Origin: Pontibacter sp. G13
Lineage (GTDB): Bacteria > Bacteroidota > Bacteroidia > J057
Length of the DNA stretch: 64,000 nt
Direction of reading: 5' to 3'
Assembly: GCF_031851795.1 (NCBI RefSeq)
Contig: NZ_CP134696.1
Coordinates: forward strand, 6,076,001-6,140,000
Shown here in pieces: positions 1 to 64,000 of the stretch. A program made the translations under genes and the position numbers. The notes under the pieces were generated by a model, which searched no databases, was not told the DNA's origin, and saw only the letters and a list, made by a program, of their open reading frames with translations. Every line of letters begins with the position of its first letter. The stretch's first letter is position 1.

Positions 1-1
1 C

Positions 2-394
2 TCGCTACAGATCAATCAGAAAAACCAGATCCTCGTGGATTTTGAGGCAAAGCTTCAATCCCATCCAGAGGGAGCCGCTAGCCAATCGGTAAGCCGAGAT
101 CTGGCGATGGCACTCAAAGAAGTCCTGCGGGTGGACGAAGACTGGAAGACCTTTGAACTGTATTTTCAAGATCTGTACTCGGGGTTCTACCATCGGGTCG
201 AAAGTCAATTTCCCCAACTATCAGCGCACGAACTCCGAATCATCACATTGATCAAGCTCAGACTGACTGGAAGAGAGATCGCACAGCTTCTCAATATCAC
301 CCAAGATGCCGTGAAAACTGCCCGCTATCGCATTCGGAAGAAATTGGAACTCACTCCTGAGGTGGATCTGGTTGTGTTTTTGAGTGAATTGTAG
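2..394 (+). CDS. C-terminal part of TPR/LuxR-type HTH transmembrane regulator (5' end outside window)
   Basis: The frame is open from base 2, so the gene starts before the window; an internal GTG at 35 is not a real start. The visible part matches the C-terminus of the regulator at 5151-6911. It begins with the same INQKNQ-type coiled segment, then a conserved DEDWKTFELYFQDL stretch, then a LuxR/GerE-like helix-turn-helix (ELRIITLIKLRLTGREIAQL, followed by a recognition helix and a basic RYRIRKK tail). By analogy it is a one-component regulator with periplasmic TPRs, one membrane helix and a cytoplasmic DNA-binding end. It lies 125 bp upstream of a secreted ELWxxDG-repeat protein, and this gene order is repeated at 5-8.7 kb. 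Ligand and targets are unknown. Confidence 0.85.
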   Translation, partial: SLQINQKNQILVDFEAKLQSHPEGAASQSVSRDLAMALKEVLRVDEDWKTFELYFQDLYSGFYHRVESQFPQLSAHELRIITLIKLRLTGREIAQLLNITQDAVKTARYRIRKKLELTPEVDLVVFLSEL

Positions 395-519
395 TTCAGG
401 GTTTTAGGGGCGAATGGCAAGTCTTTTTTCGCCCTGTTACGATTTGAATACTGGGGATTCTCCTCGGTTTTGGGAGGAATGGGCCTACTTGTGCTCATCG
501 ATCACCTAAAACCGAAATC

Positions 520-2106
520 ATGAAGAGAACTTTATTTACAGGCCTGTTGCTTTGGACATTGGGTATGCTCCAAGCACAGTACAGAGTATCGGACATTCAT
601 ATCAGCGGCTCAAGTTATCCGCTCAATTTGACCCCCTTTAACGGCCAATTGTTCTTCACTGCCACCCACCCGCTCTTGGGCATGGAGCCGTTTATGGTGG
701 ATTCAATGGGGAATGTCCAGATGATTGCAGATGTGAATCAAGGCGCGGGAAATTCATTCGCAGAGGGATATACAGTCTTTAAGGACCAGATGTATTTCGT
801 CGCTATGAATGTCAATGAAGATTTTCGATTGTGGCGATATTCTCCCGCTGGTTTGACCTCAGTTCCCGCTCCCATTATTCAACAAGATTTTTTCGTTCCT
901 CGCAGTGGTCATTTCCAAATAATAGATGACCAAATGATCTTGGCAATCGGAGATGGCCCCTTGAATTATGGGATTGAGCCTTACCGATACAATGGTTTTG
1001 GCTCCTTGCAATTGATTGCTGATGTGAATTACGGGTTTTCAAGTTCTTCCCCACAGTCATTTGTGGAGATGGGGGGCAAATGGTATTTCGTGGCGAATAC
1101 CCACCAATATGGCACGGAGCTTTTTGAGCATGACCCTACGACTGGTTCTACACAGATGGTTCAGGACCTTCGAATTGGTTCCCCAAGTGGGATCGAACAA
1201 GGGTTCACTGGCGATCTGGAAAAGCTCGTGGTCTTCAACGATCGTGTGTATTTCTCCGGAAAAGATGCCATTCATGGCTGGAATCTACGAGCGTATGATG
1301 GGGATACGTTGATTTCCTATTTCTTGAATCCCACGGGGTTGGGCTCTCCCTTTAATTTGACGGTGTTCAAGGATGCCCTCTATTTCATGTCCCGAGATTC
1401 CGTGAATAATCCTATCCTCAATCGGGTGGATAAATCAGGAGATGTAACTGAAGTTGCCCAGCAAGGCTTTATGCCGGGGTTTATTATGGGAGATACCTAT
1501 GTATATCCGATGAATGATGGTATTCACGGCACCGAATTGTGGGTATTTGATGGCGTAAATCCACCTTCTATGGTCATAGACCTTAATCCGGGTACAGGCA
1601 ATGGCGTGAGCAATTTCACCGTGATGAACCACGGGATCATCGCCCAAGGCAAACTCTATTTCGCCGGCAATGATGGGATTCATGGGGACGAATTGTGGGT
1701 GTACGATGGGATCAATCCACCAGCAATGGTCATGGATATTCAACCCGGTCCGCTAGGAAGCTTGCCAAGAGAGTTTGCGGTTATGGGCTCCAAGATCTTC
1801 TTCTCGGCGGATGATGGGCAATTTGGCCGCGAGTTGTGGGCGATGGATTTGCAGACCGTCTCCAATGATGCTGAAATCGAGTCCTCCATCGTCATGTATC
1901 CCAATCCTGCACAAGATTGGCTTTCTATCGAAAGCGCTAATCCAGTTGCTTCTGTAAGTATTTTCGACCTGTCAGGAAAACTGATCCATCAATATGCACA
2001 AGCCTCTGATCGGGTTTTCCTCGGAAACCTGAAAACCGGGAGCTATGTCATCGAAGCCACTTTGGTCAATGGTCATTCAGTACGTCGGATGATCGTGAAA
2101 CGCTAA
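520..2106 (+). CDS. secreted ELWxxDG-repeat protein with T9SS sorting domain
   Basis: 528 residues. A signal peptide (MKRTLFTGLLLWTLGMLQAQ) is followed by a repetitive body rich in YFVA/YFSA strands. ELWxxDG-type repeats sit near residues 337 (TELWVFDG), 390 (DELWVYDG) and 437 (RELWAMDL). The last ~78 residues are a type A T9SS C-terminal sorting domain, with MYPNPAQDWLSIES, a FDLSGKL strand and a GSYVIEA strand. This predicts export across the outer membrane and surface attachment. ELWxxDGT repeats are known in secreted and surface proteins of Bacteroidota and others, without an assigned activity. The protein is paralogous to 7141-8739, and both follow a TPR-HTH regulator gene. Start is the ATG just before the signal peptide. 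Confidence 0.88.
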   Translation: MKRTLFTGLLLWTLGMLQAQYRVSDIHISGSSYPLNLTPFNGQLFFTATHPLLGMEPFMVDSMGNVQMIADVNQGAGNSFAEGYTVFKDQMYFVAMNVNEDFRLWRYSPAGLTSVPAPIIQQDFFVPRSGHFQIIDDQMILAIGDGPLNYGIEPYRYNGFGSLQLIADVNYGFSSSSPQSFVEMGGKWYFVANTHQYGTELFEHDPTTGSTQMVQDLRIGSPSGIEQGFTGDLEKLVVFNDRVYFSGKDAIHGWNLRAYDGDTLISYFLNPTGLGSPFNLTVFKDALYFMSRDSVNNPILNRVDKSGDVTEVAQQGFMPGFIMGDTYVYPMNDGIHGTELWVFDGVNPPSMVIDLNPGTGNGVSNFTVMNHGIIAQGKLYFAGNDGIHGDELWVYDGINPPAMVMDIQPGPLGSLPREFAVMGSKIFFSADDGQFGRELWAMDLQTVSNDAEIESSIVMYPNPAQDWLSIESANPVASVSIFDLSGKLIHQYAQASDRVFLGNLKTGSYVIEATLVNGHSVRRMIVKR

Positions 2107-2219
2107 CTGTCTGGGCTACAGGGAGTGTGATTTCCTGTACTATTTGATCGCCGGCGAAGGGGGATTCCCGTCCCTTTTCAGCCGGTATTTTGTATGTTGA
2201 GGGTCCAAAACCTCCTCGC

Positions 2220-3008
2220 ATGGAACCCTATCCCATCCAACTTCCTCCAGACTTGGCACCCTATGTCAATTGTGTCTTCTTTGAGCGCAATGATACGGAG
2301 GGAGCCCAAAGATTGCTGAAACTCTATGCCGACGGCTATCCCGGAATCATGTATCAGCAAGCTGTGGACGGGTGTGTACTCCTTCCTGCGAATAAACGCC
2401 TATCGACCCTCTTCCTATATGGCCAGACCATAGATCCTGTATCGCTGGATATCCGGGGGGCGTACCATTTTGTGGTGTTTCAACTGTATCCCTTTGCCTC
2501 CAAATATCTGTTGGGTGTTGATCCTCGGCAATTGAATGACGATTGCTACGATTTGTGCCAATTGGAGTATCTCGATCCACCGGAAATCCTCCTTCAATTG
2601 TCGAAAAGGACACAGCCCAACGAACAGATCGACACGCTCTGCGAAATGATGCGGGCCATGATCCAGCATGAACATCTGCGCCAGCACGAACAGATTTCGC
2701 AAGCGATTCGGCTGATCATTCGGGCAAAAGGTCAAGTGGAAATGCGCACGGTGCAGGATGCCGTAGCGATGACTCCTCGGACATTTGAGCGAAACTTCAT
2801 GGCAGAAGTGGGACTTTCCCCCAAGCAATTTGCCAAGATCATCCAATTCCAGACTTCCCTGCGATCACTCACCGAAACGCAATTCTCCAAACTGACTGAC
2901 GTGGGCATCGACAGTGGTTTTGCCGACCAGTCGCATTTCATCCGGACCTTCAAACGATATACTGGAGCCACTCCAAGGCAATTTCTCAATGGATTCGCCT
3001 CAGGCTGA
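2220..3008 (+). CDS. AraC-family transcriptional regulator
   Basis: 262 residues from the ATG at 2220; a TTG ten codons upstream is possible but adds nothing recognisable. The N-terminal half resembles the DUF6597-type sensor found in front of AraC domains in Bacteroidota (MEPYPIQLPPDLAPYVNCVF, later GAYHFVVFQLYPFASKYLLG). The C-terminal ~100 residues form the paired AraC helix-turn-helix: MRTVQDAVAMTPRTFERNF for the first motif and GFADQSHFIRTFKRYTGATP for the second, conserved one. It has no signal peptide, so it is cytoplasmic. The gene is 76 bp upstream of an NAD(P)-binding oxidoreductase on the same strand, which it may control. The ligand is unknown. Confidence 0.88.
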   Translation: MEPYPIQLPPDLAPYVNCVFFERNDTEGAQRLLKLYADGYPGIMYQQAVDGCVLLPANKRLSTLFLYGQTIDPVSLDIRGAYHFVVFQLYPFASKYLLGVDPRQLNDDCYDLCQLEYLDPPEILLQLSKRTQPNEQIDTLCEMMRAMIQHEHLRQHEQISQAIRLIIRAKGQVEMRTVQDAVAMTPRTFERNFMAEVGLSPKQFAKIIQFQTSLRSLTETQFSKLTDVGIDSGFADQSHFIRTFKRYTGATPRQFLNGFASG

Positions 3009-3084
3009 TTTTGCCGCTTTTGTTCAATTCTGGGGCCTTGCGTGCCCATACCTTTGATGTATCATTTACTCCAATCAAGCAGAA

Positions 3085-3717
3085 ATGAATGTCATCGTAT
3101 TCGGAGCAACAGGCTCTATCGGAATCCCCGTCGTAGAACAAGCGCTACAGCAAGGTCATACGGTCACTGCATTTAGTCGCCATGCAGATCAGCTAGAGAT
3201 TTCCGCATCTCCCAACCTCAGAAAAGTGTCTGGAGACGTCCGGGATTTGGCCACAGTCAAACAGGCCATTAAGGGTCAGGCAGTCGTAATTGTGGTGCTC
3301 GGCTCAGGGAAAAGCCGGAAAAGTACGATTCGGTCTGAGGGAACGCGCACCATCATTGAGGCGATGAAGGCCACGGGAGTCGAGCGGTTGATTTGCCAAA
3401 CGACCCTCGGCAATGGCGATAGTAGATCCAACCTCAATTTCTTCTGGAAGCACATCATGTTTGGCTGGTTTCTCAAGCAGGTCTATCTCGACCATGAACT
3501 GCAGGAGTCCTATGTCCGTGAAAGCGGTCTGGATTGGACGATCGTGCGGCCCGGAGCCTTTACAGATGGAGCGCTGACGGGTGCATATCAACATGGATTT
3601 GGACCAGAAGCACAGTCTCTGAAGCTCAAAATCTCTCGGGCGGATGTGGCCGATTTTATCCTCAAGCAGATCGAGGGGACTCAATATCGCTTGCAATCGC
3701 CAGGGTTGAGTTATTGA
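3085..3717 (+). CDS. NAD(P)-binding Rossmann oxidoreductase (atypical SDR/NmrA-like)
   Basis: 210 residues. The N-terminus has the dinucleotide-binding motif GATGSIG at residues 7-13, after the MNVIVF beta strand. It continues with VSGDVRD and VVIVVLGSG, as in the NAD(P)H-binding family (NAD_binding_10/SDR_a5). The conserved WTIVRPGAFTDG segment typical of these proteins is present near residue 150. An active-site YxxxK is not evident, so it may be a redox-sensing or flavin-reductase-like protein rather than a classical dehydrogenase. It probably acts in the cytoplasm. It follows the AraC regulator and ends before a perfect hairpin. The substrate cannot be assigned. Confidence 0.85.
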   Translation: MNVIVFGATGSIGIPVVEQALQQGHTVTAFSRHADQLEISASPNLRKVSGDVRDLATVKQAIKGQAVVIVVLGSGKSRKSTIRSEGTRTIIEAMKATGVERLICQTTLGNGDSRSNLNFFWKHIMFGWFLKQVYLDHELQESYVRESGLDWTIVRPGAFTDGALTGAYQHGFGPEAQSLKLKISRADVADFILKQIEGTQYRLQSPGLSY

Positions 3718-3732
3718 TCTTCTGATACATGA

Positions 3733-3769
3733 TCACCCCCCATGAGACCAGAAAGCACATGGGGGGTGA
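3733..3769. terminator. bidirectional terminator hairpin between convergent genes
   Basis: A perfect 12-bp inverted repeat (TCACCCCCCATG at 3733-3744, CATGGGGGGTGA at 3758-3769) with a 13-nt loop lies between the stop codons of the oxidoreductase (+) and the beta-barrel-like gene (-). No strong T-run follows on the plus strand. The terminator role therefore rests on the stem and the convergent position. Confidence 0.6.
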
Positions 3770-3791
3770 CCGATATTTTCAGGAAATACCG

Positions 3792-4502
3792 CTAGTCTTT
3801 GATAAACATGTAGCCGATCTGGAGTCCTATGGAAAAGTCATAGATAAGATCGGTGCCTGGACTTCTAAAACTTTCCACTTGCTCCCAAACCCCCCGTCCA
3901 AATGGGAATTCCCTATCATCGACTCGCAAATTGACAGGGTCGTCATAGCTCACGGTCCGCTCTGTGAGTCCTAGATAACCCACGTATCCTCCTACTGTGA
4001 ATCGATCGAAAACGGTGAATTTTAGCCCTGCTTTGAGCTGTCCTCCAAATTTTTCCAACTGGTAATCCACTCGATCAAATAGCCAATCTACCCCCGGCTC
4101 TATTGGGTCTGAATATCTTCCTTCAATCAAGGTCGAATTCGTTCGTACCCAATGTGGCTCAAATGAGATGTAACCTGCAAAACCAGCGTCTCGGATCAAG
4201 TAAAACCGAATCTCTGGGCGAATTTCTCGATACTGGTAATTGTTGCCAAGCCTTGGTCCTGACCAAATACCGATGTCATGCAAGGTCTCATTGCCCCATG
4301 CAAAAGTCGTGGCAACCCCCCAGTGCTTAGGGAACTGATACTCAAACCCCACTCGGAGTCTTGGACGACGATTAAAGAAAGAGGTGGGATTGAACTGAAT
4401 CTCGAAGGTCCTTGGAAATTCAGTGGGACGCTGTGCATGCGCCTCAGGAATGGAAAGGAAGGAAAGAATGCCCAAAAGCATTCCGATTAATTGCTTTGTC
4501 AT
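3792..4502 (-). CDS. predicted outer-membrane beta-barrel protein, function unknown
   Basis: 236 residues. The signal peptide is MTKQLIGMLLGILSFLSIPEAHAQ, with cleavage after AHA. The rest alternates polar and hydrophobic residues in strand-like blocks (RLRVGFEYQFPKHWGVATTF, PEIRFYLIRDAGFAGYISF, QLKAGLKFTVFDRFTVGGYV) and ends with IGLQIGYMF, the aromatic end expected of an outer-membrane barrel. I read it as a small barrel of the DUF3575/porin-like kind; the family assignment is inferred from pattern only. It is transcribed toward the oxidoreductase and shares the terminator at 3733-3769. A DUF5713 gene lies 88 bp upstream on the same strand, perhaps co-transcribed. Confidence 0.8.
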   Translation of the reverse strand: MTKQLIGMLLGILSFLSIPEAHAQRPTEFPRTFEIQFNPTSFFNRRPRLRVGFEYQFPKHWGVATTFAWGNETLHDIGIWSGPRLGNNYQYREIRPEIRFYLIRDAGFAGYISFEPHWVRTNSTLIEGRYSDPIEPGVDWLFDRVDYQLEKFGGQLKAGLKFTVFDRFTVGGYVGYLGLTERTVSYDDPVNLRVDDREFPFGRGVWEQVESFRSPGTDLIYDFSIGLQIGYMFIKD

Positions 4503-4590
4503 GGTTGATTCGTTTATCGCCAGACGGTCAAATTAATCGAAGTGCTGAATAAATCAAATGTCTAAATAGAAGCAGCGCAAGAAGCGCTAT

Positions 4591-4938
4591 TTACCATTCC
4601 CTAGTCGCGATCAATTCTTCAATGTCGGCCTCAAACCCGTAAGCCAAAGCGATTTGCTCAAAATCAACGGCAATGATCTCACGTGCAGCAGTCTCGATCT
4701 CGGAACCGTTTTGCAGAAAATCGTCTTCCATTTCATTGAAGGAATCGGTAGCTGCATGTGACAGTGTGTACAGTTCTTCCAAAGATTTTGGGCTTTGGGT
4801 CTCGATCTGGAAGCAAAGGTCAATCAGAATGTCCTTGCATCGGTCAACTAGAAAATCGGGAAAATAAGCATCTTGGTACATCCCCTTCAGAAATGGGTAT
4901 TGCTGCATTTTGGGATGTTGGAGTTCAGATTGTGTCAT
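4591..4938 (-). CDS. DUF5713 family protein
   Basis: 115 residues, acidic, with no signal peptide or membrane segment. It carries the pattern I associate with DUF5713: YPFLKGMYQDAYFPDFLVDR, CKDILIDLCFQIE, LYTLSHAATDSFNEMEDDF, SEIETAAREIIAVDF, and a C-terminal DIEELIATREW. The function of the family is not established; members are small soluble proteins often found alone or near toxin/immunity-like genes. Start is the ATG at 4938. The upstream region to 5150 is AT-rich and holds no other convincing gene. Confidence 0.8.
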   Translation of the reverse strand: MTQSELQHPKMQQYPFLKGMYQDAYFPDFLVDRCKDILIDLCFQIETQSPKSLEELYTLSHAATDSFNEMEDDFLQNGSEIETAAREIIAVDFEQIALAYGFEADIEELIATREW

Positions 4939-5150
4939 GTGCTGGGATGAATGGATTTTAGGATGGTTGCGATGTTACGATAATTTCGATTTCCAAACAC
5001 ACTTGACTCGAAAATAAATTGGGGGGAGAAGGTTTTGAGCGCTGAAAAATGGAGACTACTTTTGATGAATTGGAATATTGGCGTTCGAGATTGATAAATG
5101 CCTGAATTGTTTTCTGTTTGAACGAATTTCACTTCCTAGCTACTTGTTTC

Positions 5151-6911
5151 ATGATCACACGATCCATGCCTTTTTCCGCCATGAGGGGACTACCAATCCG
5201 TCTATTTCGGGGCTTTTTTCCGCTGATGATGTTGGCCATTTTGCCGCAATTTGGCTGGGCCTCCTACAACATTGATAGCCTGCTGGCTACGCTGGACACC
5301 ATGCCTGAAAATCAGCAACGAGTCAGGACCTATCTCGATTTGGCCAGGGGATATGAGCTGATCGATCTGGAAGCTTCCTTCGATTGGCTGGATAAAATGG
5401 AAGCTCTGGCGATGGAGCTCGAGGATATGGATGGCTTGAGGCGGGTCCATAAAGAACGAGGGATTTTGCAGAAACTTCATGGTTCTCCTGACAGTGCCCT
5501 GTACTGGTTTCAGCTGATTGCCGAGCATCCCGAATGGCTTTTGACTACGAGGGATAGTGCCGATACCGAAAATTTGCTGGGAATGGGATTCTTGGATCTG
5601 GGGCAATTGGACACGGCGATTTATCATCTGAACCGAGCGGCAGCAGGATATCGGAAAATCGAATATCTCGAAGGAGAGATCACTATTTTCACCAACATCG
5701 GAATCATTTTCTATGAGACGGGAGATTTGGAGCAGGCGCTTCATTTCCTCAAAAAAGCTTATCAGCTTTCACTCAAGGCAGAAAATCTGTTTGCACATTT
5801 CCCCGTGATCTCCAATTATGCAAGCTTGTTGGTTTCAACGGGCTCGGATACAGATTCGGTACAGGCGATGTTCCTCGAATTGGAAGCGCATCCAGACTTG
5901 GAGAATGACCCGAATATGGCCCGTACCCTTCACCAGAATATTGCCAGCCTGTATACCAGACAAGGCGATTGGGCATTGGCAGAACAGCACTATTTCAAGG
6001 CCCTCAAAATTGCTGAACAAGGACAAGTGCCCGAATTACCGCAGATTTATACGGGACTTGCGATGAACTACTACGGGCAAGGCAAATACACCAACAGTAT
6101 CCAATATGAACGCAAGGCTCAGCAGCTTGCCTCGCTGCCATCGGAGTTTAAGTGGACGTACCAATCCCTCGCAAAATCATTCACTCAACTCGGCCAAAAA
6201 GATAGCGCACTCCACTATTGGGACCGGCTCCTGCAATTAAGGGACTCCATGGAATCGGAACGGCACAAGGAATTGATGGCTGAAGCGCAGGAGAATCTTA
6301 CCGTAGTGGAAAAAGAATACGAGATCAAGGAACTCCAACAGCAGCGAGCGCTCGATCAGTTGAGCAAGCGCGTGAGCTATCTGGCTATCGTGGTATTGGT
6401 ACTGATGTTGGCTTTGGGAGGGTACATGGCGTGGACCGTCATTCGCAGGAAAAAGGAAGAGACTCTCCTGCAGCAAGCCAAACTCAAGCAGAAAAACGAG
6501 CATCTTGTCAACCTCTCCCTCAGCATTCATCAGAAGAATCAAGTGCTGCGATCTTTTGAAGACAAGCTCAAGGCCCAGCGCGAAAAGGGCGGAGATTCGC
6601 AACTCCTCACGGACCTGTCCAAGAGTCTGACTCAATTCCTCAAAATCGACGAAGACTGGGAGAGGTTCGAGGCCTATTTCCACGATCTCAATCATGGGTT
6701 CTATGATATTCTCAAGGAGCGCTGGCCCAATCTCACCAATCAAGAATTGCGAATTTGCACCCTCGCCAAGCTTCGTTTCAATATCAAGGAAATGGCCCAA
6801 ACCCTGTTCATTTCTGTTGACTCGGTCAAATCTTCTCGATACCGCATTCGCAAGAAACTCGCCATCGAAACGGAACAGGATTTATCCGACTTCCTCAACG
6901 AGCTAGTCTAG
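5151..6911 (+). CDS. TPR-containing transmembrane regulator with LuxR-type HTH
   Basis: About 586 residues from the ATG at 5151; in-frame ATGs at 5166 and 5181 are equally plausible, and 5181 gives the cleanest signal peptide (MRGLPIRLFRGFFPLMMLAI). Periplasmic TPR-like helices fill residues ~45-370 (GMGFLDLGQLDTAIYHLNRA, IGIIFYETGDLEQALHFLKK, ASLYTRQGDWALAEQHYFKA). A coiled coil and one membrane helix follow at ~408-430 (YLAIVVLVLMLALGGYMAW), then a second coiled coil. The C-terminal LuxR/GerE-like HTH has ELRICTLAKLRFNIKEMAQT and ends RYRIRKK. The layout implies that an envelope signal is passed directly to DNA. The protein is paralogous to 2-394 and sits upstream of an ELWxxDG T9SS gene, its likely target. 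Confidence 0.9.
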   Translation: MITRSMPFSAMRGLPIRLFRGFFPLMMLAILPQFGWASYNIDSLLATLDTMPENQQRVRTYLDLARGYELIDLEASFDWLDKMEALAMELEDMDGLRRVHKERGILQKLHGSPDSALYWFQLIAEHPEWLLTTRDSADTENLLGMGFLDLGQLDTAIYHLNRAAAGYRKIEYLEGEITIFTNIGIIFYETGDLEQALHFLKKAYQLSLKAENLFAHFPVISNYASLLVSTGSDTDSVQAMFLELEAHPDLENDPNMARTLHQNIASLYTRQGDWALAEQHYFKALKIAEQGQVPELPQIYTGLAMNYYGQGKYTNSIQYERKAQQLASLPSEFKWTYQSLAKSFTQLGQKDSALHYWDRLLQLRDSMESERHKELMAEAQENLTVVEKEYEIKELQQQRALDQLSKRVSYLAIVVLVLMLALGGYMAWTVIRRKKEETLLQQAKLKQKNEHLVNLSLSIHQKNQVLRSFEDKLKAQREKGGDSQLLTDLSKSLTQFLKIDEDWERFEAYFHDLNHGFYDILKERWPNLTNQELRICTLAKLRFNIKEMAQTLFISVDSVKSSRYRIRKKLAIETEQDLSDFLNELV

Positions 6912-7140
6912 GACAGATACCGTGTCATTGGGGAGAAAATCGACCAATTAGGGAGGAATATTAGGGGTGTCACCCCAAGCATACCGAGAGGATTGGGATG
7001 AATGGCGGGATTTTGGGGTGTTTTTTAAGGTGTTGAATCTTAGGTATTTGTGTTGCTTGACACCTATTGCACACCTGCCTTTTTCGGAAAATGACCAAGG
7101 AGATTTCATATTTGGGTCATCACGATTTAAGTACCGAGAT

Positions 7141-8739
7141 ATGAAATCTTTTTGGCTGACAGCCTGTGCAATCTGTTGTGTTTTTTCCCTACACGCACAA
7201 TCCCGGGTGACCGATATTCACCCTTCTGGGGACAGCGACCCCAAGCATCTTACGGTCATTGATGACCACATTTACTTCTCCGCCTACCACCCCTTTTATG
7301 GAGAGGAAGCGTACGTGATCGATTCCTCCGAGACGACTACAGCGCTCCCTGAAATTGTCGCCGGAACGGATGGCTCTTCTCCTGAGTCATTTATCGAGTT
7401 TCAGGAAGCGGCCTACTTTTTGGCAAATAAGGATGAGTTCACCCGAACGCTCTACACCTACCAGAATGGCACCATCACAGAGCTGCTTTCCCACGGCACT
7501 TCGCCAGAATTTGGCCGATTGGAGCGGGATGGCCAACTAGACATCTTCCAGAATCAACTGGTATTTTCCATGTCTGCGCGGAACTTCAGCTATGGCTTCG
7601 AACCCTATGCCTACAGTAATGGGGACTCAATTCAGCTGTTGGCCGACGTGAATCCCAACGGGACAAGCTCCAATCCTTCCAGCTTCACCGAAATGGGAGG
7701 CAAGTTGTACTTCCTTGCCACTGGACCGGGCACAGGGCGCGAGTTGTGGGTATATGATCCCGATAGTAGCCAAGCACAAATAGCTGTGGATCTGAAACCG
7801 GGATTTGGCAATGGTTTCGAAGGACCTACCTCGACCAATACCACCCAGTTGGTAGCCTTTCAGAATCATCTATACTTCGTCGGATGGGACGGGGTGGACG
7901 GCTCCCAGATTTTCAAATTTGATGGGACCAACGCTCCTACCGCTTTGATGATTGATGGACAAAGAGCCCAGAGTGTGTCCTCCATCTTTCAGCTTCCCAA
8001 CCAACTGGCTTTTTCCGCCCGAAATCATCTGGGAGAAAGAGCTCTCTACACCTACGATGGTACAGCACAACCCACTCACGTTTCAGATACGCCGATCTAC
8101 CAAGCGAAGTATTTCCGCGATGGCTTGATGTTCATGCATGACGATGATATTCATGGAGAGGAAATGTGGTATTTCGACGGCGTGAGCGCTCCCTACTTGC
8201 TGGCGGATATTTACCCCGGCAGTGCCGATGCATTGAATTACGGAACGCTGTACAGCTACCGAGGATATTGCGAGGTGGACGGGGTTTTCTACTTCACTGC
8301 CGACGACGGTGTGCACGGGAGGGAGTTGTGGAAATTTGATGGGAAGAATGCACCGGAACTCGTTCACGATCTCAACCCCGGATTGGCCGGGAGCTCACCT
8401 GCATATTTTGTCGAATACCGAGGTGCGCTGTATGTCGTGGCGGATGACGGCAGCGAAGGAACTGAAATCTGGAAATTCAAAACGCCCAGTACAACCACTA
8501 TCGAAAGCAATTCCCTGACCTTCAATGTTTACCCAAATCCTACCGAGAACATGCTTGTGTTGAAGACTGATCAGCCCGTCGTCCAAGCGGAAGTCCTCGA
8601 TCTGAATGGGAAGCGGGTGATGAAAGTCCAAGGGCAACTCACACAACTCAATTGTAGCCATTTGGCTGCTGGTACCTATGTGGTCCGAATCAAAACTGTT
8701 CAAGGATCAACGGCTCAAACGCTTTTCTCTAAATTCTAG
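7141..8739 (+). CDS. secreted ELWxxDG-repeat protein with T9SS sorting domain (paralogue)
   Basis: 532 residues from the ATG at 7141. The reading frame stays open upstream to 6967, but 7141 gives a proper signal peptide (MKSFWLTACAICCVFSLHAQ). The body matches the protein at 520-2106 closely: RVTDIHPSGDS after the signal, FTEMGGKLYFLATG, then ELWxxDG-like units near residues 200 (RELWVYDP), 341 (EMWYFDG), 394 (RELWKFDG) and 441 (TEIWKFKT). The last ~80 residues form a T9SS type A sorting domain (VYPNPTENMLVL, VLDLNGKRV, GTYVVRIKT). It is predicted to be on the cell surface or released. It lies 229 bp after the TPR-HTH regulator and ends at a clear terminator. Biochemical role unknown. Confidence 0.9.
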   Translation: MKSFWLTACAICCVFSLHAQSRVTDIHPSGDSDPKHLTVIDDHIYFSAYHPFYGEEAYVIDSSETTTALPEIVAGTDGSSPESFIEFQEAAYFLANKDEFTRTLYTYQNGTITELLSHGTSPEFGRLERDGQLDIFQNQLVFSMSARNFSYGFEPYAYSNGDSIQLLADVNPNGTSSNPSSFTEMGGKLYFLATGPGTGRELWVYDPDSSQAQIAVDLKPGFGNGFEGPTSTNTTQLVAFQNHLYFVGWDGVDGSQIFKFDGTNAPTALMIDGQRAQSVSSIFQLPNQLAFSARNHLGERALYTYDGTAQPTHVSDTPIYQAKYFRDGLMFMHDDDIHGEEMWYFDGVSAPYLLADIYPGSADALNYGTLYSYRGYCEVDGVFYFTADDGVHGRELWKFDGKNAPELVHDLNPGLAGSSPAYFVEYRGALYVVADDGSEGTEIWKFKTPSTTTIESNSLTFNVYPNPTENMLVLKTDQPVVQAEVLDLNGKRVMKVQGQLTQLNCSHLAAGTYVVRIKTVQGSTAQTLFSKF

Positions 8740-8765
8740 GAAATTGCCTAGTTAGGAAGTTTGTT

Positions 8766-8801
8766 AAGTGCGGCACCCTCTGGGATTGCCGCACTTGTTT
8801 T
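8766..8801 (+). terminator. Rho-independent terminator after ELWxxDG gene
   Basis: A perfect 10-bp stem AAGTGCGGCA (8766-8775) / TGCCGCACTT (8787-8796) with an 11-nt loop is followed by GTTTT. It lies 27 bp after the stop codon of the T9SS gene. Confidence 0.8.
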
Positions 8802-8919
8802 GTAGAGCGGGAAGTGTTGCCCGTCGAGCTTGCGATCAGTCAGGGAGTTGTAAGGAGATGATAGGGAAAAGAACTTGGCTAGATGCACCTTTGAGCCATT
8901 CCCCGAATTCGAATCCACA

Positions 8920-9561
8920 TCAAGGAAGTTCTGTTCCCAACTTCCCGATGAGCATGAGATCGACCAAGTCGCTCGACTCAAGCGGTTTGGCGGATTCGTA
9001 GATCATGGAGAATCCCGCCTCCTTCATACAATTCACCAGATAGTCTCGCTCGTGGTAATGGATGTACATTTGATCAGGGCCTCCATCGCTCGGTTGTTCC
9101 CACCCAGACCGATCATAAGCGCCGGACATGGTACTGAGGTACAGCACCCCATCGGAATGCAGGACCTGCACAGCATCATTGACCAATTGGGCGGCTTCTT
9201 CCTGCGAGAGGTAGGGGAGGCCAAAGCTGCAAATCACCCCATCGAATTTGCGATGGAGATAGGTCAACGACCGGATATCCATCAGCTCAGTCTCAGCTTG
9301 GGGATTGTTGATCTGTGCCAATTCCAGCATCTGCGGAGCTAGATCGGTAGCCAGAATCTGCCAATTGGGACGCTTATCCAGCAGATATTTGGTGACATTG
9401 CCCGGCCCACAGGCCAATTCCAGCACGTCTGCATATACCCGCTCAATGGATTCGCAGAAAATATCCAATGACTCATGGTAAGCCGAAACATCCATGTACT
9501 TGGCTTGGTACTCGGAGGCTTTTCGGTTGAATAGGTCGATGGCCTTTCGGTGCTTGTCCAT
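8920..9561 (-). CDS. class I SAM-dependent methyltransferase
   Basis: 213 residues from the ATG at 9561 (a TTG two codons upstream is less likely). Motif I of the Rossmann methyltransferase fold is VLELACGPGNVTKYLL near residue 50, followed by LATDLAPQMLELAQ (motif II, acidic residue binding the ribose), a DIRSL loop and the GVICSFGLPYLSQEEA strand. No signal peptide is present. The substrate is not evident. The ATG lies 2 bp after the stop of the DUF4334 gene, so the two are probably co-transcribed and translationally coupled. Downstream (8740-8919) only the terminator of the convergent gene is seen. Confidence 0.88.
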   Translation of the reverse strand: MDKHRKAIDLFNRKASEYQAKYMDVSAYHESLDIFCESIERVYADVLELACGPGNVTKYLLDKRPNWQILATDLAPQMLELAQINNPQAETELMDIRSLTYLHRKFDGVICSFGLPYLSQEEAAQLVNDAVQVLHSDGVLYLSTMSGAYDRSGWEQPSDGGPDQMYIHYHERDYLVNCMKEAGFSMIYESAKPLESSDLVDLMLIGKLGTELP

Positions 9562-9563
9562 GA

Positions 9564-10124
9564 TCAACGGTTGGAAATTCGATGGTCAAACGGAAGGTCG
9601 GAATCGTCGTCCCGTTCCAGCAGGAAAAAATAGGGGTCGGGATTGCCCTTGAGATCCATGGCACCCATGACTGTGCGGTCATCCACCATCCGGAAATGAT
9701 CGATGATGGCTTTCTCGTCATACACCATCGCAGCACTTTCCTTGCCCCGATACAGGACTTTGCGAAGCCTGGCCTTGGAGTGGCGAGTTTGAAGAATGGG
9801 TCGCAAGAGCCCCATCAAGGTCCCCAGAATTGGCGTTTTGGGAAACGGAAATGTCAGGGGAATGAGTAGGGGATTCACGGAGAATACCTTACGCTTGCTA
9901 CGTGTCCAAAAGAGTAGGGGGTGTACTGCTTCCTCGCTGATAAATTGCTTGCCGTACCATCCGGAGGGTTCCAGCAGACCATCGATCGCATGACCAGTGG
10001 GAATTTCCGATCCCTTCCAGCGGCCGATCATGAAGTCGGTAGGGATGGGGGGAAGCTGGTCGTAGTAGTCTGCTACTTCATCGGTGGTGCCACCGAATTG
10101 GAGAAATTCTGACAGGGTTTTCAT
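9564..10124 (-). CDS. GXWXG / DUF4334 domain protein
   Basis: 186 residues from the ATG at 10124 (MKTLSEFLQFGG). The GXWXG motif appears as IGRWKGSEIPTGH, then LLEPSGWYGKQF. The C-terminal half has the DUF4334 signature, with YRGKESAAMVYDEKAIIDHF and VMGAMDLKGNPDPYFFLLER. Proteins with this pair of domains are small, soluble and probably lipocalin-like; their biochemical role is not established. The gene precedes the methyltransferase by 2 bp, so they probably act in the same, unidentified process. Confidence 0.88.
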   Translation of the reverse strand: MKTLSEFLQFGGTTDEVADYYDQLPPIPTDFMIGRWKGSEIPTGHAIDGLLEPSGWYGKQFISEEAVHPLLFWTRSKRKVFSVNPLLIPLTFPFPKTPILGTLMGLLRPILQTRHSKARLRKVLYRGKESAAMVYDEKAIIDHFRMVDDRTVMGAMDLKGNPDPYFFLLERDDDSDLPFDHRISNR

Positions 10125-10239
10125 TGGGGTCCGAAGGTTACCGACGTGTGGCACTCCCACCTAGCCGGAAAAACAAGGTACGGAATATCTACCAGATCTG
10201 GGAAAGATTGGCAATAGGGATTTGGGATGACCGAGCCCT

Positions 10240-10660
10240 ACATAGTCAAGGGTTGGAAACCCTCGCCTGTGAGGTGTCGCGCCTACAGCGCTTGTTCCTT
10301 GGCTGAGCCGGATTTCGGTGCAGTCAAGGGTTGGAAACCCTCGCCTGTGAGGTGTCGCGCCTACAGCGCTTGCTCCTTGGCTGAGCTGGATTTCTGCTAG
10401 TGTGTCGGCCCGTGGGTAATCCGGCTCCTGCTCCTCTGCTGATCAAATGTGCGGCTGGCAGGTGCGGCGATAGGTGCCTGAAGTGGCCGAACTTGGTGAG
10501 GCGTCTCCGATCCGTGGGTGGCGATCTCTCGCCCACGGATCGGAGACCGAGCGCCAGCGAGTACGCAAGGGACCGACCCAGCGGCCATATTGCCCAGCGG
10601 CATATTCATGCCCTGTCCGCTGGGGATCGCCCAAACCATCCTGAGACTTTGACTGAATCT
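10240..10660 (+). repeat. composite repeat (copy 1): two short structured repeats, GAGCCGGATT element, long hairpin
   Basis: This gene-free stretch is built from pieces seen elsewhere in the window. Two tandem copies of a ~75-bp unit start with AGTCAAGGGTTGGAAACCCT (10244 and 10322). A variant of the 45-bp GAGCCGGATT element follows near 10385-10437, then the long hairpin at 10503-10547, then a conserved tail (AAGGGACCGACCCAGCGG). A near-identical composite lies at 30650-31005 in the same orientation and at 40190-40545 inverted. I see no convincing gene here; the short reading frames are by-products of the repeat. Confidence 0.8.
10503..10547. repeat. long-hairpin element, copy 1
   Basis: A perfect 16-bp inverted repeat, GTCTCCGATCCGTGGG (10503-10518) with CCCACGGATCGGAGAC (10532-10547). 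The core GGCGATCTCTCGCC can itself fold into GGCGA-TCTC-TCGCC. Other copies lie at 30870, 40302 and 62479, with a diverged one at 19320. Confidence 0.85.
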
Positions 10661-10676
10661 CCAATCGTCCAGCCTC

Positions 10677-10705
10677 AAAAGGCCGCCCCATTCCGAGACG
10701 GCCTT
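10677..10705 (-). terminator. terminator of the sugar operon
   Basis: A 7-bp GC-rich stem AAGGCCG (10679-10685) / CGGCCTT (10699-10705) is followed on the minus strand by TTTTGAGG. It lies 50 bp after the stop of the MFS transporter gene. Confidence 0.6.
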
Positions 10706-10754
10706 CCTACGGGCTACTTTCTTAGTTGAACGAAACGACGGATGCACAATCCTA

Positions 10755-12152
10755 TCAGTGTCCCAGGGTTGCGGCAGATTGTTCAGCGGGGTCTTCGACG
10801 AGGTGATTGCGGCTACCCCAGAATCCGTAATAGACGATATAGGCATAACAGCAGATCGGCACCCAAAAGGAAGCCTTCACGCCGAGGTAATCCGCCAGCC
10901 AGCCTTGCACAACGGGTATCAATGCACCGCCCAAAATGGCCATTACCAACAGGCTGGAACCTTGACTTTTGGCAGCGCCGAGCCCGTGGATCGCCAGCGA
11001 GAAGATATTGGGCCACATGATAGAATTGAACAATCCGATGCTGAGGATGGCCCACATGGCCAGCGAGCCCGTCCCGAACATGGTCGTAAATAGCAATCCC
11101 AGGCACAGGATGGCAAACAGACCCAGCGTACGACCTGCCTGTCCTTGCCCCAACATGAATGCGCCGAAATTCACCGCCATGACCACCAGAAAGGGGCGGG
11201 TATCTGCGAATGGAACTGACGATATGCTCCAAATTAGCAGGTAGGAGCCTATCGCCAATGTGAGCATGAGACCGTATTTCTTAAATCCCTCCATGTCGGA
11301 AAGCGAGATCGCCCCTCCGAATCGCCCGATCATAGCTCCGCCCCAGTAGAAGGCCAGATAGTTTTTGGCGATGGATTCATCCAGCCCTGCGATATCTGGA
11401 AGCCCGAGATAATTGATCACAAAACTCCCCACGGTAACCTCACCTCCCACATACATGAAAATCGCCAAGATCCCGAGCACCAAATGACGATGCTTGAGGA
11501 CTTCCCGTGGATTTCCTGCAAGTCCCTCGTTGTGGAAGACCGGAAGAGAAATACGGGAGATCAGCAGCGCCATCAGCAGGAAGATTCCCCCAAAGGCCAA
11601 GTAGGGAATCTTGACAGAATCGCCGCCTGCCTCCGGAGAGAACAGATACTCAAACACTAGATAGCCACCGATAATGGGTGCAAGCGTCGTACCCAGAGAA
11701 TTGAAGGCTTGCGCGAGATTGAGTCGTGAAGAACTGCTGGATTCAGGCCCGAGAATCGTCACGTACGGATTGGCCGCGATCTGAAGCAACGTAAAACCCA
11801 ACCCCAGAATGAATAACGCCCCAAGAAATAACCCATACACGCCAAATTGAGCCGCAGGAAAAAAGAGCAGGCACCCGACAGCCGCAATGATCAGACCGAG
11901 TACGATACCCCATTTGTAGCCGATCCGCCGGATGGGATCGCCACTCCGCATGGCCAGCAGAAAGTACCCCACCGACCCCAGAAAATAGGCCCCAAAAAAA
12001 GCAAACTGAACCAGCATGGCCTGCCAATAGGCGAGATCAAACAAATCCTTGAGATACGGAATGAGGATGTCATTCATGCAGGTCAGGAATCCCCACATGA
12101 AAAACAGGGAGACCAGCACCGAAAATGGGCGAAGGTGTGTACGTGAATTCAT
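10755..12152 (-). CDS. FucP-like sugar MFS transporter
   Basis: 465 residues with about twelve membrane helices. The N-terminus (FFMWGFLTCMNDILIPYLKD) and the segment GLGFTLLQIAANPYVTILGP followed by RLNLAQAFNSLGTTLAPIIG are signatures of the FucP/GluP/NagP sugar:H+ symporter branch of the major facilitator superfamily. It would import a monosaccharide across the inner membrane. Its start overlaps the sulfatase stop by 4 bp (ATGA), and it is the last gene of the leftward operon beginning at 17140. The sugar is not predictable; in this operon it is likely a product of the neighbouring hydrolase and sulfatase. Confidence 0.92.
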   Translation of the reverse strand: MNSRTHLRPFSVLVSLFFMWGFLTCMNDILIPYLKDLFDLAYWQAMLVQFAFFGAYFLGSVGYFLLAMRSGDPIRRIGYKWGIVLGLIIAAVGCLLFFPAAQFGVYGLFLGALFILGLGFTLLQIAANPYVTILGPESSSSSRLNLAQAFNSLGTTLAPIIGGYLVFEYLFSPEAGGDSVKIPYLAFGGIFLLMALLISRISLPVFHNEGLAGNPREVLKHRHLVLGILAIFMYVGGEVTVGSFVINYLGLPDIAGLDESIAKNYLAFYWGGAMIGRFGGAISLSDMEGFKKYGLMLTLAIGSYLLIWSISSVPFADTRPFLVVMAVNFGAFMLGQGQAGRTLGLFAILCLGLLFTTMFGTGSLAMWAILSIGLFNSIMWPNIFSLAIHGLGAAKSQGSSLLVMAILGGALIPVVQGWLADYLGVKASFWVPICCYAYIVYYGFWGSRNHLVEDPAEQSAATLGH

Positions 12153-13894
12153 GGAGTCGGAAGTTGAGGGGTGATGAGCATGGCGGGACTGGTTTCATAG
12201 CCATATCGTTGCGCTTTGACTATCAGGGAATCCGTAAGGGGAATCGGGCCCTGGTAGATTTCCCAGCGGAGATGATCACTCGTGCGATAGGCGATGGTGG
12301 CTCCCTCAGTAGCACAAGTGAGCGTCACCTGGTCATGCTGAATGTCATAGGTTGGGGTTTCTGTAATCGGCTGTGTGCCGCCCGGCCAAGCACGTTCGGC
12401 TTGAAGCCTTTCGTCCTCGTCTTCGAGGTCGTGGAATTCTGCTTGCCAATCCACCAAGGCTTGGTGCATGGCAGTTTTCACCGAATCAAGCGCAGGCAAT
12501 TCTATCAGGTTGTGCAATTCGTAGGGATCGGACATCAGGTCGTAAAGTTCTGCTTGCGGCTTGACATCGGCCAACCATTGGGCTTGTGGCCCTACCAATT
12601 GACCCGCTTGATGAAGCTGGAGAATTTCCGCCATCAGGGGCATTTGCTCCAAAAAGGTGATCGGCTGTTGGTAAGGGGTTTCGGGCTGGTAATTGAAGAT
12701 GTATTTGTAGCGATCTGAGCGAATGGCCCGACGGGTGTCATAACGGTTGTCCATTCGGTCTCGGCCTGCGAAAATGTACGCTCGGGGAGTCTCGCTCAAG
12801 GTTTCGAGCAAATCTTCCCCATGCATCCAATCTGGCTTGGAAATACCCGCCAAGGCCAGAACCGTCGGCGCCAAGTCGATGAAACTCACCAGATCGGTGC
12901 GGCGCGCAGGTTGTGCGGGAAATTGGTCCCGATAGGCTTCCGGGATATGGATGACCAGCGGCGAATGAATCCCCGAGTCATAGATCCAGCGCTTCCCACG
13001 TGGAAGGCAATCTCCATGATCGCTCATGAAGAAGACGATGGTATTTTCCAGCAAGCCATCTGCCTCCAGATCTGCCATGAGTCTGCCGACCTGATGGTCC
13101 ATTCGACTGATGTTGTCATACAGTCTGGCAATGTGGGATCTGCTCGTTTCAGTATCAGGTAAGTAGGGCGGAACCATGACTCGGGCAGGATCTACCTTGG
13201 GACTTCCCAGCAGCGGCGGACGGTTCAGGACATCGGGTGCCAATGTGAGGGTATCGAGATCAAAATCTTGGTAAAACCGGGATTTGGTGCTGTCTGGCCA
13301 AATGTTGATCTCGTGAGTAATCTCGAAAGTGGCGTACACGAAAAAGGGTTTATCCTGATCTGCCTCCTTGCGGTGTCGCCAATGCGGATCATCCGAAACC
13401 TCATCCCAGATGGTAAAAGGCTCTCCAAATTGATAGTCTGTCTTCCGGTACGTTGAGGTCCAATAACCCACACTTCTCAACAACTCTGGGAAGGCCTTCA
13501 CATCTGGCGGGGGAACCGCCGAATACCTCGGAAAGCCCGGCATGGGGATCACGCTTTTTTGCTGGCGCATGTGCTGGGTGCCAATGGAGGTTGGATAGCA
13601 GCCCGTGATGATCCCCGAGCGACTCGGTGCACAGACGCCCGATACGGTGAAGGCACGTTCAAATACCACTCCCCGCTCGGCGAGTGCTGAAATGTGCGGG
13701 GTTGTTGCCAATGAATCTCCATAGAAATCAAACCTTGGGCTGACATCCTCAGCCACCAGCCACAGGATATTGGGGGGAGGAAGCGGAACAGACTGGGAAG
13801 GCTCGGAGAGTTGGCAACTCGTGAGACCTGCCAGCATTGCCAGAAAGCCTGAACAGGCGATCTGTCTGCGTCTCTTTCTGAAAAATGGGATCAT
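12149..13894 (-). CDS. S1-type sulfatase lipoprotein with C-terminal hexosaminidase-type domain
   Basis: 581 residues. The lipoprotein signal ends GLTSC, with lipidated Cys27. The metal-binding N-terminal segment is LVAEDVSPRFDFYGD (E49, D50). The formylglycine site is CAPSR at 88-92, the C-x-P-x-R signature processed by the sulfatase-maturing enzyme. FFMSDHGDCLPRGKRWIYD provides further metal and sulfate ligands. The family resembles heparan-N-sulfatase-like S1 enzymes. Residues ~500-575 look like a chitobiase/hexosaminidase C-terminal domain (TLTCATEGATIAYRTSDHL). It is predicted to remove sulfate esters from a glycan in the periplasm or at the outer membrane. It overlaps both neighbouring genes by 4 bp. 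Confidence 0.92.
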   Translation of the reverse strand: MIPFFRKRRRQIACSGFLAMLAGLTSCQLSEPSQSVPLPPPNILWLVAEDVSPRFDFYGDSLATTPHISALAERGVVFERAFTVSGVCAPSRSGIITGCYPTSIGTQHMRQQKSVIPMPGFPRYSAVPPPDVKAFPELLRSVGYWTSTYRKTDYQFGEPFTIWDEVSDDPHWRHRKEADQDKPFFVYATFEITHEINIWPDSTKSRFYQDFDLDTLTLAPDVLNRPPLLGSPKVDPARVMVPPYLPDTETSRSHIARLYDNISRMDHQVGRLMADLEADGLLENTIVFFMSDHGDCLPRGKRWIYDSGIHSPLVIHIPEAYRDQFPAQPARRTDLVSFIDLAPTVLALAGISKPDWMHGEDLLETLSETPRAYIFAGRDRMDNRYDTRRAIRSDRYKYIFNYQPETPYQQPITFLEQMPLMAEILQLHQAGQLVGPQAQWLADVKPQAELYDLMSDPYELHNLIELPALDSVKTAMHQALVDWQAEFHDLEDEDERLQAERAWPGGTQPITETPTYDIQHDQVTLTCATEGATIAYRTSDHLRWEIYQGPIPLTDSLIVKAQRYGYETSPAMLITPQLPTP

Positions 13895-15441
13895 GGAGTA
13901 GAAGATTGAATCAATGTGATGGAGTGAGGCGGAAGGGTGAGCACTTGGGAAATGGGACTAGATTCGCCCTCGATTTCAGCCATCCCGGACAGGTAGGTGC
14001 CCAGCGAAGCCTGATATTGCCGATAAGAACTTCCTGCCAGATCATGTCCGGAAGTCTCAATTTTCACAGCGTTATATCCGGCATTGATCAGCAGTCGCCT
14101 ATCCGAGGTGCCTCCCGAGAAATGCCATCCCATGAGGGCTTGGACCTTTTGTCCGCGGTCATCCTGCAACCAGATTTGCTTGCTGAATTCCATCGGAGCC
14201 GCTTGGGTACAACCCCTGATGGCCCGGGCAAATAAATGGGTCGCAGCACCACTGGCGGAAAGTGTCCATGCCGTGGAGGAGACTGGCTGATGGCGGATGT
14301 GGGACAACCCTTCGGTATCTGTGTAAATCTGCGGAAACAAGGTCCCCGTGATATTGTGGATGCACAGCAGCTCAAATGGCCCGTGCAAAAATTGATCGTA
14401 ATATCTGGCTGTAAACAACGCTTGAGCCCATGTTCCCCGAATCGCAGAATGATCGGCCCGCACATTGAATTCTGTGCACCATATCGGCAAGGAATCCGGG
14501 GCATCCATCATCCGATAAGTCGCTACGCTTCGGTCAACCGTGGAGAGCATGTTGGCCCAAGCTGCTGGATCTTGAAGCTGATCCAGTTCCCATTGCTGGC
14601 GAGCAACGGGATCTTTGGGAGCTTGACGGGTAGCAGTATGTGCATCCGCCTGGCCTTCTGTTCCTGCGGTGACGGATTCTTTTTCCCTTTGTCCATTTAA
14701 TCCGAAAGGGCTGTACTTGTGAAAAATGACGGCATCGGCTTTCGGGCAATGTGCCAATGCTCTTGGCGTCCAGTCAGTGTGTCTGGGTTTGCGGCGAAGG
14801 TAATTGCCGAGAATACCGCATTGGGCTTGAGGAAATACAGATTTGATCGAATCGATCCATACCGCGCAGGTCTTGCCATAGTCCTCGGGCGTGGGATACA
14901 CCCGAGATTCGAAGGGAAGGTTGAAGTACAATTCATTGCCCAATTCGACATAGGCAATCTCCAATCCCAGCGAGTCCGCCTTCCGAAGGTTTCGCATGGT
15001 ATGAGCCAGATCTTGGCTGAGCATATTCACCATGAAAACAGGGGCTGCGCCGGTCTCACGTATGCCTTTGGCAAAATTCTCCAATGGATATCGGTTGGGA
15101 CTTTCGGTAATGCCATTGGCCACAACCCATTTGATCATGGAACTATCTGGAACCGATGCATCGAGCCATCCTCGGTCCCAGTCCCAATAATTGCCGATGG
15201 TACCGCCCGGATAACGTACATTACCAGGCCCCAAAGTCTGGACCGCCACGACCAGAGAATCATGGTTCCAAGGATGATCGAGCCCCACCAAATTGCCATT
15301 GAGGCCGATCAGATCGGGATTGAGGGATTTGATTGGCCCATCCTTCCAGGTGATTTGGGCGGAGCAGTTGGAGAGCAAACCTAGCCACAAGAGGAGCAAG
15401 CCCATTCGCTTGGGGAAGGGGAAAAGTGTTGGAAGATTCAT
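13891..15441 (-). CDS. clan GH-A glycoside hydrolase, alpha-L-arabinofuranosidase-like
   Basis: 516 residues from the ATG at 15441; the frame continues upstream, but this ATG gives a signal peptide (MNLPTLFPFPKRMGLLLLWL, ending SNCSAQ). The fold is a TIM barrel with the clan GH-A pair: acid/base Glu near residue 169 in AYVELGNELYFN (the N-E motif) and nucleophile Glu near 324 in LPIWCTEFNVR. An early VRYPGGTIGNYWDWDRGW segment resembles GH51 arabinofuranosidases. The C-terminal ~100 residues form a beta-sandwich. It probably acts in the periplasm on a side chain of the same glycan as the sulfatase, whose start it overlaps by 4 bp. The exact family (GH51 or a relative) needs a profile search. 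Confidence 0.85.
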   Translation of the reverse strand: MNLPTLFPFPKRMGLLLLWLGLLSNCSAQITWKDGPIKSLNPDLIGLNGNLVGLDHPWNHDSLVVAVQTLGPGNVRYPGGTIGNYWDWDRGWLDASVPDSSMIKWVVANGITESPNRYPLENFAKGIRETGAAPVFMVNMLSQDLAHTMRNLRKADSLGLEIAYVELGNELYFNLPFESRVYPTPEDYGKTCAVWIDSIKSVFPQAQCGILGNYLRRKPRHTDWTPRALAHCPKADAVIFHKYSPFGLNGQREKESVTAGTEGQADAHTATRQAPKDPVARQQWELDQLQDPAAWANMLSTVDRSVATYRMMDAPDSLPIWCTEFNVRADHSAIRGTWAQALFTARYYDQFLHGPFELLCIHNITGTLFPQIYTDTEGLSHIRHQPVSSTAWTLSASGAATHLFARAIRGCTQAAPMEFSKQIWLQDDRGQKVQALMGWHFSGGTSDRRLLINAGYNAVKIETSGHDLAGSSYRQYQASLGTYLSGMAEIEGESSPISQVLTLPPHSITLIQSSTP

Positions 15442-15512
15442 GTGATGATTTTGGAGCCCGTCCTGCTGGTGATTCCATCGAGATAGATTCGCAGGACGGC
15501 TAAATGGGGAGA

Positions 15513-15725
15513 TTAAGGTACGGGCTGATCTTCCTCCTGCTTTTCGGTGGAGCGATTGATCCAAAAGGGAGCCGTCAACAACCATGTGCAGGTGCCCACC
15601 AGCATGGCCCGTTTGTAAAATTCCATGGAAACCGATTGCTGAAATACCAGCACGGTAGAGGCGAGCATGATGCCCAGTCCAGAATAAGACAGGATTTTGA
15701 GTCCCAATTTGATGGCGCGATTCAT
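15513..15725 (-). CDS. small two-helix membrane protein coupled to the NCS1 permease
   Basis: 70 residues, MNRAIKLGLKILSYSGLGIM then a second hydrophobic segment RAMLVGTCTWLLTAPFWINR and a charged tail STEKQEEDQPVP. Two membrane helices with a short loop are predicted. Its ATG overlaps the permease stop by 4 bp (ATGA), which argues for a real, translationally coupled gene. It could be an accessory subunit of the permease. I know of no named family. Confidence 0.75.
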   Translation of the reverse strand: MNRAIKLGLKILSYSGLGIMLASTVLVFQQSVSMEFYKRAMLVGTCTWLLTAPFWINRSTEKQEEDQPVP

Positions 15726-17140
15726 ATGTGTAGCGTTTTTTCAGGTTTGGAAATCAGGCGAACCTGTAGATATGCGAGTGCCGGATACACCAGTGCAGCG
15801 ATGATCCATCCCGGAACTGCGAGAAAAAAGAAGAAATCCACCTGCCAAATGAGATAGAGCAAATAACTGCTGGCCACGGCGATGACCCAGGTGCCAAGTA
15901 CTGCCCAGTTGAAGCTCATCTGGCGGAGGGAAGCGAAATTCTGAGGGAGATTCCAGCGGGGAAAGAGGTAGACATCTACCAAGATCACTGCCCCCACGGG
16001 CGAGGCTAGGAGGGCGTAGAATCCCAGAAACTGGTCCAGTTTGCTCACGATCGCGGGGGAACAGGCCAAGGCCGTTGCAGTCAAGCCCACGATCAGCGTG
16101 ATCTTCCAGCGCTTCAACTGAGGAAACAAACCCTGAATCGCCAACCCCGCACGGTAAATGGTCGGATTGGCCGTCGTCCACCCCGCAGCGACCACACAGA
16201 TGGCACCTGCGATGCCCGCTCCCATGAAGGCAATCTCGCCGGGAGAGGGATTGGCATTCCCCGATTCCAAAGCCACCGCACACAGAATGCCCGATGCAAT
16301 CCAAGCCATGAAGTGCCCGATGTACATCCCGAAACCTGAGGCAAGTCCATAGTGCGATTTCTTGGCATAGCGATAAATCGACATGTCGCTCAGGCCGATA
16401 TGCATGGCGCTGTTACAGAGCCACGAGAAGATCATGATATGCCAAAAGGTATAGGGAGTTTGACCGGGCTGGGGCGTGCCTGTCCAAATTTTGGCCTCGG
16501 CTACTTCCCAGAATTGAGCGAAACTCGTGACGCCCAGCTCAGGCAATACTGCGATCCCCGCCGCTAGAAATACGAAGGGCATCCACGGCGCGAAAATGTT
16601 GGCGAATTTCGATACCCGATCGAACCCAAAGGTCGCCACGACGGCAATGACGATCCCGATAGCGAAGATGATCAGCACCCAAGCTGGACTCGTGGGGTAC
16701 AGGTCCGTCAAGCCCGGCCCGTCTATTCCCGCCAAAAGTCCCACTGCCGAAGCGGAAACTCCGATCATGGCAGCAGCTGTCACGCAAAAAAGCAGGCCGT
16801 TGATCCCGTTGTAGATTTTGACCAATCCCGTTCCGCTGATCTTCTCTAGTTGATAGAAAATCGTCAGCCGGGTCTTCACGGCAATGGGTGCACAGACCAA
16901 TGTCCAGCTGAGCGTCGCCAGCAAATTCCCGATTAGCAAGCCCCACAATACGTCGATCGCGGCTGCACCGTGGAGGACAAATAGCGGCCCGATTACAAAT
17001 TCGGTTCCGGCAATGTGCTCGCCAGCCACCATCCCCACAAACTGCCGGAAGCCCTTGACTTCACCTTGGGGAATGGGTTCTCGCTCGTATTCGTTGACTT
17101 GATCTAGTTGCTGAGTAAGCGTAGCCTTTTTCGTTTCCAT
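15722..17140 (-). CDS. NCS1-type (purine/cytosine permease family) transporter
   Basis: 472 residues, about twelve membrane helices. Family-like features include an early VGMVAGEHIAGTEFVIGPLF helix, GLLIGNLLATLSWTLVCAPI, and the central WLCNSAMHIGLSDMSIYRYA region. The family normally imports nucleobases, hydantoins or related small compounds with Na+ or H+. Its place as first gene of an operon with a glycoside hydrolase, a sulfatase and a sugar MFS carrier is unusual and suggests a different substrate, perhaps a sugar or sugar-derived compound. It starts at the ATG at 17140, immediately downstream (in transcription sense) of the 174-bp repeat array. Confidence 0.85.
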   Translation of the reverse strand: METKKATLTQQLDQVNEYEREPIPQGEVKGFRQFVGMVAGEHIAGTEFVIGPLFVLHGAAAIDVLWGLLIGNLLATLSWTLVCAPIAVKTRLTIFYQLEKISGTGLVKIYNGINGLLFCVTAAAMIGVSASAVGLLAGIDGPGLTDLYPTSPAWVLIIFAIGIVIAVVATFGFDRVSKFANIFAPWMPFVFLAAGIAVLPELGVTSFAQFWEVAEAKIWTGTPQPGQTPYTFWHIMIFSWLCNSAMHIGLSDMSIYRYAKKSHYGLASGFGMYIGHFMAWIASGILCAVALESGNANPSPGEIAFMGAGIAGAICVVAAGWTTANPTIYRAGLAIQGLFPQLKRWKITLIVGLTATALACSPAIVSKLDQFLGFYALLASPVGAVILVDVYLFPRWNLPQNFASLRQMSFNWAVLGTWVIAVASSYLLYLIWQVDFFFFLAVPGWIIAALVYPALAYLQVRLISKPEKTLHI

Positions 17141-17216
17141 GAGGTAATTCGTTACCCTCGGAAATTGCGATTTCTGAAACTTGACTTACTGTGATTTTGC
17201 AAAAACAAAGAGAATA

Positions 17217-19208
17217 CAGCCTGCAATCCAGCCTAATCATGTCATCCTGAACGGCCATAGCAGGTGCCACTGGCGATGGGGGCCGATTCAGGATCTCTTG
17301 GGGCACTATGGATTCTTTCCTCCCGAGATTCTGAATAAATCCCCAGCACTCAGGCCCGTCCTTCAGATTTTTCAGCATGACACAGGGGTGCAGCCTGCAA
17401 TCCGGCCTAATCATGTCATCCTGAATGGCCATAGTTGGGGCCACTGGTGATGGGAGTCGATTCAGGATCTCTTTGGGCACTAGGCATACCTTCCTTCCGA
17501 GATTCTGAATAAATCCCCAGCACTCAGGCCCGTCCTTCAGATTTTTCAGAATGACACAGGGGTGCAGCTTTCAATCCAGCCTAATCATGTCATCCTGAAC
17601 GGCCATAGCTGGTGCCACTGGTGATGGGGGCCGACTCAGGATCTCTTGGGGCACTAGGCATACCTTCCTCCCGAGATTCTGAATAAATCCCCAGCACTCA
17701 GGCCCGTCCTTCAGATTTTTCAGCATGACACAGGGGAGCAGCCTGCAATCCGGCCTAATCATGTCATCCTGAACGGCCATAGCTGGTGCCACTGGCGATG
17801 GGGGACGATTCAGGATCTCTTTGGGCACTATGCATTCATTCCTCCCGAGATTCTGAATAAATCCCCAGCACTCAGGCCCGTCCTTCAGATTTTTCAGAAT
17901 GACACAGGGGAGCAGCTTTCAATTCGGCCTAATCATGTCATCCTGAACGGCCATAGCTGGGGCCACTGGCGATGGGGGCCGATTCAGGATCTCTTGGGGC
18001 ACTATGCATTCATTCCTCCCGAGATTCTGAATAAATCCCCAGTACTCAGGCCCGTCCTTCAGATTTTTCAGAATGACACAGGGGTGCAGCCTGCAATCCA
18101 GCCTAATCATGTCATCCTGAACGGCCATAGCTGGTGCCACTGGCAATGGGGGCCGACTCAGGATCTCTTGGGGCACTAGGCATACCTTCCTCCCGAGATT
18201 CTGAATAAATCCCCAGCACTCAGGCCCGTCCTTCAGATTTTTCAGAATGACACAGGGGTGCAGCCTGCAATCCGGCCTAATCATGTCATCCTGAACGGCC
18301 ATAGCTGTGGCCACTGGCGATGGGGGGCGATTCAGGATCTCTTGGGGCACTAGGCATACCTTCCTTCCGAGATTCTGAATAAATCCCCAGTACTCAGGCC
18401 CGTCCTTCAGATTTTTCAGCATGACACAGGGGAGCAGCCTGCAATCCAGCCTAATCATGTCATCCTGAACGGCCATAGCTGGTGCCACTGGCGCTGGGGG
18501 GCGATTCAGGATCTCTTTGGGCACTAGGCATACCTTCCTTCCGAGATTCTGAATAAATCCCCAGCACTCAGGCCCGTCCTTCAGATTTTTCAGCATGACA
18601 CAGGGGAGCAGCCTGCAATCCGGCCTAATCATGTCATCCTGAACGGCCATAGCTGTGGCCACTGGCGATGGGGGCCGATTCAGGATCTCTTTGGGCACTA
18701 TGTATTCATTCCTCCCAAGATTCTGAATAAATCCCCAGCACTCAGGCCCGTCCTTCAGATTTTTCAGCATGACACAGGGGTGCAGCCTGCAATCCAGCCT
18801 AATCATGTCATCCTGAACGGCCATAGCTGGGACAACTGGCGATGGGGGTCGATTCAGGATCTCTTGGGGCACTATGCATTCATTCCTCCTGAGATTCTGA
18901 ATAAATCCCCAGCACTCAGGCCCGTCCTTCAGATTTTTCAGCATGACACAGGGGGGCAGCTTTCAATCCGGCCTAATCATGTCATCCTGAACGGCCATAG
19001 CAGGTGCCACTGGCGATGGGGGTCGATTCAGGATCTCTTGGGGCACTAGGCATTCCTTCCTCCCGAGATTCTGAATAAATCCCCAGCACTTAGGCCCGTC
19101 CTTCAGATTTTTCAGCATGACACAGGGGTGCAGCTTTCAATCCAGCCTAATCATGTCATCCTGAACGGCCATAGCTGGGGCCACTGGCGATGGGGGCCGA
19201 CTCAGGAT
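17217..19208 (+). repeat. REP-like tandem array 1: 174-bp unit, 11 full copies plus a partial
   Basis: The anchor TCATGTCATC recurs at 17237 and then every 174 bp exactly, twelve times to 19151; the array ends in a partial unit near 19208. Each unit holds four related arms: A GTCATCCTGAA, B TTCAGGATCTC, C GAGATTCTGAA, D TTCAGAATGAC. A pairs with B and C with D as two hairpins, or A with D and B with C as a nested pair. Units differ at scattered positions. Because 174 is divisible by 3, long repetitive reading frames run through the array (for example the minus strand 17919-18944). They are not genes. Confidence 0.95.
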
Positions 19209-19319
19209 GACGTGTGGGGTGATAGGGATTTGGGCGTATCCCCGCGAGCTGGGCAGGACGGCATTCACTCGGCAAAAACGTCGCGGGGTCGGGCCCCTAC
19301 AAGCTCGGGTACCCCTCGG

Positions 19320-19362
19320 TCTGTGATCTGGGGGCGATAGATCGCCGCCCCCAGATCACAGA
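19320..19362. repeat. long-hairpin element, diverged copy
   Basis: A perfect 17-bp inverted repeat, TCTGTGATCTGGGGGCG (19320-19336) with CGCCCCCAGATCACAGA (19346-19362), around a GGCGATAGATCGCC core. The stem differs from the copies at 10.5, 30.9, 40.3 and 62.5 kb, while the apex is similar. The rest of 19209-19491 holds no gene I can support. Confidence 0.75.
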
Positions 19363-19491
19363 CTCCTCCTACGTCGGCCTTTCCGGACCCCTTACGCCGC
19401 TACAACCCGCCGCACAAGGAAAATTGAACATGGGTTCCGCATCACATAAGCTCGCGCTTTATGCCCTTGACTCGGCCTACCTAAAAGCCAG

Positions 19492-20601
19492 CTAGGACTT
19501 AATCATCGCTGGCGAAAGATGCTTCTTCTTGAACTGCGTGGGGGTCATTCCTACAAGCTTCTTGAAATTCACGTAGAAGACCGACTCGGAATTGAATCCG
19601 CTATCGACCGCCACGGCAAACACCGTGAGTTTTCGGCCTTCTTCGCTCAGGAGCAGCTTTTTGGCGTATTCGATTCGGTGCTCATTGACAAAGGCGCTGA
19701 ATGATTTGCCGATGTACTCATTGAGCAATTTGGAGAGCAGGTAGGGCTGAATCTCCAATTGGGTGGCAAGGGCCTTTTCGTTGAGGTTGGCGTCGAGGAA
19801 AACCTGCTCTTGCTGGATCAATTTGTCCAATCGATTCAGGAAGAATTTGCCCTCGGGAAAATCCTTGTCATTCTTGGGCTTGACAAATGGGATGGCCTGC
19901 AATACCTGAGGATTCTTCAAAAGGAATACCCCCGTAATGGTGATGACAGACGCATTGATGATGATGAAGGTGAACTCAATCCCCAGTCGAACGGCTTCTT
20001 TGGCCTCCTGTCCGAGATTCTGGACGATGAGGGTGTGGTAGGCCAACATGAGGAATGCCACGAAGGTCCCCAACGCCATGAACCAGATCAGCATCCGGAG
20101 CCATAGCATGACCTTCTTCTGCTTGAGTTTCACAGCGGTTTCCTTGAGGCCTTGGACGTACTCCATGCTCTTGTACAGGAAGCCTCCTTTGTAGATGGTA
20201 ATGAAGGCCAGTACGAAAATATGGAGGGCAGTGCCGAGATAGGAGGGGAAGCCAAAGTTCGGGGTGATTAAGGCAAATGCACTCAATCCGATCAAGGCGA
20301 TTGCGGGAGGAAGGAAATACAGATAATCACGCCTCTGGAAACGATTCCCCAGCAGGCTGTTGATGTATAGGAACAGGAGAACGGGTTCAAGCAGATCGAT
20401 CACATCCGGTAAGAAGAGAATGTGCGGAAGGACCGCCTTCCACAGCGTAAACCGCATGAGATATTGGACGAAGATCTTAAGGGAAACGGCAATGAAGTAC
20501 AGAGACAGGTAGAGATTGATGCGGACGATTTTGACTGAAAAAATCGATACGCCCACAAGGAAACTCTGGATGATAGCCCAGGTGAAAATGGAGATTTTCA
20601 T
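19492..20601 (-). CDS. membrane-anchored AraC-family regulator
   Basis: 369 residues from the ATG at 20601 (MKISIFTWAIIQSFLVGVSI); a start twelve codons upstream is possible. The N-terminal ~230 residues form six or seven hydrophobic helices. After a linker (VKPKNDKDFPEGKFFLNRLD) comes the AraC DNA-binding domain, with LNEKALATQLEIQPYLLSKL as the first helix-turn-helix and AVDSGFNSESVFYVNFKKLV plus GMTPTQFKKKH as the second. This seven-TM-AraC layout is known in Bacteroidota as a membrane-bound one-component regulator. It follows SusD on the same strand after a terminator-like hairpin, so it may regulate the SusC/SusD genes. Confidence 0.9.
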   Translation of the reverse strand: MKISIFTWAIIQSFLVGVSIFSVKIVRINLYLSLYFIAVSLKIFVQYLMRFTLWKAVLPHILFLPDVIDLLEPVLLFLYINSLLGNRFQRRDYLYFLPPAIALIGLSAFALITPNFGFPSYLGTALHIFVLAFITIYKGGFLYKSMEYVQGLKETAVKLKQKKVMLWLRMLIWFMALGTFVAFLMLAYHTLIVQNLGQEAKEAVRLGIEFTFIIINASVITITGVFLLKNPQVLQAIPFVKPKNDKDFPEGKFFLNRLDKLIQQEQVFLDANLNEKALATQLEIQPYLLSKLLNEYIGKSFSAFVNEHRIEYAKKLLLSEEGRKLTVFAVAVDSGFNSESVFYVNFKKLVGMTPTQFKKKHLSPAMIKS

Positions 20602-20732
20602 GTCTTCCCAAGAATTAAGCGAATAGGAATAGCCCAAATAGTAGAATGGTCCGTAGCAGAGAACCAGTATCTTTAAAAATAAACAATAATTATTGAATTT
20701 TGCTAATGATTGGAAATTTTAACTCAAAAATT

Positions 20733-20771
20733 AGGCAGGATCTCCACAACGGAAATCCTGCCTGTTTTTTT
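20733..20771. terminator. terminator between susD and the AraC gene
   Basis: A 9-bp stem AGGCAGGAT (20733-20741) / ATCCTGCCT (20755-20763) is followed by GTTTTTTT on the plus strand and AATTTTTGAG on the minus strand. A second perfect 9-bp inverted repeat, TCAGGAATG/CATTCCTGA, lies at 20851-20889. On the minus strand these probably end the SusC/SusD transcript. Confidence 0.7.
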
Positions 20772-20933
20772 CTGCAACACGCAGTATGCGCGTCTATGAA
20801 TGAATCGGGAAAATTTTCCACATTCAGCCTTCTCAAATAGTCGCGATTTGTCAGGAATGGGTGGATTTGACACGCTTCCTCATTCCTGAAATCTGCGCAT
20901 TACAAGGGGCCGAAAATGAACTTCCAATCGATC

Positions 20934-22511
20934 CTAGTAATTGGGATTTTGAATCAAATTCGGATTGGCGATCCGCTCGGTAGAAGGAATCGGCAAATAC
21001 TCATGCTTCCCCACCACGAATCCCGGCATCTGTGCAGGATCTGCGATGGCAGGCACATTGGACTTGCGAGACCAGCGTACCAAGTCAAACCACCGCTGGA
21101 ATTCGAAGGTCAACTCCAATCTCCGCTCGATCACGACTCGCTCGAAGAACTCGTCCTGATTCAATCCAGATGGCAATTCGCTTACGGCTGCGCGTCGGCG
21201 TACTTCATTGATCGCCTCATAGGCATCTGCGGTCGGTCCGTTGACCTCGTTTTCAGCTTCAGCAAACAGGAGTAGCACTTCGGCATAACGCATGACGCGG
21301 ACATTGACCGGAGAGTCCACAAATCGGTTGAAGAGCTGGCCTTCGCATCCTTTCCGGACGCCCAAGATGATGGGGTTGCCATCAGCATCGAGACGCTCGC
21401 CTGTACGGTCCCTCCATTGGCCAGAAGCAATCGGATCTTCGGCGATCGGATTCCAGTCGCCCCAGACATCTCCCGGACGCGCAATGGTGAATTTACGGCG
21501 GATGGTGTCTTCCTCTGGATACTGATTGAAGAAGTCATTTACCTCTACAGAAGGTACTCCATTGGCAAATCCGCGGATACGGGAAGGATTCAACGCAAAG
21601 GACATCCAGTTGCCTTCCGCTGTTTGAGCGCCATCTCGATCGGTAAATCCACGCCCGACATTATTGACAAACTGTACTTCAAAAAGCGACTCGGCATTGT
21701 TCTCATTTCCACGGGTGAAATTGTCTTGAAAGGCGACCAATTCGAAGGAGCCAAACGATCCATCGATGATTTGCTTCAAGGTCGCACTAGCCTCTGCATA
21801 TTTTTGCTGATAAAGTTGCGCTTTTCCCAAGAATGCCTGCGCTGCACCTGCTGTAGCTCGGCCGATATTGGCACCCGTGTAGGAAGTGGGCAATGTGGCT
21901 GCCGCTGCTGCAAAATCTTGCTCGATCAAGGCATAGACTTCTGCCTCGCTATTGCGTTCTGGCTGGAAATATGCACCATCGAGGTCTCCGTCAAAAGGTT
22001 GTTCGTAGATGGGCACACCGCCATACATTCTGACTAGCTGGAAATAGTAGAATCCCCGCAGGAATTGAGCTTCCGCCAAGATCTGCTCTTTCTTGCCTGC
22101 TTCGAAAAGTGCATCCGAGATAGCTGGAACTTTTTCGAGGACTACATTGGCACGGTTGATCCCAGTGTAACAAGCTTCCCAAGCCTTGGGGATCAATTCC
22201 GCTGAGGTGGCATTGAAGTTGAATCCGGGGTATTCGGCCAGCTGAAACCCTCCACTGGTGATATCGAGATCTCCACTCATGAAACCGAGCAGATAGCGGA
22301 GGCGACGGTATAGGCCTTGGTACTGCAAGGGGGTGTAAGTCGCATCGATGGCCAACTGGGCATGTTCAGCGGTCTGGTAAAAATTGTCGCCACTCAGGTT
22401 GGTGAAGACATTGGCCTCGTCCAAATAGCTGGGACCACATCCCATTGGAGCTAGGCTGATCATCGCGACGGCGGCACATTTGCCGAGGAATGAATATATC
22501 TTTTTGTTCAT
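20934..22511 (-). CDS. susD: SusD/RagB-family nutrient-binding outer-membrane lipoprotein
   Basis: 525 residues. The lipoprotein signal ends APMGC, with lipidated Cys25. SusD hallmarks follow: NFYQTAEHAQLAIDATYTPL, the TPR-like helices EKVPAISDALFEAGKKEQIL and AEAQFLRGFYYFQLVRMYGG with PI, then the VRVMRYAEVLLLFAEAENEV and AYEAINEVRRRA helices, and a C-terminal HEYLPIPSTERIANPNL...NPNY end. It sits as a lid on the SusC porin and captures oligosaccharide at the cell surface. Its ATG is 18 bp after the susC stop. The glycan is unknown; neighbouring sulfatase and hydrolase operons suggest a sulfated polysaccharide. Confidence 0.95.
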   Translation of the reverse strand: MNKKIYSFLGKCAAVAMISLAPMGCGPSYLDEANVFTNLSGDNFYQTAEHAQLAIDATYTPLQYQGLYRRLRYLLGFMSGDLDITSGGFQLAEYPGFNFNATSAELIPKAWEACYTGINRANVVLEKVPAISDALFEAGKKEQILAEAQFLRGFYYFQLVRMYGGVPIYEQPFDGDLDGAYFQPERNSEAEVYALIEQDFAAAAATLPTSYTGANIGRATAGAAQAFLGKAQLYQQKYAEASATLKQIIDGSFGSFELVAFQDNFTRGNENNAESLFEVQFVNNVGRGFTDRDGAQTAEGNWMSFALNPSRIRGFANGVPSVEVNDFFNQYPEEDTIRRKFTIARPGDVWGDWNPIAEDPIASGQWRDRTGERLDADGNPIILGVRKGCEGQLFNRFVDSPVNVRVMRYAEVLLLFAEAENEVNGPTADAYEAINEVRRRAAVSELPSGLNQDEFFERVVIERRLELTFEFQRWFDLVRWSRKSNVPAIADPAQMPGFVVGKHEYLPIPSTERIANPNLIQNPNY

Positions 22512-22529
22512 TGTCTTGAAGTTGGGGGA

Positions 22530-25500
22530 TTAGAATCCGAGCTGTACACCAAAGGAAATTCTGCGGGTCTGCGGATAGCCCACAGCGTCGATTCCGTTCA
22601 GGCCGATCTCTGGATCATAGCCTGTGTAGTTGGTGAAGGTCAACAGGTTTTGGCCTGCCATATAAACTCTTACTCGATCAATCGCAGTGGTCTTTTCCAT
22701 CAACTCGGAAGAGAGGGTATAGCCCAACTGGAGGTTCTTCAAGCGGAGGTAGGAACCATCTTCCACGAAGAAGGAGGATACCAAATCGTTGTTGCTGTTG
22801 ACGCTTGGAATGGCACGCGGAGTCGTAGTTGAAGGATTGCTTTCAGTCCATGCATCCAATACATTGGTGGAGAGGTTGTTGGTTCTGAAATATCCCTCAG
22901 TATAGAACTTGGTCTCGTTGAAAATCTCGTTTCCTGCTACGCCCTGGAATTGTGCGGAGAAATCGAATCCTTTGTAGGAAGCAGCCAAGCTAAATCCATA
23001 CAAGAAATCTTGGTTAGCGTCGCCGATGAAGGTGCGGTCGTTTTCGTCGATGATGCCGTCTGGGATATCCTCGGGACCGCTGATGTCGCGGTACTTCAAA
23101 TCACCGGGCAGGGCACTTCCGCCGAACGGAGTCGGTCCATTCTCGATTTCCTCCACGGATTGGTAGATGCCTTCCACCTCGTAGCCATACAGGGCGAAGA
23201 GTGAAGAGCCGGGAGCTACGCGGTTACGGAAGGTGAAATCAGTGGAGCTGTTGCGCTCGATCGCTTCCAAGCCTTCTGCCAAGCTCAGGACTTCGTTGTC
23301 GAGCAATCCGAAATTGGCTCCGATGGAGTACTCGAAATCACCAGATTTGCCATTGTAGGCGGCTTCCAATTCCAACCCGCGGTTGCGTACTTCTGCGGCA
23401 TTCAGGTAAATGTTGGAATACCCGGTTGCGTCTGGAAGTGGCAGGCTCAAGAGCAGGTCGTTGGAGTTCTTGATGTAGTAGTCGATGCTGGCGGTGAATG
23501 CATTGTTCATCCAGCCCATGTCCAACCCGATGTTCAATTGCTCCTGCTTTTCCCACACGAGACCAGGGTTGGCGATGGTACCACCCGGAGCGACCGAGTT
23601 GACCACTTCCTGCAAATCCCCAAATACATAGCGCGCATTGGAGTTGAGGGTCGAAATGGTAGCGCTGGCATTGATCTGGTCGTTGCCGAGGAATCCCCAG
23701 CTGGTGCGCAGCTTCAACAGGCTGAATGGCGCATCCTCCATGAATGCTTCATTGCTGATCACCCAACCCAAAGATCCCGAGAAGAAGTTGTCATAGTAAT
23801 TCTCGCGGGTAAAGGCGGAAGAACCATCGCGGCGGAAGTTGAAGGTCGCCAGATATCTGCTGTCGTAGTCGTAGATGAATCGACCAATGTAGGACTCGGT
23901 ACGCTTTTCAGTCATGAATCCTCCCAACCCACGGACATCGTCAGAAGCATTGATCACAGGAAATTCAGGGGTGATATTCTGGCCAGCAGTGGTCACGCTC
24001 ACCTGAGAATTCTGGATACTCTGAATCGTGTATCCCGCCAAGACATCTACGTTGTGCTTCCCGAAAGTCTTTTTGTAGTTCAGGGTATTTTCCCAGAGGA
24101 AGGACATACTCTCGCCGCGTGCATCGGTGACCTGCGCGCCATTGGGCTGCCCCAGTACTGGATCGCCATATCCCAATTCGTAGTAGGGAGCAAACAGGCG
24201 ATTCTGATAATTGGACACATCTACGCCGATATTCACCTTGAAGATGAGGTTTTCGAGGATGTCGTATTGGCCGTAGACATTGCCCAAAGCACGCATTACG
24301 TAGCTTTCATTGTCGATCAGCGTCTGGCTGGCAATCGGGTTCAATACCCCGATATCCCCGTCCGCATTGGATGGGCCGTTGAAGCCGCCCAAGGTGTTGT
24401 CCGGATTGTAAATGTCTATCGCTGGAGAGTTGGCCAATGCCCAGAACACAGGGCCACGACCGTTGGCACGAAACTCCTTGTCAAACTTGGAACGGGAAAT
24501 GGCCATGGAGTTGCCAAACTTGAACTTGCCGAGGCGAGTGTCAGTATTCACGCGCAGATTGGTGCGCTGAAAACCTGTCCCGATGACCGTCCCCTGCTCA
24601 TCGTAGTGGCTCAGGGAGGTATAGAAGGAAGTGCGCCCGTTGCCGCCACTCGCGGTCAATTCATAGCTCTGGAGCCCCGCATTGCGGAACAATTCATCCT
24701 GCCAGTCGGAATTTGTAGTGACTGCGGTACCGTCGAGGTTGACGATTCGAGGCAATCCTGCATTGTCCCGGACGGTATTCATCACCGTTTGGTATTCAGG
24801 TCCACTCAGCATGTCGAGCTGACGTGTGGCAGATTGCACCCCACCAAAGGCGTTGAAGGAGATTTTCGCCTCTCCAGAAGTACCGCGCTTGGTGGTGATG
24901 AGGATGACCCCGTTGGCGGCACGTGCACCGTAGATCGCGGCGGCTGACGCATCCTTCAAGACCGTGACAGATTCGATATCGGATGGATTCAAGGTGGAAA
25001 ATGGGTTTCCACCGCCACCGATGCTGGTGGAAATGATATTCCCATCTACCACAAATAGCGGGTTACTTCCTCCTGTGATAGAGCTGGTTCCGCGAACGCG
25101 CACACTCAATGTCCCACCTGGAGATCCAGAAGTGTTGGTGATCTGCAAGCCTGCAACCTGCCCTTGGAGTGCAGATTGGAAGTTGGCCACTGGGCGGCCT
25201 TCGAGTGCCTCTGCATCTACTTTGCGGATGGCACCAGTGAGGGTTTGTTTGCGCTGGGAACCATAGCCCACTACGACAACTTCATCGAGGTAGCGGTCGT
25301 CCAACAGCATGGTGAAGTTGAGGGTGGAGGCATTGCCGACGATGCGAGATTGAGGGGTATATCCTACATAGGATACCATAAGCGTTTGCGTATCGGAATC
25401 AACGGTGATGGAGTAGGCTCCTTCGCCATCTGTAATGACCCCGTTAGTAGTCCCCTTGATCAACACCGATGCACCGATCAGCGGCGAGCTGTCGGAATCA

Positions 25501-25598
25501 GTGATTTTCCCGGAGACCTGCCTTTGGGCCAGCAATTCATTGCCGACTCCAAAGAGCAAGATCATGAGGAAAAACTTGATCGTACATTTTTTCATCAT
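22530..25598 (-). CDS. susC: SusC/RagA-family TonB-dependent outer-membrane transporter
   Basis: 1022 residues (MM start; the second ATG at 25595 is equally possible). In order: a signal peptide ending LLAQ; a carboxypeptidase-regulatory-like domain (RQVSGKITDSDSSPLIGASV) to about residue 105; a TonB-box-like DEVVVVGYGSQRKQTLTGAI; the plug, with RVRGTSSITGGSNPLFVVDG and IESVTVLKDASAAAIYGARA then ANGVILITTKRG; and the 22-strand barrel, ending FGVQLGF. The length is normal for the family. It imports oligosaccharides captured by SusD, powered by TonB-ExbBD. It faces away from the ADP-ribosylglycohydrolase-family gene across a 553-bp gap. Confidence 0.96.
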   Translation of the reverse strand: MMKKCTIKFFLMILLFGVGNELLAQRQVSGKITDSDSSPLIGASVLIKGTTNGVITDGEGAYSITVDSDTQTLMVSYVGYTPQSRIVGNASTLNFTMLLDDRYLDEVVVVGYGSQRKQTLTGAIRKVDAEALEGRPVANFQSALQGQVAGLQITNTSGSPGGTLSVRVRGTSSITGGSNPLFVVDGNIISTSIGGGGNPFSTLNPSDIESVTVLKDASAAAIYGARAANGVILITTKRGTSGEAKISFNAFGGVQSATRQLDMLSGPEYQTVMNTVRDNAGLPRIVNLDGTAVTTNSDWQDELFRNAGLQSYELTASGGNGRTSFYTSLSHYDEQGTVIGTGFQRTNLRVNTDTRLGKFKFGNSMAISRSKFDKEFRANGRGPVFWALANSPAIDIYNPDNTLGGFNGPSNADGDIGVLNPIASQTLIDNESYVMRALGNVYGQYDILENLIFKVNIGVDVSNYQNRLFAPYYELGYGDPVLGQPNGAQVTDARGESMSFLWENTLNYKKTFGKHNVDVLAGYTIQSIQNSQVSVTTAGQNITPEFPVINASDDVRGLGGFMTEKRTESYIGRFIYDYDSRYLATFNFRRDGSSAFTRENYYDNFFSGSLGWVISNEAFMEDAPFSLLKLRTSWGFLGNDQINASATISTLNSNARYVFGDLQEVVNSVAPGGTIANPGLVWEKQEQLNIGLDMGWMNNAFTASIDYYIKNSNDLLLSLPLPDATGYSNIYLNAAEVRNRGLELEAAYNGKSGDFEYSIGANFGLLDNEVLSLAEGLEAIERNSSTDFTFRNRVAPGSSLFALYGYEVEGIYQSVEEIENGPTPFGGSALPGDLKYRDISGPEDIPDGIIDENDRTFIGDANQDFLYGFSLAASYKGFDFSAQFQGVAGNEIFNETKFYTEGYFRTNNLSTNVLDAWTESNPSTTTPRAIPSVNSNNDLVSSFFVEDGSYLRLKNLQLGYTLSSELMEKTTAIDRVRVYMAGQNLLTFTNYTGYDPEIGLNGIDAVGYPQTRRISFGVQLGF

Positions 25599-26151
25599 CT
25601 TACGATTTAGGATTAAGAGAATAGTAGGTTTGACCAGTTTTCGATATGTGGATCGAATGAATTCCGGTTGTCATTCGAAGCGACACTCAAAGGACCCAGA
25701 GTTGATAAGTCGGAAGAGATGCCGTTCGAAACGTTGAAATAAGGAGTCCCTATTTTCCCGCTATTCGCTACGAATTTGAAAAGTCAGAGAAATTAGTCCG
25801 GTGAAAAGTGCCCTTTTGAGGCTCTCTAGGCGGTTTTTGCGCAGGGCTTGTCGAGTCCTCGCCAGTCCCCAAAAACAGCCTCAAGAGGATGTTATGGGCG
25901 AAATGAGGTCGCCTGACAGCCTACTTTTGACTGATGGGCGGAAAGGGTGAGCGTGTGAGAGGATGGTACTGTCGGGAAAAGGATACTCCTCGATTCGGAG
26001 TTTCCCAATGCCCGACTTTTCGGAAATGGGTTTCCGAAAAATCATCTGTGAATTTATAAATCACAACCGGTGGAATCAATCTGTTTCGGAAGTTCGGACC
26101 AGCCTGTGCCGGATTGTGATTCGTTCAGATCCGGTCAAGCTTCACATCTGA
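25599..26151. promoter_or_regulatory. divergent intergenic region with a large imperfect hairpin
   Basis: This 553-bp gene-free region between divergent susC and the ADP-ribosylglycohydrolase-family gene should hold both promoters. It contains a long stem: CCTTTTGAGGCT (25812-25823) pairs with AGCCTCAAGAGG (25877-25888), and GTTTTTG (25833-25839) with CAAAAAC (25870-25876), leaving a 9-nt bulge on the left arm. I could not assign promoter boxes with confidence. Confidence 0.5.
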
Positions 26152-28080
26152 ATGTCCATTCATCTCATGCACCCATCGCTTACTTTTGCTGAATACCGCG
26201 ACAAGATCCTCGGAGGCTGGATCGGAAAATGTGCGGGCGGAATCTTGGGCGCTCCCATCGAGGGCTTCAAGCGATTCAACCAAATCCCCATCTCTGACGA
26301 ACTATTCGCCAACACCTTCCCCAATGATGATCTCGACCTGCAGATCCTCTGGTTGGACATGATCCGCCAAAAAGGACCTTGGGTCCGGCAGGGAGATTTT
26401 GCCCATCATTGGAAGCATCACGTGGACTTCCCCTGGAACGAATATGGAATCGCCACTTTCAATCTGCATTCGGGTTTGGATGTGCCGGATTCGGGACGTC
26501 TCCACAATCGCTACTGGGGCGAAAGTATGGGATCGCCCATCCGCAGTGAGATCTGGGGGATGGTTTGTCCGGGTCTTCCTGCACATGCCGCTCGATACGC
26601 CCAAATGGATAGCGAAGTCGATCATGCGGGTTTTTCGGTAGATGCCGAGCGCTTCCTCGCTGCATCTGCGGCGATCGCATTTGTGGAGTCGGACCTCCGG
26701 ATCATATTGAATCAGGCCTTGGCACATATCCCCGCGGGAAAGACTTGCCATCGGATGATCCGCCAAGTCATGGCTGATTTTGACCAGTATGGCCCCGAGA
26801 TTACCCGAGGCAAAATCAAGAGCCAATGGGGAGATGCAGATTTTACCTCTGCACCGATGAATGTCGCCTTTACGATTTTGGCGCTGCTTCAATTTGGCGA
26901 TTCCTTCGAATCCATCGTCCAATCCCTGCATTTTGGACACGATAGTGATTGTATCGTGGCGACTGCCGCTGCATTGATTGGCATCATCCACGGCTATGAA
27001 GCCATCCCGGAGATCTGGAAACAGCGTGTCGGAAATGCCCTCGTCGTCAGCCCAGAGATTGTCGGGATCGAAGTCCCAGGCACCATCTCTGAATTGGCGG
27101 ATGGTACTGCTGACATGGGTATCGCCTTCCTTGCTTTGCTTGAAGAGATCCACTTGGAAGGAGCGCCTAACCCACAGCACTACCCGAAGCCCGCTTACCA
27201 TCTCGTCTCCGAAGTGGTTTCCTCCCATGATCTGGAAGCTGCCATTGCTCCGACGCTCAACATCCATATCGAGCGATTTGGGCAATCAGGATTACCGCCC
27301 CAAATGGTGGTGCAATCAGAATGGTTTGCCGAGGTTGAGGTCCCCCTTTCTGGCGAAGTCTCAGCATGGACGATCCCCCTTTCTTGGCGACAGGAAAAGC
27401 TCGATGCGCTCCTCGACGGCACAGCGAAGCCTACCAACTTGAAATATGAGATTCATGTAGGTTCGGAAATTCATGCCAAGGGAATTCCCCATTTCGGAAG
27501 TTGGCAAATGGTGGGTCCATTTATGGCGGATGATCCCGCCCTTGAACCCATGCATGCTACCTATCCAGACCACGGGCTCGCGTCGATGCCGTCGGCTGTT
27601 TACATGAATCACGATCTGGCAGATCCCCATCGGGAAATTCTGGCGCCTTCCGCGCTGGTAGCATTGGCAGAAGGAGCAGGAGAGGATGTGCCGTTTGGGT
27701 GTCAGGTCGCATATCCAAAGGGATTTGAGTGGGACTTGGGGGCGTATTTCTATGGGCGTGGAGAGCGTACGATTTATCTACAGAGCTATTTGTCAGGAGC
27801 AGAGCCTACTGCCAAATGGCTCTGTATTGGGGCCGCAGCTTCCGTACAAGTTTGGTTGGATGGCCGCTCGGTCTATCAGGAGGAGGAACTCAAGCGATGC
27901 TGGCCCATGGCCCATACTGCCGAGCTAACCCTGACCAAACAAAGACATCTGGTGACAATCCGTCTGGATTTCCCGACTGATCAATACGGTATCCATCTGG
28001 GGCTGAAGGAACATGCGGGCAAGCATCCGCATCAGTGCCAATGGGACCGAAATTGGCGTTTCGCATTTCCTCGAATGTAG
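26152..28080 (+). CDS. ADP-ribosylglycohydrolase-family protein with C-terminal beta-rich domain
   Basis: 642 residues, no signal peptide, so probably cytoplasmic. Residues ~10-330 form the ADP-ribosylglycohydrolase (ARH) fold: YRDKILGGWIGKCAGGILGA at the start, the first metal-binding segment FPNDDLDLQILWLDMI, and the second SLHFGHDSDCIVATAAALIG. The usual DDT and DTD(T) triads are altered (DDLD, DSDC), as in the larger ARH-like branch common in glycan loci. That suggests a substrate other than ADP-ribosyl-arginine, perhaps a ribosyl or other glycosyl compound. The C-terminal half (~340-642) is rich in strands and resembles a carbohydrate-binding module (GRGERTIYLQSYLSGAEPTA). It is divergent from susC and ends at a strong terminator. 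Confidence 0.88.
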   Translation: MSIHLMHPSLTFAEYRDKILGGWIGKCAGGILGAPIEGFKRFNQIPISDELFANTFPNDDLDLQILWLDMIRQKGPWVRQGDFAHHWKHHVDFPWNEYGIATFNLHSGLDVPDSGRLHNRYWGESMGSPIRSEIWGMVCPGLPAHAARYAQMDSEVDHAGFSVDAERFLAASAAIAFVESDLRIILNQALAHIPAGKTCHRMIRQVMADFDQYGPEITRGKIKSQWGDADFTSAPMNVAFTILALLQFGDSFESIVQSLHFGHDSDCIVATAAALIGIIHGYEAIPEIWKQRVGNALVVSPEIVGIEVPGTISELADGTADMGIAFLALLEEIHLEGAPNPQHYPKPAYHLVSEVVSSHDLEAAIAPTLNIHIERFGQSGLPPQMVVQSEWFAEVEVPLSGEVSAWTIPLSWRQEKLDALLDGTAKPTNLKYEIHVGSEIHAKGIPHFGSWQMVGPFMADDPALEPMHATYPDHGLASMPSAVYMNHDLADPHREILAPSALVALAEGAGEDVPFGCQVAYPKGFEWDLGAYFYGRGERTIYLQSYLSGAEPTAKWLCIGAAASVQVWLDGRSVYQEEELKRCWPMAHTAELTLTKQRHLVTIRLDFPTDQYGIHLGLKEHAGKHPHQCQWDRNWRFAFPRM

Positions 28081-28111
28081 GAGTAGTAGCACATCTAGCA
28101 ATTGTCAAGGC

Positions 28112-28152
28112 ATCCGGTCCCACTCGTTATGGAGTGAGGGCCGGATTTTTTT
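28112..28152 (+). terminator. Rho-independent terminator
   Basis: The stem ATCCGGTCCCACTC (28112-28125) pairs with GAGTGAGGGCCGGAT (28132-28146) with small imperfections and is followed by a run of seven T (28146-28152). It lies 31 bp after the stop codon. Confidence 0.85.
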
Positions 28153-28164
28153 GATGGGGGGCTC

Positions 28165-30650
28165 AGCATCCATTCACGCGCTCAGGAGATCGTCGAGCCT
28201 TACATAGTCAAGGGTTGGAAACCCTCGCCTGTGAGGTGTCGCGCCTACAGCGCTTTCTTTTTGGCTGAGCCGGATTTCGGCCAATCCAATCACGTCATTC
28301 CAGCCTGCCATCAGCCTAGGCCCATGTGTCGGCGGCAGAGGTGGAATCTCCCCGAGCTTGCAAGGCATGCCTGCTCGCTTCTGGCAAAAGACAAGTCCTG
28401 GCATGCACGAGGCATGAGATCCCGCATACTCAGCCATTCTAAACCTCATGTCATCCTGAACGGCCGTAGCCGAGGCTTCAAGCGATGGGGGCCGATTCAG
28501 GATCTGGGCATTCATTCCTCTATAGATTCTGAATAAATCCCCGACACACAGGTCCGCCCTTCAGATTTTTCAGAATGACACAGGGAGGGGGGCTCGGCAT
28601 CCATCCACGCGCTCGGGAGATCGTCGGGCCCTACATAGTCAAGGGTTGGAAACCCTCGCCTGTGAGGTGTCGCGCCTACAGCGCTTTCTTTTTGGCTGAG
28701 CCGGATTTCGGCCAATCCAATCACGTCATTCCAGCCTGCCATCAGCCTAGGCCCATGTGTCGGCGGCAGAGGTGGAATCTCCCCGAGCTTGCAAGGCATG
28801 CCTGCTCGCTTCTGGCAAAAGACAAGTCCTGGCATGCACGAGGCATGAGATCCCGCATGCTCAGCCATTCTACTACCTCATGTCATCCTGAACGGCCGTA
28901 GCCGAGGCTTCAAGCGATCGGGGCCGATTCAGGATCTGGGCATTCATTCCTCTATAGATTCTGAATAAATCCCCGACACACAGGTCCGCCCTTCAGATTT
29001 TTCAGAATGACACAGGGAGGGGGGCTCGGCATCCATCCACGCGCTCGGGAGATCGTCGGGCCCTACATAGTCAAGGGTTGGAAACCCTCGCCTGTGAGGT
29101 GTCGCGCCTACAGCGCTTTCTTTTTGGCTGAGCCGGATTTCGGCCAATCCAATCACGTCATTCCAGCCTGCCATCAGCCTAGGCCCATGTGTCGGCGGCA
29201 GAGGTGGAATCTCCCCGAGCTTGCAAGGCATGCCTGCTCGCTTCTGGCAAAAGACAAGTCCTGGCATGCACGAGGCATGAGATCCCGCATGCTCAGCCAT
29301 TCTACTACCTCATGTCATCCTGAACGGCCGTAGCCGAGGCTTCAAGCGATGGGGGCCGATTCAGGATCTGGGCATTCATTCCTCTTTAGATTCTGAATAA
29401 ATCCCCCGCCCAAAGGCCCGCCCTTCAGATTTTTCAGAATGACACAGGGAGGGGGGCTCGGCATCCATCCACGCGCTCGGGAGATCGTCGGGCCCTACAT
29501 AGTCAAGGGTTGGAAACCCTCGCCTGTGAGGTGTCGCGCCTACAGCGCTTTCTTTTTGGCTGAGCCGGATTTCGGCCAATCCAATCACGTCATTCCAGCC
29601 TGCCATCAGCCTAGGCCCATGTGTCGGCGGCAGAGGTGGAATCTCCCCGAGCTTGCAAGGCATGCCTGCTCGCTTCTGGCAAAAGACAAGTCCTGGCATG
29701 CACGAGGCATGAGATCCCGCATACTCAGCCATTCTAAACCTCATGTCATCCTGAACGGCCGTAGCCGAGGCTTCAAGCGATGGGGGCCGATTCAGGATCT
29801 GGGCATTCATTCCTCTATAGATTCTGAATAAATCCCCGACACACAGGTCCGCCCTTCAGATTTTTCAGAATGACACAGGGAGGGGGGCATGCAATCCAGC
29901 CTAATCATGTCATCCTGAACGGCCATAGCCGAGGCTTCTAGCGATGGGGGCCGATTCAGGATCTGGGCATTCATTCCTCTCTAGATTCTGAATAAATCCC
30001 CCGCCCAAAGGCCCGCCCTTCAGATTTTTCAGAATGACACAGGGAGGGGGGCTCGGCATCCATCCACGCGCTCGGGAGGTCGTCGAGCCTTACATAGTCA
30101 AGGGTTGGAAACCCTCGCCTGTGAGGTGTCGCGCCTACAGCGCTTTCTTTTTGGCTGAGCCGGATTTCGGCCAATCCCATCCCGTCATTCCAGCCTGCCA
30201 TCAGCCTAGGCCCATGTGTCGGCGGCAGAGGTGGAATCTCCCCGAGCTTGCAAGGCATGCCTGCTCGGTCTTGGCAAAAGACAAGTCCTGGCATGCACGA
30301 GGCATGAGATCCCGCATACTCAGCCATTCTAAACCTCATGTCATCCTGAACGGCCGTAGCCGAGGCTTCAAGCGATGGGGGCCGATTCAGGATCTGGGCA
30401 TTCATTCCTCTATAGATTCTGAATAAATCCCCGACACACAGGTCCGCCCTTCAGATTTTTCAGAATGACACAGGGAGGGGTAGCATGCAATCCAGCCTAA
30501 TCATGTCATCCTGAACGGCCATAGCCGAGGCTTCTAGCGATGGGGGCCGATTCAGGATCTGGGCATTCATTCCTCTCTAGATTCTGAATAAATCCCCAAC
30601 GCACAGGTCCGCCCTTCAGATTTTTCAGAATGACACAGGGGGGCGCTCTC
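28165..30650 (+). repeat. composite repeat array 2: ~432-bp units plus extra REP units
   Basis: TACATAGTCAAGGG recurs at 28201, 28632, 29064, 29496, 30091 and 30651, so the first four are spaced 431-432 bp apart. Each unit joins the AGTCAAGGGTTGGAAACCCT element, a ~170-bp segment with GGCATGCCTGC/GGCATGCACGAGGCATG motifs, and one REP unit of the array-1 family (GTCATCCTGAA ... TTCAGAATGAC). Extra REP units without the other segments lie at 29886-30045 and 30484-30640. Units 28632-29063 and 29064-29495 look almost identical, which implies recent amplification or gene conversion. Reading frames repeated on both strands at the unit spacing are by-products of the repeat. No gene is supported between 28081 and 31066. 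Confidence 0.92.
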
Positions 30651-31005
30651 TACATAGTCAAGGGTTGGAAACCCTCGCCTGTGAGGTGTCGCGCCTACAG
30701 CGCTTTCTTTTTGGCTGAGCCGGATTTCGGCTAGTGTGTCGGCCCATTCCCTTTTTGGCTGAGCCGGATTTCGGGCAGTGTGTCGGCCCGTGGGTAATCC
30801 GGCTCCTGCTCAAATGTGCGGCTGGCAGGTGCGGCGATAGGTGCCTGAAGTGGCCGAACTTGGTGAGGCGTCTCCGATCCGTGGGTGGCGATCTCTCGCC
30901 CACGGATCGGAGACCGAGCGCCAGCGAGTACGCAAGGGACCGACCCAGCGGCCATATTGCCCAGAGACATCTCCATGAACCATCCGCTGGGGATCGCCCA
31001 AATCC
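30650..31005 (+). repeat. composite repeat (copy 2) including long hairpin at 30870-30914
   Basis: Same structure as 10240-10660, in the same orientation: the AGTCAAGGGTTGG unit, two partial GAGCCGGATT-type elements (30716-30810), GTGCCTGAAGTGGCCGAACT, the hairpin GTCTCCGATCCGTGGG / CCCACGGATCGGAGAC (30870-30885, 30899-30914), then AAGGGACCGACCCAGCGG and CCGCTGGGGATCGCCCAAAT. The inverted partner is at 40190-40545. Confidence 0.88.
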
Positions 31006-31013
31006 TCCATGCA

Positions 31014-31045
31014 AGCAAAAAAACCGCCTTCCCAAGAAGACGGTT
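31014..31045 (-). terminator. terminator of the sulfatase/GH92 operon
   Basis: The stem AACCGCCTT (31022-31030) / AAGACGGTT (31037-31045) has one mismatch and is followed on the minus strand by seven T. It lies 22 bp beyond the sulfatase stop. Confidence 0.8.
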
Positions 31046-31066
31046 CGAACATGGCTGCCTAGACTC

Positions 31067-32479
31067 CTACTGAGGTTTTTGTTCCTTGAATGCTTTGATT
31101 TTGGGATAGGCCTCTTCTATGAGTTTGCCTAGATAACTGGTGGTGACCACGTCCGGTGGCGGTAGCGGTCCGAGTGATTCGTGGAGCTGCTGCATGGCCT
31201 GCACCATCGAATCAACCTTATCAGGGTATTCAGCTGCTAGATTGTGGGACTCAGATGGGTCTTGGCGCAAATTGATGAGCAGGGTGTCTGTATTTCCGGG
31301 TACGGCATATCTGCCCCAGTTTTCGGAGAAGGGTTCTCGGGGGAGTTTGAGTTTCCAGTCACCATTGCGGTAGGCTTCGAGGTCTTCATTGAAAAAGTAG
31401 AAGAATTCCTGATTGGCCCGATCGCCCGTCCCTTGTAGTACCGCGCTCAGATCATGACCGTCCCATTGGATGGGATAGGGGAGCGTGGCCCCGGTCAGCT
31501 GGGCAAAGGTCGGCATCCAATCCATCATGTTGCCTACGGTGGGATCTACTTGACCTTCTGGGGTAGTGCCTTTCCAATAGGCGATGGTCGGTACCCGGAC
31601 CCCTCCCTCAAAGGTTGACGCCTTGCCTCCAGAGAAGGGGGCCGCAGTGCCGTTGTAGGCTGGATCTTTGAGCCAATTGGCGGGACCATTGTCGCTGGAG
31701 AAAATGACGAGCGTCTCCTCCAGCAGGTGGAGCGAGTCTAGATGATCGAGAATCCGGCCTGTACTAGCGTCGATTTCATGCACGAGATCGCCGTATGGAG
31801 AATCTGTCTGACCGGCAAATGCCTCGCCTGGGTGGTGCGGTGCGTGGGGAGCGGTATGCGGGAGGTACAGGAAAAAGGGTTCATGCTGATGCTCAGTGAT
31901 AAACGTGGTGGCCCGTTGCGTGTAGCGCTCGATGAGGGTGCGCTGATCGGGCTTGTATTCGGCAACCTCATTTCCTTCCATGAGGACAGTGTTGAGCATG
32001 TCATTGGAGTAGGGAATGCCGAAATACTCGTCAAATCCCTGCTGAAGCGGAAGGTACCGTTCCCGGTGGCCCAGATGCCATTTGCCGATGCAGATGGTGG
32101 CGTACCCAGCTGCTTGGAACAGCTCTCCCATCGTAAATTCGTCGCTATTCAGGCCCTCGTAGCTCTCGGGGAAAAGCACCTTGGTCGTACCGTAACGCAC
32201 GGGATAGCGTCCCGTCATCAGGGCAGCCCGGGAGGGGGTGCAAACCGGATAGGTCGCATAGAAATCCGTGAACTTGATCCCCGATTGGGCCATCTGGTCG
32301 ATTCTGGGTGTATGGTGTTTGGTGCTGCCGTAGCTACTCAAATCCCCATGTCCCAAGTCATCCGCAAAGATGAAGACCACATTGGGCGTACGTTTGGGCG
32401 GTGCTTGAGAAGGGGCCTGACAACCTGCCAAGAGCGCCGTCCAGCACATCAGGAAAAAGCTTAAAGCCGAGTTTTGCAT
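31067..32479 (-). CDS. arylsulfatase-type sulfatase lipoprotein
   Basis: 470 residues. The lipoprotein signal ends ALLAGC, with lipidated Cys20. Metal ligands appear in VVFIFADDLGHGDLSSYG (D40, D41). The formylglycine signature is CTPSR at 80-84, followed by AALMTGRYPVRYG. GKWHLGHRERYLPLQQGFDE and IFSSDNGPANW complete the S1 sulfatase pattern, close to arylsulfatase A-like enzymes. It is predicted to remove sulfate from a carbohydrate in the periplasm or at the cell surface and needs the anaerobic or FGE-type maturase encoded elsewhere. Its start overlaps the end of the mutarotase-like gene by 19 bp, so it is the last gene of an operon with GH92. It differs from the 12.1-kb sulfatase in lacking the C-terminal extra domain. 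Confidence 0.93.
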   Translation of the reverse strand: MQNSALSFFLMCWTALLAGCQAPSQAPPKRTPNVVFIFADDLGHGDLSSYGSTKHHTPRIDQMAQSGIKFTDFYATYPVCTPSRAALMTGRYPVRYGTTKVLFPESYEGLNSDEFTMGELFQAAGYATICIGKWHLGHRERYLPLQQGFDEYFGIPYSNDMLNTVLMEGNEVAEYKPDQRTLIERYTQRATTFITEHQHEPFFLYLPHTAPHAPHHPGEAFAGQTDSPYGDLVHEIDASTGRILDHLDSLHLLEETLVIFSSDNGPANWLKDPAYNGTAAPFSGGKASTFEGGVRVPTIAYWKGTTPEGQVDPTVGNMMDWMPTFAQLTGATLPYPIQWDGHDLSAVLQGTGDRANQEFFYFFNEDLEAYRNGDWKLKLPREPFSENWGRYAVPGNTDTLLINLRQDPSESHNLAAEYPDKVDSMVQAMQQLHESLGPLPPPDVVTTSYLGKLIEEAYPKIKAFKEQKPQ

Positions 32480-33567
32480 AGTCCACGAGTCGTTTGAATG
32501 GTAAGTTCTAGGTGCTGGCCATCTAGTTGGACTTCCTCCACGTGCTGAAAGGTCGAGTCAATCGGCATGAGAAACATCCAGTAACCCTTGGTGATGCTTG
32601 CGCCTGCATCCAGCCATTCGAAGGAAGCTCGACCCCTGATGCGGGAATCTACTCCGACAAGCGTTTCGAGGGGTTCGGAAATACCTACTTGGCTGAATTC
32701 AAATGCCCGTGCTTCCAAGGTGTCGTCCTGCATGGAGTACCAAAAGTGGACCCACGGATATTCTATGGGATCGAAGAGGTAACCCAGCAGGAGGCCTTGC
32801 TCGGGATTCGCAGCGGTCACCCAGCCCCATTTTACCGAATCCTCAAAAGCAAAGGTAAACAGCTGGGTAGTGCCTGTAGGCATCGTTCGCCGAAGATTAA
32901 ATGTGTCTGGGCCTGAAATGCCGCTGGGCCAATCGAATAATTGGGATTCGGTTTGGAGCCAATCATCCTCCCGAAACGGTCCTAGATTGTGGAAGCCCCA
33001 AGCGACATTGGCATCTACGCGCAATGCTTTGGATAGGAATGGAGCCCCAATCGTAGGATGTTGGAGCCATTGGATTGGCCGCCCAATGGGCAAGCGATTT
33101 TCCACGCGCTCTGAGACCTGTACGACCGATCGTTCTGGAAAAAGGCGGTAACTGCGGGAAACCAGGAGTCGCTCATGTGGGGGATCGCAGATGAGGGTCG
33201 TTTCCCATCCGAGCTCTGGGTCTCCTGATTCGCTGGAAACCGTCCAAGGAGTGGTGTTGAGTTCTCCGTACAGCACAAGTCCTGCTGCTTGTTCTCCCGC
33301 AGCGGGAAGCCCCCAATGTCCAAGTGCCATGAAGTGCCCCTGAAATGGTCCGGCCTCCAAATGGGTTTTGGGCATGCGATGCATGGGCAATGACCATCCC
33401 AATGGATTGAGCGGGTGGTCATTCAACTTGAAGGTGGAAATCGAGGAATTCGACAGCGATTGTTTCAGGGTGATCCGTCCATTGGAGAATTCCCACATCT
33501 GCTGGGCCCATCCATACGGATGTAAGCCCACCAGTACCGCTATGAACACGAGGATACGAATACTCAT
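32461..33567 (-). CDS. secreted aldose-epimerase-like protein, function uncertain
   Basis: 368 residues from the ATG at 33567; the frame is open further upstream inside GH92, but this ATG gives a signal peptide (MSIRILVFIAVLVGLHPYGW, then AQ) and a 4-bp ATGA overlap with the GH92 stop. The mature part is almost all beta (ITLKQSLSNSSISTFKLNDH, RVENRLPIGRPIQWLQHPTI, YPWVHFWYSMQDDTLEARAF). It has the look of a galactose-mutarotase-like super-sandwich, which would fit anomer conversion or glycan binding. I cannot see the catalytic His/Glu pair with confidence, so the function is inferred. Its position between GH92 and a sulfatase supports a role in glycan use. Confidence 0.72.
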   Translation of the reverse strand: MSIRILVFIAVLVGLHPYGWAQQMWEFSNGRITLKQSLSNSSISTFKLNDHPLNPLGWSLPMHRMPKTHLEAGPFQGHFMALGHWGLPAAGEQAAGLVLYGELNTTPWTVSSESGDPELGWETTLICDPPHERLLVSRSYRLFPERSVVQVSERVENRLPIGRPIQWLQHPTIGAPFLSKALRVDANVAWGFHNLGPFREDDWLQTESQLFDWPSGISGPDTFNLRRTMPTGTTQLFTFAFEDSVKWGWVTAANPEQGLLLGYLFDPIEYPWVHFWYSMQDDTLEARAFEFSQVGISEPLETLVGVDSRIRGRASFEWLDAGASITKGYWMFLMPIDSTFQHVEEVQLDGQHLELTIQTTRGLCKTRL

Positions 33568-35801
33568 TTCAGGGAAAATTGAAGGGTACCACCTCGGACG
33601 ATGTCTTGATGTCGGAGGGAAAAACCTGTGTGTGGGTTCCCATTCAGCAGGATGGTTTCTATCTGAGGATGATCTCCGCTTCGCTGGATCTGGAATCGCC
33701 CACCGGGATAGAAGTCCGGATGGAGATGGAGCGTGATCTCCTCGAAAAATGGGGCACTCAATTGGTATTCGGGGGTACCCGGAACGTCTGGAAAAATGCC
33801 CATCATGGAAAATACCAACCAAGCCGAGAGGGTCCCTGCATCATCGTTGCCGGGGATTCCGTGTGCATGAACGTTGAAATGTTCATCGACGAGCTCCCTG
33901 ACGCGTTCGGAGGTGCGGTGTTCCTTGCCGGGCAGGTAATTGTAGAGATAAGGGTAGGTAATGTCTGGCTCATTGGTCATGTCAAAATGAGCGCTATCGA
34001 AGACTGCTTCCAGACCTTGATAAAATGCATCAGCTCCCATCATATCGATCAAGGTGTCAATGGCATGGGGGGCAAAAAAGCGATACTGCCAAGCCGACCC
34101 TTCCACATATCCTCGGCCACCACTTCCTTCCCAGCGAATATCGAAATGCCGATCGGTAGGATTGAAGGGCGTCATCCATGATCCGTCCTTGTTTTTTGGG
34201 CGGATAAATCCCGTCTCCGCATCATACAACTGAGTGAAGCTATAACTCCGATCCAGAAAGGTCCGGTATCCTTCTAGGTCGCCCAATTCACGGGCCATTT
34301 GAGCGATGTTCCAATCGGAGAAATTGTACTCAAGGGTCGTAGACACAGGTCCCCAGACCACGCCATTTCGCCAAGTGAAGGTAGTGGGATCACCTCCGCG
34401 ATCATCAATGGGGATATAGCCATGTGTCAGGTATTGCTGGATGCCCGGACGGATGGGGTTTTCATCAGCTTGAAGCGCACTTTTCTTCATGCCCAAATAA
34501 GCCTGCTCTGCATCAAATCCGGTGATTCCCTTGCGGTAGGTGTCTACAATGACGGGGATCGCTGGATCTCCGACCATGACACCGGATTCGCTTCCGTAGA
34601 TTTCCCACTTGGGCAACCATCCGGATTCCTCATACATGCCGACCATGCTCTGGACCATTTCCTGCTGTTTTTCTGGATAAAGCAGCGTCAAAAGCGGATG
34701 CAAGGTCCGATAGGTATCCCAAAGTGAATAAACCGAATATCGAGGGAGTTCGCTCGAAACCACCGTATCCCGCGCCATGCAGCGATATTGGCCGTTGGCA
34801 TCGCTGAATATTTGAGGAAGCATCAGGGAATGATAAAGTCCTGTATAGAATTTCTTCCGGTCGGCTTCACTGCCTCCAGAGATCTCCACTCGGCTGAGAA
34901 GCTCGCTCCATTGTTGCTGGGTCTGCTGTCGGATAGCTTCGAATGAAGCACTTCCCTGTTCGATCTGGAGGTTTTCTTGGGCATTTTCCACAGACACGAA
35001 CGAGACCGCAAGCTGAAATTCAATCTCGGTCGGTTCTGCAAATTCGTAGGAAAATACCGCCCCATTGGGACCATCAGCACGGTTGTGGACCTCAGCGGTA
35101 TGCCCGAGGGGAGATTCCACCAAATAGACACTATCAGGCATGGTCAGGGGAGTTGCATGGAAATAGATCTTTTGGCGATCAGGCGAGCCGCAGAAATTGC
35201 CCTCCAATTGGAAGCCTTGAACGGCGTATGTTTCTGTCAGCCGAATCTTCCCTCCTTTCACATGCCCCTGATTGGCCGATAGGTCCAGAAAGAGGTGCGT
35301 GACTCCGGCGGGTACGGTAAATCTGATTCTTCCGGATCTGGGGCTAGCGGTCATTTCGGCGTCGATATGGTGGCGATCGAGATGTACGCGATAGTAGCCG
35401 GGAGTGGCGTATTCGTTGGAAAAGGTCGATTTAGCCACAGAAGGACTTTGGGAAAATGGCCCTTGAAAGATCTTGAGTGGAAGGCTTCCGGAAGCGGCAC
35501 ATCCTACCCCGGAGAGATTCAGGAATGAAAAACTATAGATCTCCGTGCTATCTGCCCGATATCCCGTAGGGCTGATTTGTCGGGTGAAGTCAAAGGTGTG
35601 GGGACTCACGGAAGCCATGCCCCAAGGAGCGACGGCGCCGGGAAATGTATTGCCGTCATTGGCGGTTCCGATCATCGGATCGACCCATTGGACGAGGTCT
35701 GTCGAAGCATGGTTGGTGCCTGCCAATGGGATGCAAGCTGAAAGCGAGGTTCCCATGAGGAGGAACAAGATCAAGCGGGCAATTCTGCAAGAATGATTCA
35801 T
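33564..35801 (-). CDS. GH92 family alpha-mannosidase lipoprotein
   Basis: 745 residues. The lipoprotein signal ends SLSAC, with lipidated Cys23. GH92 landmarks: WVDPMIGTANDGNTFPGAVA near the start, YSVYSLWDTYRTLHPLLTLL in the (alpha/alpha)6 barrel, and the catalytic-region GIPGNDDAGTLSAWLVFSMM followed by GIFPDVPGTPEYQLSAPFFE. The length is typical. Characterised members are Ca2+-dependent exo-alpha-mannosidases, mainly alpha-1,2, so a mannose-containing glycan such as an N-glycan or mannan side chain is a likely substrate. It is the first gene of a three-gene operon with the mutarotase-like protein and the sulfatase, and probably acts in the periplasm. Confidence 0.94.
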   Translation of the reverse strand: MNHSCRIARLILFLLMGTSLSACIPLAGTNHASTDLVQWVDPMIGTANDGNTFPGAVAPWGMASVSPHTFDFTRQISPTGYRADSTEIYSFSFLNLSGVGCAASGSLPLKIFQGPFSQSPSVAKSTFSNEYATPGYYRVHLDRHHIDAEMTASPRSGRIRFTVPAGVTHLFLDLSANQGHVKGGKIRLTETYAVQGFQLEGNFCGSPDRQKIYFHATPLTMPDSVYLVESPLGHTAEVHNRADGPNGAVFSYEFAEPTEIEFQLAVSFVSVENAQENLQIEQGSASFEAIRQQTQQQWSELLSRVEISGGSEADRKKFYTGLYHSLMLPQIFSDANGQYRCMARDTVVSSELPRYSVYSLWDTYRTLHPLLTLLYPEKQQEMVQSMVGMYEESGWLPKWEIYGSESGVMVGDPAIPVIVDTYRKGITGFDAEQAYLGMKKSALQADENPIRPGIQQYLTHGYIPIDDRGGDPTTFTWRNGVVWGPVSTTLEYNFSDWNIAQMARELGDLEGYRTFLDRSYSFTQLYDAETGFIRPKNKDGSWMTPFNPTDRHFDIRWEGSGGRGYVEGSAWQYRFFAPHAIDTLIDMMGADAFYQGLEAVFDSAHFDMTNEPDITYPYLYNYLPGKEHRTSERVRELVDEHFNVHAHGIPGNDDAGTLSAWLVFSMMGIFPDVPGTPEYQLSAPFFEEITLHLHPDFYPGGRFQIQRSGDHPQIETILLNGNPHTGFSLRHQDIVRGGTLQFSLK

Positions 35802-35947
35802 CTTATCACGATTTATGAATCGTAACCTGCGATATTTTGATTCTGGAAGGCTTTTAATTTAGAAATCCAAAGGCAGGAGCATTTCGGAGAGAAAATCGAG
35901 CGACAAATAGCCACTGGCTATCAATTTGTTACCACAAAACGCCAACG

Positions 35948-35972
35948 GCCGGCCTAGACTTCCTAGACCGGC
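35948..35972 (-). terminator. terminator after the PQQ/cytochrome fusion gene
   Basis: The stem GCCGGCCTAG (35948-35957) / CTAGACCGGC (35963-35972) has one G-T wobble and a 5-nt loop. It lies 24 bp beyond the stop at 35996 on the minus strand and separates this gene from the GH92 operon. Confidence 0.6.
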
Positions 35973-35995
35973 TGTTTGTGTATGGAAAAATGGTG

Positions 35996-38900
35996 CTATT
36001 GTACCAATATCTTCAAGAATGAGGTCTCTGATTGGAATTCCACAGCAAGCATGTACACGCCAACCTTCAAATCTGAAGGAATATCCACGGGGAGATACGT
36101 GGTCACATCCAGCGGTGAGGCAGGAGCACGCATCACCAATCGGCCATCGTGGGTGTAGAGTTGCCAACTGACCGCCTCTGGTTCGCGCGTAGCCAGATTG
36201 ACCCACATTCTTCCGCCGCGATGAATCGGATTCGGAAATGCCGTCAGCGGAACCTCGGCCAAATCCAACGAAAGCACCTCCGAAAAGGAAGCCGATCCGA
36301 ACAGGTCGATTTGGGCGATTCGATAAAAGGATTCCCCCAACAACGGAATGCCGTCATAGCCTTGATAGCTCTGCTGACTCGATACATAGCCCGCAGCTGG
36401 CAACGCACTCAATGCCTCGAATTCGACCCCGTCTTCCGATCGCTCGATGACATAGGAATGCGTATTTTCTTCTGCCGCGACAGTCCAGTTGAGCCGCACA
36501 TTGGGAGATTCGTCCGTGAGCGTGAAGTCCAGCCAATCAGCTTCGAGCGTGAAAGTCGCCGGATCGAACAAGTCTCGGGAGCGGACGATGGTTTCGTCCA
36601 AGTTGGGCCCCGACCATGAGAGTCTGGCGGTGGCATCTCCGCTGGCTTCATAGTATTCCATGACAAACGGCACTTTGTCCCCGCCATTCAGATCGATAGT
36701 GGCGGTTCTAGTGGTAAGGCCGCTGGACGTCCAATCGTCGATGATCCATTGATCGCGTATTTTGAGCCGCACGCCATCATCGGTTTCTGCTTTGAATTCG
36801 TAGGTGCCACTTTCATCCGGATCGAGGAACCCTTCCCACCGTACGCTGAATTCGTCTTCAGGCATTTCAAGCGAAGGGGCCGCTGATCCCCATTCGAAGA
36901 GAATCGCCGTATCCAATCGCGAGAATACCACCGAATCAAATCCAATTCCTGCAAAATAGGACCCTCGGATTCCTTGTCCCACCTCTGCCGGATCGGCTAC
37001 CTCAAAGCGAATCTCCAAAGGCTCCGCAGCTCGATGGAGGCTATCCCCAGGTTGGAGGACGTGAATTTCCACAATACCGGGCGTGCCGTCCAGGGTGACG
37101 CGGCTGGCAGTAAGGCTCGCGGGCCCAGAGATCCATTGGAATTCCACGGGCAAACCGCTGGAAGCTTGTGCCAATAGGAAGAAATCAGGATCAGTCATCA
37201 GCTTGAATCCAACTGGAAGCGCCGCGATCAATTGCTTGAGTTTGCCTGCTGGAGGATAGAGAAAATCCGCAGGTATGAGCTCGTAAGGCTGACTTTCGCT
37301 CTCCCAGTAGAGCGATGTTTTGGCACTGCCAGTCTGATCGCGGTATTCGAGAACGATGTCTACTTTTTGTCCGGAGATCAAGGCCGTACTCCCCAGATAG
37401 GTTTGATTTCCCGTGAGGTTCCACGCATCGATCAGCAATTGTCCATCCACCCAAAGGCGAATGCCTCCATCTGCGGTGACGGTAAAGTCATACGTCTCGG
37501 AAAATACGGGAAGCAATTGACCTTCCCATTTCACCGCAAAATCATCTGTTGGAGTTCCCAAGAAAGGGCTTCCCTGTCCCCAAATGAAGTCCACCCTCGA
37601 ATCGATCCGCTGAAAGAGCGTGTCGGTCTGCGAAGCATCTGCAAAGTAAGTTCCGCGCAGGCCTGTACCCAATTCCTCGGGAGCGCTCGTCATGTTCATG
37701 ATCCATTCCACGATGAGGTTGACGCCTGCCGTATCAACCTTGCGCTTGGCGATTGGGGGCATCCCTACTCCCTCTCTGGTGGATTTGAGGCGCTGATACA
37801 GCAAGGATTTGGCTGTGTCTTGTGGGACAATCAGTTTGGCGCCCTCGATCCCGAGATCATTGGAGACTGGCTCGCCAAAGAGTTTCTGAGCAAATAACGG
37901 GACATTCAACCGCGCGTCGAATTCACTGCGGTTGGCAGTTCCGGGGCGGTGGCAGGAGCTACAGTTGGCATCGAGATAGGACCGGGCACGGAATTCCAAT
38001 GACTGGCTGGTATCGTCGGATTTGGCGGAGGTCAGGTAGGTCGCAGTGTCTTGCAGGGAAATGGAACTCTCGAACCAATCCAAGAACTCATAGGTCTCCA
38101 GCTGATGTCCGCTCCTGCCGGAGGATGGGTAGAACGCATGGCCATTGAGCTGACGCGTATGGGGTCCTAGTACCTGTTTGGCGGCTACATTGTGGCAGAC
38201 GAGGCAGGTGGAACGGTCGGGGTATTCCCAGATTTGCTGACGAGTCCCAGTCGCGGTGGCGATGGACAACGTGTCAAATGCACCGCCCCCGAGTAGCTCA
38301 GCATCGGTTTGCGCATCATTCCATTTGTAGGTCAGGCCATAGTACAGACCATCGGACCCGTGTACCATAAATCGGGTTTCCAGCTTCTTGCGAATGGCGG
38401 GATTTTGTTCATCCAGTTCCATTTCGAAGTGCTTGATAAACACGGTTCCTTCCGGAAAACTCCATTCCTGATTCTCCGAAAAAGCGATCTGCTCGCTCGG
38501 ATCATCATGTACGCCATCATTGGGCAGGACAATCCATCGCGTTTTGACGGCTTGATCTGACCAGAATGGGACATTCATTTCGTAGGGGATGATTCCCAAT
38601 GCAGGGGTCATGGTCGTCAAATCCGAAAAGGCGCCTGTGGCCGACAACCATTGAGGGGCGGATTCGGTCGTGGAGGAGGCTTTGAGGGTGTAAATTTCCG
38701 ACCCTTCCCCTTGGCCCATGAGGTAGAGTTCGCCGGCAGCATCGGTCCCAAAACTGACGAGGTTCCCGGGAGAGAATGACCCCATCAATTCCTTGGTGGA
38801 AGTACCTGTTCCTGCGTCATAATCCACAGACCAGAGCTTCCCGGTTACGTAATCTCCACATACATACTTGCCCACCAAACTGGGAAACTTACTCCCGCGA

Positions 38901-40045
38901 TAGACATAGCCCCCGATGATGGATTGGGCGTCGCTTCTGCCAAAATCCAAGACAGGTTCTGTCAATGTTCCCACCAATTCAGCCGGCTCTTCCCAAGGGC
39001 CAGAATAAGTCCCTTCGCGAAAAGGCCATCCGTAATTGGCACCGATCTTCACGATGTTCAGTTCGTCCCTTTTGTAATCGCCGATTTCTCCGATCCATAG
39101 CTGTCCGGTGACAGGATCGTGGGTCAGGCGGTGCGGTGCTCGATTGCCGATGGCGCAATATTCTTCGAATAGATCCCCATTGGGATTGAGGAAGGGGTTG
39201 TCGTTGGGGATGAAATAACCGACGCCACTGATCTCGTCTGTGTTTCCACTGGCCCCTTGAATGGTCCGGATCGGGGGGTGGCTTCTGGCAGGATCTTGGT
39301 TCACATCGATGCGGAGGGTGCCTCCTTCGAGTGAATTGACGAGATCTTGCGAAGGTCCGTATTTAAATTGATCGCCCAATGTCAGATAGAGCATACTGTC
39401 GGAACCAAATGTCAATCCGCCTCCTCGGTGAGAACCATTGTACAGGCGTAGATTGAGCATGCGAACCTCGCTGGTGGTATCTATCGCACTGGCGCCATCC
39501 GGTACGGTGAACCGGGAAAGCCGCATGTAGCAATTGAAGAATCCGTTGGCCCAAGCTGGCGGATAGTAGGCATTTCGGCTCTGACGGGCACAGTAGAGCA
39601 GGTAGACATATCCCCGATTGGGTGAATTGGGCTGACCATATTCGGGATGGAATGCCATCCCAAACATGCCGCCATCCCACACCATGGCCGTCTGGTCCGC
39701 CAAATCAGCAAAGACGGCTTTTTGAGGATTGGGAGCGCCTTGGTCAAATTGATAGACCATGCCATTTCGCTGGCCCACGATGAGCTGATCGGTTCCCGGC
39801 ATGGGAAGCATGAAGATCATATCATCGAATGTCAGGTCAGGAAAGGCCCGCTCGACCTCCCAAGAGACCACCCCGCTGGGCGTACTCGATGGAAAGACTC
39901 CGTTGAGGTAGGGGCCGACAGGCTCAGCTTGGTCGAGCCCGGAGGACAGGATGGCCATCGGCAATGCGGCACTGATGAGGCAAACGCCCAGCCATGGCAG
40001 CCACCAGAGGCGTTTTCGAGATACAGCAGAAGGTCGGTTGTTCAT
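35996..40045 (-). CDS. PQQ-type sugar dehydrogenase - dihaem cytochrome c - double PA14 - T9SS fusion
   Basis: 1349 residues. After an N-terminal signal/anchor comes a glucose/sorbosone-dehydrogenase-like six-bladed propeller (~55-455; GMFGMAFHPEYGQ, NGSHRGGGLTFG, IGEIGDYKRDELNIVKIGAN). Next is a dihaem cytochrome region with CLVCH at 614-618 and CSSCH at 695-699, resembling the SO2930/HNE_0200-type diheme cytochrome family. Two PA14-like modules follow (~792-932 and ~1024-1152), then a fibronectin-like stretch (VRLNWTVAAEENTHSYVIER) and a T9SS sorting domain (~1267-1349; AFPNPIHRGGRMWVNL). It is predicted to be a surface-attached sugar oxidase that passes electrons to its own haems, with PA14 modules binding glycan. 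The parts are known singly; this order in one chain is uncommon to my knowledge. Confidence 0.9.
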   Translation of the reverse strand: MNNRPSAVSRKRLWWLPWLGVCLISAALPMAILSSGLDQAEPVGPYLNGVFPSSTPSGVVSWEVERAFPDLTFDDMIFMLPMPGTDQLIVGQRNGMVYQFDQGAPNPQKAVFADLADQTAMVWDGGMFGMAFHPEYGQPNSPNRGYVYLLYCARQSRNAYYPPAWANGFFNCYMRLSRFTVPDGASAIDTTSEVRMLNLRLYNGSHRGGGLTFGSDSMLYLTLGDQFKYGPSQDLVNSLEGGTLRIDVNQDPARSHPPIRTIQGASGNTDEISGVGYFIPNDNPFLNPNGDLFEEYCAIGNRAPHRLTHDPVTGQLWIGEIGDYKRDELNIVKIGANYGWPFREGTYSGPWEEPAELVGTLTEPVLDFGRSDAQSIIGGYVYRGSKFPSLVGKYVCGDYVTGKLWSVDYDAGTGTSTKELMGSFSPGNLVSFGTDAAGELYLMGQGEGSEIYTLKASSTTESAPQWLSATGAFSDLTTMTPALGIIPYEMNVPFWSDQAVKTRWIVLPNDGVHDDPSEQIAFSENQEWSFPEGTVFIKHFEMELDEQNPAIRKKLETRFMVHGSDGLYYGLTYKWNDAQTDAELLGGGAFDTLSIATATGTRQQIWEYPDRSTCLVCHNVAAKQVLGPHTRQLNGHAFYPSSGRSGHQLETYEFLDWFESSISLQDTATYLTSAKSDDTSQSLEFRARSYLDANCSSCHRPGTANRSEFDARLNVPLFAQKLFGEPVSNDLGIEGAKLIVPQDTAKSLLYQRLKSTREGVGMPPIAKRKVDTAGVNLIVEWIMNMTSAPEELGTGLRGTYFADASQTDTLFQRIDSRVDFIWGQGSPFLGTPTDDFAVKWEGQLLPVFSETYDFTVTADGGIRLWVDGQLLIDAWNLTGNQTYLGSTALISGQKVDIVLEYRDQTGSAKTSLYWESESQPYELIPADFLYPPAGKLKQLIAALPVGFKLMTDPDFFLLAQASSGLPVEFQWISGPASLTASRVTLDGTPGIVEIHVLQPGDSLHRAAEPLEIRFEVADPAEVGQGIRGSYFAGIGFDSVVFSRLDTAILFEWGSAAPSLEMPEDEFSVRWEGFLDPDESGTYEFKAETDDGVRLKIRDQWIIDDWTSSGLTTRTATIDLNGGDKVPFVMEYYEASGDATARLSWSGPNLDETIVRSRDLFDPATFTLEADWLDFTLTDESPNVRLNWTVAAEENTHSYVIERSEDGVEFEALSALPAAGYVSSQQSYQGYDGIPLLGESFYRIAQIDLFGSASFSEVLSLDLAEVPLTAFPNPIHRGGRMWVNLATREPEAVSWQLYTHDGRLVMRAPASPLDVTTYLPVDIPSDLKVGVYMLAVEFQSETSFLKILVQ

Positions 40046-40189
40046 ATCTTTTGAAAGGTCGAGCAGCTCGGGACGCGCCTGAGATCCATCGTCTCATGGA
40101 ACTTTCCACGCGTGAAGGATTAGAATGCTGGAAAAATAATAAAAAACCGATCCAATTGAGATGATAAAATCGGTTAAGGAAATTTCTTC

Positions 40190-40545
40190 GGGATTCTTGG
40201 AAGGCTTGGCGGATTTGGGCGATCCCCAGCGGATGGTCCATGAATATGTCTCTGGGGAGCATGACCGCTGGGTCGGTCCCTTGCGTACTCGCTGGCGCTC
40301 GGTCTCCGATCCGTGGGCGAGAGATCGCCACCCACGGATCGGAGACGCCTCACCAAGTTCGGCCACTTCAGGCACCTATCGCCGCACAAGCCAGCCGCAC
40401 ATTTGAGCAGGAGCCGGATTACCCACGGGCCGACACACTGCCCGAAATCCGGCTCAGCTAAGGAGAAAGCGCTGTAGGCGCGACACCTCATAGGCGAGGG
40501 TTTCCAACCCTTGACTATGTAGAGAGCGCCCCCCTGTGTCATTCT
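40190..40545 (-). repeat. composite repeat (copy 3, inverted) including long hairpin at 40302-40346
   Basis: This is the reverse complement of the composite at 30650-31005, with few differences over about 350 bp. It contains the hairpin GTCTCCGATCCGTGGG / CCCACGGATCGGAGAC (40302-40317, 40331-40346), an intact GAGCCGGATT...AATCCGGCTC element (40411-40455) and the AGGGTTTCCAACCCTTGACT unit near 40497-40516. Together with 30650-31005 it forms an inverted pair around the 31-40 kb genes. Confidence 0.88.
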
Positions 40546-42537
40546 GAAAAATCTGAAGGGCGGGCCTTTGGCGGGGGATTTATTCAGAATCTAGGGAGGA
40601 ATGAATGCCCAGATCCTGAATCGGCCCCCATCGCATGAAGCCTCTGCAACGGCCGTTCAGGATGACATGATTAGGCTGGATTGCATGCTGCCCCCCCTGT
40701 GTCATTCTGAAAAATCTGAAGGGCGGACCTGTGCGTTGGGGGATTTATTCAGAATCTAGGGAGAAATGAATGCCCAACGCCCCGAAAGATCCTGAATCGG
40801 CCCCCATCGCTAGAAGCCTCGGCTACGGCTGTTCAGGATGACATGATTAGGCTGGATTGCATGCTACCCCTCCCTGTGTCATTCTGAAAAATCTGAAGGG
40901 CGGGCCTTTGGGCGGGGGATTTATTCAGAATCTAGGGAGAAATGAATGCCCAACGCCCCGAAAGATCCTGAATCGGCCCCCATCGCATGAAGCCTCTGCA
41001 ACGGCCGTTCAGGATGACATGATTAGGCTGGATTGCATGCTGCCCCCCCTGTGTCATTCTGAAAAATCTGAAGGGCGGACCTGTGCGTTGGGGGATTTAT
41101 TCAGAATCTAGGGAGAAATGAATGCCCAACGCCCCGAAAGATCCTGAATCGGCCCCCATCGCATGAAGCCTCTGCAACGGCCGTTCAGGATGACATGATT
41201 AGGCTGGATTGCATGCTACCCCTCCCTGTGTCATTCTGAAAAATCTGAAGGGCGGGCCTTTGGGCGGGGGATTTATTCAGAATCTAGAGAGGAATGAATG
41301 CCCAGATCCTGAATCGCCCCCCATCGCTAGAAGCCTCTGCAACGGCCGTTCAGGATGACATGATTAGGTTGGATTGCATGCTGCCCCCCCTGTGTCATTC
41401 TGAAAAATCTGAAGGGCGGGCCTTTGGGCGGGGGATTTATTCAGAATCTATAGAGGAATGAATGCCCAGATCCTGAATCGCCCCCCATCGCTAGAAGCCT
41501 CTGCAACGGCCGTTCAGGATGACATGATTAGGCTGGATTGCATGCTGCCCCCTCCCTGTGTCATTCTGAAAAATCTGAAGGGCGGGCCTTTGGGCGGGGG
41601 ATTTATTCAGAATCTATAGAGGAATGAATGCCCAGATCCTGAATCGGCCCCCATCGCTAGAAGCCTCTGCAACGGCCGTTCAGGATGACATGATTAGGCT
41701 GGATTGCATGCTACCCCTCCCTGTGTCATTCTGAAAAATCTGAAGGGCGGACCTGTGCGTTGGGGATTTATTCAGAATCTAGGGAGGAATGAATGCCCAG
41801 ATCCTGAATCGCCCCCCATCGCTAGAAGCCTCTGCAACGGCCGTTCAGGATGACATGATTAGGTTGGATTGCATGCTGCCCCCCCTGTGTCATTCTGAAA
41901 AATCTGAAGGGCGGGCCTTTGGGCGGGGGATTTATTCAGAATCTATAGAGGAATGAATGCCCAGATCCTGAATCGGCCCCCATCGCATGAAGCCTCTGCA
42001 ACGGCCGTTCAGGATGACATGATTAGGCTGGATTGCATGCTACCCCTCCCTGTGTCATTCTGAAAAATCTGAAGGGCGGACCTGTGCGTTGGGGATTTAT
42101 TCAGAATCTAGAGAGGAATGAATGCCCAGATCCTGAATCGCCCCCCATCGCTAGAAGCCTCTGCAACGGCCGTTCAGGATGACATGATTAGGTTGGATTG
42201 CATGCTGCCCCCCCTGTGTCATTCTGAAAAATCTGAAGGGCGGGCCTTTGGGCGGGGGATTTATTCAGAATCTATAGAGGAATGAATGCCCAGATCCTGA
42301 ATCGGCCCCCATCGCTAGAAGCCTCTGCAACGGCCGTTCAGGATGACATGATTAGGCTGGATTGCATGCTGCCCCCCTGTGTCATTCTGAAAAATCTGAA
42401 GGGCGGGCCTTTGGGCGGGGGATTTATTCAGAATCTAGGGAGGAATGAATGCCCAGATCCTGAATCGGCCCCCATCGCTAGAAGCCTCTGCAACGGCCGT
42501 TCAGGATGACATGATTAGGCTGGATTGCATGCTGCCC
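40535..42537 (-). repeat. REP-like tandem array 3: twelve 163-177-bp units, inverted
   Basis: The anchor TGTGTCATTCTGAAAAATCT occurs at 40535, 40698, 40875, 41050, 41227, 41391, 41557, 41722, 41886, 42051, 42215 and 42378. Units are the array-1 family in reverse orientation, with the same four arms. Unlike array 1, the length varies (163-177 bp), partly because some units carry an extra CAACGCCCCGAAAGATCC-type insert. Spacing of 164-166 bp dominates the right half. No gene is supported between 40046 and 42817. Confidence 0.93.
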
Positions 42538-42609
42538 CTTGCATGAAAAGTAAGCCCTTGTCCCAGGCCCCCTTGGCGATTTCCTTTGGATGCCTTGCAG
42601 CCCGAGCAG

Positions 42610-42654
42610 GAGCCGGATTACCCACGGACCGACGCACTGGCCGAAATCCGGCTC
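42610..42654 (+). repeat. 45-bp GAGCCGGATT palindromic element
   Basis: Terminal inverted repeats GAGCCGGATT (42610-42619) and AATCCGGCTC (42645-42654) flank CACGGACCGACGCACTGGCC. An identical layout is at 40411-40455. Diverged versions lie near 10385-10437, 30716-30810, 54322-54361, 56060-56110 and 59296-59353. It is probably a small MITE- or REP-like element. Confidence 0.75.
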
Positions 42655-42780
42655 AGCGAGATTCCACCTCTGCCGCCGACACATGGGCCTAGGCTGATGG
42701 CAGGCTGGAATGACGTGATGGGATTGGGTGAAATCCGGCTCAGCCAAGGAGAAAACGCAGAAAATGTTGAAACAAAGAAA

Positions 42781-42808
42781 AGCCCAAGAAACGTGCGATT
42801 CTTGGGCT
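42781..42808 (-). terminator. Rho-independent terminator of tRNA-Asp
   Basis: A perfect 10-bp stem AGCCCAAGAA (42781-42790) / TTCTTGGGCT (42799-42808), 8-nt loop, is followed on the minus strand by TTTCTTTGTTTC. It begins 9 bp beyond the encoded CCA of the tRNA. Confidence 0.85.
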
Positions 42809-42817
42809 TGGTGTTGT

Positions 42818-42894
42818 TGGCGGTCCGGACGGGACTCGAACCCGCGACCCCATGCGTGACAGGCATGTATTCTAACCAACTGAACTACCGGACC
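42818..42894 (-). tRNA. tRNA-Asp (anticodon GTC), CCA encoded
   Basis: Read on the minus strand from 42894: acceptor GGTCCGG pairs with CCGGACC; the D arm GTTCAGTTGGTTAGAAT; anticodon stem-loop ATGCCTGTCACGCAT, giving anticodon GTC; T arm with GGGTTCGAGTCCC; discriminator G and an encoded CCA (42820-42818). The body is 74 nt plus CCA. A terminator follows. Confidence 0.95.
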
Positions 42895-43002
42895 AGTGTG
42901 TCAATGCGATTGCAAAGGTAGGTCTTTTCGGGGATTACGCAAGTTTTTGGGCTGGAAAATTTGAAACTCGATGTTTCTTAATTGATAATCAGGAGACTCG
43001 GG

Positions 43003-43036
43003 TTGAAAGTTTTTTTCGATGAAGTTTGTATATTGG
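43003..43036 (+). promoter_or_regulatory. candidate promoter of recQ
   Basis: TTG at 43003 and TATATTGG at 43029-43036 (seven of eight to the Bacteroidota TAnnTTTG box), 23 bp apart. This placement puts transcription start near 43043 and favours the ATG at 43107 over earlier in-frame starts. Confidence 0.4.
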
Positions 43037-43106
43037 ATATGCACGAGATCGGGGATATTCCGATTTTCTCCTCCTTCCCATATCCCGCGGCATCAATCTC
43101 GAAAAA

Positions 43107-45035
43107 ATGCCGACCTTTGTCCCCATGCGGGATCCCAAAGCTGTATTGAAGGCCCATTGGGGCTATGATGAATTCCGGCCGATGCAGGCGGATATCGTTC
43201 AGAGCGTCCTCGATGGTCAGGATACCCTGGCGCTGCTTCCCACGGGTGGCGGGAAATCCATCTGTTTTCAGGTGCCTGCCATGTGCCTCGACGGTATGGC
43301 TATTGTCATTTCTCCACTGATCGCTCTGATGAAGGATCAGGTCGAGCGACTCAACCAATTGGGCATTCCAGCAACCTATATCAACAGTGCGATGTCCAAA
43401 TCCCAAGTGGATCTCAAGCTCCAAGGGGCGATGGATGGCCTGTATAAATTCCTGTACCTCGCGCCTGAGCGCATCCAATCGGACATGTTCAAGATGCGGC
43501 TGCCACAGATGCAGGTTTCACGACTGATCGTGGACGAGGCGCATTGTATCTCGCAGTGGGGCTATGATTTTCGCCCTGCTTATCGGCAGATTGCCGAGAT
43601 CCGAGAGGTATTTCCGGATTTGCCAATAGCCGCTTTCACTGCCACAGCCACCAAGTTTGTTCAGGAGGATACCATCGAGCAATTGGGGATGCGGCAGCCC
43701 AAAGTATTTCGGGGGAAATTTCGACGGGACAATGTGCGATTTTTTGTGCTGGACGATGAGCAAGTCATTGTTCGTACCCTTGAAATCATTCAGCGGACCG
43801 AAGGAAGTGGAATCGTCTACGTCCGTACGCGTAAGCTGGCCGAGCGAATCCGGGATGTGCTGCGACGGGAACAGATTTCGGCAGGAGCCTATCATGGTGG
43901 CATGCTGAACTCAGAGCGGGCACACATTCAACAAGAATGGGTCGAAAACCGCCTGCGGATTATGGTGGCCACCAATGCCTTCGGGATGGGAATCGACAAG
44001 CCAGATGTTCGATTTGTGATCCACTACAATCTGCCTTTAGACCTAGAAAGCTACTATCAGGAGGCGGGTAGGGGAGGGCGTGATGGCGAGCAGGCCATGG
44101 CCATTGCCTTCAATAACCCCATTGACCTAGCCCAGATGAAAGAATGGCAAGCGCAAAAATATCCCAGTTGGGACGCTGTCCAGAAGGTTTATCGGGGGCT
44201 GATGGATCGATATCGTGTGCCATTCGACCAGATTCCCTTCAACTGGCACGAGGTGGAATTTGGAGCTATGTCCGCACAGTGGGAAGTGTCCGTTCGAGAT
44301 GTGTTTGCGGTGTTGCGAATCCTCCATCTGGAAGGATTCATTCATTTTCAGGAAGATCGGGAGGATAAGGCTTCCTTATTCATGAAAGCGGGTCCGAGTG
44401 AATTGGTGCTTTTTCGGCGGCAAAATCCAGCCATGCACGAGTTGGTGGAATTCATTTTGAGGACAGCTGGTGGGGTGGTGTATGCCCAAGAGGTCAAATT
44501 CTCACCCGGCTTATGGGCCAATAAATTGAGGATTTCTGCAGAAAAACTCGATGCGGGTATGCGAAGACTGGAGCAGTTTGGGATTCTCAGCTATGAGCCC
44601 GCAACCAGTAAACCCTCCTTGAAATTCTTGAAACCACAGATTCGACTGACTCAGTCCAGCCTGAACTGGCCTTTGTACCAATTTCTCAAGCAGGAGGGAG
44701 ACAAGCGATTGGCCAAGATCGAAGATTATATGACCCAGCGGAAAACTTGCCGTGCCCAGATCTTGGAGACCTATTTTGGGGCCAAGGATGGTGAACCGTG
44801 TGGGGTTTGCGATGTGTGCATGAATCGTCGTAAGGGAAAATTGACCCAGACCGATGAAAAGCTGATTAGGAAGGAGATTTGGGAAAAGCTCGGAGAGGAG
44901 ACATGGGATTTTGGGCGATTTATCCACCTTGTTACCCAAGGAACAACTGAGCAACGCGAATCCATTCTTCGCGATATGGTGGACAAGAAGTGGATCAAGG
45001 TAGATGGTAGGGGACGAATTCTTAGGGGCAAATAA
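43107..45035 (+). CDS. recQ: RecQ-family ATP-dependent DNA helicase
   Basis: 642 residues from the ATG at 43107; the frame is open to 43026 but a predicted promoter lies in that stretch. Motif 0 is FRPMQADIVQ, Walker A is PTGGGKS near residue 50, motif II is DEAHCISQWGYDFRPAY near 143, and motif VI is QEAGRGGRDGE. The zinc-binding site is C548, C565, C568, C571 (CX16CX2CX2C), the RecQ pattern. An extra ~200 residues of winged-helix-like sequence sit between the helicase core and the zinc site, as in the long Bacteroidota form, and no HRDC domain is evident. It unwinds recombination and fork intermediates in a 3'-5' direction. It converges with the next gene, 2 bp apart. Confidence 0.94.
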   Translation: MPTFVPMRDPKAVLKAHWGYDEFRPMQADIVQSVLDGQDTLALLPTGGGKSICFQVPAMCLDGMAIVISPLIALMKDQVERLNQLGIPATYINSAMSKSQVDLKLQGAMDGLYKFLYLAPERIQSDMFKMRLPQMQVSRLIVDEAHCISQWGYDFRPAYRQIAEIREVFPDLPIAAFTATATKFVQEDTIEQLGMRQPKVFRGKFRRDNVRFFVLDDEQVIVRTLEIIQRTEGSGIVYVRTRKLAERIRDVLRREQISAGAYHGGMLNSERAHIQQEWVENRLRIMVATNAFGMGIDKPDVRFVIHYNLPLDLESYYQEAGRGGRDGEQAMAIAFNNPIDLAQMKEWQAQKYPSWDAVQKVYRGLMDRYRVPFDQIPFNWHEVEFGAMSAQWEVSVRDVFAVLRILHLEGFIHFQEDREDKASLFMKAGPSELVLFRRQNPAMHELVEFILRTAGGVVYAQEVKFSPGLWANKLRISAEKLDAGMRRLEQFGILSYEPATSKPSLKFLKPQIRLTQSSLNWPLYQFLKQEGDKRLAKIEDYMTQRKTCRAQILETYFGAKDGEPCGVCDVCMNRRKGKLTQTDEKLIRKEIWEKLGEETWDFGRFIHLVTQGTTEQRESILRDMVDKKWIKVDGRGRILRGK

Positions 45036-45037
45036 CA

Positions 45038-45355
45038 TTAACCCGCTGCTGGGATGCGTACTTCTTTGATCTGGTAATAGAATCCATCGCTGATTTCGAC
45101 AAAATAGGTGCCTGCATCTAAATTTCGCACAATGTAGAGAAAGTGATGCGTCTCATTGAATGCTGATGGGCGTTCATTGAGCAGCATTTTTCCGGACGCG
45201 TCGAGCAGGCGCACCACGGAATCCTTGGGGCGGTAAGATGACAGCTCTAGTTTGTAGGCTCTTTTGACGGATTTTTTGGGAAAAATTTCAAATCCGATGG
45301 AGCCGGTATCTTGATCAAAAGCTGGGGAGATCGATTTTTTCTCTACAAGAATCAT
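45038..45355 (-). CDS. hypothetical protein resembling a T9SS-type beta-sandwich
   Basis: 105 residues, MILVEKKSISPAFDQDTGSI at the start, with no signal peptide. The C-terminal half (SVVRLLDASGKMLLNERPSA, then LDAGTYFVEISDGFYYQIKE) has the strand pattern of secretion-domain-like sandwiches, but the usual NP-xx-DxLxI motif and an export signal are missing. It may therefore be a cytoplasmic relative or a remnant. It converges on recQ with a 2-bp gap and has 259 bp of gene-free sequence upstream. Function unknown. Confidence 0.6.
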   Translation of the reverse strand: MILVEKKSISPAFDQDTGSIGFEIFPKKSVKRAYKLELSSYRPKDSVVRLLDASGKMLLNERPSAFNETHHFLYIVRNLDAGTYFVEISDGFYYQIKEVRIPAAG

Positions 45356-45556
45356 AAAGTCAGGAAAGGTAAAGCCTTTTCACAATTAGCGTTAATTCTT
45401 ACTTTTTCTTACACAAGAACTGCGCCAATAGACAGATGTTTAGAATGGAAGGTCTGGGAAATAGGCTAAATGGACTTAAAAAGATTCGGTTGGAAGGATA
45501 GTGGGGGAATTCGGTTCAATTTCCTTGAGGAAGGAATATGGTGTCCATGAATGAAC

Positions 45557-45594
45557 GATTCCGTCCGGCAAATTAATCAAGGCCAGACGGAATC
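45557..45594. terminator. terminator-like hairpin after the DUF4412 gene
   Basis: The stem GATTCCGTCCGGC (45557-45569) / GCCAGACGGAATC (45582-45594) has a single mismatch. It lies 21 bp beyond the DUF4412 stop. No clear T-run is seen on the minus strand. Confidence 0.5.
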
Positions 45595-45614
45595 GCCAAA
45601 TTTTCGATAAAAAA

Positions 45615-46595
45615 TCAGTCATTACTATTAAAAATCGACCCTCCGAGGCTCTGGACAGTGTATCCGTCGAGCGAGAAGATCTCCTTGTCTACACTCCCTT
45701 CAGAGACATCTGTGATCTTGTACTCACGGACGATTCCTTTATCTGGTACTTCAGAACGCATTTCCATCATCATTCCGTCAACAGGGAATTGACTATTCAT
45801 TCCATTGCCTTTTTTCTGACCTTTGATCCCCACGAAAGAGAACATGTCGTACCAGTTGAGGTCAAAATCCTCCGTCATCCAGATCGTGCCCTGTTCAGTC
45901 TCGCTCTTGTAGCGATATTCCTTACATAGATATCCGGAGATCTCTTTGGTGTTGCCAGTAGCCTCAATGTTGAATTCTGGCTGCTCGACTTCTTTAGAAT
46001 CCACCGTGACCTGAAATCCCCGCATAGGAATGACCATGGCGATTCGTTGTCCATCATCATCCATCTTTGTGGTCATCGTACCACGCTGCCGGTCCCAGAT
46101 CATGACTCCGGCTTCACCGTCTTCATCCTCTGGGATAAAGGCGAGTTGGTACTCGTCAACGAAGTATTCTAGCGACATCGGATAATCCTTCTTGACCTTC
46201 CCATTCTTGGACTCAGAAAACGAGATCGTAAATGATCCGATGAAAGAGCTGGGCTGCACATTCGGGTCAATTTCTGCATCATCGGCTTCATAGGAGATTC
46301 GCACTTCGCTTCCTGTTTCGTCCTCGATGACAATTTCATCTCCCTCTGTGCTGATCTGGACTTCTTCGCCGTCTTCGGTTTTTACTTTCTTTTTCTTTTT
46401 GAAGAGGTTTCCGATGCTTTGCACAGCATCATCTAGGGTCTGATCAATTTTCTTGTCCACTTCCCGGTCCACCCGTTGATCGACTTTTCGATCCACCTTT
46501 TTGTCAATAGGCTCTTGGGCATATCCCTGCATGCCTGTGCACATCAAGCACAAGCATATCATGCAGGCTGCGAATGTTGAAATAGGTTTTGGCAT
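45615..46595 (-). CDS. DUF4412 domain protein, secreted
   Basis: 326 residues. The signal peptide is MPKPISTFAACMICLCLMCT (then GMQGYAQ). A striking charged segment follows, with repeats of D-K/R-K/R-V-D (DKKVDRKVDQRVDREVDKKI) and a lysine run (LFKKKKKVK), then an acidic stretch. From ~115 the DUF4412 pattern appears: SFTISFSESKNG, MIWDRQRGTMTTKMDDDGQR, GYLCKEYRYKSETEQGTIWM. DUF4412 proteins are periplasmic or outer-membrane-associated and of unknown function. The charged repeat could be a coiled coil or spacer. Confidence 0.85.
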   Translation of the reverse strand: MPKPISTFAACMICLCLMCTGMQGYAQEPIDKKVDRKVDQRVDREVDKKIDQTLDDAVQSIGNLFKKKKKVKTEDGEEVQISTEGDEIVIEDETGSEVRISYEADDAEIDPNVQPSSFIGSFTISFSESKNGKVKKDYPMSLEYFVDEYQLAFIPEDEDGEAGVMIWDRQRGTMTTKMDDDGQRIAMVIPMRGFQVTVDSKEVEQPEFNIEATGNTKEISGYLCKEYRYKSETEQGTIWMTEDFDLNWYDMFSFVGIKGQKKGNGMNSQFPVDGMMMEMRSEVPDKGIVREYKITDVSEGSVDKEIFSLDGYTVQSLGGSIFNSND

Positions 46596-46670
46596 GACAC
46601 GAGTATTCGTTAAACGTCTCTATGTCACTTGCCTTGGCGTAAATTGTTCAATATCCACGCATCAAAAGAA

Positions 46671-49451
46671 TCAATGCGATTGGCCATTTTGTGGCAATAG
46701 CTTGTTCTTGAGATATTTGGCTGTATATGAGCCATCCACTTTGACCAAATCTTCGGGAACTCCCTGGAAGACCAATTGGCCTCCTTGGTCCCCTCCTTCC
46801 GGCCCCAGATCTACAATCCAGTCCGCACATTTGATCACATCGAGGTTATGCTCGATGACAATGACGGTATTGCCCTTTTCCACCAACTCATTCATCGCAC
46901 CCAGCAATTTCTGGATGTCCTCGAAATGTAGGCCTGTGGTAGGTTCATCGAAAATGAAGCAGGTATTGGTGGCTTGGGTGCCTTGACTCAGGAAGAATGC
47001 AAGTTTCATCCGCTGGGCTTCCCCCCCAGATAGGGTGGAAGTGCTTTGCCCCATGCGTAGATATCCCAAACCTACCCGATCCAGAATCTCTAGTTTTGAA
47101 CTGATTTTGGGAATACTCTTGAAGAAGTGCATGGCCTCATGGATGGTCAGCTTGAGGATGTCATCCACGTTTTTGCCTTCGTATGTCACTTCCAGCACAT
47201 GCTTCTTGAATCGTTTGCCTTGGCAGACATCACAGAGGAGTTTGACGTCTGGCAGGAATTGCATTTCGACTGTGACGTACCCTTCGCCCTGGCAATTGTC
47301 GCAACGGCCCCCATCTACATTGAACGAAAAATCACCCGGCTTCAAGCCTTTTACCTGAGCGACCACCTGTTTGGAGAGCAATTCCCGAATGTGATCCCAG
47401 GCCTTGATATAAGTAGCGGGATTGGATCTGGCAGAGCGGCCCACTGGGCGCTGGTCTACCATTTCCACGCGTTTGATCAAGTCGACATCACCGGAAAGCT
47501 CACGAAGGTACCCCCCTTTGTCTCCATGCTCACCGAGATGTTTTCGGAGGCTTGGGTAGAGAATTTTTTCTATGAGGGTAGATTTTCCACTTCCACTGAC
47601 TCCGGTCACTACTGTAATGGTATTGAGCGGAATTTCGACATCCACTCCTTTCAAGTTGTGCATGCGAGCTCCGATGAGTTTCAGGCGATTGCCGGAAGTT
47701 CTTCTGAGAGCAGGAAGAGGAATTTCCTTTCTGCCTGAAAGGTAGTTGCCTGTAAGTGTATCGCTGCCTATGAGTTCGTCATAGGTGCCGCTGAATACCA
47801 CCTCTCCCCCGAGCTCACCGGCCCCAGGGCCCATATCCACCAAAGAATCTGCACGTTCCATGATGCTTTCATCATGCTCTACCACAATGACGGTATTGCC
47901 CTGATCACGGAGGGATTCGAGAATTTCGGTGAGTCGATCGGTATCTCTGGGGTGAAGGCCAATGCTTGGCTCATCCAAGATATACATGGACCCAACGAGG
48001 CCACTTCCCAAAGAAGTAGCCAGTCTAATCCTTTGCATTTCTCCTCCAGAAAGCGTGTTGATCTTACGGTGAATGGACAGATAACCTAGCCCGACTCGAT
48101 CGAGGTAGCTCAGTCGATTGGTGATTTCGGTCATCAAGCGATTGGCGATGATGGCGTCTGTGTCAGAGAGATCTAGTTGCCTGAGCGCGGGGAGCAACTC
48201 ATTGACTTGCATGAAGAGCAGATCGCCAATATTGTAAGGACCGACTTTGACATATTGTGTGTCTTTTCTCAGGCGAGTGCCCTTGCAACTCGGACAAGTG
48301 GTATAGCCACGATATCTTGCCAGCATGACCCTGTATTGGATCTTGTGAGTCTTGGAGGCCAGAAACTCAAAATACTCGGTAAGGCCCATAGCGCCGGGTA
48401 CACCGTCCCAAAGCTGGTCTTGTTCCTCTGGAGTCAGGTCATAATAAGGCCTGTGAATCGGAAATCCTTGTTCTGCTGCAGCAGTGATCCATTTTTGCTT
48501 ATAGGAGCTCATGACCTCTCCTCGCCAAGGTGCTACGGCTCCATCGAAGATGGATTTGGACTTGTCGGGAATGACGAGGTCTCGATCTATACCGAGGATT
48601 CTCCCAAATCCTTCGCAGGTTGGACAAGCTCCGTAGGGGTTGTTGAAAGAAAACAGGTTGACACTTGGCCGTTCGAATTCCATGCCGTCAGCCTCGAATT
48701 TCTCTGAAAATTCTCGAATTGGGAGTGCGTTTACCTGAATGACACAGGTGCCACGGCCTTCTTTGTACGCGGTGCCAACAGAATCGGAAAATCTGAGCCT
48801 GAGTTCGTGGAGATCGTTTTTGCGGAGGATAGTCCGGTCGATGAGTAGGGTAATGGTCTCCGAGTCAGGATAGGTCGGATCGGCTATTTCTTCCTCAATA
48901 TCACGGACTTGTCCATCAATAAAGACCCTTGAAAAGCCTTTTTGGAGAGAAAGTTCCAGCTCTGCGATATATCCTTTTGAGCGAACGGGGATCTTGGCGA
49001 GGATAAAAATCTTTGCCCCTTCTTCACTGTCCAAAATATAGTCAACTACATCTGAAACACTGTCAGAAGTGACTATTTTTCCAGACACTGGGGAATAGGT
49101 TTTTCCTGCTCTCGCGAATAGCAATTTCAGGAAATCATATATTTCCGTAGTGGTGCCTACCGTCGATCGGGGATTGGAGGTTGAGACCTTCTGTTGGATG
49201 GCCATAGCAGGCGCAATGCCTTGAATATAATCCACTTCCGGCTTCTCCATCCGGTCTAGGAACTGTCTTGCATAACTGCTAAGACTTTCGACATATCTGC
49301 GTTGCCCTTCTGCATAAAGGGTGTCAAATGCCAGGGATGATTTGCCAGATCCACTCACTCCTGTGATCACGACTAACCGATTTCTCGGAATTTTTATCGA
49401 GACTTGTTTGAGATTGTTGACTCTGGCATTCTTTATGTAGATATAATCCAT
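46671..49451 (-). CDS. uvrA: UvrA excinuclease ABC subunit A
   Basis: 926 residues from the ATG at 49451 (MDYIYIKNARVNNLKQVSIK); the frame extends 44 codons further upstream without homology. Two ABC ATPase units: Walker A GVSGSGKSSLAFDTLYAEGQ near residue 30 with signature LSGGEMQRIRLA, and a second GVSGSGKSTL with LSGGEAQRMKLAFFLSQGTQ. Zinc sites: CPTCEGFGRIL, CPSCKGTRL, and CDNCQGEGYV followed by CDVCQGKRF. It recognises bulky DNA lesions with UvrB in nucleotide excision repair. Bacteroidota often carry more than one UvrA, so this could be one of two. The gene is divergent from the ECF sigma gene, 183 bp apart. Confidence 0.95.
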   Translation of the reverse strand: MDYIYIKNARVNNLKQVSIKIPRNRLVVITGVSGSGKSSLAFDTLYAEGQRRYVESLSSYARQFLDRMEKPEVDYIQGIAPAMAIQQKVSTSNPRSTVGTTTEIYDFLKLLFARAGKTYSPVSGKIVTSDSVSDVVDYILDSEEGAKIFILAKIPVRSKGYIAELELSLQKGFSRVFIDGQVRDIEEEIADPTYPDSETITLLIDRTILRKNDLHELRLRFSDSVGTAYKEGRGTCVIQVNALPIREFSEKFEADGMEFERPSVNLFSFNNPYGACPTCEGFGRILGIDRDLVIPDKSKSIFDGAVAPWRGEVMSSYKQKWITAAAEQGFPIHRPYYDLTPEEQDQLWDGVPGAMGLTEYFEFLASKTHKIQYRVMLARYRGYTTCPSCKGTRLRKDTQYVKVGPYNIGDLLFMQVNELLPALRQLDLSDTDAIIANRLMTEITNRLSYLDRVGLGYLSIHRKINTLSGGEMQRIRLATSLGSGLVGSMYILDEPSIGLHPRDTDRLTEILESLRDQGNTVIVVEHDESIMERADSLVDMGPGAGELGGEVVFSGTYDELIGSDTLTGNYLSGRKEIPLPALRRTSGNRLKLIGARMHNLKGVDVEIPLNTITVVTGVSGSGKSTLIEKILYPSLRKHLGEHGDKGGYLRELSGDVDLIKRVEMVDQRPVGRSARSNPATYIKAWDHIRELLSKQVVAQVKGLKPGDFSFNVDGGRCDNCQGEGYVTVEMQFLPDVKLLCDVCQGKRFKKHVLEVTYEGKNVDDILKLTIHEAMHFFKSIPKISSKLEILDRVGLGYLRMGQSTSTLSGGEAQRMKLAFFLSQGTQATNTCFIFDEPTTGLHFEDIQKLLGAMNELVEKGNTVIVIEHNLDVIKCADWIVDLGPEGGDQGGQLVFQGVPEDLVKVDGSYTAKYLKNKLLPQNGQSH

Positions 49452-49634
49452 GTCCGAATAACTTCTCCCGAAAGGGTTGAACGATTTGGGCAAAGCAGAA
49501 ACAAAGCGTGATTTTTTTTGGCCTTTATTTTTTCTATGACCTGCCGTGTGATTTCCCTTTCCTGGTATCCAACCTTTATTCACAAGGAAACTTGATGAAG
49601 CAAGTTTACGCCATCTTTTTTAACACCTGATGTC

Positions 49635-50243
49635 ATGAAAACGGAGTCCATTTACAAGACCCCAGACCAAGACCTTATCCAAGGCTTTATGTCCGGCGAC
49701 AACAAATGCTTTGAAGTGCTGCTTGAGCGCTACAAAACTAAGGTTTTTACGACAATATACCTGATCGTAAAGGACCGTTATATCGCCGAAGACCTCTATC
49801 AGGAAGTCATGATCAAAGTGGTCAAGATGATTCGTGCCGGCAAGTACAACGAAGAAGGGAAATTCCTCCCATGGGTGGTGAGGATCGCTCGAAACCTGGC
49901 AATCGATCATTTTCGCAAAGTACAGAGAACACCAATTACACACGACACAGCCGACCATCACCTCTTCAACTCCCTGTTGCCTGCGGAAGCAAGTTCCGAG
50001 CAACAGATAATAATGGATGAGGAAGCGCGTTACATGAGAAATCTGATTCAGCAGCTTCCAGAAAAACAACGTGAAGTCCTCGTAATGAGAAGCTACGCCG
50101 AAATGAGCTTCAAGGAAATTGCGGCGCTCACGAACGTTAGTATCAACACTGCATTGGGCAGAATGCGATATGCATTGCTGAATCTCAAGAAGCTTGCCCA
50201 GCAGGATGGAGTACCAAAAGGTTATGAACAGCGAGTTTACTGA
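49635..50243 (+). CDS. ECF-type RNA polymerase sigma factor
   Basis: 202 residues. Region 2 spans ~10-80, with KTKVFTTIYLIVKDRYIAED, LYQEVMIKVV and FLPWVVRIARNLAIDHFRK. Region 4 spans ~130-185, with LPEKQREVLVMRSYAEMSFK, EIAALTNVSINTALGRMRYA and LLNLKK. It directs RNA polymerase to a small regulon. Its end overlaps the start of the next gene by 20 bp, and that gene has the features of an anti-sigma factor, so the pair is probably a signalling unit. The short inverted repeat AAACTTG/CAAGTTT at 49588-49607 lies upstream and may be an operator. Confidence 0.92.
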   Translation: MKTESIYKTPDQDLIQGFMSGDNKCFEVLLERYKTKVFTTIYLIVKDRYIAEDLYQEVMIKVVKMIRAGKYNEEGKFLPWVVRIARNLAIDHFRKVQRTPITHDTADHHLFNSLLPAEASSEQQIIMDEEARYMRNLIQQLPEKQREVLVMRSYAEMSFKEIAALTNVSINTALGRMRYALLNLKKLAQQDGVPKGYEQRVY

Positions 50244-50757
50244 CCCAGATATCCTAAGATTCCTGTACGATGAAATGAAACCTGCCGAATGTGACAGGTT
50301 TATGCAGGAACTGTGTACCAATGAGGAGTTGTGGGAACGATTCGAGACCTTCCAAGAGATGGCCGAAAAAATCCCCACCTTTGAGTTGGAGCCTTCACAG
50401 GCAAGCACAGACCGCATCATGGATTTTGTCAATCAACCCAGGCAAAGATTAGATCCGATGGCTCAGATGCCAGACGCCTCGACGTCATTCAACTCCCTGA
50501 TTGGGAAGTTCTTGAATCAGATCAATCTCAACCTGATTGTGGCAGCCTCCCTGATCCTTTTCATCACAGCTGGAATGATGAGTTCAATCTACCAAATACA
50601 CATCGACGGTTCCCAGTCTGCATTCCAGCAGGGATCTGGTTTGAACTACCCGGTAGAATCCTCTTTCCACCTTCAGTGGGATGATTCCTACCTCGATGCA
50701 GAATTGGAACGCGTCCAGCAGAATCTGGAGCAATTGGGAAAATCGAACATATTGTAA
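50224..50757 (+). CDS. putative membrane-anchored anti-sigma factor
   Basis: 177 residues from the ATG at 50224, overlapping the sigma gene by 20 bp. The N-terminal ~45 residues (DPDILRFLYDEMKPAECDRF, MQELCTNEELWERFETFQEM) resemble the start of anti-sigma factors, though a full zinc-finger HC2 motif is missing. One membrane helix lies near residues 100-122 (NLNLIVAASLILFITAGMMS). The short outer part ends in a coiled-coil-like helix. The overlap and topology suggest it holds the sigma factor at the membrane; this is inference. It ends at a strong terminator. Confidence 0.7.
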   Translation: MNSEFTDPDILRFLYDEMKPAECDRFMQELCTNEELWERFETFQEMAEKIPTFELEPSQASTDRIMDFVNQPRQRLDPMAQMPDASTSFNSLIGKFLNQINLNLIVAASLILFITAGMMSSIYQIHIDGSQSAFQQGSGLNYPVESSFHLQWDDSYLDAELERVQQNLEQLGKSNIL

Positions 50758-50780
50758 CGTTAGATTAGGTTCAATCCGAG

Positions 50781-50815
50781 CCGGAATATGCAGCACGCAT
50801 ATTCCGGTTTTTTTT
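50781..50815 (+). terminator. Rho-independent terminator of the sigma/anti-sigma operon
   Basis: A perfect 11-bp stem CCGGAATATGC (50781-50791) / GCATATTCCGG (50797-50807), 5-nt loop, is followed by eight T. This is the clearest terminator in the window. Confidence 0.95.
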
Positions 50816-51023
50816 ATGCGCAACTTCCCAATGATGGTTTTTGGCACCTTTCCACTGGAAGATTCTGGGACCAATGATTATATTAGGGTGTATTTCAACC
50901 CTTTTGCCTGCATTCGTTCATTGGGTCAATGGTGTTTCGGAAGGGCATTGGGAACCATCGACTATCCGAATTCGTTTCAATCCTAAGACCCATACCATGC
51001 GCTCACAAAAAGAATCTTGGAAT

Positions 51024-51221
51024 ATGAAGAATAACTGGCTCGTAAAAGCTTTTCTGTCCTTGCCGCTCTGGGGTAAGGTAGTTGTACCTGCTGTGGCTGT
51101 CTTTCTAGCCATTTCCGTATTTAAGGCAGCTAAGTTTGCCATCGGAATCGGACTCCTCGCATTGATTGCCTATGGCGTCCTCAGGCTCTACAAGGCCATT
51201 CAGGGAAATAAGGAGGATTAA
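51024..51221 (+). CDS. small membrane protein
   Basis: 65 residues from the ATG at 51024 (MKNNWLVKAFLSLPLWGKVV). Two hydrophobic segments (VVVPAVAVFLAISVF and FAIGIGLLALIAYGVL) are followed by a short charged end (KAIQGNKED). An in-frame ATG at 50997 would add nine residues, and the frame is open further upstream to 50841. It lies between two strong terminators and so is transcribed on its own. Function unknown. It may belong to the sigma factor regulon next door, but nothing shows this. Confidence 0.65.
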   Translation: MKNNWLVKAFLSLPLWGKVVVPAVAVFLAISVFKAAKFAIGIGLLALIAYGVLRLYKAIQGNKED

Positions 51222-51243
51222 TCCTCTTATCACAAAACATACA

Positions 51244-51287
51244 ACCAAATAGCGGCTATCCAATATGGGTAGCCGCTATTTGGTTTT
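51244..51287. terminator. bidirectional terminator between convergent genes
   Basis: A perfect 15-bp stem ACCAAATAGCGGCTA (51244-51258) / TAGCCGCTATTTGGT (51270-51284), 11-nt loop, followed by TTT. It lies between the small membrane protein (+) and the histidine kinase (-). Confidence 0.85.
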
Positions 51288-51318
51288 GGTAAAAGGTGAT
51301 CCGAAATATCATACCCAA

Positions 51319-53394
51319 TCAGCCATTCGTCGAGTAGCTCTCTGCTGTAATGGGCAATGAGATGGTGAATGTCGTTCCAACCTTCCCGTCGGAATCGATA
51401 GAAATCTCGCCGCCATGATTCCGGATGATCTTCTGGCAGATTGCGAGGCCCATGCCGGAACCCTCGAATTCGCTTCGGTGGTGGAGACGCTGATACATCT
51501 GGAAGACCCGCTCATGGAATTGTGGAGGAATGCCGATGCCTTGATCACGTACCTGAATCTGCCACTGCTGGTTTTCTTTGGAGGCGCTAATGTGAATTTC
51601 AGGAGGAACATCTGGCCTGTGGAACTTGATGGCGTTACTGATCAGATTTTGGAACAGCAGGTAAATCTCCGTCTTGTACCCGGTGATTTCGGGGAGTTGA
51701 TCCCATTCGATGGTGGCCTTGGTCTGCTCGATCTGGCTTTGGAGCCCTTTTTTAACCTGCGAGAGGACCACATTTAGGTCCAGCTTCACCCGGCTCATGC
51801 CCGTACGGCCAATCCGAGAGTATTCCAGTAGGTCGGTCAGGAGATTGTCGAGTCTTACGGCGCCGTCCAGGGCAAATTCCAGAAACTCCTGTGCAGACGC
51901 TTCCAAAGTAGTCTGGTAACGCCGCTGCAGAAGCTGGAGGTAGCTGCGAATGGTCCGTAGCGGCTCCCGAAGGTCATGGGAAGCAGCATAGGCAAATTGC
52001 TCCAACTCCTGATTGCTCTGCATCAGACGTGTATTTTGTAGGTGGATAGCCTGGCTTTGGTGTTCCAGCAGCTCGTTCTTTTGCTCGATCTCTGCTTTCT
52101 GCTGGGAGAGCTGGATGTTGGCCTGCAGCTTGGTGCGATAGCGGGAAAAAGTCGCTAGCAAGGCGATGATAATGGCGATGGACAATACCAGGAGGCTATA
52201 GAACTTCAATTGACCCTGTTTCTCTTCTTGGCGCATCTGGAATTGTGCCATTTGTAACTGCTGGATCGTTTGCTCTTTTTCCTCCAATTGCTGGCGAGTC
52301 TGCATCTCGACAAATTGCTTGTCTTGTCTGGCTTCATAGAGCTTTTCGCTGACTTGCTTGTATTGATGGAGGTGATCGTACCCCAGTTTATATTTTCTCT
52401 GCTGACCGTATAGTTCCGCCAATTGCAGATGCAATTCTTTCTGTGCGCCTTTGTCTTCCATCAGTTCCGCCAAGTCCAAGGCGGTGAGTAGATGATCTTC
52501 AGCTTCGTAGGAGTGTCCGTTTTCCAGGAGGATTTCTCCCCATGTAGCTTCGAGTTGTTGGAGCTGCGATTTCCTGTCGGAGGATTCGCCGATTTTCAAG
52601 GCGTCTCTATAGATCTTTCGTGCTTGTCCAAGCTGATTATCCTTGACGTAAATTCTCGCAATATTCCCCAGCGTCGAGGTGAGAGACCCCATCTGTGAAT
52701 GCTGCTTTTTTATTTCCAGAGACTGTTCGTAGTAGGAAAGCGCCTGTGGATAATCATTCAACTCCTCATATACATTGCCCAAATTGTGGTAGGCAGAAGC
52801 TTTAAGGTTGGGGTTGTTGAGTTTTTCGGATTCACGGAGTGCACGCTTGAGGGTTTGAATGGCGGTATCAAACTCATTGAGACGCTTATATAAGGCGCCG
52901 ATATTGATCAGGATGGTGGCAGCATTGAATTCATCCCCTAAGCCTTCCCAGTACATTTGTGAGGAAAGAAGCTGTTGGAGGGCGTCTTCATATTTGGATT
53001 GTCGGAAGGAGATGATGCCGAGACTATTGTGCAAATGCGCCAGCAATACCGAGTCTCGAAGGTCCTCAGCCATGTTTAGGCCCTTTCGGAAGCAATCAGA
53101 GGCGAGAATAAAGTTCCCTTTTATATAGTGCGATTTGCCGAGGATATCATAGGCTCGGGCAGCGGTACCATTGTCTTTCTGATAAATAGCCGCCTCAAGT
53201 CCCCGAAAGGCATAATCAAGCGATTCATCCAAAGAGGTACGACGGCTCAATTCCGACAACCGAAGGAACAGTTCCGGTCGATCTTCCTCTTTGGCCTTTG
53301 GAATAAGGCTTTTGAGGCTATCAATATATTGTTCGGCTTGTTGCGAAAATGCCACCGTGGGAATCATCCACAACAAAAAGACCAGTCTTCTCAT
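51319..53394 (-). CDS. TPR-containing sensor histidine kinase
   Basis: 691 residues. A signal peptide (MRRLVFLLWMIPTVAFSQQ) and a periplasmic region of six or so TPRs fill ~20-370 (YDILGKSHYIKGNFILASDC, HNLGNVYEELNDYPQALSYY). One membrane helix lies at ~396-418. A coiled coil leads to HisKA with the phospho-acceptor H473 in AYAASHDLREPLRTIRSYLQ. HATPase_c has QNLISNAIKFHRP (N box), VRDQGIGIPPQFHERVF (G1) and GSGMGLAICQKIIRNHGGEI (G2). No receiver domain or adjacent response regulator gene is seen, so its partner is elsewhere. It senses an unknown envelope signal through the TPRs, a common Bacteroidota design. Confidence 0.93.
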   Translation of the reverse strand: MRRLVFLLWMIPTVAFSQQAEQYIDSLKSLIPKAKEEDRPELFLRLSELSRRTSLDESLDYAFRGLEAAIYQKDNGTAARAYDILGKSHYIKGNFILASDCFRKGLNMAEDLRDSVLLAHLHNSLGIISFRQSKYEDALQQLLSSQMYWEGLGDEFNAATILINIGALYKRLNEFDTAIQTLKRALRESEKLNNPNLKASAYHNLGNVYEELNDYPQALSYYEQSLEIKKQHSQMGSLTSTLGNIARIYVKDNQLGQARKIYRDALKIGESSDRKSQLQQLEATWGEILLENGHSYEAEDHLLTALDLAELMEDKGAQKELHLQLAELYGQQRKYKLGYDHLHQYKQVSEKLYEARQDKQFVEMQTRQQLEEKEQTIQQLQMAQFQMRQEEKQGQLKFYSLLVLSIAIIIALLATFSRYRTKLQANIQLSQQKAEIEQKNELLEHQSQAIHLQNTRLMQSNQELEQFAYAASHDLREPLRTIRSYLQLLQRRYQTTLEASAQEFLEFALDGAVRLDNLLTDLLEYSRIGRTGMSRVKLDLNVVLSQVKKGLQSQIEQTKATIEWDQLPEITGYKTEIYLLFQNLISNAIKFHRPDVPPEIHISASKENQQWQIQVRDQGIGIPPQFHERVFQMYQRLHHRSEFEGSGMGLAICQKIIRNHGGEISIDSDGKVGTTFTISLPITAESYSTNG

Positions 53395-53688
53395 ATCATT
53401 CCGTGATTCTAACCCATGATAAATTAGCAGGTAATAATGCCAAATTCCAAAAAATGAAACACAGTTAGGGGTGGACTGTCAATGGTCCCGAATGTATCCA
53501 GCGTGCAGAAAGTCTAAAAATATGGCCTAACAAAGTACTAATCATCCCCAGAGTCTTACATACTTACAGATTTTCGGGAATTGTCAAATGTGGCTGGTAT
53601 CAGTAATTTTTCCGTATCAGAGCTTATCCGAAAAAGCGCAAAAAAGACAATAGAATCGTAAATATTACAATATTCAAAAATTGACCAA

Positions 53689-53720
53689 TTTGGAATAAGC
53701 GATATGTCGGCATACCTTCG
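53689..53720 (+). promoter_or_regulatory. candidate promoter of the minimal T9SS gene
   Basis: TTTG (53689-53692), a 20-bp spacer and TACCTTCG (53713-53720) resemble the Bacteroidota -33/-7 pair (TTTG and TAnnTTTG). It lies 67 bp upstream of the ATG at 53788. The remainder of 53395-53688 is AT-rich with no gene. Confidence 0.45.
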
Positions 53721-53787
53721 AAGCAGATCCAGTTGATGCCAAACTGATCATCTTGAAATTATCACAAAACCCAAAACATCTGTTTCC

Positions 53788-54201
53788 ATGAAAAAGTTTT
53801 TCACCCTCTCCATCATCGCTCTGGGAATCTTCACTTCCCAATCTCTTTTCGCTCAATCCACTGAGGATGGCCCTATTGACGACTTGTTGTTCACGCAGCA
53901 CTACTACAAGTGGGGATCCATGCCTGAAGAGCTCAAAGTTGCCGTAACTCCAAGCATTGTTACAGCACCCAACCCAAACACAGAGAACGTATTGAAGGTA
54001 TGGTTTGCCCAGCTTTCCGAAGCAGCTCAATTGGACATCTTCGACATGAACGGCCGTCAGGTTCACGCTGCCGAAATCGGCGGATCTACTCAAGCTGAAG
54101 GTATCCATGTTGTACAAGTGGCTTCCTACACGCCAGGGATGTACTTCGTCCGCATGCGTACGGGATTGTATGAAGTCATTGAAAAAGTAATCATCAAGTA
54201 A
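53788..54201 (+). CDS. minimal T9SS cargo protein
   Basis: 137 residues. The signal peptide is MKKFFTLSIIALGIFTSQSL (then FAQS). Only ~30 residues (TEDGPIDDLLFTQHYYKWGS) separate it from the T9SS-type C-terminal domain: APNPNTENVLKVWF, LDIFDMNGRQVHAAE, TPGMYFVRMRT and EKVIIK. The protein is thus little more than an export signal plus a sorting domain. It could be a small surface peptide, a competitor for the secretion machinery, or a deleted remnant, though its promoter and terminator suggest active expression. Its terminator region is related to 59363-59431. Confidence 0.88.
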   Translation: MKKFFTLSIIALGIFTSQSLFAQSTEDGPIDDLLFTQHYYKWGSMPEELKVAVTPSIVTAPNPNTENVLKVWFAQLSEAAQLDIFDMNGRQVHAAEIGGSTQAEGIHVVQVASYTPGMYFVRMRTGLYEVIEKVIIK

Positions 54202-54202
54202 G

Positions 54203-54270
54203 GCACTTGATCACATGAATAAACAGACCTCGGGACTGACCGTTCCGGTTACAGATTCCATCTACCTAAA
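54203..54270 (+). repeat. left copy of a ~68-bp direct repeat flanking the AT-rich block
   Basis: GCACTTGATCACATGAATAA begins this copy, followed by CTCGGGACTGACCGTTCCGG. It matches 59363-59431 with roughly eight differences. It lies directly after the stop codon of the minimal T9SS gene. Confidence 0.8.
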
Positions 54271-54310
54271 CAAGAGTCATCCCGAATTTTCGGGTTGGCT
54301 CTTGTTTTTT
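54271..54310 (+). terminator. terminator of the minimal T9SS gene
   Basis: CAAGAGTCATCCCGA (54271-54285) pairs imperfectly with TCGGGTTGGCTCTTG (54290-54304), followed by six T. Beyond it, 54311-54566 holds a degenerate GAGCCGGATT-type element (54322-54361) and no gene. Confidence 0.8.
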
Positions 54311-54566
54311 ATGTAGCATGGTCGGGAGCCGGATTAGCTTCCGGACGAACTCCAGCTCAGCGCAAGCTAGAAAAGCATAATATGAAACCACCTTGTCAAG
54401 TGGAACGCCCATTTAAGGGATCTCAACTTCTCATGCAGAGACAAGGGGTTTAACGAGCACTGCTGAGACCGCTCGTGAACAGTCGGGGCCAATGGCTGGC
54501 AAATGAGGGTGGAAATCCAAGACAGGCAAATCGATTACAGTAAGAGAAGCAAACGGAATAAAGACC

Positions 54567-55007
54567 ATGAGAATTTTATTGACATGTATTATGAGTTTGA
54601 TCTTGTTTTCCGCTTTTGGCCAAAAGCCAAGGTCTATGGTTATTGAATACAATTTCGATGCTGTAGGCAGGCAATGGTGCGATGAAACAGAGATCTCCAT
54701 TCAAAATAGGAGCAGTTGTATGTTTGAGCTTCATGATTCTCTCTTTGTAAAGAATCGGTTCTTTTTATTCAGTGCAGAAAACCAAATAGATTCTGTTTGC
54801 CACTATAGGAATCCTATGGGAGTCAAATGCTTTTCCGAAGAAGAATACAGAAGCCTATTTCCTTCTGATTCAATACCTTTCACGAGTATTGACTTGGTAA
54901 AAAATGAACATGGGGTTTATTTAGGAGACTCTCTTTTTCTAATTTCTAAGATTAGTGATGATTTGTTCTCTTTTGGACAGAATAGACTATTGCTTTTTTT
55001 AGAGTAA
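54567..55007 (+). CDS. hypothetical secreted protein (AT-rich block)
   Basis: 146 residues. The signal peptide is MRILLTCIMSLILFSAFGQ. The mature part has VIEYNFDAVGRQWCDETEIS and two further cysteines (SSCMFEL, DSVCHYR), with no domain I recognise. Codon use is AT-rich, unlike the flanking T9SS and valS genes. It is the first of five orphan genes in the 54.5-59.1 kb block. The next gene starts 115 bp downstream. By context it could be an orphan immunity-type protein; nothing in the sequence proves this. Confidence 0.72.
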   Translation: MRILLTCIMSLILFSAFGQKPRSMVIEYNFDAVGRQWCDETEISIQNRSSCMFELHDSLFVKNRFFLFSAENQIDSVCHYRNPMGVKCFSEEEYRSLFPSDSIPFTSIDLVKNEHGVYLGDSLFLISKISDDLFSFGQNRLLLFLE

Positions 55008-55122
55008 ATGAGAGCGTTTCAGGCTGCTAACTTCTCTCTAATATGGATCGCACAGTATGCAACCTTGGGGGAAGGATCAATAAAATTTGGGCGTGTAAGT
55101 CTTCAAATAAATAGATGTCAAC

Positions 55123-55584
55123 ATGTTTTTCAAAAGAAGAGAAAACGAATTGCTAGAAGCTCACTCGAAAATTGGTTTTCCAAAAATTCCTCGAAGAGAA
55201 CAATGCAGGATGATACTTAGAAATGATTTTTCACCAATTTCGAAATTAACTCCTATTGGAAAATGTGATCGGGATTTATTGAATTATTATTTCAACATAA
55301 GTTACCGTGATTTGGCAGAATATATTCTCGATATAGGGTACTTGGATAAGTGCTTTCTAAAGGAAGAAGTAAGAGCGGATGGGGTTTGGATACTCAGAAA
55401 TGAAACCGGTAGCTTCGAAATTTTGGATCAAGAAAGAGGGAATTCTAACCGAACTCTATGCGCTACCTTATTTGATGTAGCTATATACTACTCGCGAATA
55501 AATCTTAATTACATTCCAAAATATTTTGAGAATGATTTTGGAATAGACGTGCGTCCAAATCTCTATTCCTATGAAGCTGGTTAA
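55123..55584 (+). CDS. hypothetical cytoplasmic protein (AT-rich block)
   Basis: 153 residues (MFFKRRENELLEAHSKIGFP). No signal peptide or membrane helix. Mixed alpha/beta character, with LLNYYFNISYRDLAEYILDI, EEVRADGVWILRNETGSFEI and a C-terminal YFENDFGIDVRPNLYSYEAG. I do not recognise the family. The WILRNETGSFEILDQERG stretch looks like a small beta unit found in immunity-like proteins, but this is impression only. It is AT-rich and probably shares a transcript with the preceding gene. Confidence 0.72.
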   Translation: MFFKRRENELLEAHSKIGFPKIPRREQCRMILRNDFSPISKLTPIGKCDRDLLNYYFNISYRDLAEYILDIGYLDKCFLKEEVRADGVWILRNETGSFEILDQERGNSNRTLCATLFDVAIYYSRINLNYIPKYFENDFGIDVRPNLYSYEAG

Positions 55585-55675
55585 TGTTTTTGACCGAAAA
55601 TGAAAAGGTCATAGGTTTGGTATATTTCTAAAGAAAGGGGAATGTTCATAGAGCTGTGTCAACCCCTCCTTGAGG

Positions 55676-55905
55676 GAATGTTCAGAAAAGTGTGTCAACC
55701 GCTCCTTGAACGTTGGGCTTGAAAATGGTCCCACAGGCAGCTTCACTATCTGAAAACCCGAATCTGACCCTCATTGAAACCAGATCTGGACTTTTCCTTT
55801 GTAGCATGGTCGGGCATTGGAAATACCCGCTTGTGGTCTTTCGACCCTACAGGACTTGCAACTTGTTGGGTGGGAGCGGGATTGTCCACGGGCCTGTGCA
55901 ATGGC
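55676..55905 (+). repeat. ~230-bp direct repeat, copy 1 of 3
   Basis: It begins GGAATGTTCAGAAAAGTGTG at 55676 (a partial duplicate start, GGAATGTTCATAGAGCTGTG, is at 55639). It continues with CCCGAATCTGACCCTCATTG and GTAGCATGGTCGGGCATTGG. Copies 2 and 3 are at 57053-57285 and 57489-57690. The rest of 55585-56394 is gene-free and holds a GAGCCGGATT-type element (~56060-56110). Confidence 0.85.
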
Positions 55906-56394
55906 CGAAATGCGGCCCGGTCGAAAGGGGGCTGGGCCGACCACACATAACTCCTTGGCGATCTCCCCTTGGTGCCAGTCAAGCTCGGGGAGATTCCGGA
56001 TAGGACCCCGACGCGCGGGCCTTGACGGATGCCCTTTCGGAATGACGCGGTTTGTTGGGCAGGAGCCGGATTACGCACGGGCCAATCCACCTGCCGAAAT
56101 CCACCTCAGTCCATTTGAAATGTGCAGCTGGCCTGCGGCGGCGATAGGGATGGGAGGGGAGAGCCGTTAGGCGAGGTCCGAGTATAATACTCCCCGAAAA
56201 TCAGACCCCAGATTAAAAGTTTACGAAAACAATTATCTTGTATGAAGATGAAACAATCTCGCAGGAAAATCGACCGTTTCTTCGAAGCTCCCGAGAAAGG
56301 AGAGAGACTAGGCTGATTGAATCGGCTGATTTGAATCTGAAGCTTGAATAATATCAAACCAAAAAATTCATCCTGAGTCGCTAATATTTACATA

Positions 56395-57048
56395 ATGAGG
56401 ATAGTAGCAAAAATCATATTATTTACAATAAGCCTGAATGGATTGTTTGCACAGTCTGGGGAATTTATTGATTCTTTGAAAGCAGTTACAAGTAATTCTA
56501 TCATTGTTTTGGAAGATAATTGTATTGGTTGTATCGTGATGGACTCTCCTTGTGAAACGTATTCAAATAGCGGAAATCCAAAAAATAAGTATGTGATTTG
56601 GAAAAACGAAAAGGGGTACCATATAAAGAAATTTAATGTCTGTGGAGGTTCTAAAACTGTGAATTTTAAAAAATGGAAGAATGACCCTTTTGGCATTATT
56701 TCATCCAGATCCATGGAAATTGATACTACATCTTTAAAATATCCCCTCTCACTAAATAGAAAAGACTCGACATGGTTCGAAACAGGAATAAACCACTATA
56801 AATATTATCATTTTCAATTTCTGACTGACTCGATAAGTGAGATAACTATTAAGGATTATGCATTTAGAGAGAAAAATGAAGAAGATGATGTTTGGGAACT
56901 AACGGATGTTGAGTTCCAAAAAAATCGAAGCAGATATGAGTTTAATAACTCAACAGCAATAAAGGAGTTACTTGACTGTCTCATTTCAGCTTTTAATAAG
57001 AACTACAAACAATTAAAGGTAATTCCGATCAAGGGTATTAATCACTGA
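56395..57048 (+). CDS. hypothetical secreted protein (AT-rich block)
   Basis: 217 residues. The signal peptide is MRIVAKIILFTISLNGLFAQ. Features: a cysteine cluster CIGCIVMDSPC near 43-53, KKFNVCGGSKTVNFKKWKND, and a C-terminal helix AIKELLDCLISAFNKNYKQL. No known domain is seen. The gene is strongly AT-rich compared with its surroundings, which argues for horizontal acquisition. It lies between copies 1 and 2 of a ~230-bp direct repeat, like a small cassette. Function unknown. Confidence 0.75.
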   Translation: MRIVAKIILFTISLNGLFAQSGEFIDSLKAVTSNSIIVLEDNCIGCIVMDSPCETYSNSGNPKNKYVIWKNEKGYHIKKFNVCGGSKTVNFKKWKNDPFGIISSRSMEIDTTSLKYPLSLNRKDSTWFETGINHYKYYHFQFLTDSISEITIKDYAFREKNEEDDVWELTDVEFQKNRSRYEFNNSTAIKELLDCLISAFNKNYKQLKVIPIKGINH

Positions 57049-57052
57049 AAAA

Positions 57053-57285
57053 GGGAATGTTCAGAAAAGTGTGTCAACTCCTCCTCGAATATGGTGCCTA
57101 GAAATCATCCTTACAGACAGCTTTACCCCCTAAAAACCCGAATCTGACCCTCATCGAAACCAGATCCGGACTTTTCCTTTGTAGCATGGTCGGGCATTGC
57201 AAATACCCGCTTGTGATCTTTCGTCCCTACAGGACTTGCAACTTGGTGGGCGGGGACGGGATTGCCCATGGGCCGGTGCAATGGG
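57053..57285 (+). repeat. ~230-bp direct repeat, copy 2 of 3
   Basis: GGAATGTTCAGAAAAGTGTG at 57054, then CCCGAATCTGACCCTCATCG and GTAGCATGGTCGGGCATTGC. It begins 5 bp after the stop of the preceding gene and runs directly into an Rhs fragment. Confidence 0.85.
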
Positions 57286-57363
57286 CAGCTGGATGGGTAT
57301 CGGTATTGGTTCCAGGGGCAGGAGACGGATGATGAGGTGTATGGGAAGGGGAATCCACACATT
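57283..57363 (+). pseudogene. remnant of an Rhs repeat-associated core domain
   Basis: The frame from 57283 reads GQLDGYRYWFQGQETDDEVY then GKGN, matching the YRYGFQGQExDDEVxGEGN segment that opens the conserved Rhs-associated core of Bacteroidota Rhs proteins. The normal continuation (NYKYRMHDPRxGRF) is missing and a stop follows within a few codons. A second open fragment in another frame (~57358-57489; FSVAYGPENQQLTW) is of unknown origin. This shows that an rhs gene once occupied the locus. Confidence 0.7.
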
Positions 57364-57488
57364 GCAAGGACATCCTGATGCAGGTACAAATACTTTTTCT
57401 GTGGCCTATGGTCCTGAAAATCAGCAATTAACTTGGAGTACCCAAAATGCTTCAAGGACCAATGACTTCTTCTCTCAAGGCATTGTAG

Positions 57489-57690
57489 GGGAATGTTCAG
57501 AAAAGTGTGTCAACTCCTCCTCGAATATGGCGCCTAGAAATCATCCTGTCAGACAGCTTCACCACCAAAAAACCCGAATCTGACCCTCATCGAAACCAGA
57601 TCCGGACATTTCCTATGCCGCATGGTCGGGCATTGCAAATATCCGCTTGTGGTCTTTCGTCCCTACAGGACTTGCAACTTGGTGGGTGGG
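57489..57690 (+). repeat. ~200-bp direct repeat, copy 3 of 3
   Basis: GGAATGTTCAGAAAAGTGTG at 57490, then the same core as copies 1 and 2 (CCCGAATCTGACCCTCATCG, GCATGGTCGGGCATTGC). It stops at a sharp boundary where the transposase remnant begins. Confidence 0.85.
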
Positions 57691-57692
57691 AG

Positions 57693-57779
57693 CATCTCAA
57701 GGAAGGTGTCATGGACTGGTGGCAGATATACAACTACATCAGACCCCATAGTTTACAGGGATACAAAACCCCCGAATGA
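57693..57779 (+). pseudogene. remnant of an IS3/IS481-type transposase C-terminus
   Basis: The frame reads HLKEGVMDWWQIYNYIRPHS then LQGYKTPE and a stop. It matches the end of the integrase-core (rve_3) region, where YNxxRPHSALGYxTP is typical. Everything upstream of this segment has been replaced by the repeat copy at 57489-57690, so the gene is dead. Confidence 0.75.
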
Positions 57780-57916
57780 ATTGATCGAATCTGTGAAAAA
57801 TTATACTTTCCGGTGGTTGTGGCTTAGGGGAATCGGACAGCCCTATGGGGCCAGAACCCTGTTTCAAGCTGCTAGCACAGGTAATCTAACACTCCCGATC
57901 TAATCCATAAATTGAT

Positions 57917-58498
57917 ATGAAACTATCTCTTTTTCCAGTGCTAGGGATATTGTCCTTACTTTTATTGAAAGTTATCCCAACCTATGCTCAGGTTGAAAAC
58001 TGGGAGGACAAGTTAGAAAGAAGAATCCAAGAAGAAGGGTTGAATTCCTCTTCTAGAGATTCAACCCCTTTTGGGGTTTGGATTCACGTCTGCAGATATT
58101 ACATACGGCATGAAGTCGTTGAAACGGAGCCATATAGAGGTCATTTGATTGGAAAGTATGAACAGGGAAAGAAAAATGGTTTATGGAAATATTACTATAA
58201 GGAAACATTGATTGCTGAAGTTCCATACCTGAACGGATGGATTCATGGAAACCTCGTTTTCTATAAGGAATCTAAGAAACATGAAGTGTTTCTTGTTCAG
58301 CAAGGAGAAATCCTCGAGATCCTACTATATGACCATCAAAAATGTATCGGCGAGTACCAATGTAGAAACTCTGAAGTCTCAGAAATAATATTCGAACATG
58401 ATACCCTCCGCGCCACAAGAAAATATAGAATAGGGGATGACCCTTGTTTTATGCTTCGGGATTTTTGCATGGATGGATGGCGAGAAAAAGGCTATTGA
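57917..58498 (+). CDS. secreted MORN/YwqK-like repeat protein (AT-rich block)
   Basis: 193 residues. The signal peptide is MKLSLFPVLGILSLLLLKVI (then PTYAQ). A MORN-like unit is visible at ~78-110 (IGKYEQGKKNGLWKYYYKET, then NGWIHGNLVFY), similar to YwqK-family antitoxin and immunity proteins. The remaining part has no recognisable domain (CMDGWREKGY at the end). In Bacteroidota such proteins are common next to Rhs and polymorphic-toxin genes, and an Rhs fragment lies 550 bp upstream. An immunity role is thus plausible but inferred. Confidence 0.75.
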   Translation: MKLSLFPVLGILSLLLLKVIPTYAQVENWEDKLERRIQEEGLNSSSRDSTPFGVWIHVCRYYIRHEVVETEPYRGHLIGKYEQGKKNGLWKYYYKETLIAEVPYLNGWIHGNLVFYKESKKHEVFLVQQGEILEILLYDHQKCIGEYQCRNSEVSEIIFEHDTLRATRKYRIGDDPCFMLRDFCMDGWREKGY

Positions 58499-58649
58499 TG
58501 CTGGGAGATAGTTGAATAGGGGAGTGTTTGATTAACAGTCTCGCCCAGTAGATGGGGTTCACCAAACCCAATCCCTCAGTGGTCCGATTTTTGAAAGAGT
58601 TATAAAATTGCTAATTACATAAATTGGTGAAATATACTAAAAATCGTAT

Positions 58650-59138
58650 ATGACTGAAAATCGCAAATTAACTCTTGCTGCAGTGGTTATGGGACTTGCC
58701 ATTGTAGGTTACATAATTGCCATGTCAATTAGAATGAAGAAATGGCAAAGCTATCTAAATTCACCAGACAGAATCATTACCACAGTTACTGTTTATGACT
58801 ACGTAAGTAACAAGGGATCGTACTATTATTACTATTATGTTTACAAAGCCTTTGGTGATTTTTATTTTGAGAAGACCACAGGTCGAAATATTTCAAGAAA
58901 CAAACTGGATAAAGGGGAACCTCAAACTTTTGTTGCAGTCGTTTCGGGTAAGGACCCTACTATTCATTGCATACTTTGGAATCGAAAATTTAAACAAGAA
59001 AACATACTAGGAGTAGAACTAAATCTCGATGTAGACTCTACCGTTATTAGATATTACACCCGCGGTATAGGACTTTCTCCTAGAGGATCTATTGATCCAG
59101 AACTATTAAAGGAAATTGAAGGTCGTGTAAAGATGTAG
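58650..59138 (+). CDS. hypothetical membrane-anchored protein (AT-rich block)
   Basis: 162 residues. One N-terminal membrane helix (LAAVVMGLAIVGYIIAMSIR) anchors a small domain with SYYYYYYVYKAFGDFYFEKT, VVSGKDPTIHCILWNRKF and DVDSTVIRYYTRGIGLS. It is AT-rich and matches nothing I recognise. The type (one TM helix plus a small beta-rich domain with a YYYYY strand) is common among Bacteroidota orphan genes near Rhs loci. Confidence 0.72.
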   Translation: MTENRKLTLAAVVMGLAIVGYIIAMSIRMKKWQSYLNSPDRIITTVTVYDYVSNKGSYYYYYYVYKAFGDFYFEKTTGRNISRNKLDKGEPQTFVAVVSGKDPTIHCILWNRKFKQENILGVELNLDVDSTVIRYYTRGIGLSPRGSIDPELLKEIEGRVKM

Positions 59139-59362
59139 CAACCCACCAATTCTTAAAGTGAATGTGCAGATTTGGTATCTCTCAGCCCTGCGGGTGCCCA
59201 ACCTGCGACTCCCATTGTTGCAAGTGTGAGATCCCGTATACATTTCTCGGCGCACAGGTGCCATCGCGGCGAAATTTTATGGGATGAGGGGGTTGATTAG
59301 GCAGGAGCCGGATTGCCCACGGGCCGGCGCACTGGCCGAAATGCGCCTCAGCCAAAGGGAAT

Positions 59363-59431
59363 GCGCTTGATCACATGAATACACAGCCCTCGGGACTGAC
59401 CATTCCGGTAACAGATTCCAACCACCCAAAA
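59363..59431 (+). repeat. right copy of the direct repeat flanking the AT-rich block
   Basis: GCGCTTGATCACATGAATAC begins this copy, followed by CTCGGGACTGACCATTCCGG. It corresponds to 54203-54270. A GAGCCGGATT-type element (59296-59353) lies just upstream. The rest of 59139-59670 has no gene. Confidence 0.8.
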
Positions 59432-59467
59432 CTGGGCCCTCGCAAGTGCGGCCCAGTTTTGGTTTTT
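59426..59467 (+). terminator. Rho-independent terminator
   Basis: A perfect 13-bp stem CCAAAACTGGGCC (59426-59438) / GGCCCAGTTTTGG (59450-59462), followed by five T. A second hairpin, GGCCTGAATC / GATTCAGGCC, is at 59471-59492. No gene ends close by, so this terminator may be left over from a gene copy. Confidence 0.85.
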
Positions 59468-59570
59468 ACTGGCCTGAATCGGGATTCAGGCCTATTGAGG
59501 CAAAATCAGGCCGCCTTGATTCCTCGTTAGAGACCTTGCATTGGGCGTATCTTTTTTCGCCTTTTTGACG

Positions 59571-59578
59571 TACATTTG
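59571..59578 (+). promoter_or_regulatory. candidate -7 box of the valS promoter
   Basis: TACATTTG matches the Bacteroidota TAnnTTTG box exactly and lies 92 bp upstream of the valS ATG. No good -33 box is seen at the usual spacing. Confidence 0.4.
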
Positions 59579-59670
59579 CCCCTCTAATTGACCTAGTCGC
59601 TTCCGGTTCGGGATGATTTATCCAAAAGTGTCCAACCTAGCCGGAAAGCGGAAGTAATCAGCGCATTTCA

Positions 59671-62301
59671 ATGGCAATTTCCACAACGTATTCTCCCGCC
59701 GAGATTGAGGAGAAATGGTATGAAGCATGGATGGCAGCCCAAGTATTCAAGTCCACTCCAGATGAGCGGCCTGCCTACACCATCACCATTCCCCCACCGA
59801 ATGTGACAGGTATTCTGCACATGGGGCACATCCTCAACAACACCATTCAGGATATCCTCATCCGTCGCAAGCGGATGCAGGGATTCAATGCATGCTGGGT
59901 GCCCGGTACCGACCACGCATCCATTGCCACTGAAGCCAAGGTGGTGAAGATGTTGGCCGATCAGGGAATTGCCAAAAACGACCTTTCCCGGGAAGAATTC
60001 CTCAAGCACGCCTTCGAATGGAAGGAAAAGTACGGAGGAATCATCCTGAGCCAGCTCCGCAAATTGGGCGCCTCATGTGATTGGGACCGGACTAACTTCA
60101 CCATGAATGAGGACTACTCCAAGGAGGTCATTCAGGTGTTTTGCGATCTGTACGAAAAAGGATTCATCTACCGGGGATACCGGATGGTGAACTGGGACCC
60201 AAGTGCCCAAACTGCTGTTTCCGATGAGGAGGTGTATCACAAGGATACCGATGGCAATCTGTACCATGTGAAGTACCCGATCGCAGGAGATCCGGATTCC
60301 TTTGTCATCATCGCCACCACCCGTCCAGAGACAATCTTGGCAGATGCTGCTGTAGCCATTAATCCAGAAGATGAGCGCTATAAGCATCTTCATGGGAAGA
60401 AGGTCATCGTACCATTGGTCAATCGCGAGGTGCCGATCATCTTGGATGACTACGTAGATCTGGAATTCGGGACAGGTTGCCTGAAGGTGACCCCGGCGCA
60501 TGATGTCAATGACTATGAGATCGGACAGCGTCACGAGTTGCCGATCATCAATGCCATGAATCCAGATGGGACCATCTCCGAAGCTGGAGAGCTCTACATC
60601 GGAATGGATCGATTTGCCGTGCGTAAGCAAATCGTCCGGGACCTGAAGGAAGCTGGCTTGATGGAGAAGATCGAGCAATACCGCCATGCCGTCGGTCATT
60701 CCGAGCGTACGGATGCGGTGATCGAGCCCCGATTGTCCGAGCAGTGGTTCCTGAATATGCAGGACATCTCCAAGCCTGCCCTCAAGGCGGTCGTCGAGGG
60801 AGAGGTCAACCTGATTCCCGGCAAGTTTGTGAACACCTACCGTCACTGGATGGAGAATGTCCGTGACTGGTGTCTCTCGCGTCAGTTGTGGTGGGGCCAT
60901 CGGATCCCGGCGTACTATATCGCAGGGACCAATGACCATGTCGTAGCGCCAACTGATGAGGAAGCGTTGGCCAAAGCGAAAGCCAAGACTGGTAATGACG
61001 CACTGACGATGGCGGATCTGCGCCAAGATGAGGATGTGCTCGATACTTGGGCTTCTAGCTGGTTGTGGCCAATTTCCGTATTCAAGGGAATCAGCGAACC
61101 GGACAATCCAGACATCAATTACTACTATCCCACCAATGACCTCGTGACAGCACCGGAAATTCTGTTTTTCTGGGTTGCGCGGATGATCATTGCGGGGTAT
61201 CAATATCGTGGCGAAAAGCCATTCAACAATGTATACCTGACCGGAATCGTCCGGGACGACAAGCGTCGCAAGATGTCCAAGTCCCTCGGCAACTCTCCGG
61301 ACCCGCTGGATCTCATCGACCAGTATGGAGCGGATTCTATCCGGGTCGGGATGTTGTTTGCTTCTCCCGCGGGGAATGACTTGCTGTACAAGGAAGATCT
61401 CATCGTTCAGGGGAGTAAGTTTGCCAACAAGATCTGGAACGCATTCCGATTGATCAAAGGTTGGGAAACGACCGATGCTCCTGCTAGCGAAAAGGATCGT
61501 CTGGCGATGGCATGGGTCGCTGAACGAATCGAAGAGGTGAAAGCTGAGATTCAGGATCACTTCGACAAATTCCGGATCAGCGATGCACTGATGAGTGTAT
61601 ACAAATTGATCTGGGACGACTTCTGCTCCTGGTTCCTTGAGATGATCAAGCCGCCATACGGTGAGCCAGCTTCTCAGGAAACGGTAGACGGTTCCATCAA
61701 ACTCTTCGGGGAACTGCTGAAGATCTTGCATCCATTCATGCCGTTCATCACCGAGGAACTCTGGCATGAATTGAAGGAGCGCGGTGAAGGTGAATTCCTG
61801 ACGGTGACACAAATGGCGGATGCTCGCCCAGCGGATCGCGCCATCTTGGATCAGATGGAATTGATCAAGGAGGTCGTCAGTGGAGTCCGGAACTTCAAGG
61901 CTGAAAAGCAGATGCCCAAGCATGATCCGATCGAGTTGTTCATCAATACCAAGGAGCAGCCGATCTTCGAGAAACATTCCGGGTTGCTGGAGAAGCTTTT
62001 GATCACTTCGAATATCTCCTTTGTGACTGAAAAGGTGGATGGCACCGGTTCCTTGCGTGTACAGGCGCATGAATTCTACATCCCATTGGTGGGCGTGGAT
62101 CTCGATGCCGAGAAGGAGAAAATCCAGAAGGAGATCGAGTACACAGAAGGATTCTTGCAGAAAGTTGTGAAGAAATTGAGCAATGAGCGCTTTGTCCAGA
62201 ATGCCCCCGAGCAGGTGGTTGGGCTTGAGCGTAAGAAGCAGGCAGATGCGGAAGCCAAGCTGGAAGTCCTGAAAAAGGCGTTGACAGAATTGGGCGCATA
62301 A
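59671..62301 (+). CDS. valS: valine--tRNA ligase
   Basis: 876 residues. The class I synthetase HIGH motif is PPNVTGILHMGHILNNTIQD near residue 48. The CP1 editing domain follows (TTRPETILADAAVAINPED, FGTGCLKVTPAHDVNDYEIG). KMSKS is at DDKRRKMSKSLGNSPDPLDL near 530. The anticodon-binding domain and a C-terminal coiled coil (VDLDAEKEKIQKEIEYTEGF, LGA end) complete a normal-length enzyme. It charges tRNA-Val and edits Thr-tRNA-Val. Start is the ATG at 59671. It ends at a perfect hairpin with TTTT. Confidence 0.97.
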   Translation: MAISTTYSPAEIEEKWYEAWMAAQVFKSTPDERPAYTITIPPPNVTGILHMGHILNNTIQDILIRRKRMQGFNACWVPGTDHASIATEAKVVKMLADQGIAKNDLSREEFLKHAFEWKEKYGGIILSQLRKLGASCDWDRTNFTMNEDYSKEVIQVFCDLYEKGFIYRGYRMVNWDPSAQTAVSDEEVYHKDTDGNLYHVKYPIAGDPDSFVIIATTRPETILADAAVAINPEDERYKHLHGKKVIVPLVNREVPIILDDYVDLEFGTGCLKVTPAHDVNDYEIGQRHELPIINAMNPDGTISEAGELYIGMDRFAVRKQIVRDLKEAGLMEKIEQYRHAVGHSERTDAVIEPRLSEQWFLNMQDISKPALKAVVEGEVNLIPGKFVNTYRHWMENVRDWCLSRQLWWGHRIPAYYIAGTNDHVVAPTDEEALAKAKAKTGNDALTMADLRQDEDVLDTWASSWLWPISVFKGISEPDNPDINYYYPTNDLVTAPEILFFWVARMIIAGYQYRGEKPFNNVYLTGIVRDDKRRKMSKSLGNSPDPLDLIDQYGADSIRVGMLFASPAGNDLLYKEDLIVQGSKFANKIWNAFRLIKGWETTDAPASEKDRLAMAWVAERIEEVKAEIQDHFDKFRISDALMSVYKLIWDDFCSWFLEMIKPPYGEPASQETVDGSIKLFGELLKILHPFMPFITEELWHELKERGEGEFLTVTQMADARPADRAILDQMELIKEVVSGVRNFKAEKQMPKHDPIELFINTKEQPIFEKHSGLLEKLLITSNISFVTEKVDGTGSLRVQAHEFYIPLVGVDLDAEKEKIQKEIEYTEGFLQKVVKKLSNERFVQNAPEQVVGLERKKQADAEAKLEVLKKALTELGA

Positions 62302-62365
62302 GTTTTCGCTTCTATTCATGATAAAGCCATAAACTCCTTCTGATGAAGTTGTTGTGGTGACGCTA

Positions 62366-62400
62366 GCGGGGAATTGTCGAACTGACAATTCCCCGCTTTT
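62366..62400 (+). terminator. Rho-independent terminator of valS
   Basis: A perfect 13-bp stem GCGGGGAATTGTC (62366-62378) / GACAATTCCCCGC (62384-62396), 5-nt loop, followed by TTTT. Confidence 0.9.
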
Positions 62401-62478
62401 GGTTTGTGGAGGATCTGATGAGAAGTGCGGATGGCTCGTGTGGTGTGAGGTGCCTGAAGTGGCCTCCCTCTGGGAGGA

Positions 62479-62523
62479 GTCTGCGATCCGGTGGCGGCGA
62501 TCTCTCGCCACCGGATCGCAGAC
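62479..62523. repeat. long-hairpin element, copy with altered stem
   Basis: GTCTGCGATCCGGTGG (62479-62494) pairs perfectly with CCACCGGATCGCAGAC (62508-62523) around the same GGCGATCTCTCGCC core. Flanks GAGGTGCCTGAAGTGGCC (upstream) and AAGGGACCGACCC (downstream) match the copies at 10.5, 30.9 and 40.3 kb. Both arms of the stem differ together from those copies. The rest of 62401-62863 has no gene. Confidence 0.85.
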
Positions 62524-62863
62524 CGAGCCTTGGCGAGCACGAAAGGGACCGACCCGGCGACATGGATGATGGGCAGGAACCTGATGCCAGATGCGCCGGG
62601 GCACACCCAAAATAGCCTCATTTTTAGATGGTTGACGATTCGCTTTGGGGAACAATTTCAAGCGGAGATGTAGGGAAGGGAATCCCGCTTTCGGCTGCAA
62701 CTTTTCCGATTTCGCCTCTTTCCCACTTCGAAAGAATACAGTCGAAGAAGTTTCGAAAACCCCGAAAAGCTGGTATCTTGTCAGATCAACACCTGCCCGA
62801 GATTTCTGATTGAGTGCCAAACGCGTGATGTGTGGGGTAGGTGCCTAACGCCATTTTATACCC

Positions 62864-64000
62864 ATGAACGCCAAACTCACCTTTCAATTGGGGCTATTGC
62901 TGCCCTGCCTACTTCTTTTTTTCGGAAGCGCGCTACACGCGCAAACGGCCTTTCAGGTAGATTTGCTCGGTCAATTGTCCTATTCCCAAGGGCTCAATGA
63001 TGTTTGGGGATATGTCGATGGCCAAGGCCGTGAATACGCGCTCGTAGGCACCCATACGGGAACTTCCATTGTCGATGTCTCCGATCCGTTGCAGCCGCTT
63101 GAGGTGGTGTTTGTCGATGGACCACAATCCATCTGGCGGGACATCAAGACTCGGGGCGAATTTGCCTACGTCACCAATGAAACGGATAGCGGACTTCAGG
63201 TGATCGACCTCACCCAGCTCCCCGTCAAAGTGGAGAGTAGATACGTGCAGGCTGCCGACATGAAATCCGCCCACAACTTGTACATCGAGGGAGATCGACT
63301 CTATCTCGTTGGCGGCAACAAATACGGAGGGGGAATCGCCGTGCTGGACTTGGCCGTCGATCCTTGGGAACCAACCTTCTTGTTTGCCTATTCCAGTCAG
63401 TATGTCCACGATGTCTACGTTCGCGATGGGATTGCCTATGCGGCCGAAGTGTATCGTGGCAAAATGCGGATCATCGATCTCAATGGAACCGAGGCGAATG
63501 ATCTGGGATCTGTGGAATATCCGGGAGCATTCACGCACAATACGTGGCTGAATGATGCAGGGACGGTCTGTTTCACCACCGATGAATTGGCCGCCGCCAA
63601 AATCCATGCTTGGGAAGTGAGCGACCCTGGAGACATCCAGTATCTCGATGACATCCAGTCCTCGCTGGGCAAAGGCCTTTCCATTCCGCACAATGTGCAT
63701 GTGCTGGACGATTATCTGATCACCTCCTACTATGCCGATGGATTGCAGGTAGTCGATGCGAGCCGTCCGCACAATCTGATTGAGGTAGGCTACTATGATA
63801 CAACTCCGATTGAGGGGGGAACTTATGACGGTGCTTGGGGGGCTTATCCTTTCCTGCCGTCTGGAAATATCCTCGTGACCGATATCGACGAAGGACTATT
63901 CGTCATGTCTGGGCAATATCAGCGCGCTTGTTACCTCGAAGGAAAGGTGTCGGATGCTGTGTCCGGCAATGCGTTGTCGGGTGCTCGGATCACGCTGACC
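62864..64000 (+). CDS. secreted choice-of-anchor-B/LVIVD-type protein (3' end outside window)
   Basis: 379 residues are visible, with no stop before the window ends. The signal peptide is MNAKLTFQLGLLLPCLLLFF (then GSALHAQ). The body is a beta-propeller-like repeat region: GYVDGQGREYALVGTHTGTS, IVDVSDPLQPLEVVFVDGP, WRDIKTRGEFAYVTNETDSG, LQVIDLTQLP and similar LVIVD-type units, matching the choice-of-anchor B family. A carboxypeptidase-regulatory-like domain begins near residue 358 (YLEGKVSDAVSGNALSGARI). A C-terminal T9SS domain probably lies beyond the window. It is predicted to be surface-exposed; the ligand is unknown. Confidence 0.88.
   Translation, partial: MNAKLTFQLGLLLPCLLLFFGSALHAQTAFQVDLLGQLSYSQGLNDVWGYVDGQGREYALVGTHTGTSIVDVSDPLQPLEVVFVDGPQSIWRDIKTRGEFAYVTNETDSGLQVIDLTQLPVKVESRYVQAADMKSAHNLYIEGDRLYLVGGNKYGGGIAVLDLAVDPWEPTFLFAYSSQYVHDVYVRDGIAYAAEVYRGKMRIIDLNGTEANDLGSVEYPGAFTHNTWLNDAGTVCFTTDELAAAKIHAWEVSDPGDIQYLDDIQSSLGKGLSIPHNVHVLDDYLITSYYADGLQVVDASRPHNLIEVGYYDTTPIEGGTYDGAWGAYPFLPSGNILVTDIDEGLFVMSGQYQRACYLEGKVSDAVSGNALSGARITLT

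Follow-up and report, generated by a model that had tools for sequence, protein, structure and literature searches.

Orphan immunity arrays are already known, and how genes come to join them is an open question. In Bacteroidales, recombinase-associated acquired interbacterial defence (rAID) clusters have been described, and their authors state that the mechanism of cluster origin is not yet clear (PMC12247911). Also described are Rhs/CDI orphan toxin-immunity modules (PMC3150448), and T6SS orphan immunity arrays of V. cholerae, in which recombination proceeds without specific sites (PMC5361080). Here we report an AT-rich block of ~5 kb, flanked by an ordinary gene on either side, in a Saprospiraceae-like host with a 7.67-Mb genome, within a 64,000-nucleotide stretch of DNA that was analysed as a whole (the window). 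We favour, as its probable explanation, a decaying, Rhs-linked island that holds orphan genes of immunity type, was assembled from modules whose 3' border is fixed, and was inserted between a T9SS gene and valS. About a dozen arrays in the genome share this short, precise and oriented border of known transposon origin, making the question of how such arrays grow testable, and the pattern of lone ends may point to defence genes being stacked by an unusual route.

Insertion between a T9SS-sorted protein gene and valS

The flanks of the block comprise the following features:

53788..54201, +, gene for a small T9SS-sorted protein of 137 aa, left flank (TIGR04183, E 1.5e-10; PF18962, E 1.3e-9)
54200..54270, +, 71-bp direct repeat copy 1, in the T9SS 3' UTR, starting at the T9SS stop codon (62/71 to copy 2)
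54268..54311, +, intrinsic terminator after copy 1 (stem of 12 bp plus 5 bp, then a U run)
59281..59355, +, dispersed E repeat adjoining copy 2 (more copies in the window and at other loci)
59360..59430, +, 71-bp direct repeat copy 2 (9 differences from copy 1)
59426..59462, +, intrinsic terminator after copy 2, unlike the first in sequence
59671..62301, +, gene identified by its sequence as valS (valyl-tRNA synthetase), right flank (full-length genes 62-72% identical in sister genera)

Comparison with six sister-family genomes, representing six other genera, places the T9SS gene 145-520 bp from valS (one of the six T9SS calls being weak, E 0.07), as opposed to 5470 bp here. These junctions constitute the empty site, and their short spacing therefore identifies the present block as an insertion. 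The nearest genomes compared belong to other genera of the family, none being congeneric, and at this genus-level distance the 71-bp sequence is unrecognisable at their empty sites.

A preliminary description, made from the window alone, had noted direct repeats of ~68 bp with about eight differences, each followed by a terminator. Both features are real: the two copies match at 62 of 71 positions (87%), compared with 35/71 for the next best ungapped match within the window, and each finishes at the base of an intrinsic terminator. Rather than recurring at many T9SS genes, the repeat occurs as two copies only in a search of the whole 7.67-Mb genome, a third match to the region (C1:3332959) corresponding only to the terminator that adjoins copy 1. 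An RNA element was rejected on account of this copy number and the lack of any Rfam family even at a relaxed threshold, and the sequence was retained as 3' UTR. That description had further proposed a foreign island inserted at, or duplicated with, the 3' end of the T9SS gene. The block is indeed inserted, compositionally foreign and beside that 3' end, whereas it is not borne out that the 71-bp repeat brought the insertion about, given copies of such limited identity and no integrase ORF detected in the island.

Five orphan genes and a mosaic of repeats

Within the block, five orphan genes lie among repeats and fragments of mobile elements. The internal repeats start with GGGAATGTTCAGAAAAGTGTGTCAA, a 25-bp sequence designated site A:

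54567..55007, +, orphan gene 1 (146 aa, signal-peptide-like start, GC 0.349), no Pfam, NCBIfam or PADLOC family
55123..55584, +, orphan gene 2 (153 aa, GC 0.344), no convincing family; followed by A sites at 55638 and 55674
55638..55662, +, imperfect site A (4 mismatches)
55673..55904, +, mosaic internal repeat unit 1, site A plus leader with a REP-like part (86% to 57049-57284)
55674..55698, +, site A, perfect, IS256-type terminal repeat
56113..56182, +, 70-bp fragment common to the stretch just upstream of the truncated Rhs core at array locus L035, contig C2 (96% identity across 70 bp with the sequence that follows the L035 site A)
56395..57048, +, orphan gene 3 (217 aa, signal-peptide-like start, GC 0.320), no family; site A begins 5 bp past its stop
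57053..57077, +, site A, perfect, directly after gene 3
57053..57254, +, mosaic internal repeat unit 2 (94% to unit 3)
57280..57354, +, Rhs core fragment NGQLDGYRYWFQGQETDDEVYGKGN (92% identity across 25 aa with the L035 Rhs core, contig C2)
57489..57513, +, site A, perfect
57489..57690, +, mosaic internal repeat unit 3
57690..57773, +, transposase tail, rve_3, IS3-like (PF13683, E 2e-5; NF033516, E 0.004)
57873..57896, -, A2-type site, inverted, one of 3 exceptions among 57
57917..58498, +, orphan gene 4 (193 aa, signal-peptide-like start, GC 0.388), no family above cut-off
58520..58543, +, A2-type site after gene 4 (4 mismatches to A2)
58650..59138, +, orphan gene 5 (162 aa, GC 0.360, one N-terminal membrane segment predicted by eye), no family

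The five genes, all co-directional on the + strand, had been singled out beforehand as AT-rich and lacking recognisable families, and both base composition and codon usage set them apart from the window. Their GC contents of 0.32-0.39 compare with 0.516 +/- 0.029 for the 31 other ORFs of the window (z -4.3 to -6.7), and their codon usage falls at or beneath the lower limit of the window's range. Since Pfam, NCBIfam and PADLOC searches yielded neither a convincing family nor a recognised immunity domain for the five proteins, function is assigned by association only, and we regard the genes as probable candidates for an immunity role. A paralogue of gene 4 (34%) resides in an Rhs array elsewhere in the genome (L039:16814-17359). 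Searches for plasmid homologues of proteins 2, 4 and 5 returned none, and single-sequence structure predictions for proteins 2 and 4 reached pLDDT values of 40 and 41, respectively.

An Rhs fragment and a transposase end, both suspected previously, were confirmed as the Rhs core fragment and the rve_3 tail listed above. An intact IS3 element behind that tail was rejected, as a genome search gave no other full copy. Similarly, the three internal direct repeats noted before are genuine (202 bp, 73-94% identity), but their 25-bp head occurs four times, once imperfectly, and the units are part of a genome-wide set. The five orphan genes, too, belong to a wider pattern which was invisible from the window alone.

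Lone IS256-type ends across the genome

UBA6168, another Saprospiraceae genome, contains an intact IS256 element flanked by an 8-bp target duplication, and site A is exactly the 25-bp left end (terminal repeat) of that element; a MITE-like pair of 233 bp is also present in another genome. The IS256 transposase (Transposase_mut, PF00872) is absent from the genome studied here. Sequence searches of this genome nevertheless identified ~54 lone site-A-type ends at 12 loci, usually just downstream of AT-rich genes, with 54 sites co-oriented with genes versus 3 inverted, and 0 in controls. A co-oriented ORF ends within 120 bp upstream of 23 of 32 A sites, compared to 11.9% of random positions, the p-value of this test being generous, as neighbouring A sites are not independent. 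In closer pairs, site A and the leader that follows it are shared for 200-490 bp, with a sharp left border and a variable right end. No viral contig was found to carry site A, the 18-nt core of the site had no literature match, and a search of largely open-access literature gave no earlier description of lone IS ends within immunity arrays.

Some ten further arrays, made up of AT-rich genes for defence or immunity and of AT-rich orphans, carry these borders too, with their orientation preserved. These arrays include Rhs toxin/immunity modules, a SUKH immunity protein (L037), GajA/GajB (Gabija), OLD-like, Roc-COR-CHAT and reverse transcriptase genes, and many orphans. Full Rhs cores are found in the sister arrays, as are truncated cores that bear new tails and precede small AT-rich ORFs (L034, L035, L039 and L089). 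At L034 and L035, tip-like ORFs accompany small AT-rich ORFs, whereas the island in the window keeps remnants only, with no complete toxin tip left.

Origin of the island

The empty site, the compositional break and the fragments of Rhs loci, together with a module border located just past genes 2 and 3 (site A) and past gene 4 (its A2-type variant), argue for the decaying, Rhs-linked island of immunity-type genes proposed above. Against this explanation, gene 1 lacks a border site after it, gene 5 is followed only by the 71-bp copy with its adjoining E repeat, and array genes elsewhere include PhoD, OpuAC and AAT, which are not defence-like. The five genes may confer protection against toxins, of Rhs type or similar, from related bacteria. 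Modules would have been added successively at the shared 3' border, with toxin parts lost and immunity genes kept, and the shared border and leader sequences could supply the homology for recombination between arrays.

A real possibility, although we lean against it, is that the 3' end of the T9SS gene was duplicated locally, or brought from a relative by homologous recombination, and that foreign genes then gathered stepwise between the two copies. The divergence of the copies, the differing terminators behind them and the mosaic of repeats, Rhs pieces and pieces of two kinds of mobile element would all be consistent with such a history; before copy 2, however, there stands an E repeat and no second T9SS coding remnant.

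Rather more doubtful is an integrase-free, integron-like cassette system, in which defence and immunity genes would be stacked head to tail behind a single IS256-type end serving as cassette border and moved by a transposase in trans or by border recombination, the window island being a small decayed member. Unlikely, in our view, is the suggestion that the 71-bp repeats represent attL and attR of an integrative element which targeted the T9SS 3' end and later lost its integrase. The foreign block lies entirely between these repeats, which start at the T9SS stop codon and are found at no other place in the genome, and sister genera have empty sites, but the divergence of the copies speaks against it, as do the absence of an integrase from the island and the distant positions of the genome's tyrosine recombinases (C1:546951, 4297351 and 6800 kb only), none of which adjoins an array.

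We give equally little weight to IS256 transposition, one-ended or mobilised in trans, as the source of the A sites, which would then be the left ends of products carrying leader plus gene as a cassette. The identity of site A with the end of the intact UBA6168 element, the sharp left and variable right borders and the strict co-orientation would fit such products; yet the genome has no Transposase_mut gene, no target duplication has come to light at the arrays, and recombination between leaders accounts equally well for array growth. Least probable is ordinary debris, namely old IS256/MITE insertions in AT-rich junk without a part in gene acquisition: IS ends, the IS3-like tail and REP-like repeats all occur, but decaying paired elements should leave both orientations instead of a 54 to 3 bias with sites just past stop codons.

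Comparison with known systems

Chromosomal integrons likewise hold co-oriented, mostly unknown genes parted by related repeats, but no integron integrase lies near the arrays and site A is not attC-like, its region folding worse than shuffled sequences (z +1.1); an integron was ruled out on both grounds. The exact match to a 25-bp left end relates the arrays to IS256-family elements and MITEs, from which they differ in possessing single, gene-co-oriented ends in a genome without the transposase; with almost no inverted partners (54 versus 3), an ordinary IS256 or MITE was also rejected.

The resemblance to rAID clusters (PMC12247911) extends to co-oriented short genes below 41% GC (the five here, all +, at 0.32-0.39), to a conserved intergenic sequence (here site A plus leader) and to orphan immunity content (here one SUKH protein, in array L037); the window's five proteins gave no family match. 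Unlike in those clusters, no tyrosine recombinase adjoins any array, an IS256-type end heads the common intergenic sequence, and the arrays also hold anti-phage systems; with the recombinase missing, assignment as a rAID cluster was rejected. As in the V. cholerae T6SS arrays, where older immunity genes are retained after effector displacement (PMC5361080), immunity-type genes appear here as orphans, but a fixed 25-bp border recurs. Finally, truncated Rhs cores with new tails and small AT-rich ORFs, stacked at L034, L035, L039 and L089, parallel the Rhs/CDI orphan modules (PMC3150448), with the difference that the window island keeps Rhs fragments only and that the modules of this genome end in a fixed lone IS-type end. 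In this genome a single border is common to Rhs toxin-immunity modules, anti-phage systems and orphan genes.

Results

An AT-rich block between a T9SS-sorted protein gene and valS

The genome searched comprises 7.67 Mb in three contigs, the window being C1:6076001-6140000. Here the T9SS gene and valS lie 5470 bp apart, separated by the following features (window positions):

54200-54270, 71-bp direct repeat, copy 1
54567, gene 1
55123, gene 2
55673, 202-bp repeat
56395, gene 3
57053, 202-bp repeat
57489, 202-bp repeat
57917, gene 4
58650, gene 5
59360-59430, 71-bp direct repeat, copy 2

The comparison set comprised twelve other genomes of the family, the window's genus being represented by one genome. 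A T9SS gene immediately before valS is the usual family arrangement, with gaps of 145 bp (G005), 209 bp (G009), 520 bp (G010), 202 bp (G002), about 170 bp (G007) and 154 bp (G004, its T9SS gene being only weakly matched, E 0.07); none was seen before valS in three further family genomes. Each of the six compared T9SS genes has its own short 3' region, mostly with a terminator-like hairpin. Given these short gaps against 5470 bp here, the block was probably gained in the window's lineage, loss in several other lineages being less likely. The insertion beside the T9SS 3' end proposed in the preliminary description is supported, and empty sites were seen. At this genus distance the 71-bp sequence is unrecognisable in the family genomes searched, and the repeat may have been a target, a by-product or a recombination substrate.

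Copy 1 begins at the T9SS stop codon. As previously described, the repeats bracket the block and each is followed by an intrinsic terminator; the copies are identical at 62/71 positions (next best window match, 35/71), and the two terminators are unlike each other. A genome-wide search found these two copies and no more, so the repeat is not a common companion of T9SS genes. An 82% match to the terminator adjoining copy 1 lies at C1:3332959-3333003.

ORF calling was mechanical, and any gene name given with no accompanying search is presumptive. The five genes have a GC content of 32-39%, against 51.6 +/- 2.9% in 31 other window ORFs, fit codon usage poorly, and lack a convincing match to any Pfam, NCBIfam or PADLOC family, in agreement with their earlier designation as AT-rich genes without known family. 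Neither Phi29_MCP for gene 2 (E 0.03) nor the LIC20035 adhesin for gene 4 (E 0.002, far short of the family cut-off) was assigned; the latter match perhaps reflects MORN-like repeats. Structure predictions were of too low quality for use.

A recurring border site related to IS256 ends

The three direct repeats noted previously are indeed present, and proved to be copies of a larger mosaic unit, parts of which have 64 matches in the genome. A 25-bp site, GGGAATGTTCAGAAAAGTGTGTCAA (hereafter site A), forms its head and a REP-like sequence its middle; the two are dispersed independently. The 23-nt core of site A occurs at 29 places (<=3 mismatches; reversed pattern, 0). An exact copy of this core is present in five further genomes from the GTDB collection, of which four carry the label Saprospiraceae and one Bacteroidetes, and on this basis the window's organism is taken to be Saprospiraceae-like. 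The twelve other family genomes have none, save three variant copies in one. At L088:7187 a long inverted repeat (about 22 bp per arm) lies immediately 3' of site A.

An intact IS256 element of 1500 bp in Saprospiraceae UBA6168 (transposase NF033543, E 3e-107) has the 25 bp of site A as its left end; its right end is GAGACTGTTTTAAAAAGTGTGTCAA, and its flanks show an 8-bp target duplication, GCGCAATG. The variants A2 and A3 resemble both A and this right end, and are therefore probably IS256-type ends as well. In SAP1, another Bacteroidetes genome, a 233-bp MITE-like element (L125:285-517) carries A-type ends in both orientations, whereas the window's genome has lone ends.

Other dispersed repeats include the REP-like C repeat, in regularly spaced tandem-like clusters at L039:1220-2271 (spacing about 116 bp), L041:4696-5191 (about 53 bp in part) and L042:3714-6184, and the E repeat, pieces of which recur at window 28261-30809 (-), four at about 431-bp spacing. 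A REP-associated tyrosine transposase encoded in this genome (NF047646, L089:18325-18861) may be the source of both REP-like repeats.

Arrays bordered by site A

Around the A sites lie arrays in which the genes are AT-rich and mostly share one orientation. Likeness between A contexts sets in abruptly with the first G's, as a rule with none in the upstream gene, and extends 200-490 bp downstream in closer pairs, several reaching almost to the next gene. These downstream leaders are mostly 80-94% identical within an array; between arrays, often no more than site A plus a few tens of bases is conserved. A co-oriented ORF (>=90 aa) ends <=120 bp upstream of 23/32 A sites (median 41 bp), against 11.9% of same-strand random positions (binomial p 5e-15, a generous value as same-array sites are not independent). 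Counting A, A2, A3 and the UBA6168 right end (<=6 mismatches), 54 sites point along the array and 3 opposite in 12 loci, two of which (L037 and L134) adjoin in a single larger array; reversed control patterns gave 0. The site sets behind these counts were chosen post hoc, from data already seen.

Five of the genome's 11 Rhs core domains lie in such arrays (L034, one; L035 and L039, two each). On contig C2 the order is a long Rhs protein, an AT-rich ORF, site A, a truncated Rhs core bearing a new tail, a second AT-rich ORF and a second site A. C2 is 43 kb and plasmid-like, with a ParA-like ORF; site A accompanies both its long Rhs gene and its orphan Rhs tip (L035). The L089 Rhs array has A3 as border and one immunity-like gene repeated. 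Most array genes matched no family; others encode a SUKH protein, Roc-COR-CHAT, a reverse transcriptase, GajA/GajB and an OLD-like nuclease, alongside the non-defence-like PhoD-like phosphatase, OpuAC protein and AAT-like hydrolase. The Gabija-like GajA/GajB pair (L135:6146-9726) is flanked by border-type sites at 5545 and 9858. Because the window island carries two Rhs-locus fragments, a gene-4 paralogue (34%) sits in Rhs array L039, and genes 2 and 3 are followed by A sites and gene 4 by an A2-type site, the island fits as a small, decayed member of this class.

Discussion

Growth by displacement is the most likely history of the island and the related arrays, judging from their anatomy and from cases published for V. 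cholerae and for CDI/Rhs loci (PMC5361080, PMC3150448). A module with the common 3' border would join the array, its toxin part would subsequently decay, and the predicted immunity gene would be retained because neighbours still have the toxin.

Single ends may instead have been mobilised in trans by a transposase, but neither a transposase nor a target duplication was found here in support of this. That A sites are plain IS debris is opposed by their strict co-orientation, and an ordinary IS256 insertion is out, the genome having no Transposase_mut gene and the sites being oriented 54 to 3.

The unusual feature is the recurring border. An integron was rejected, there being no integrase and no attC-like fold. 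The island would function much as rAID clusters do (PMC12247911) but was not classed with them, because a search for the tyrosine recombinase that defines such clusters found none at the island. The island is closest to arrays of Rhs orphan modules, with a border of a new kind.
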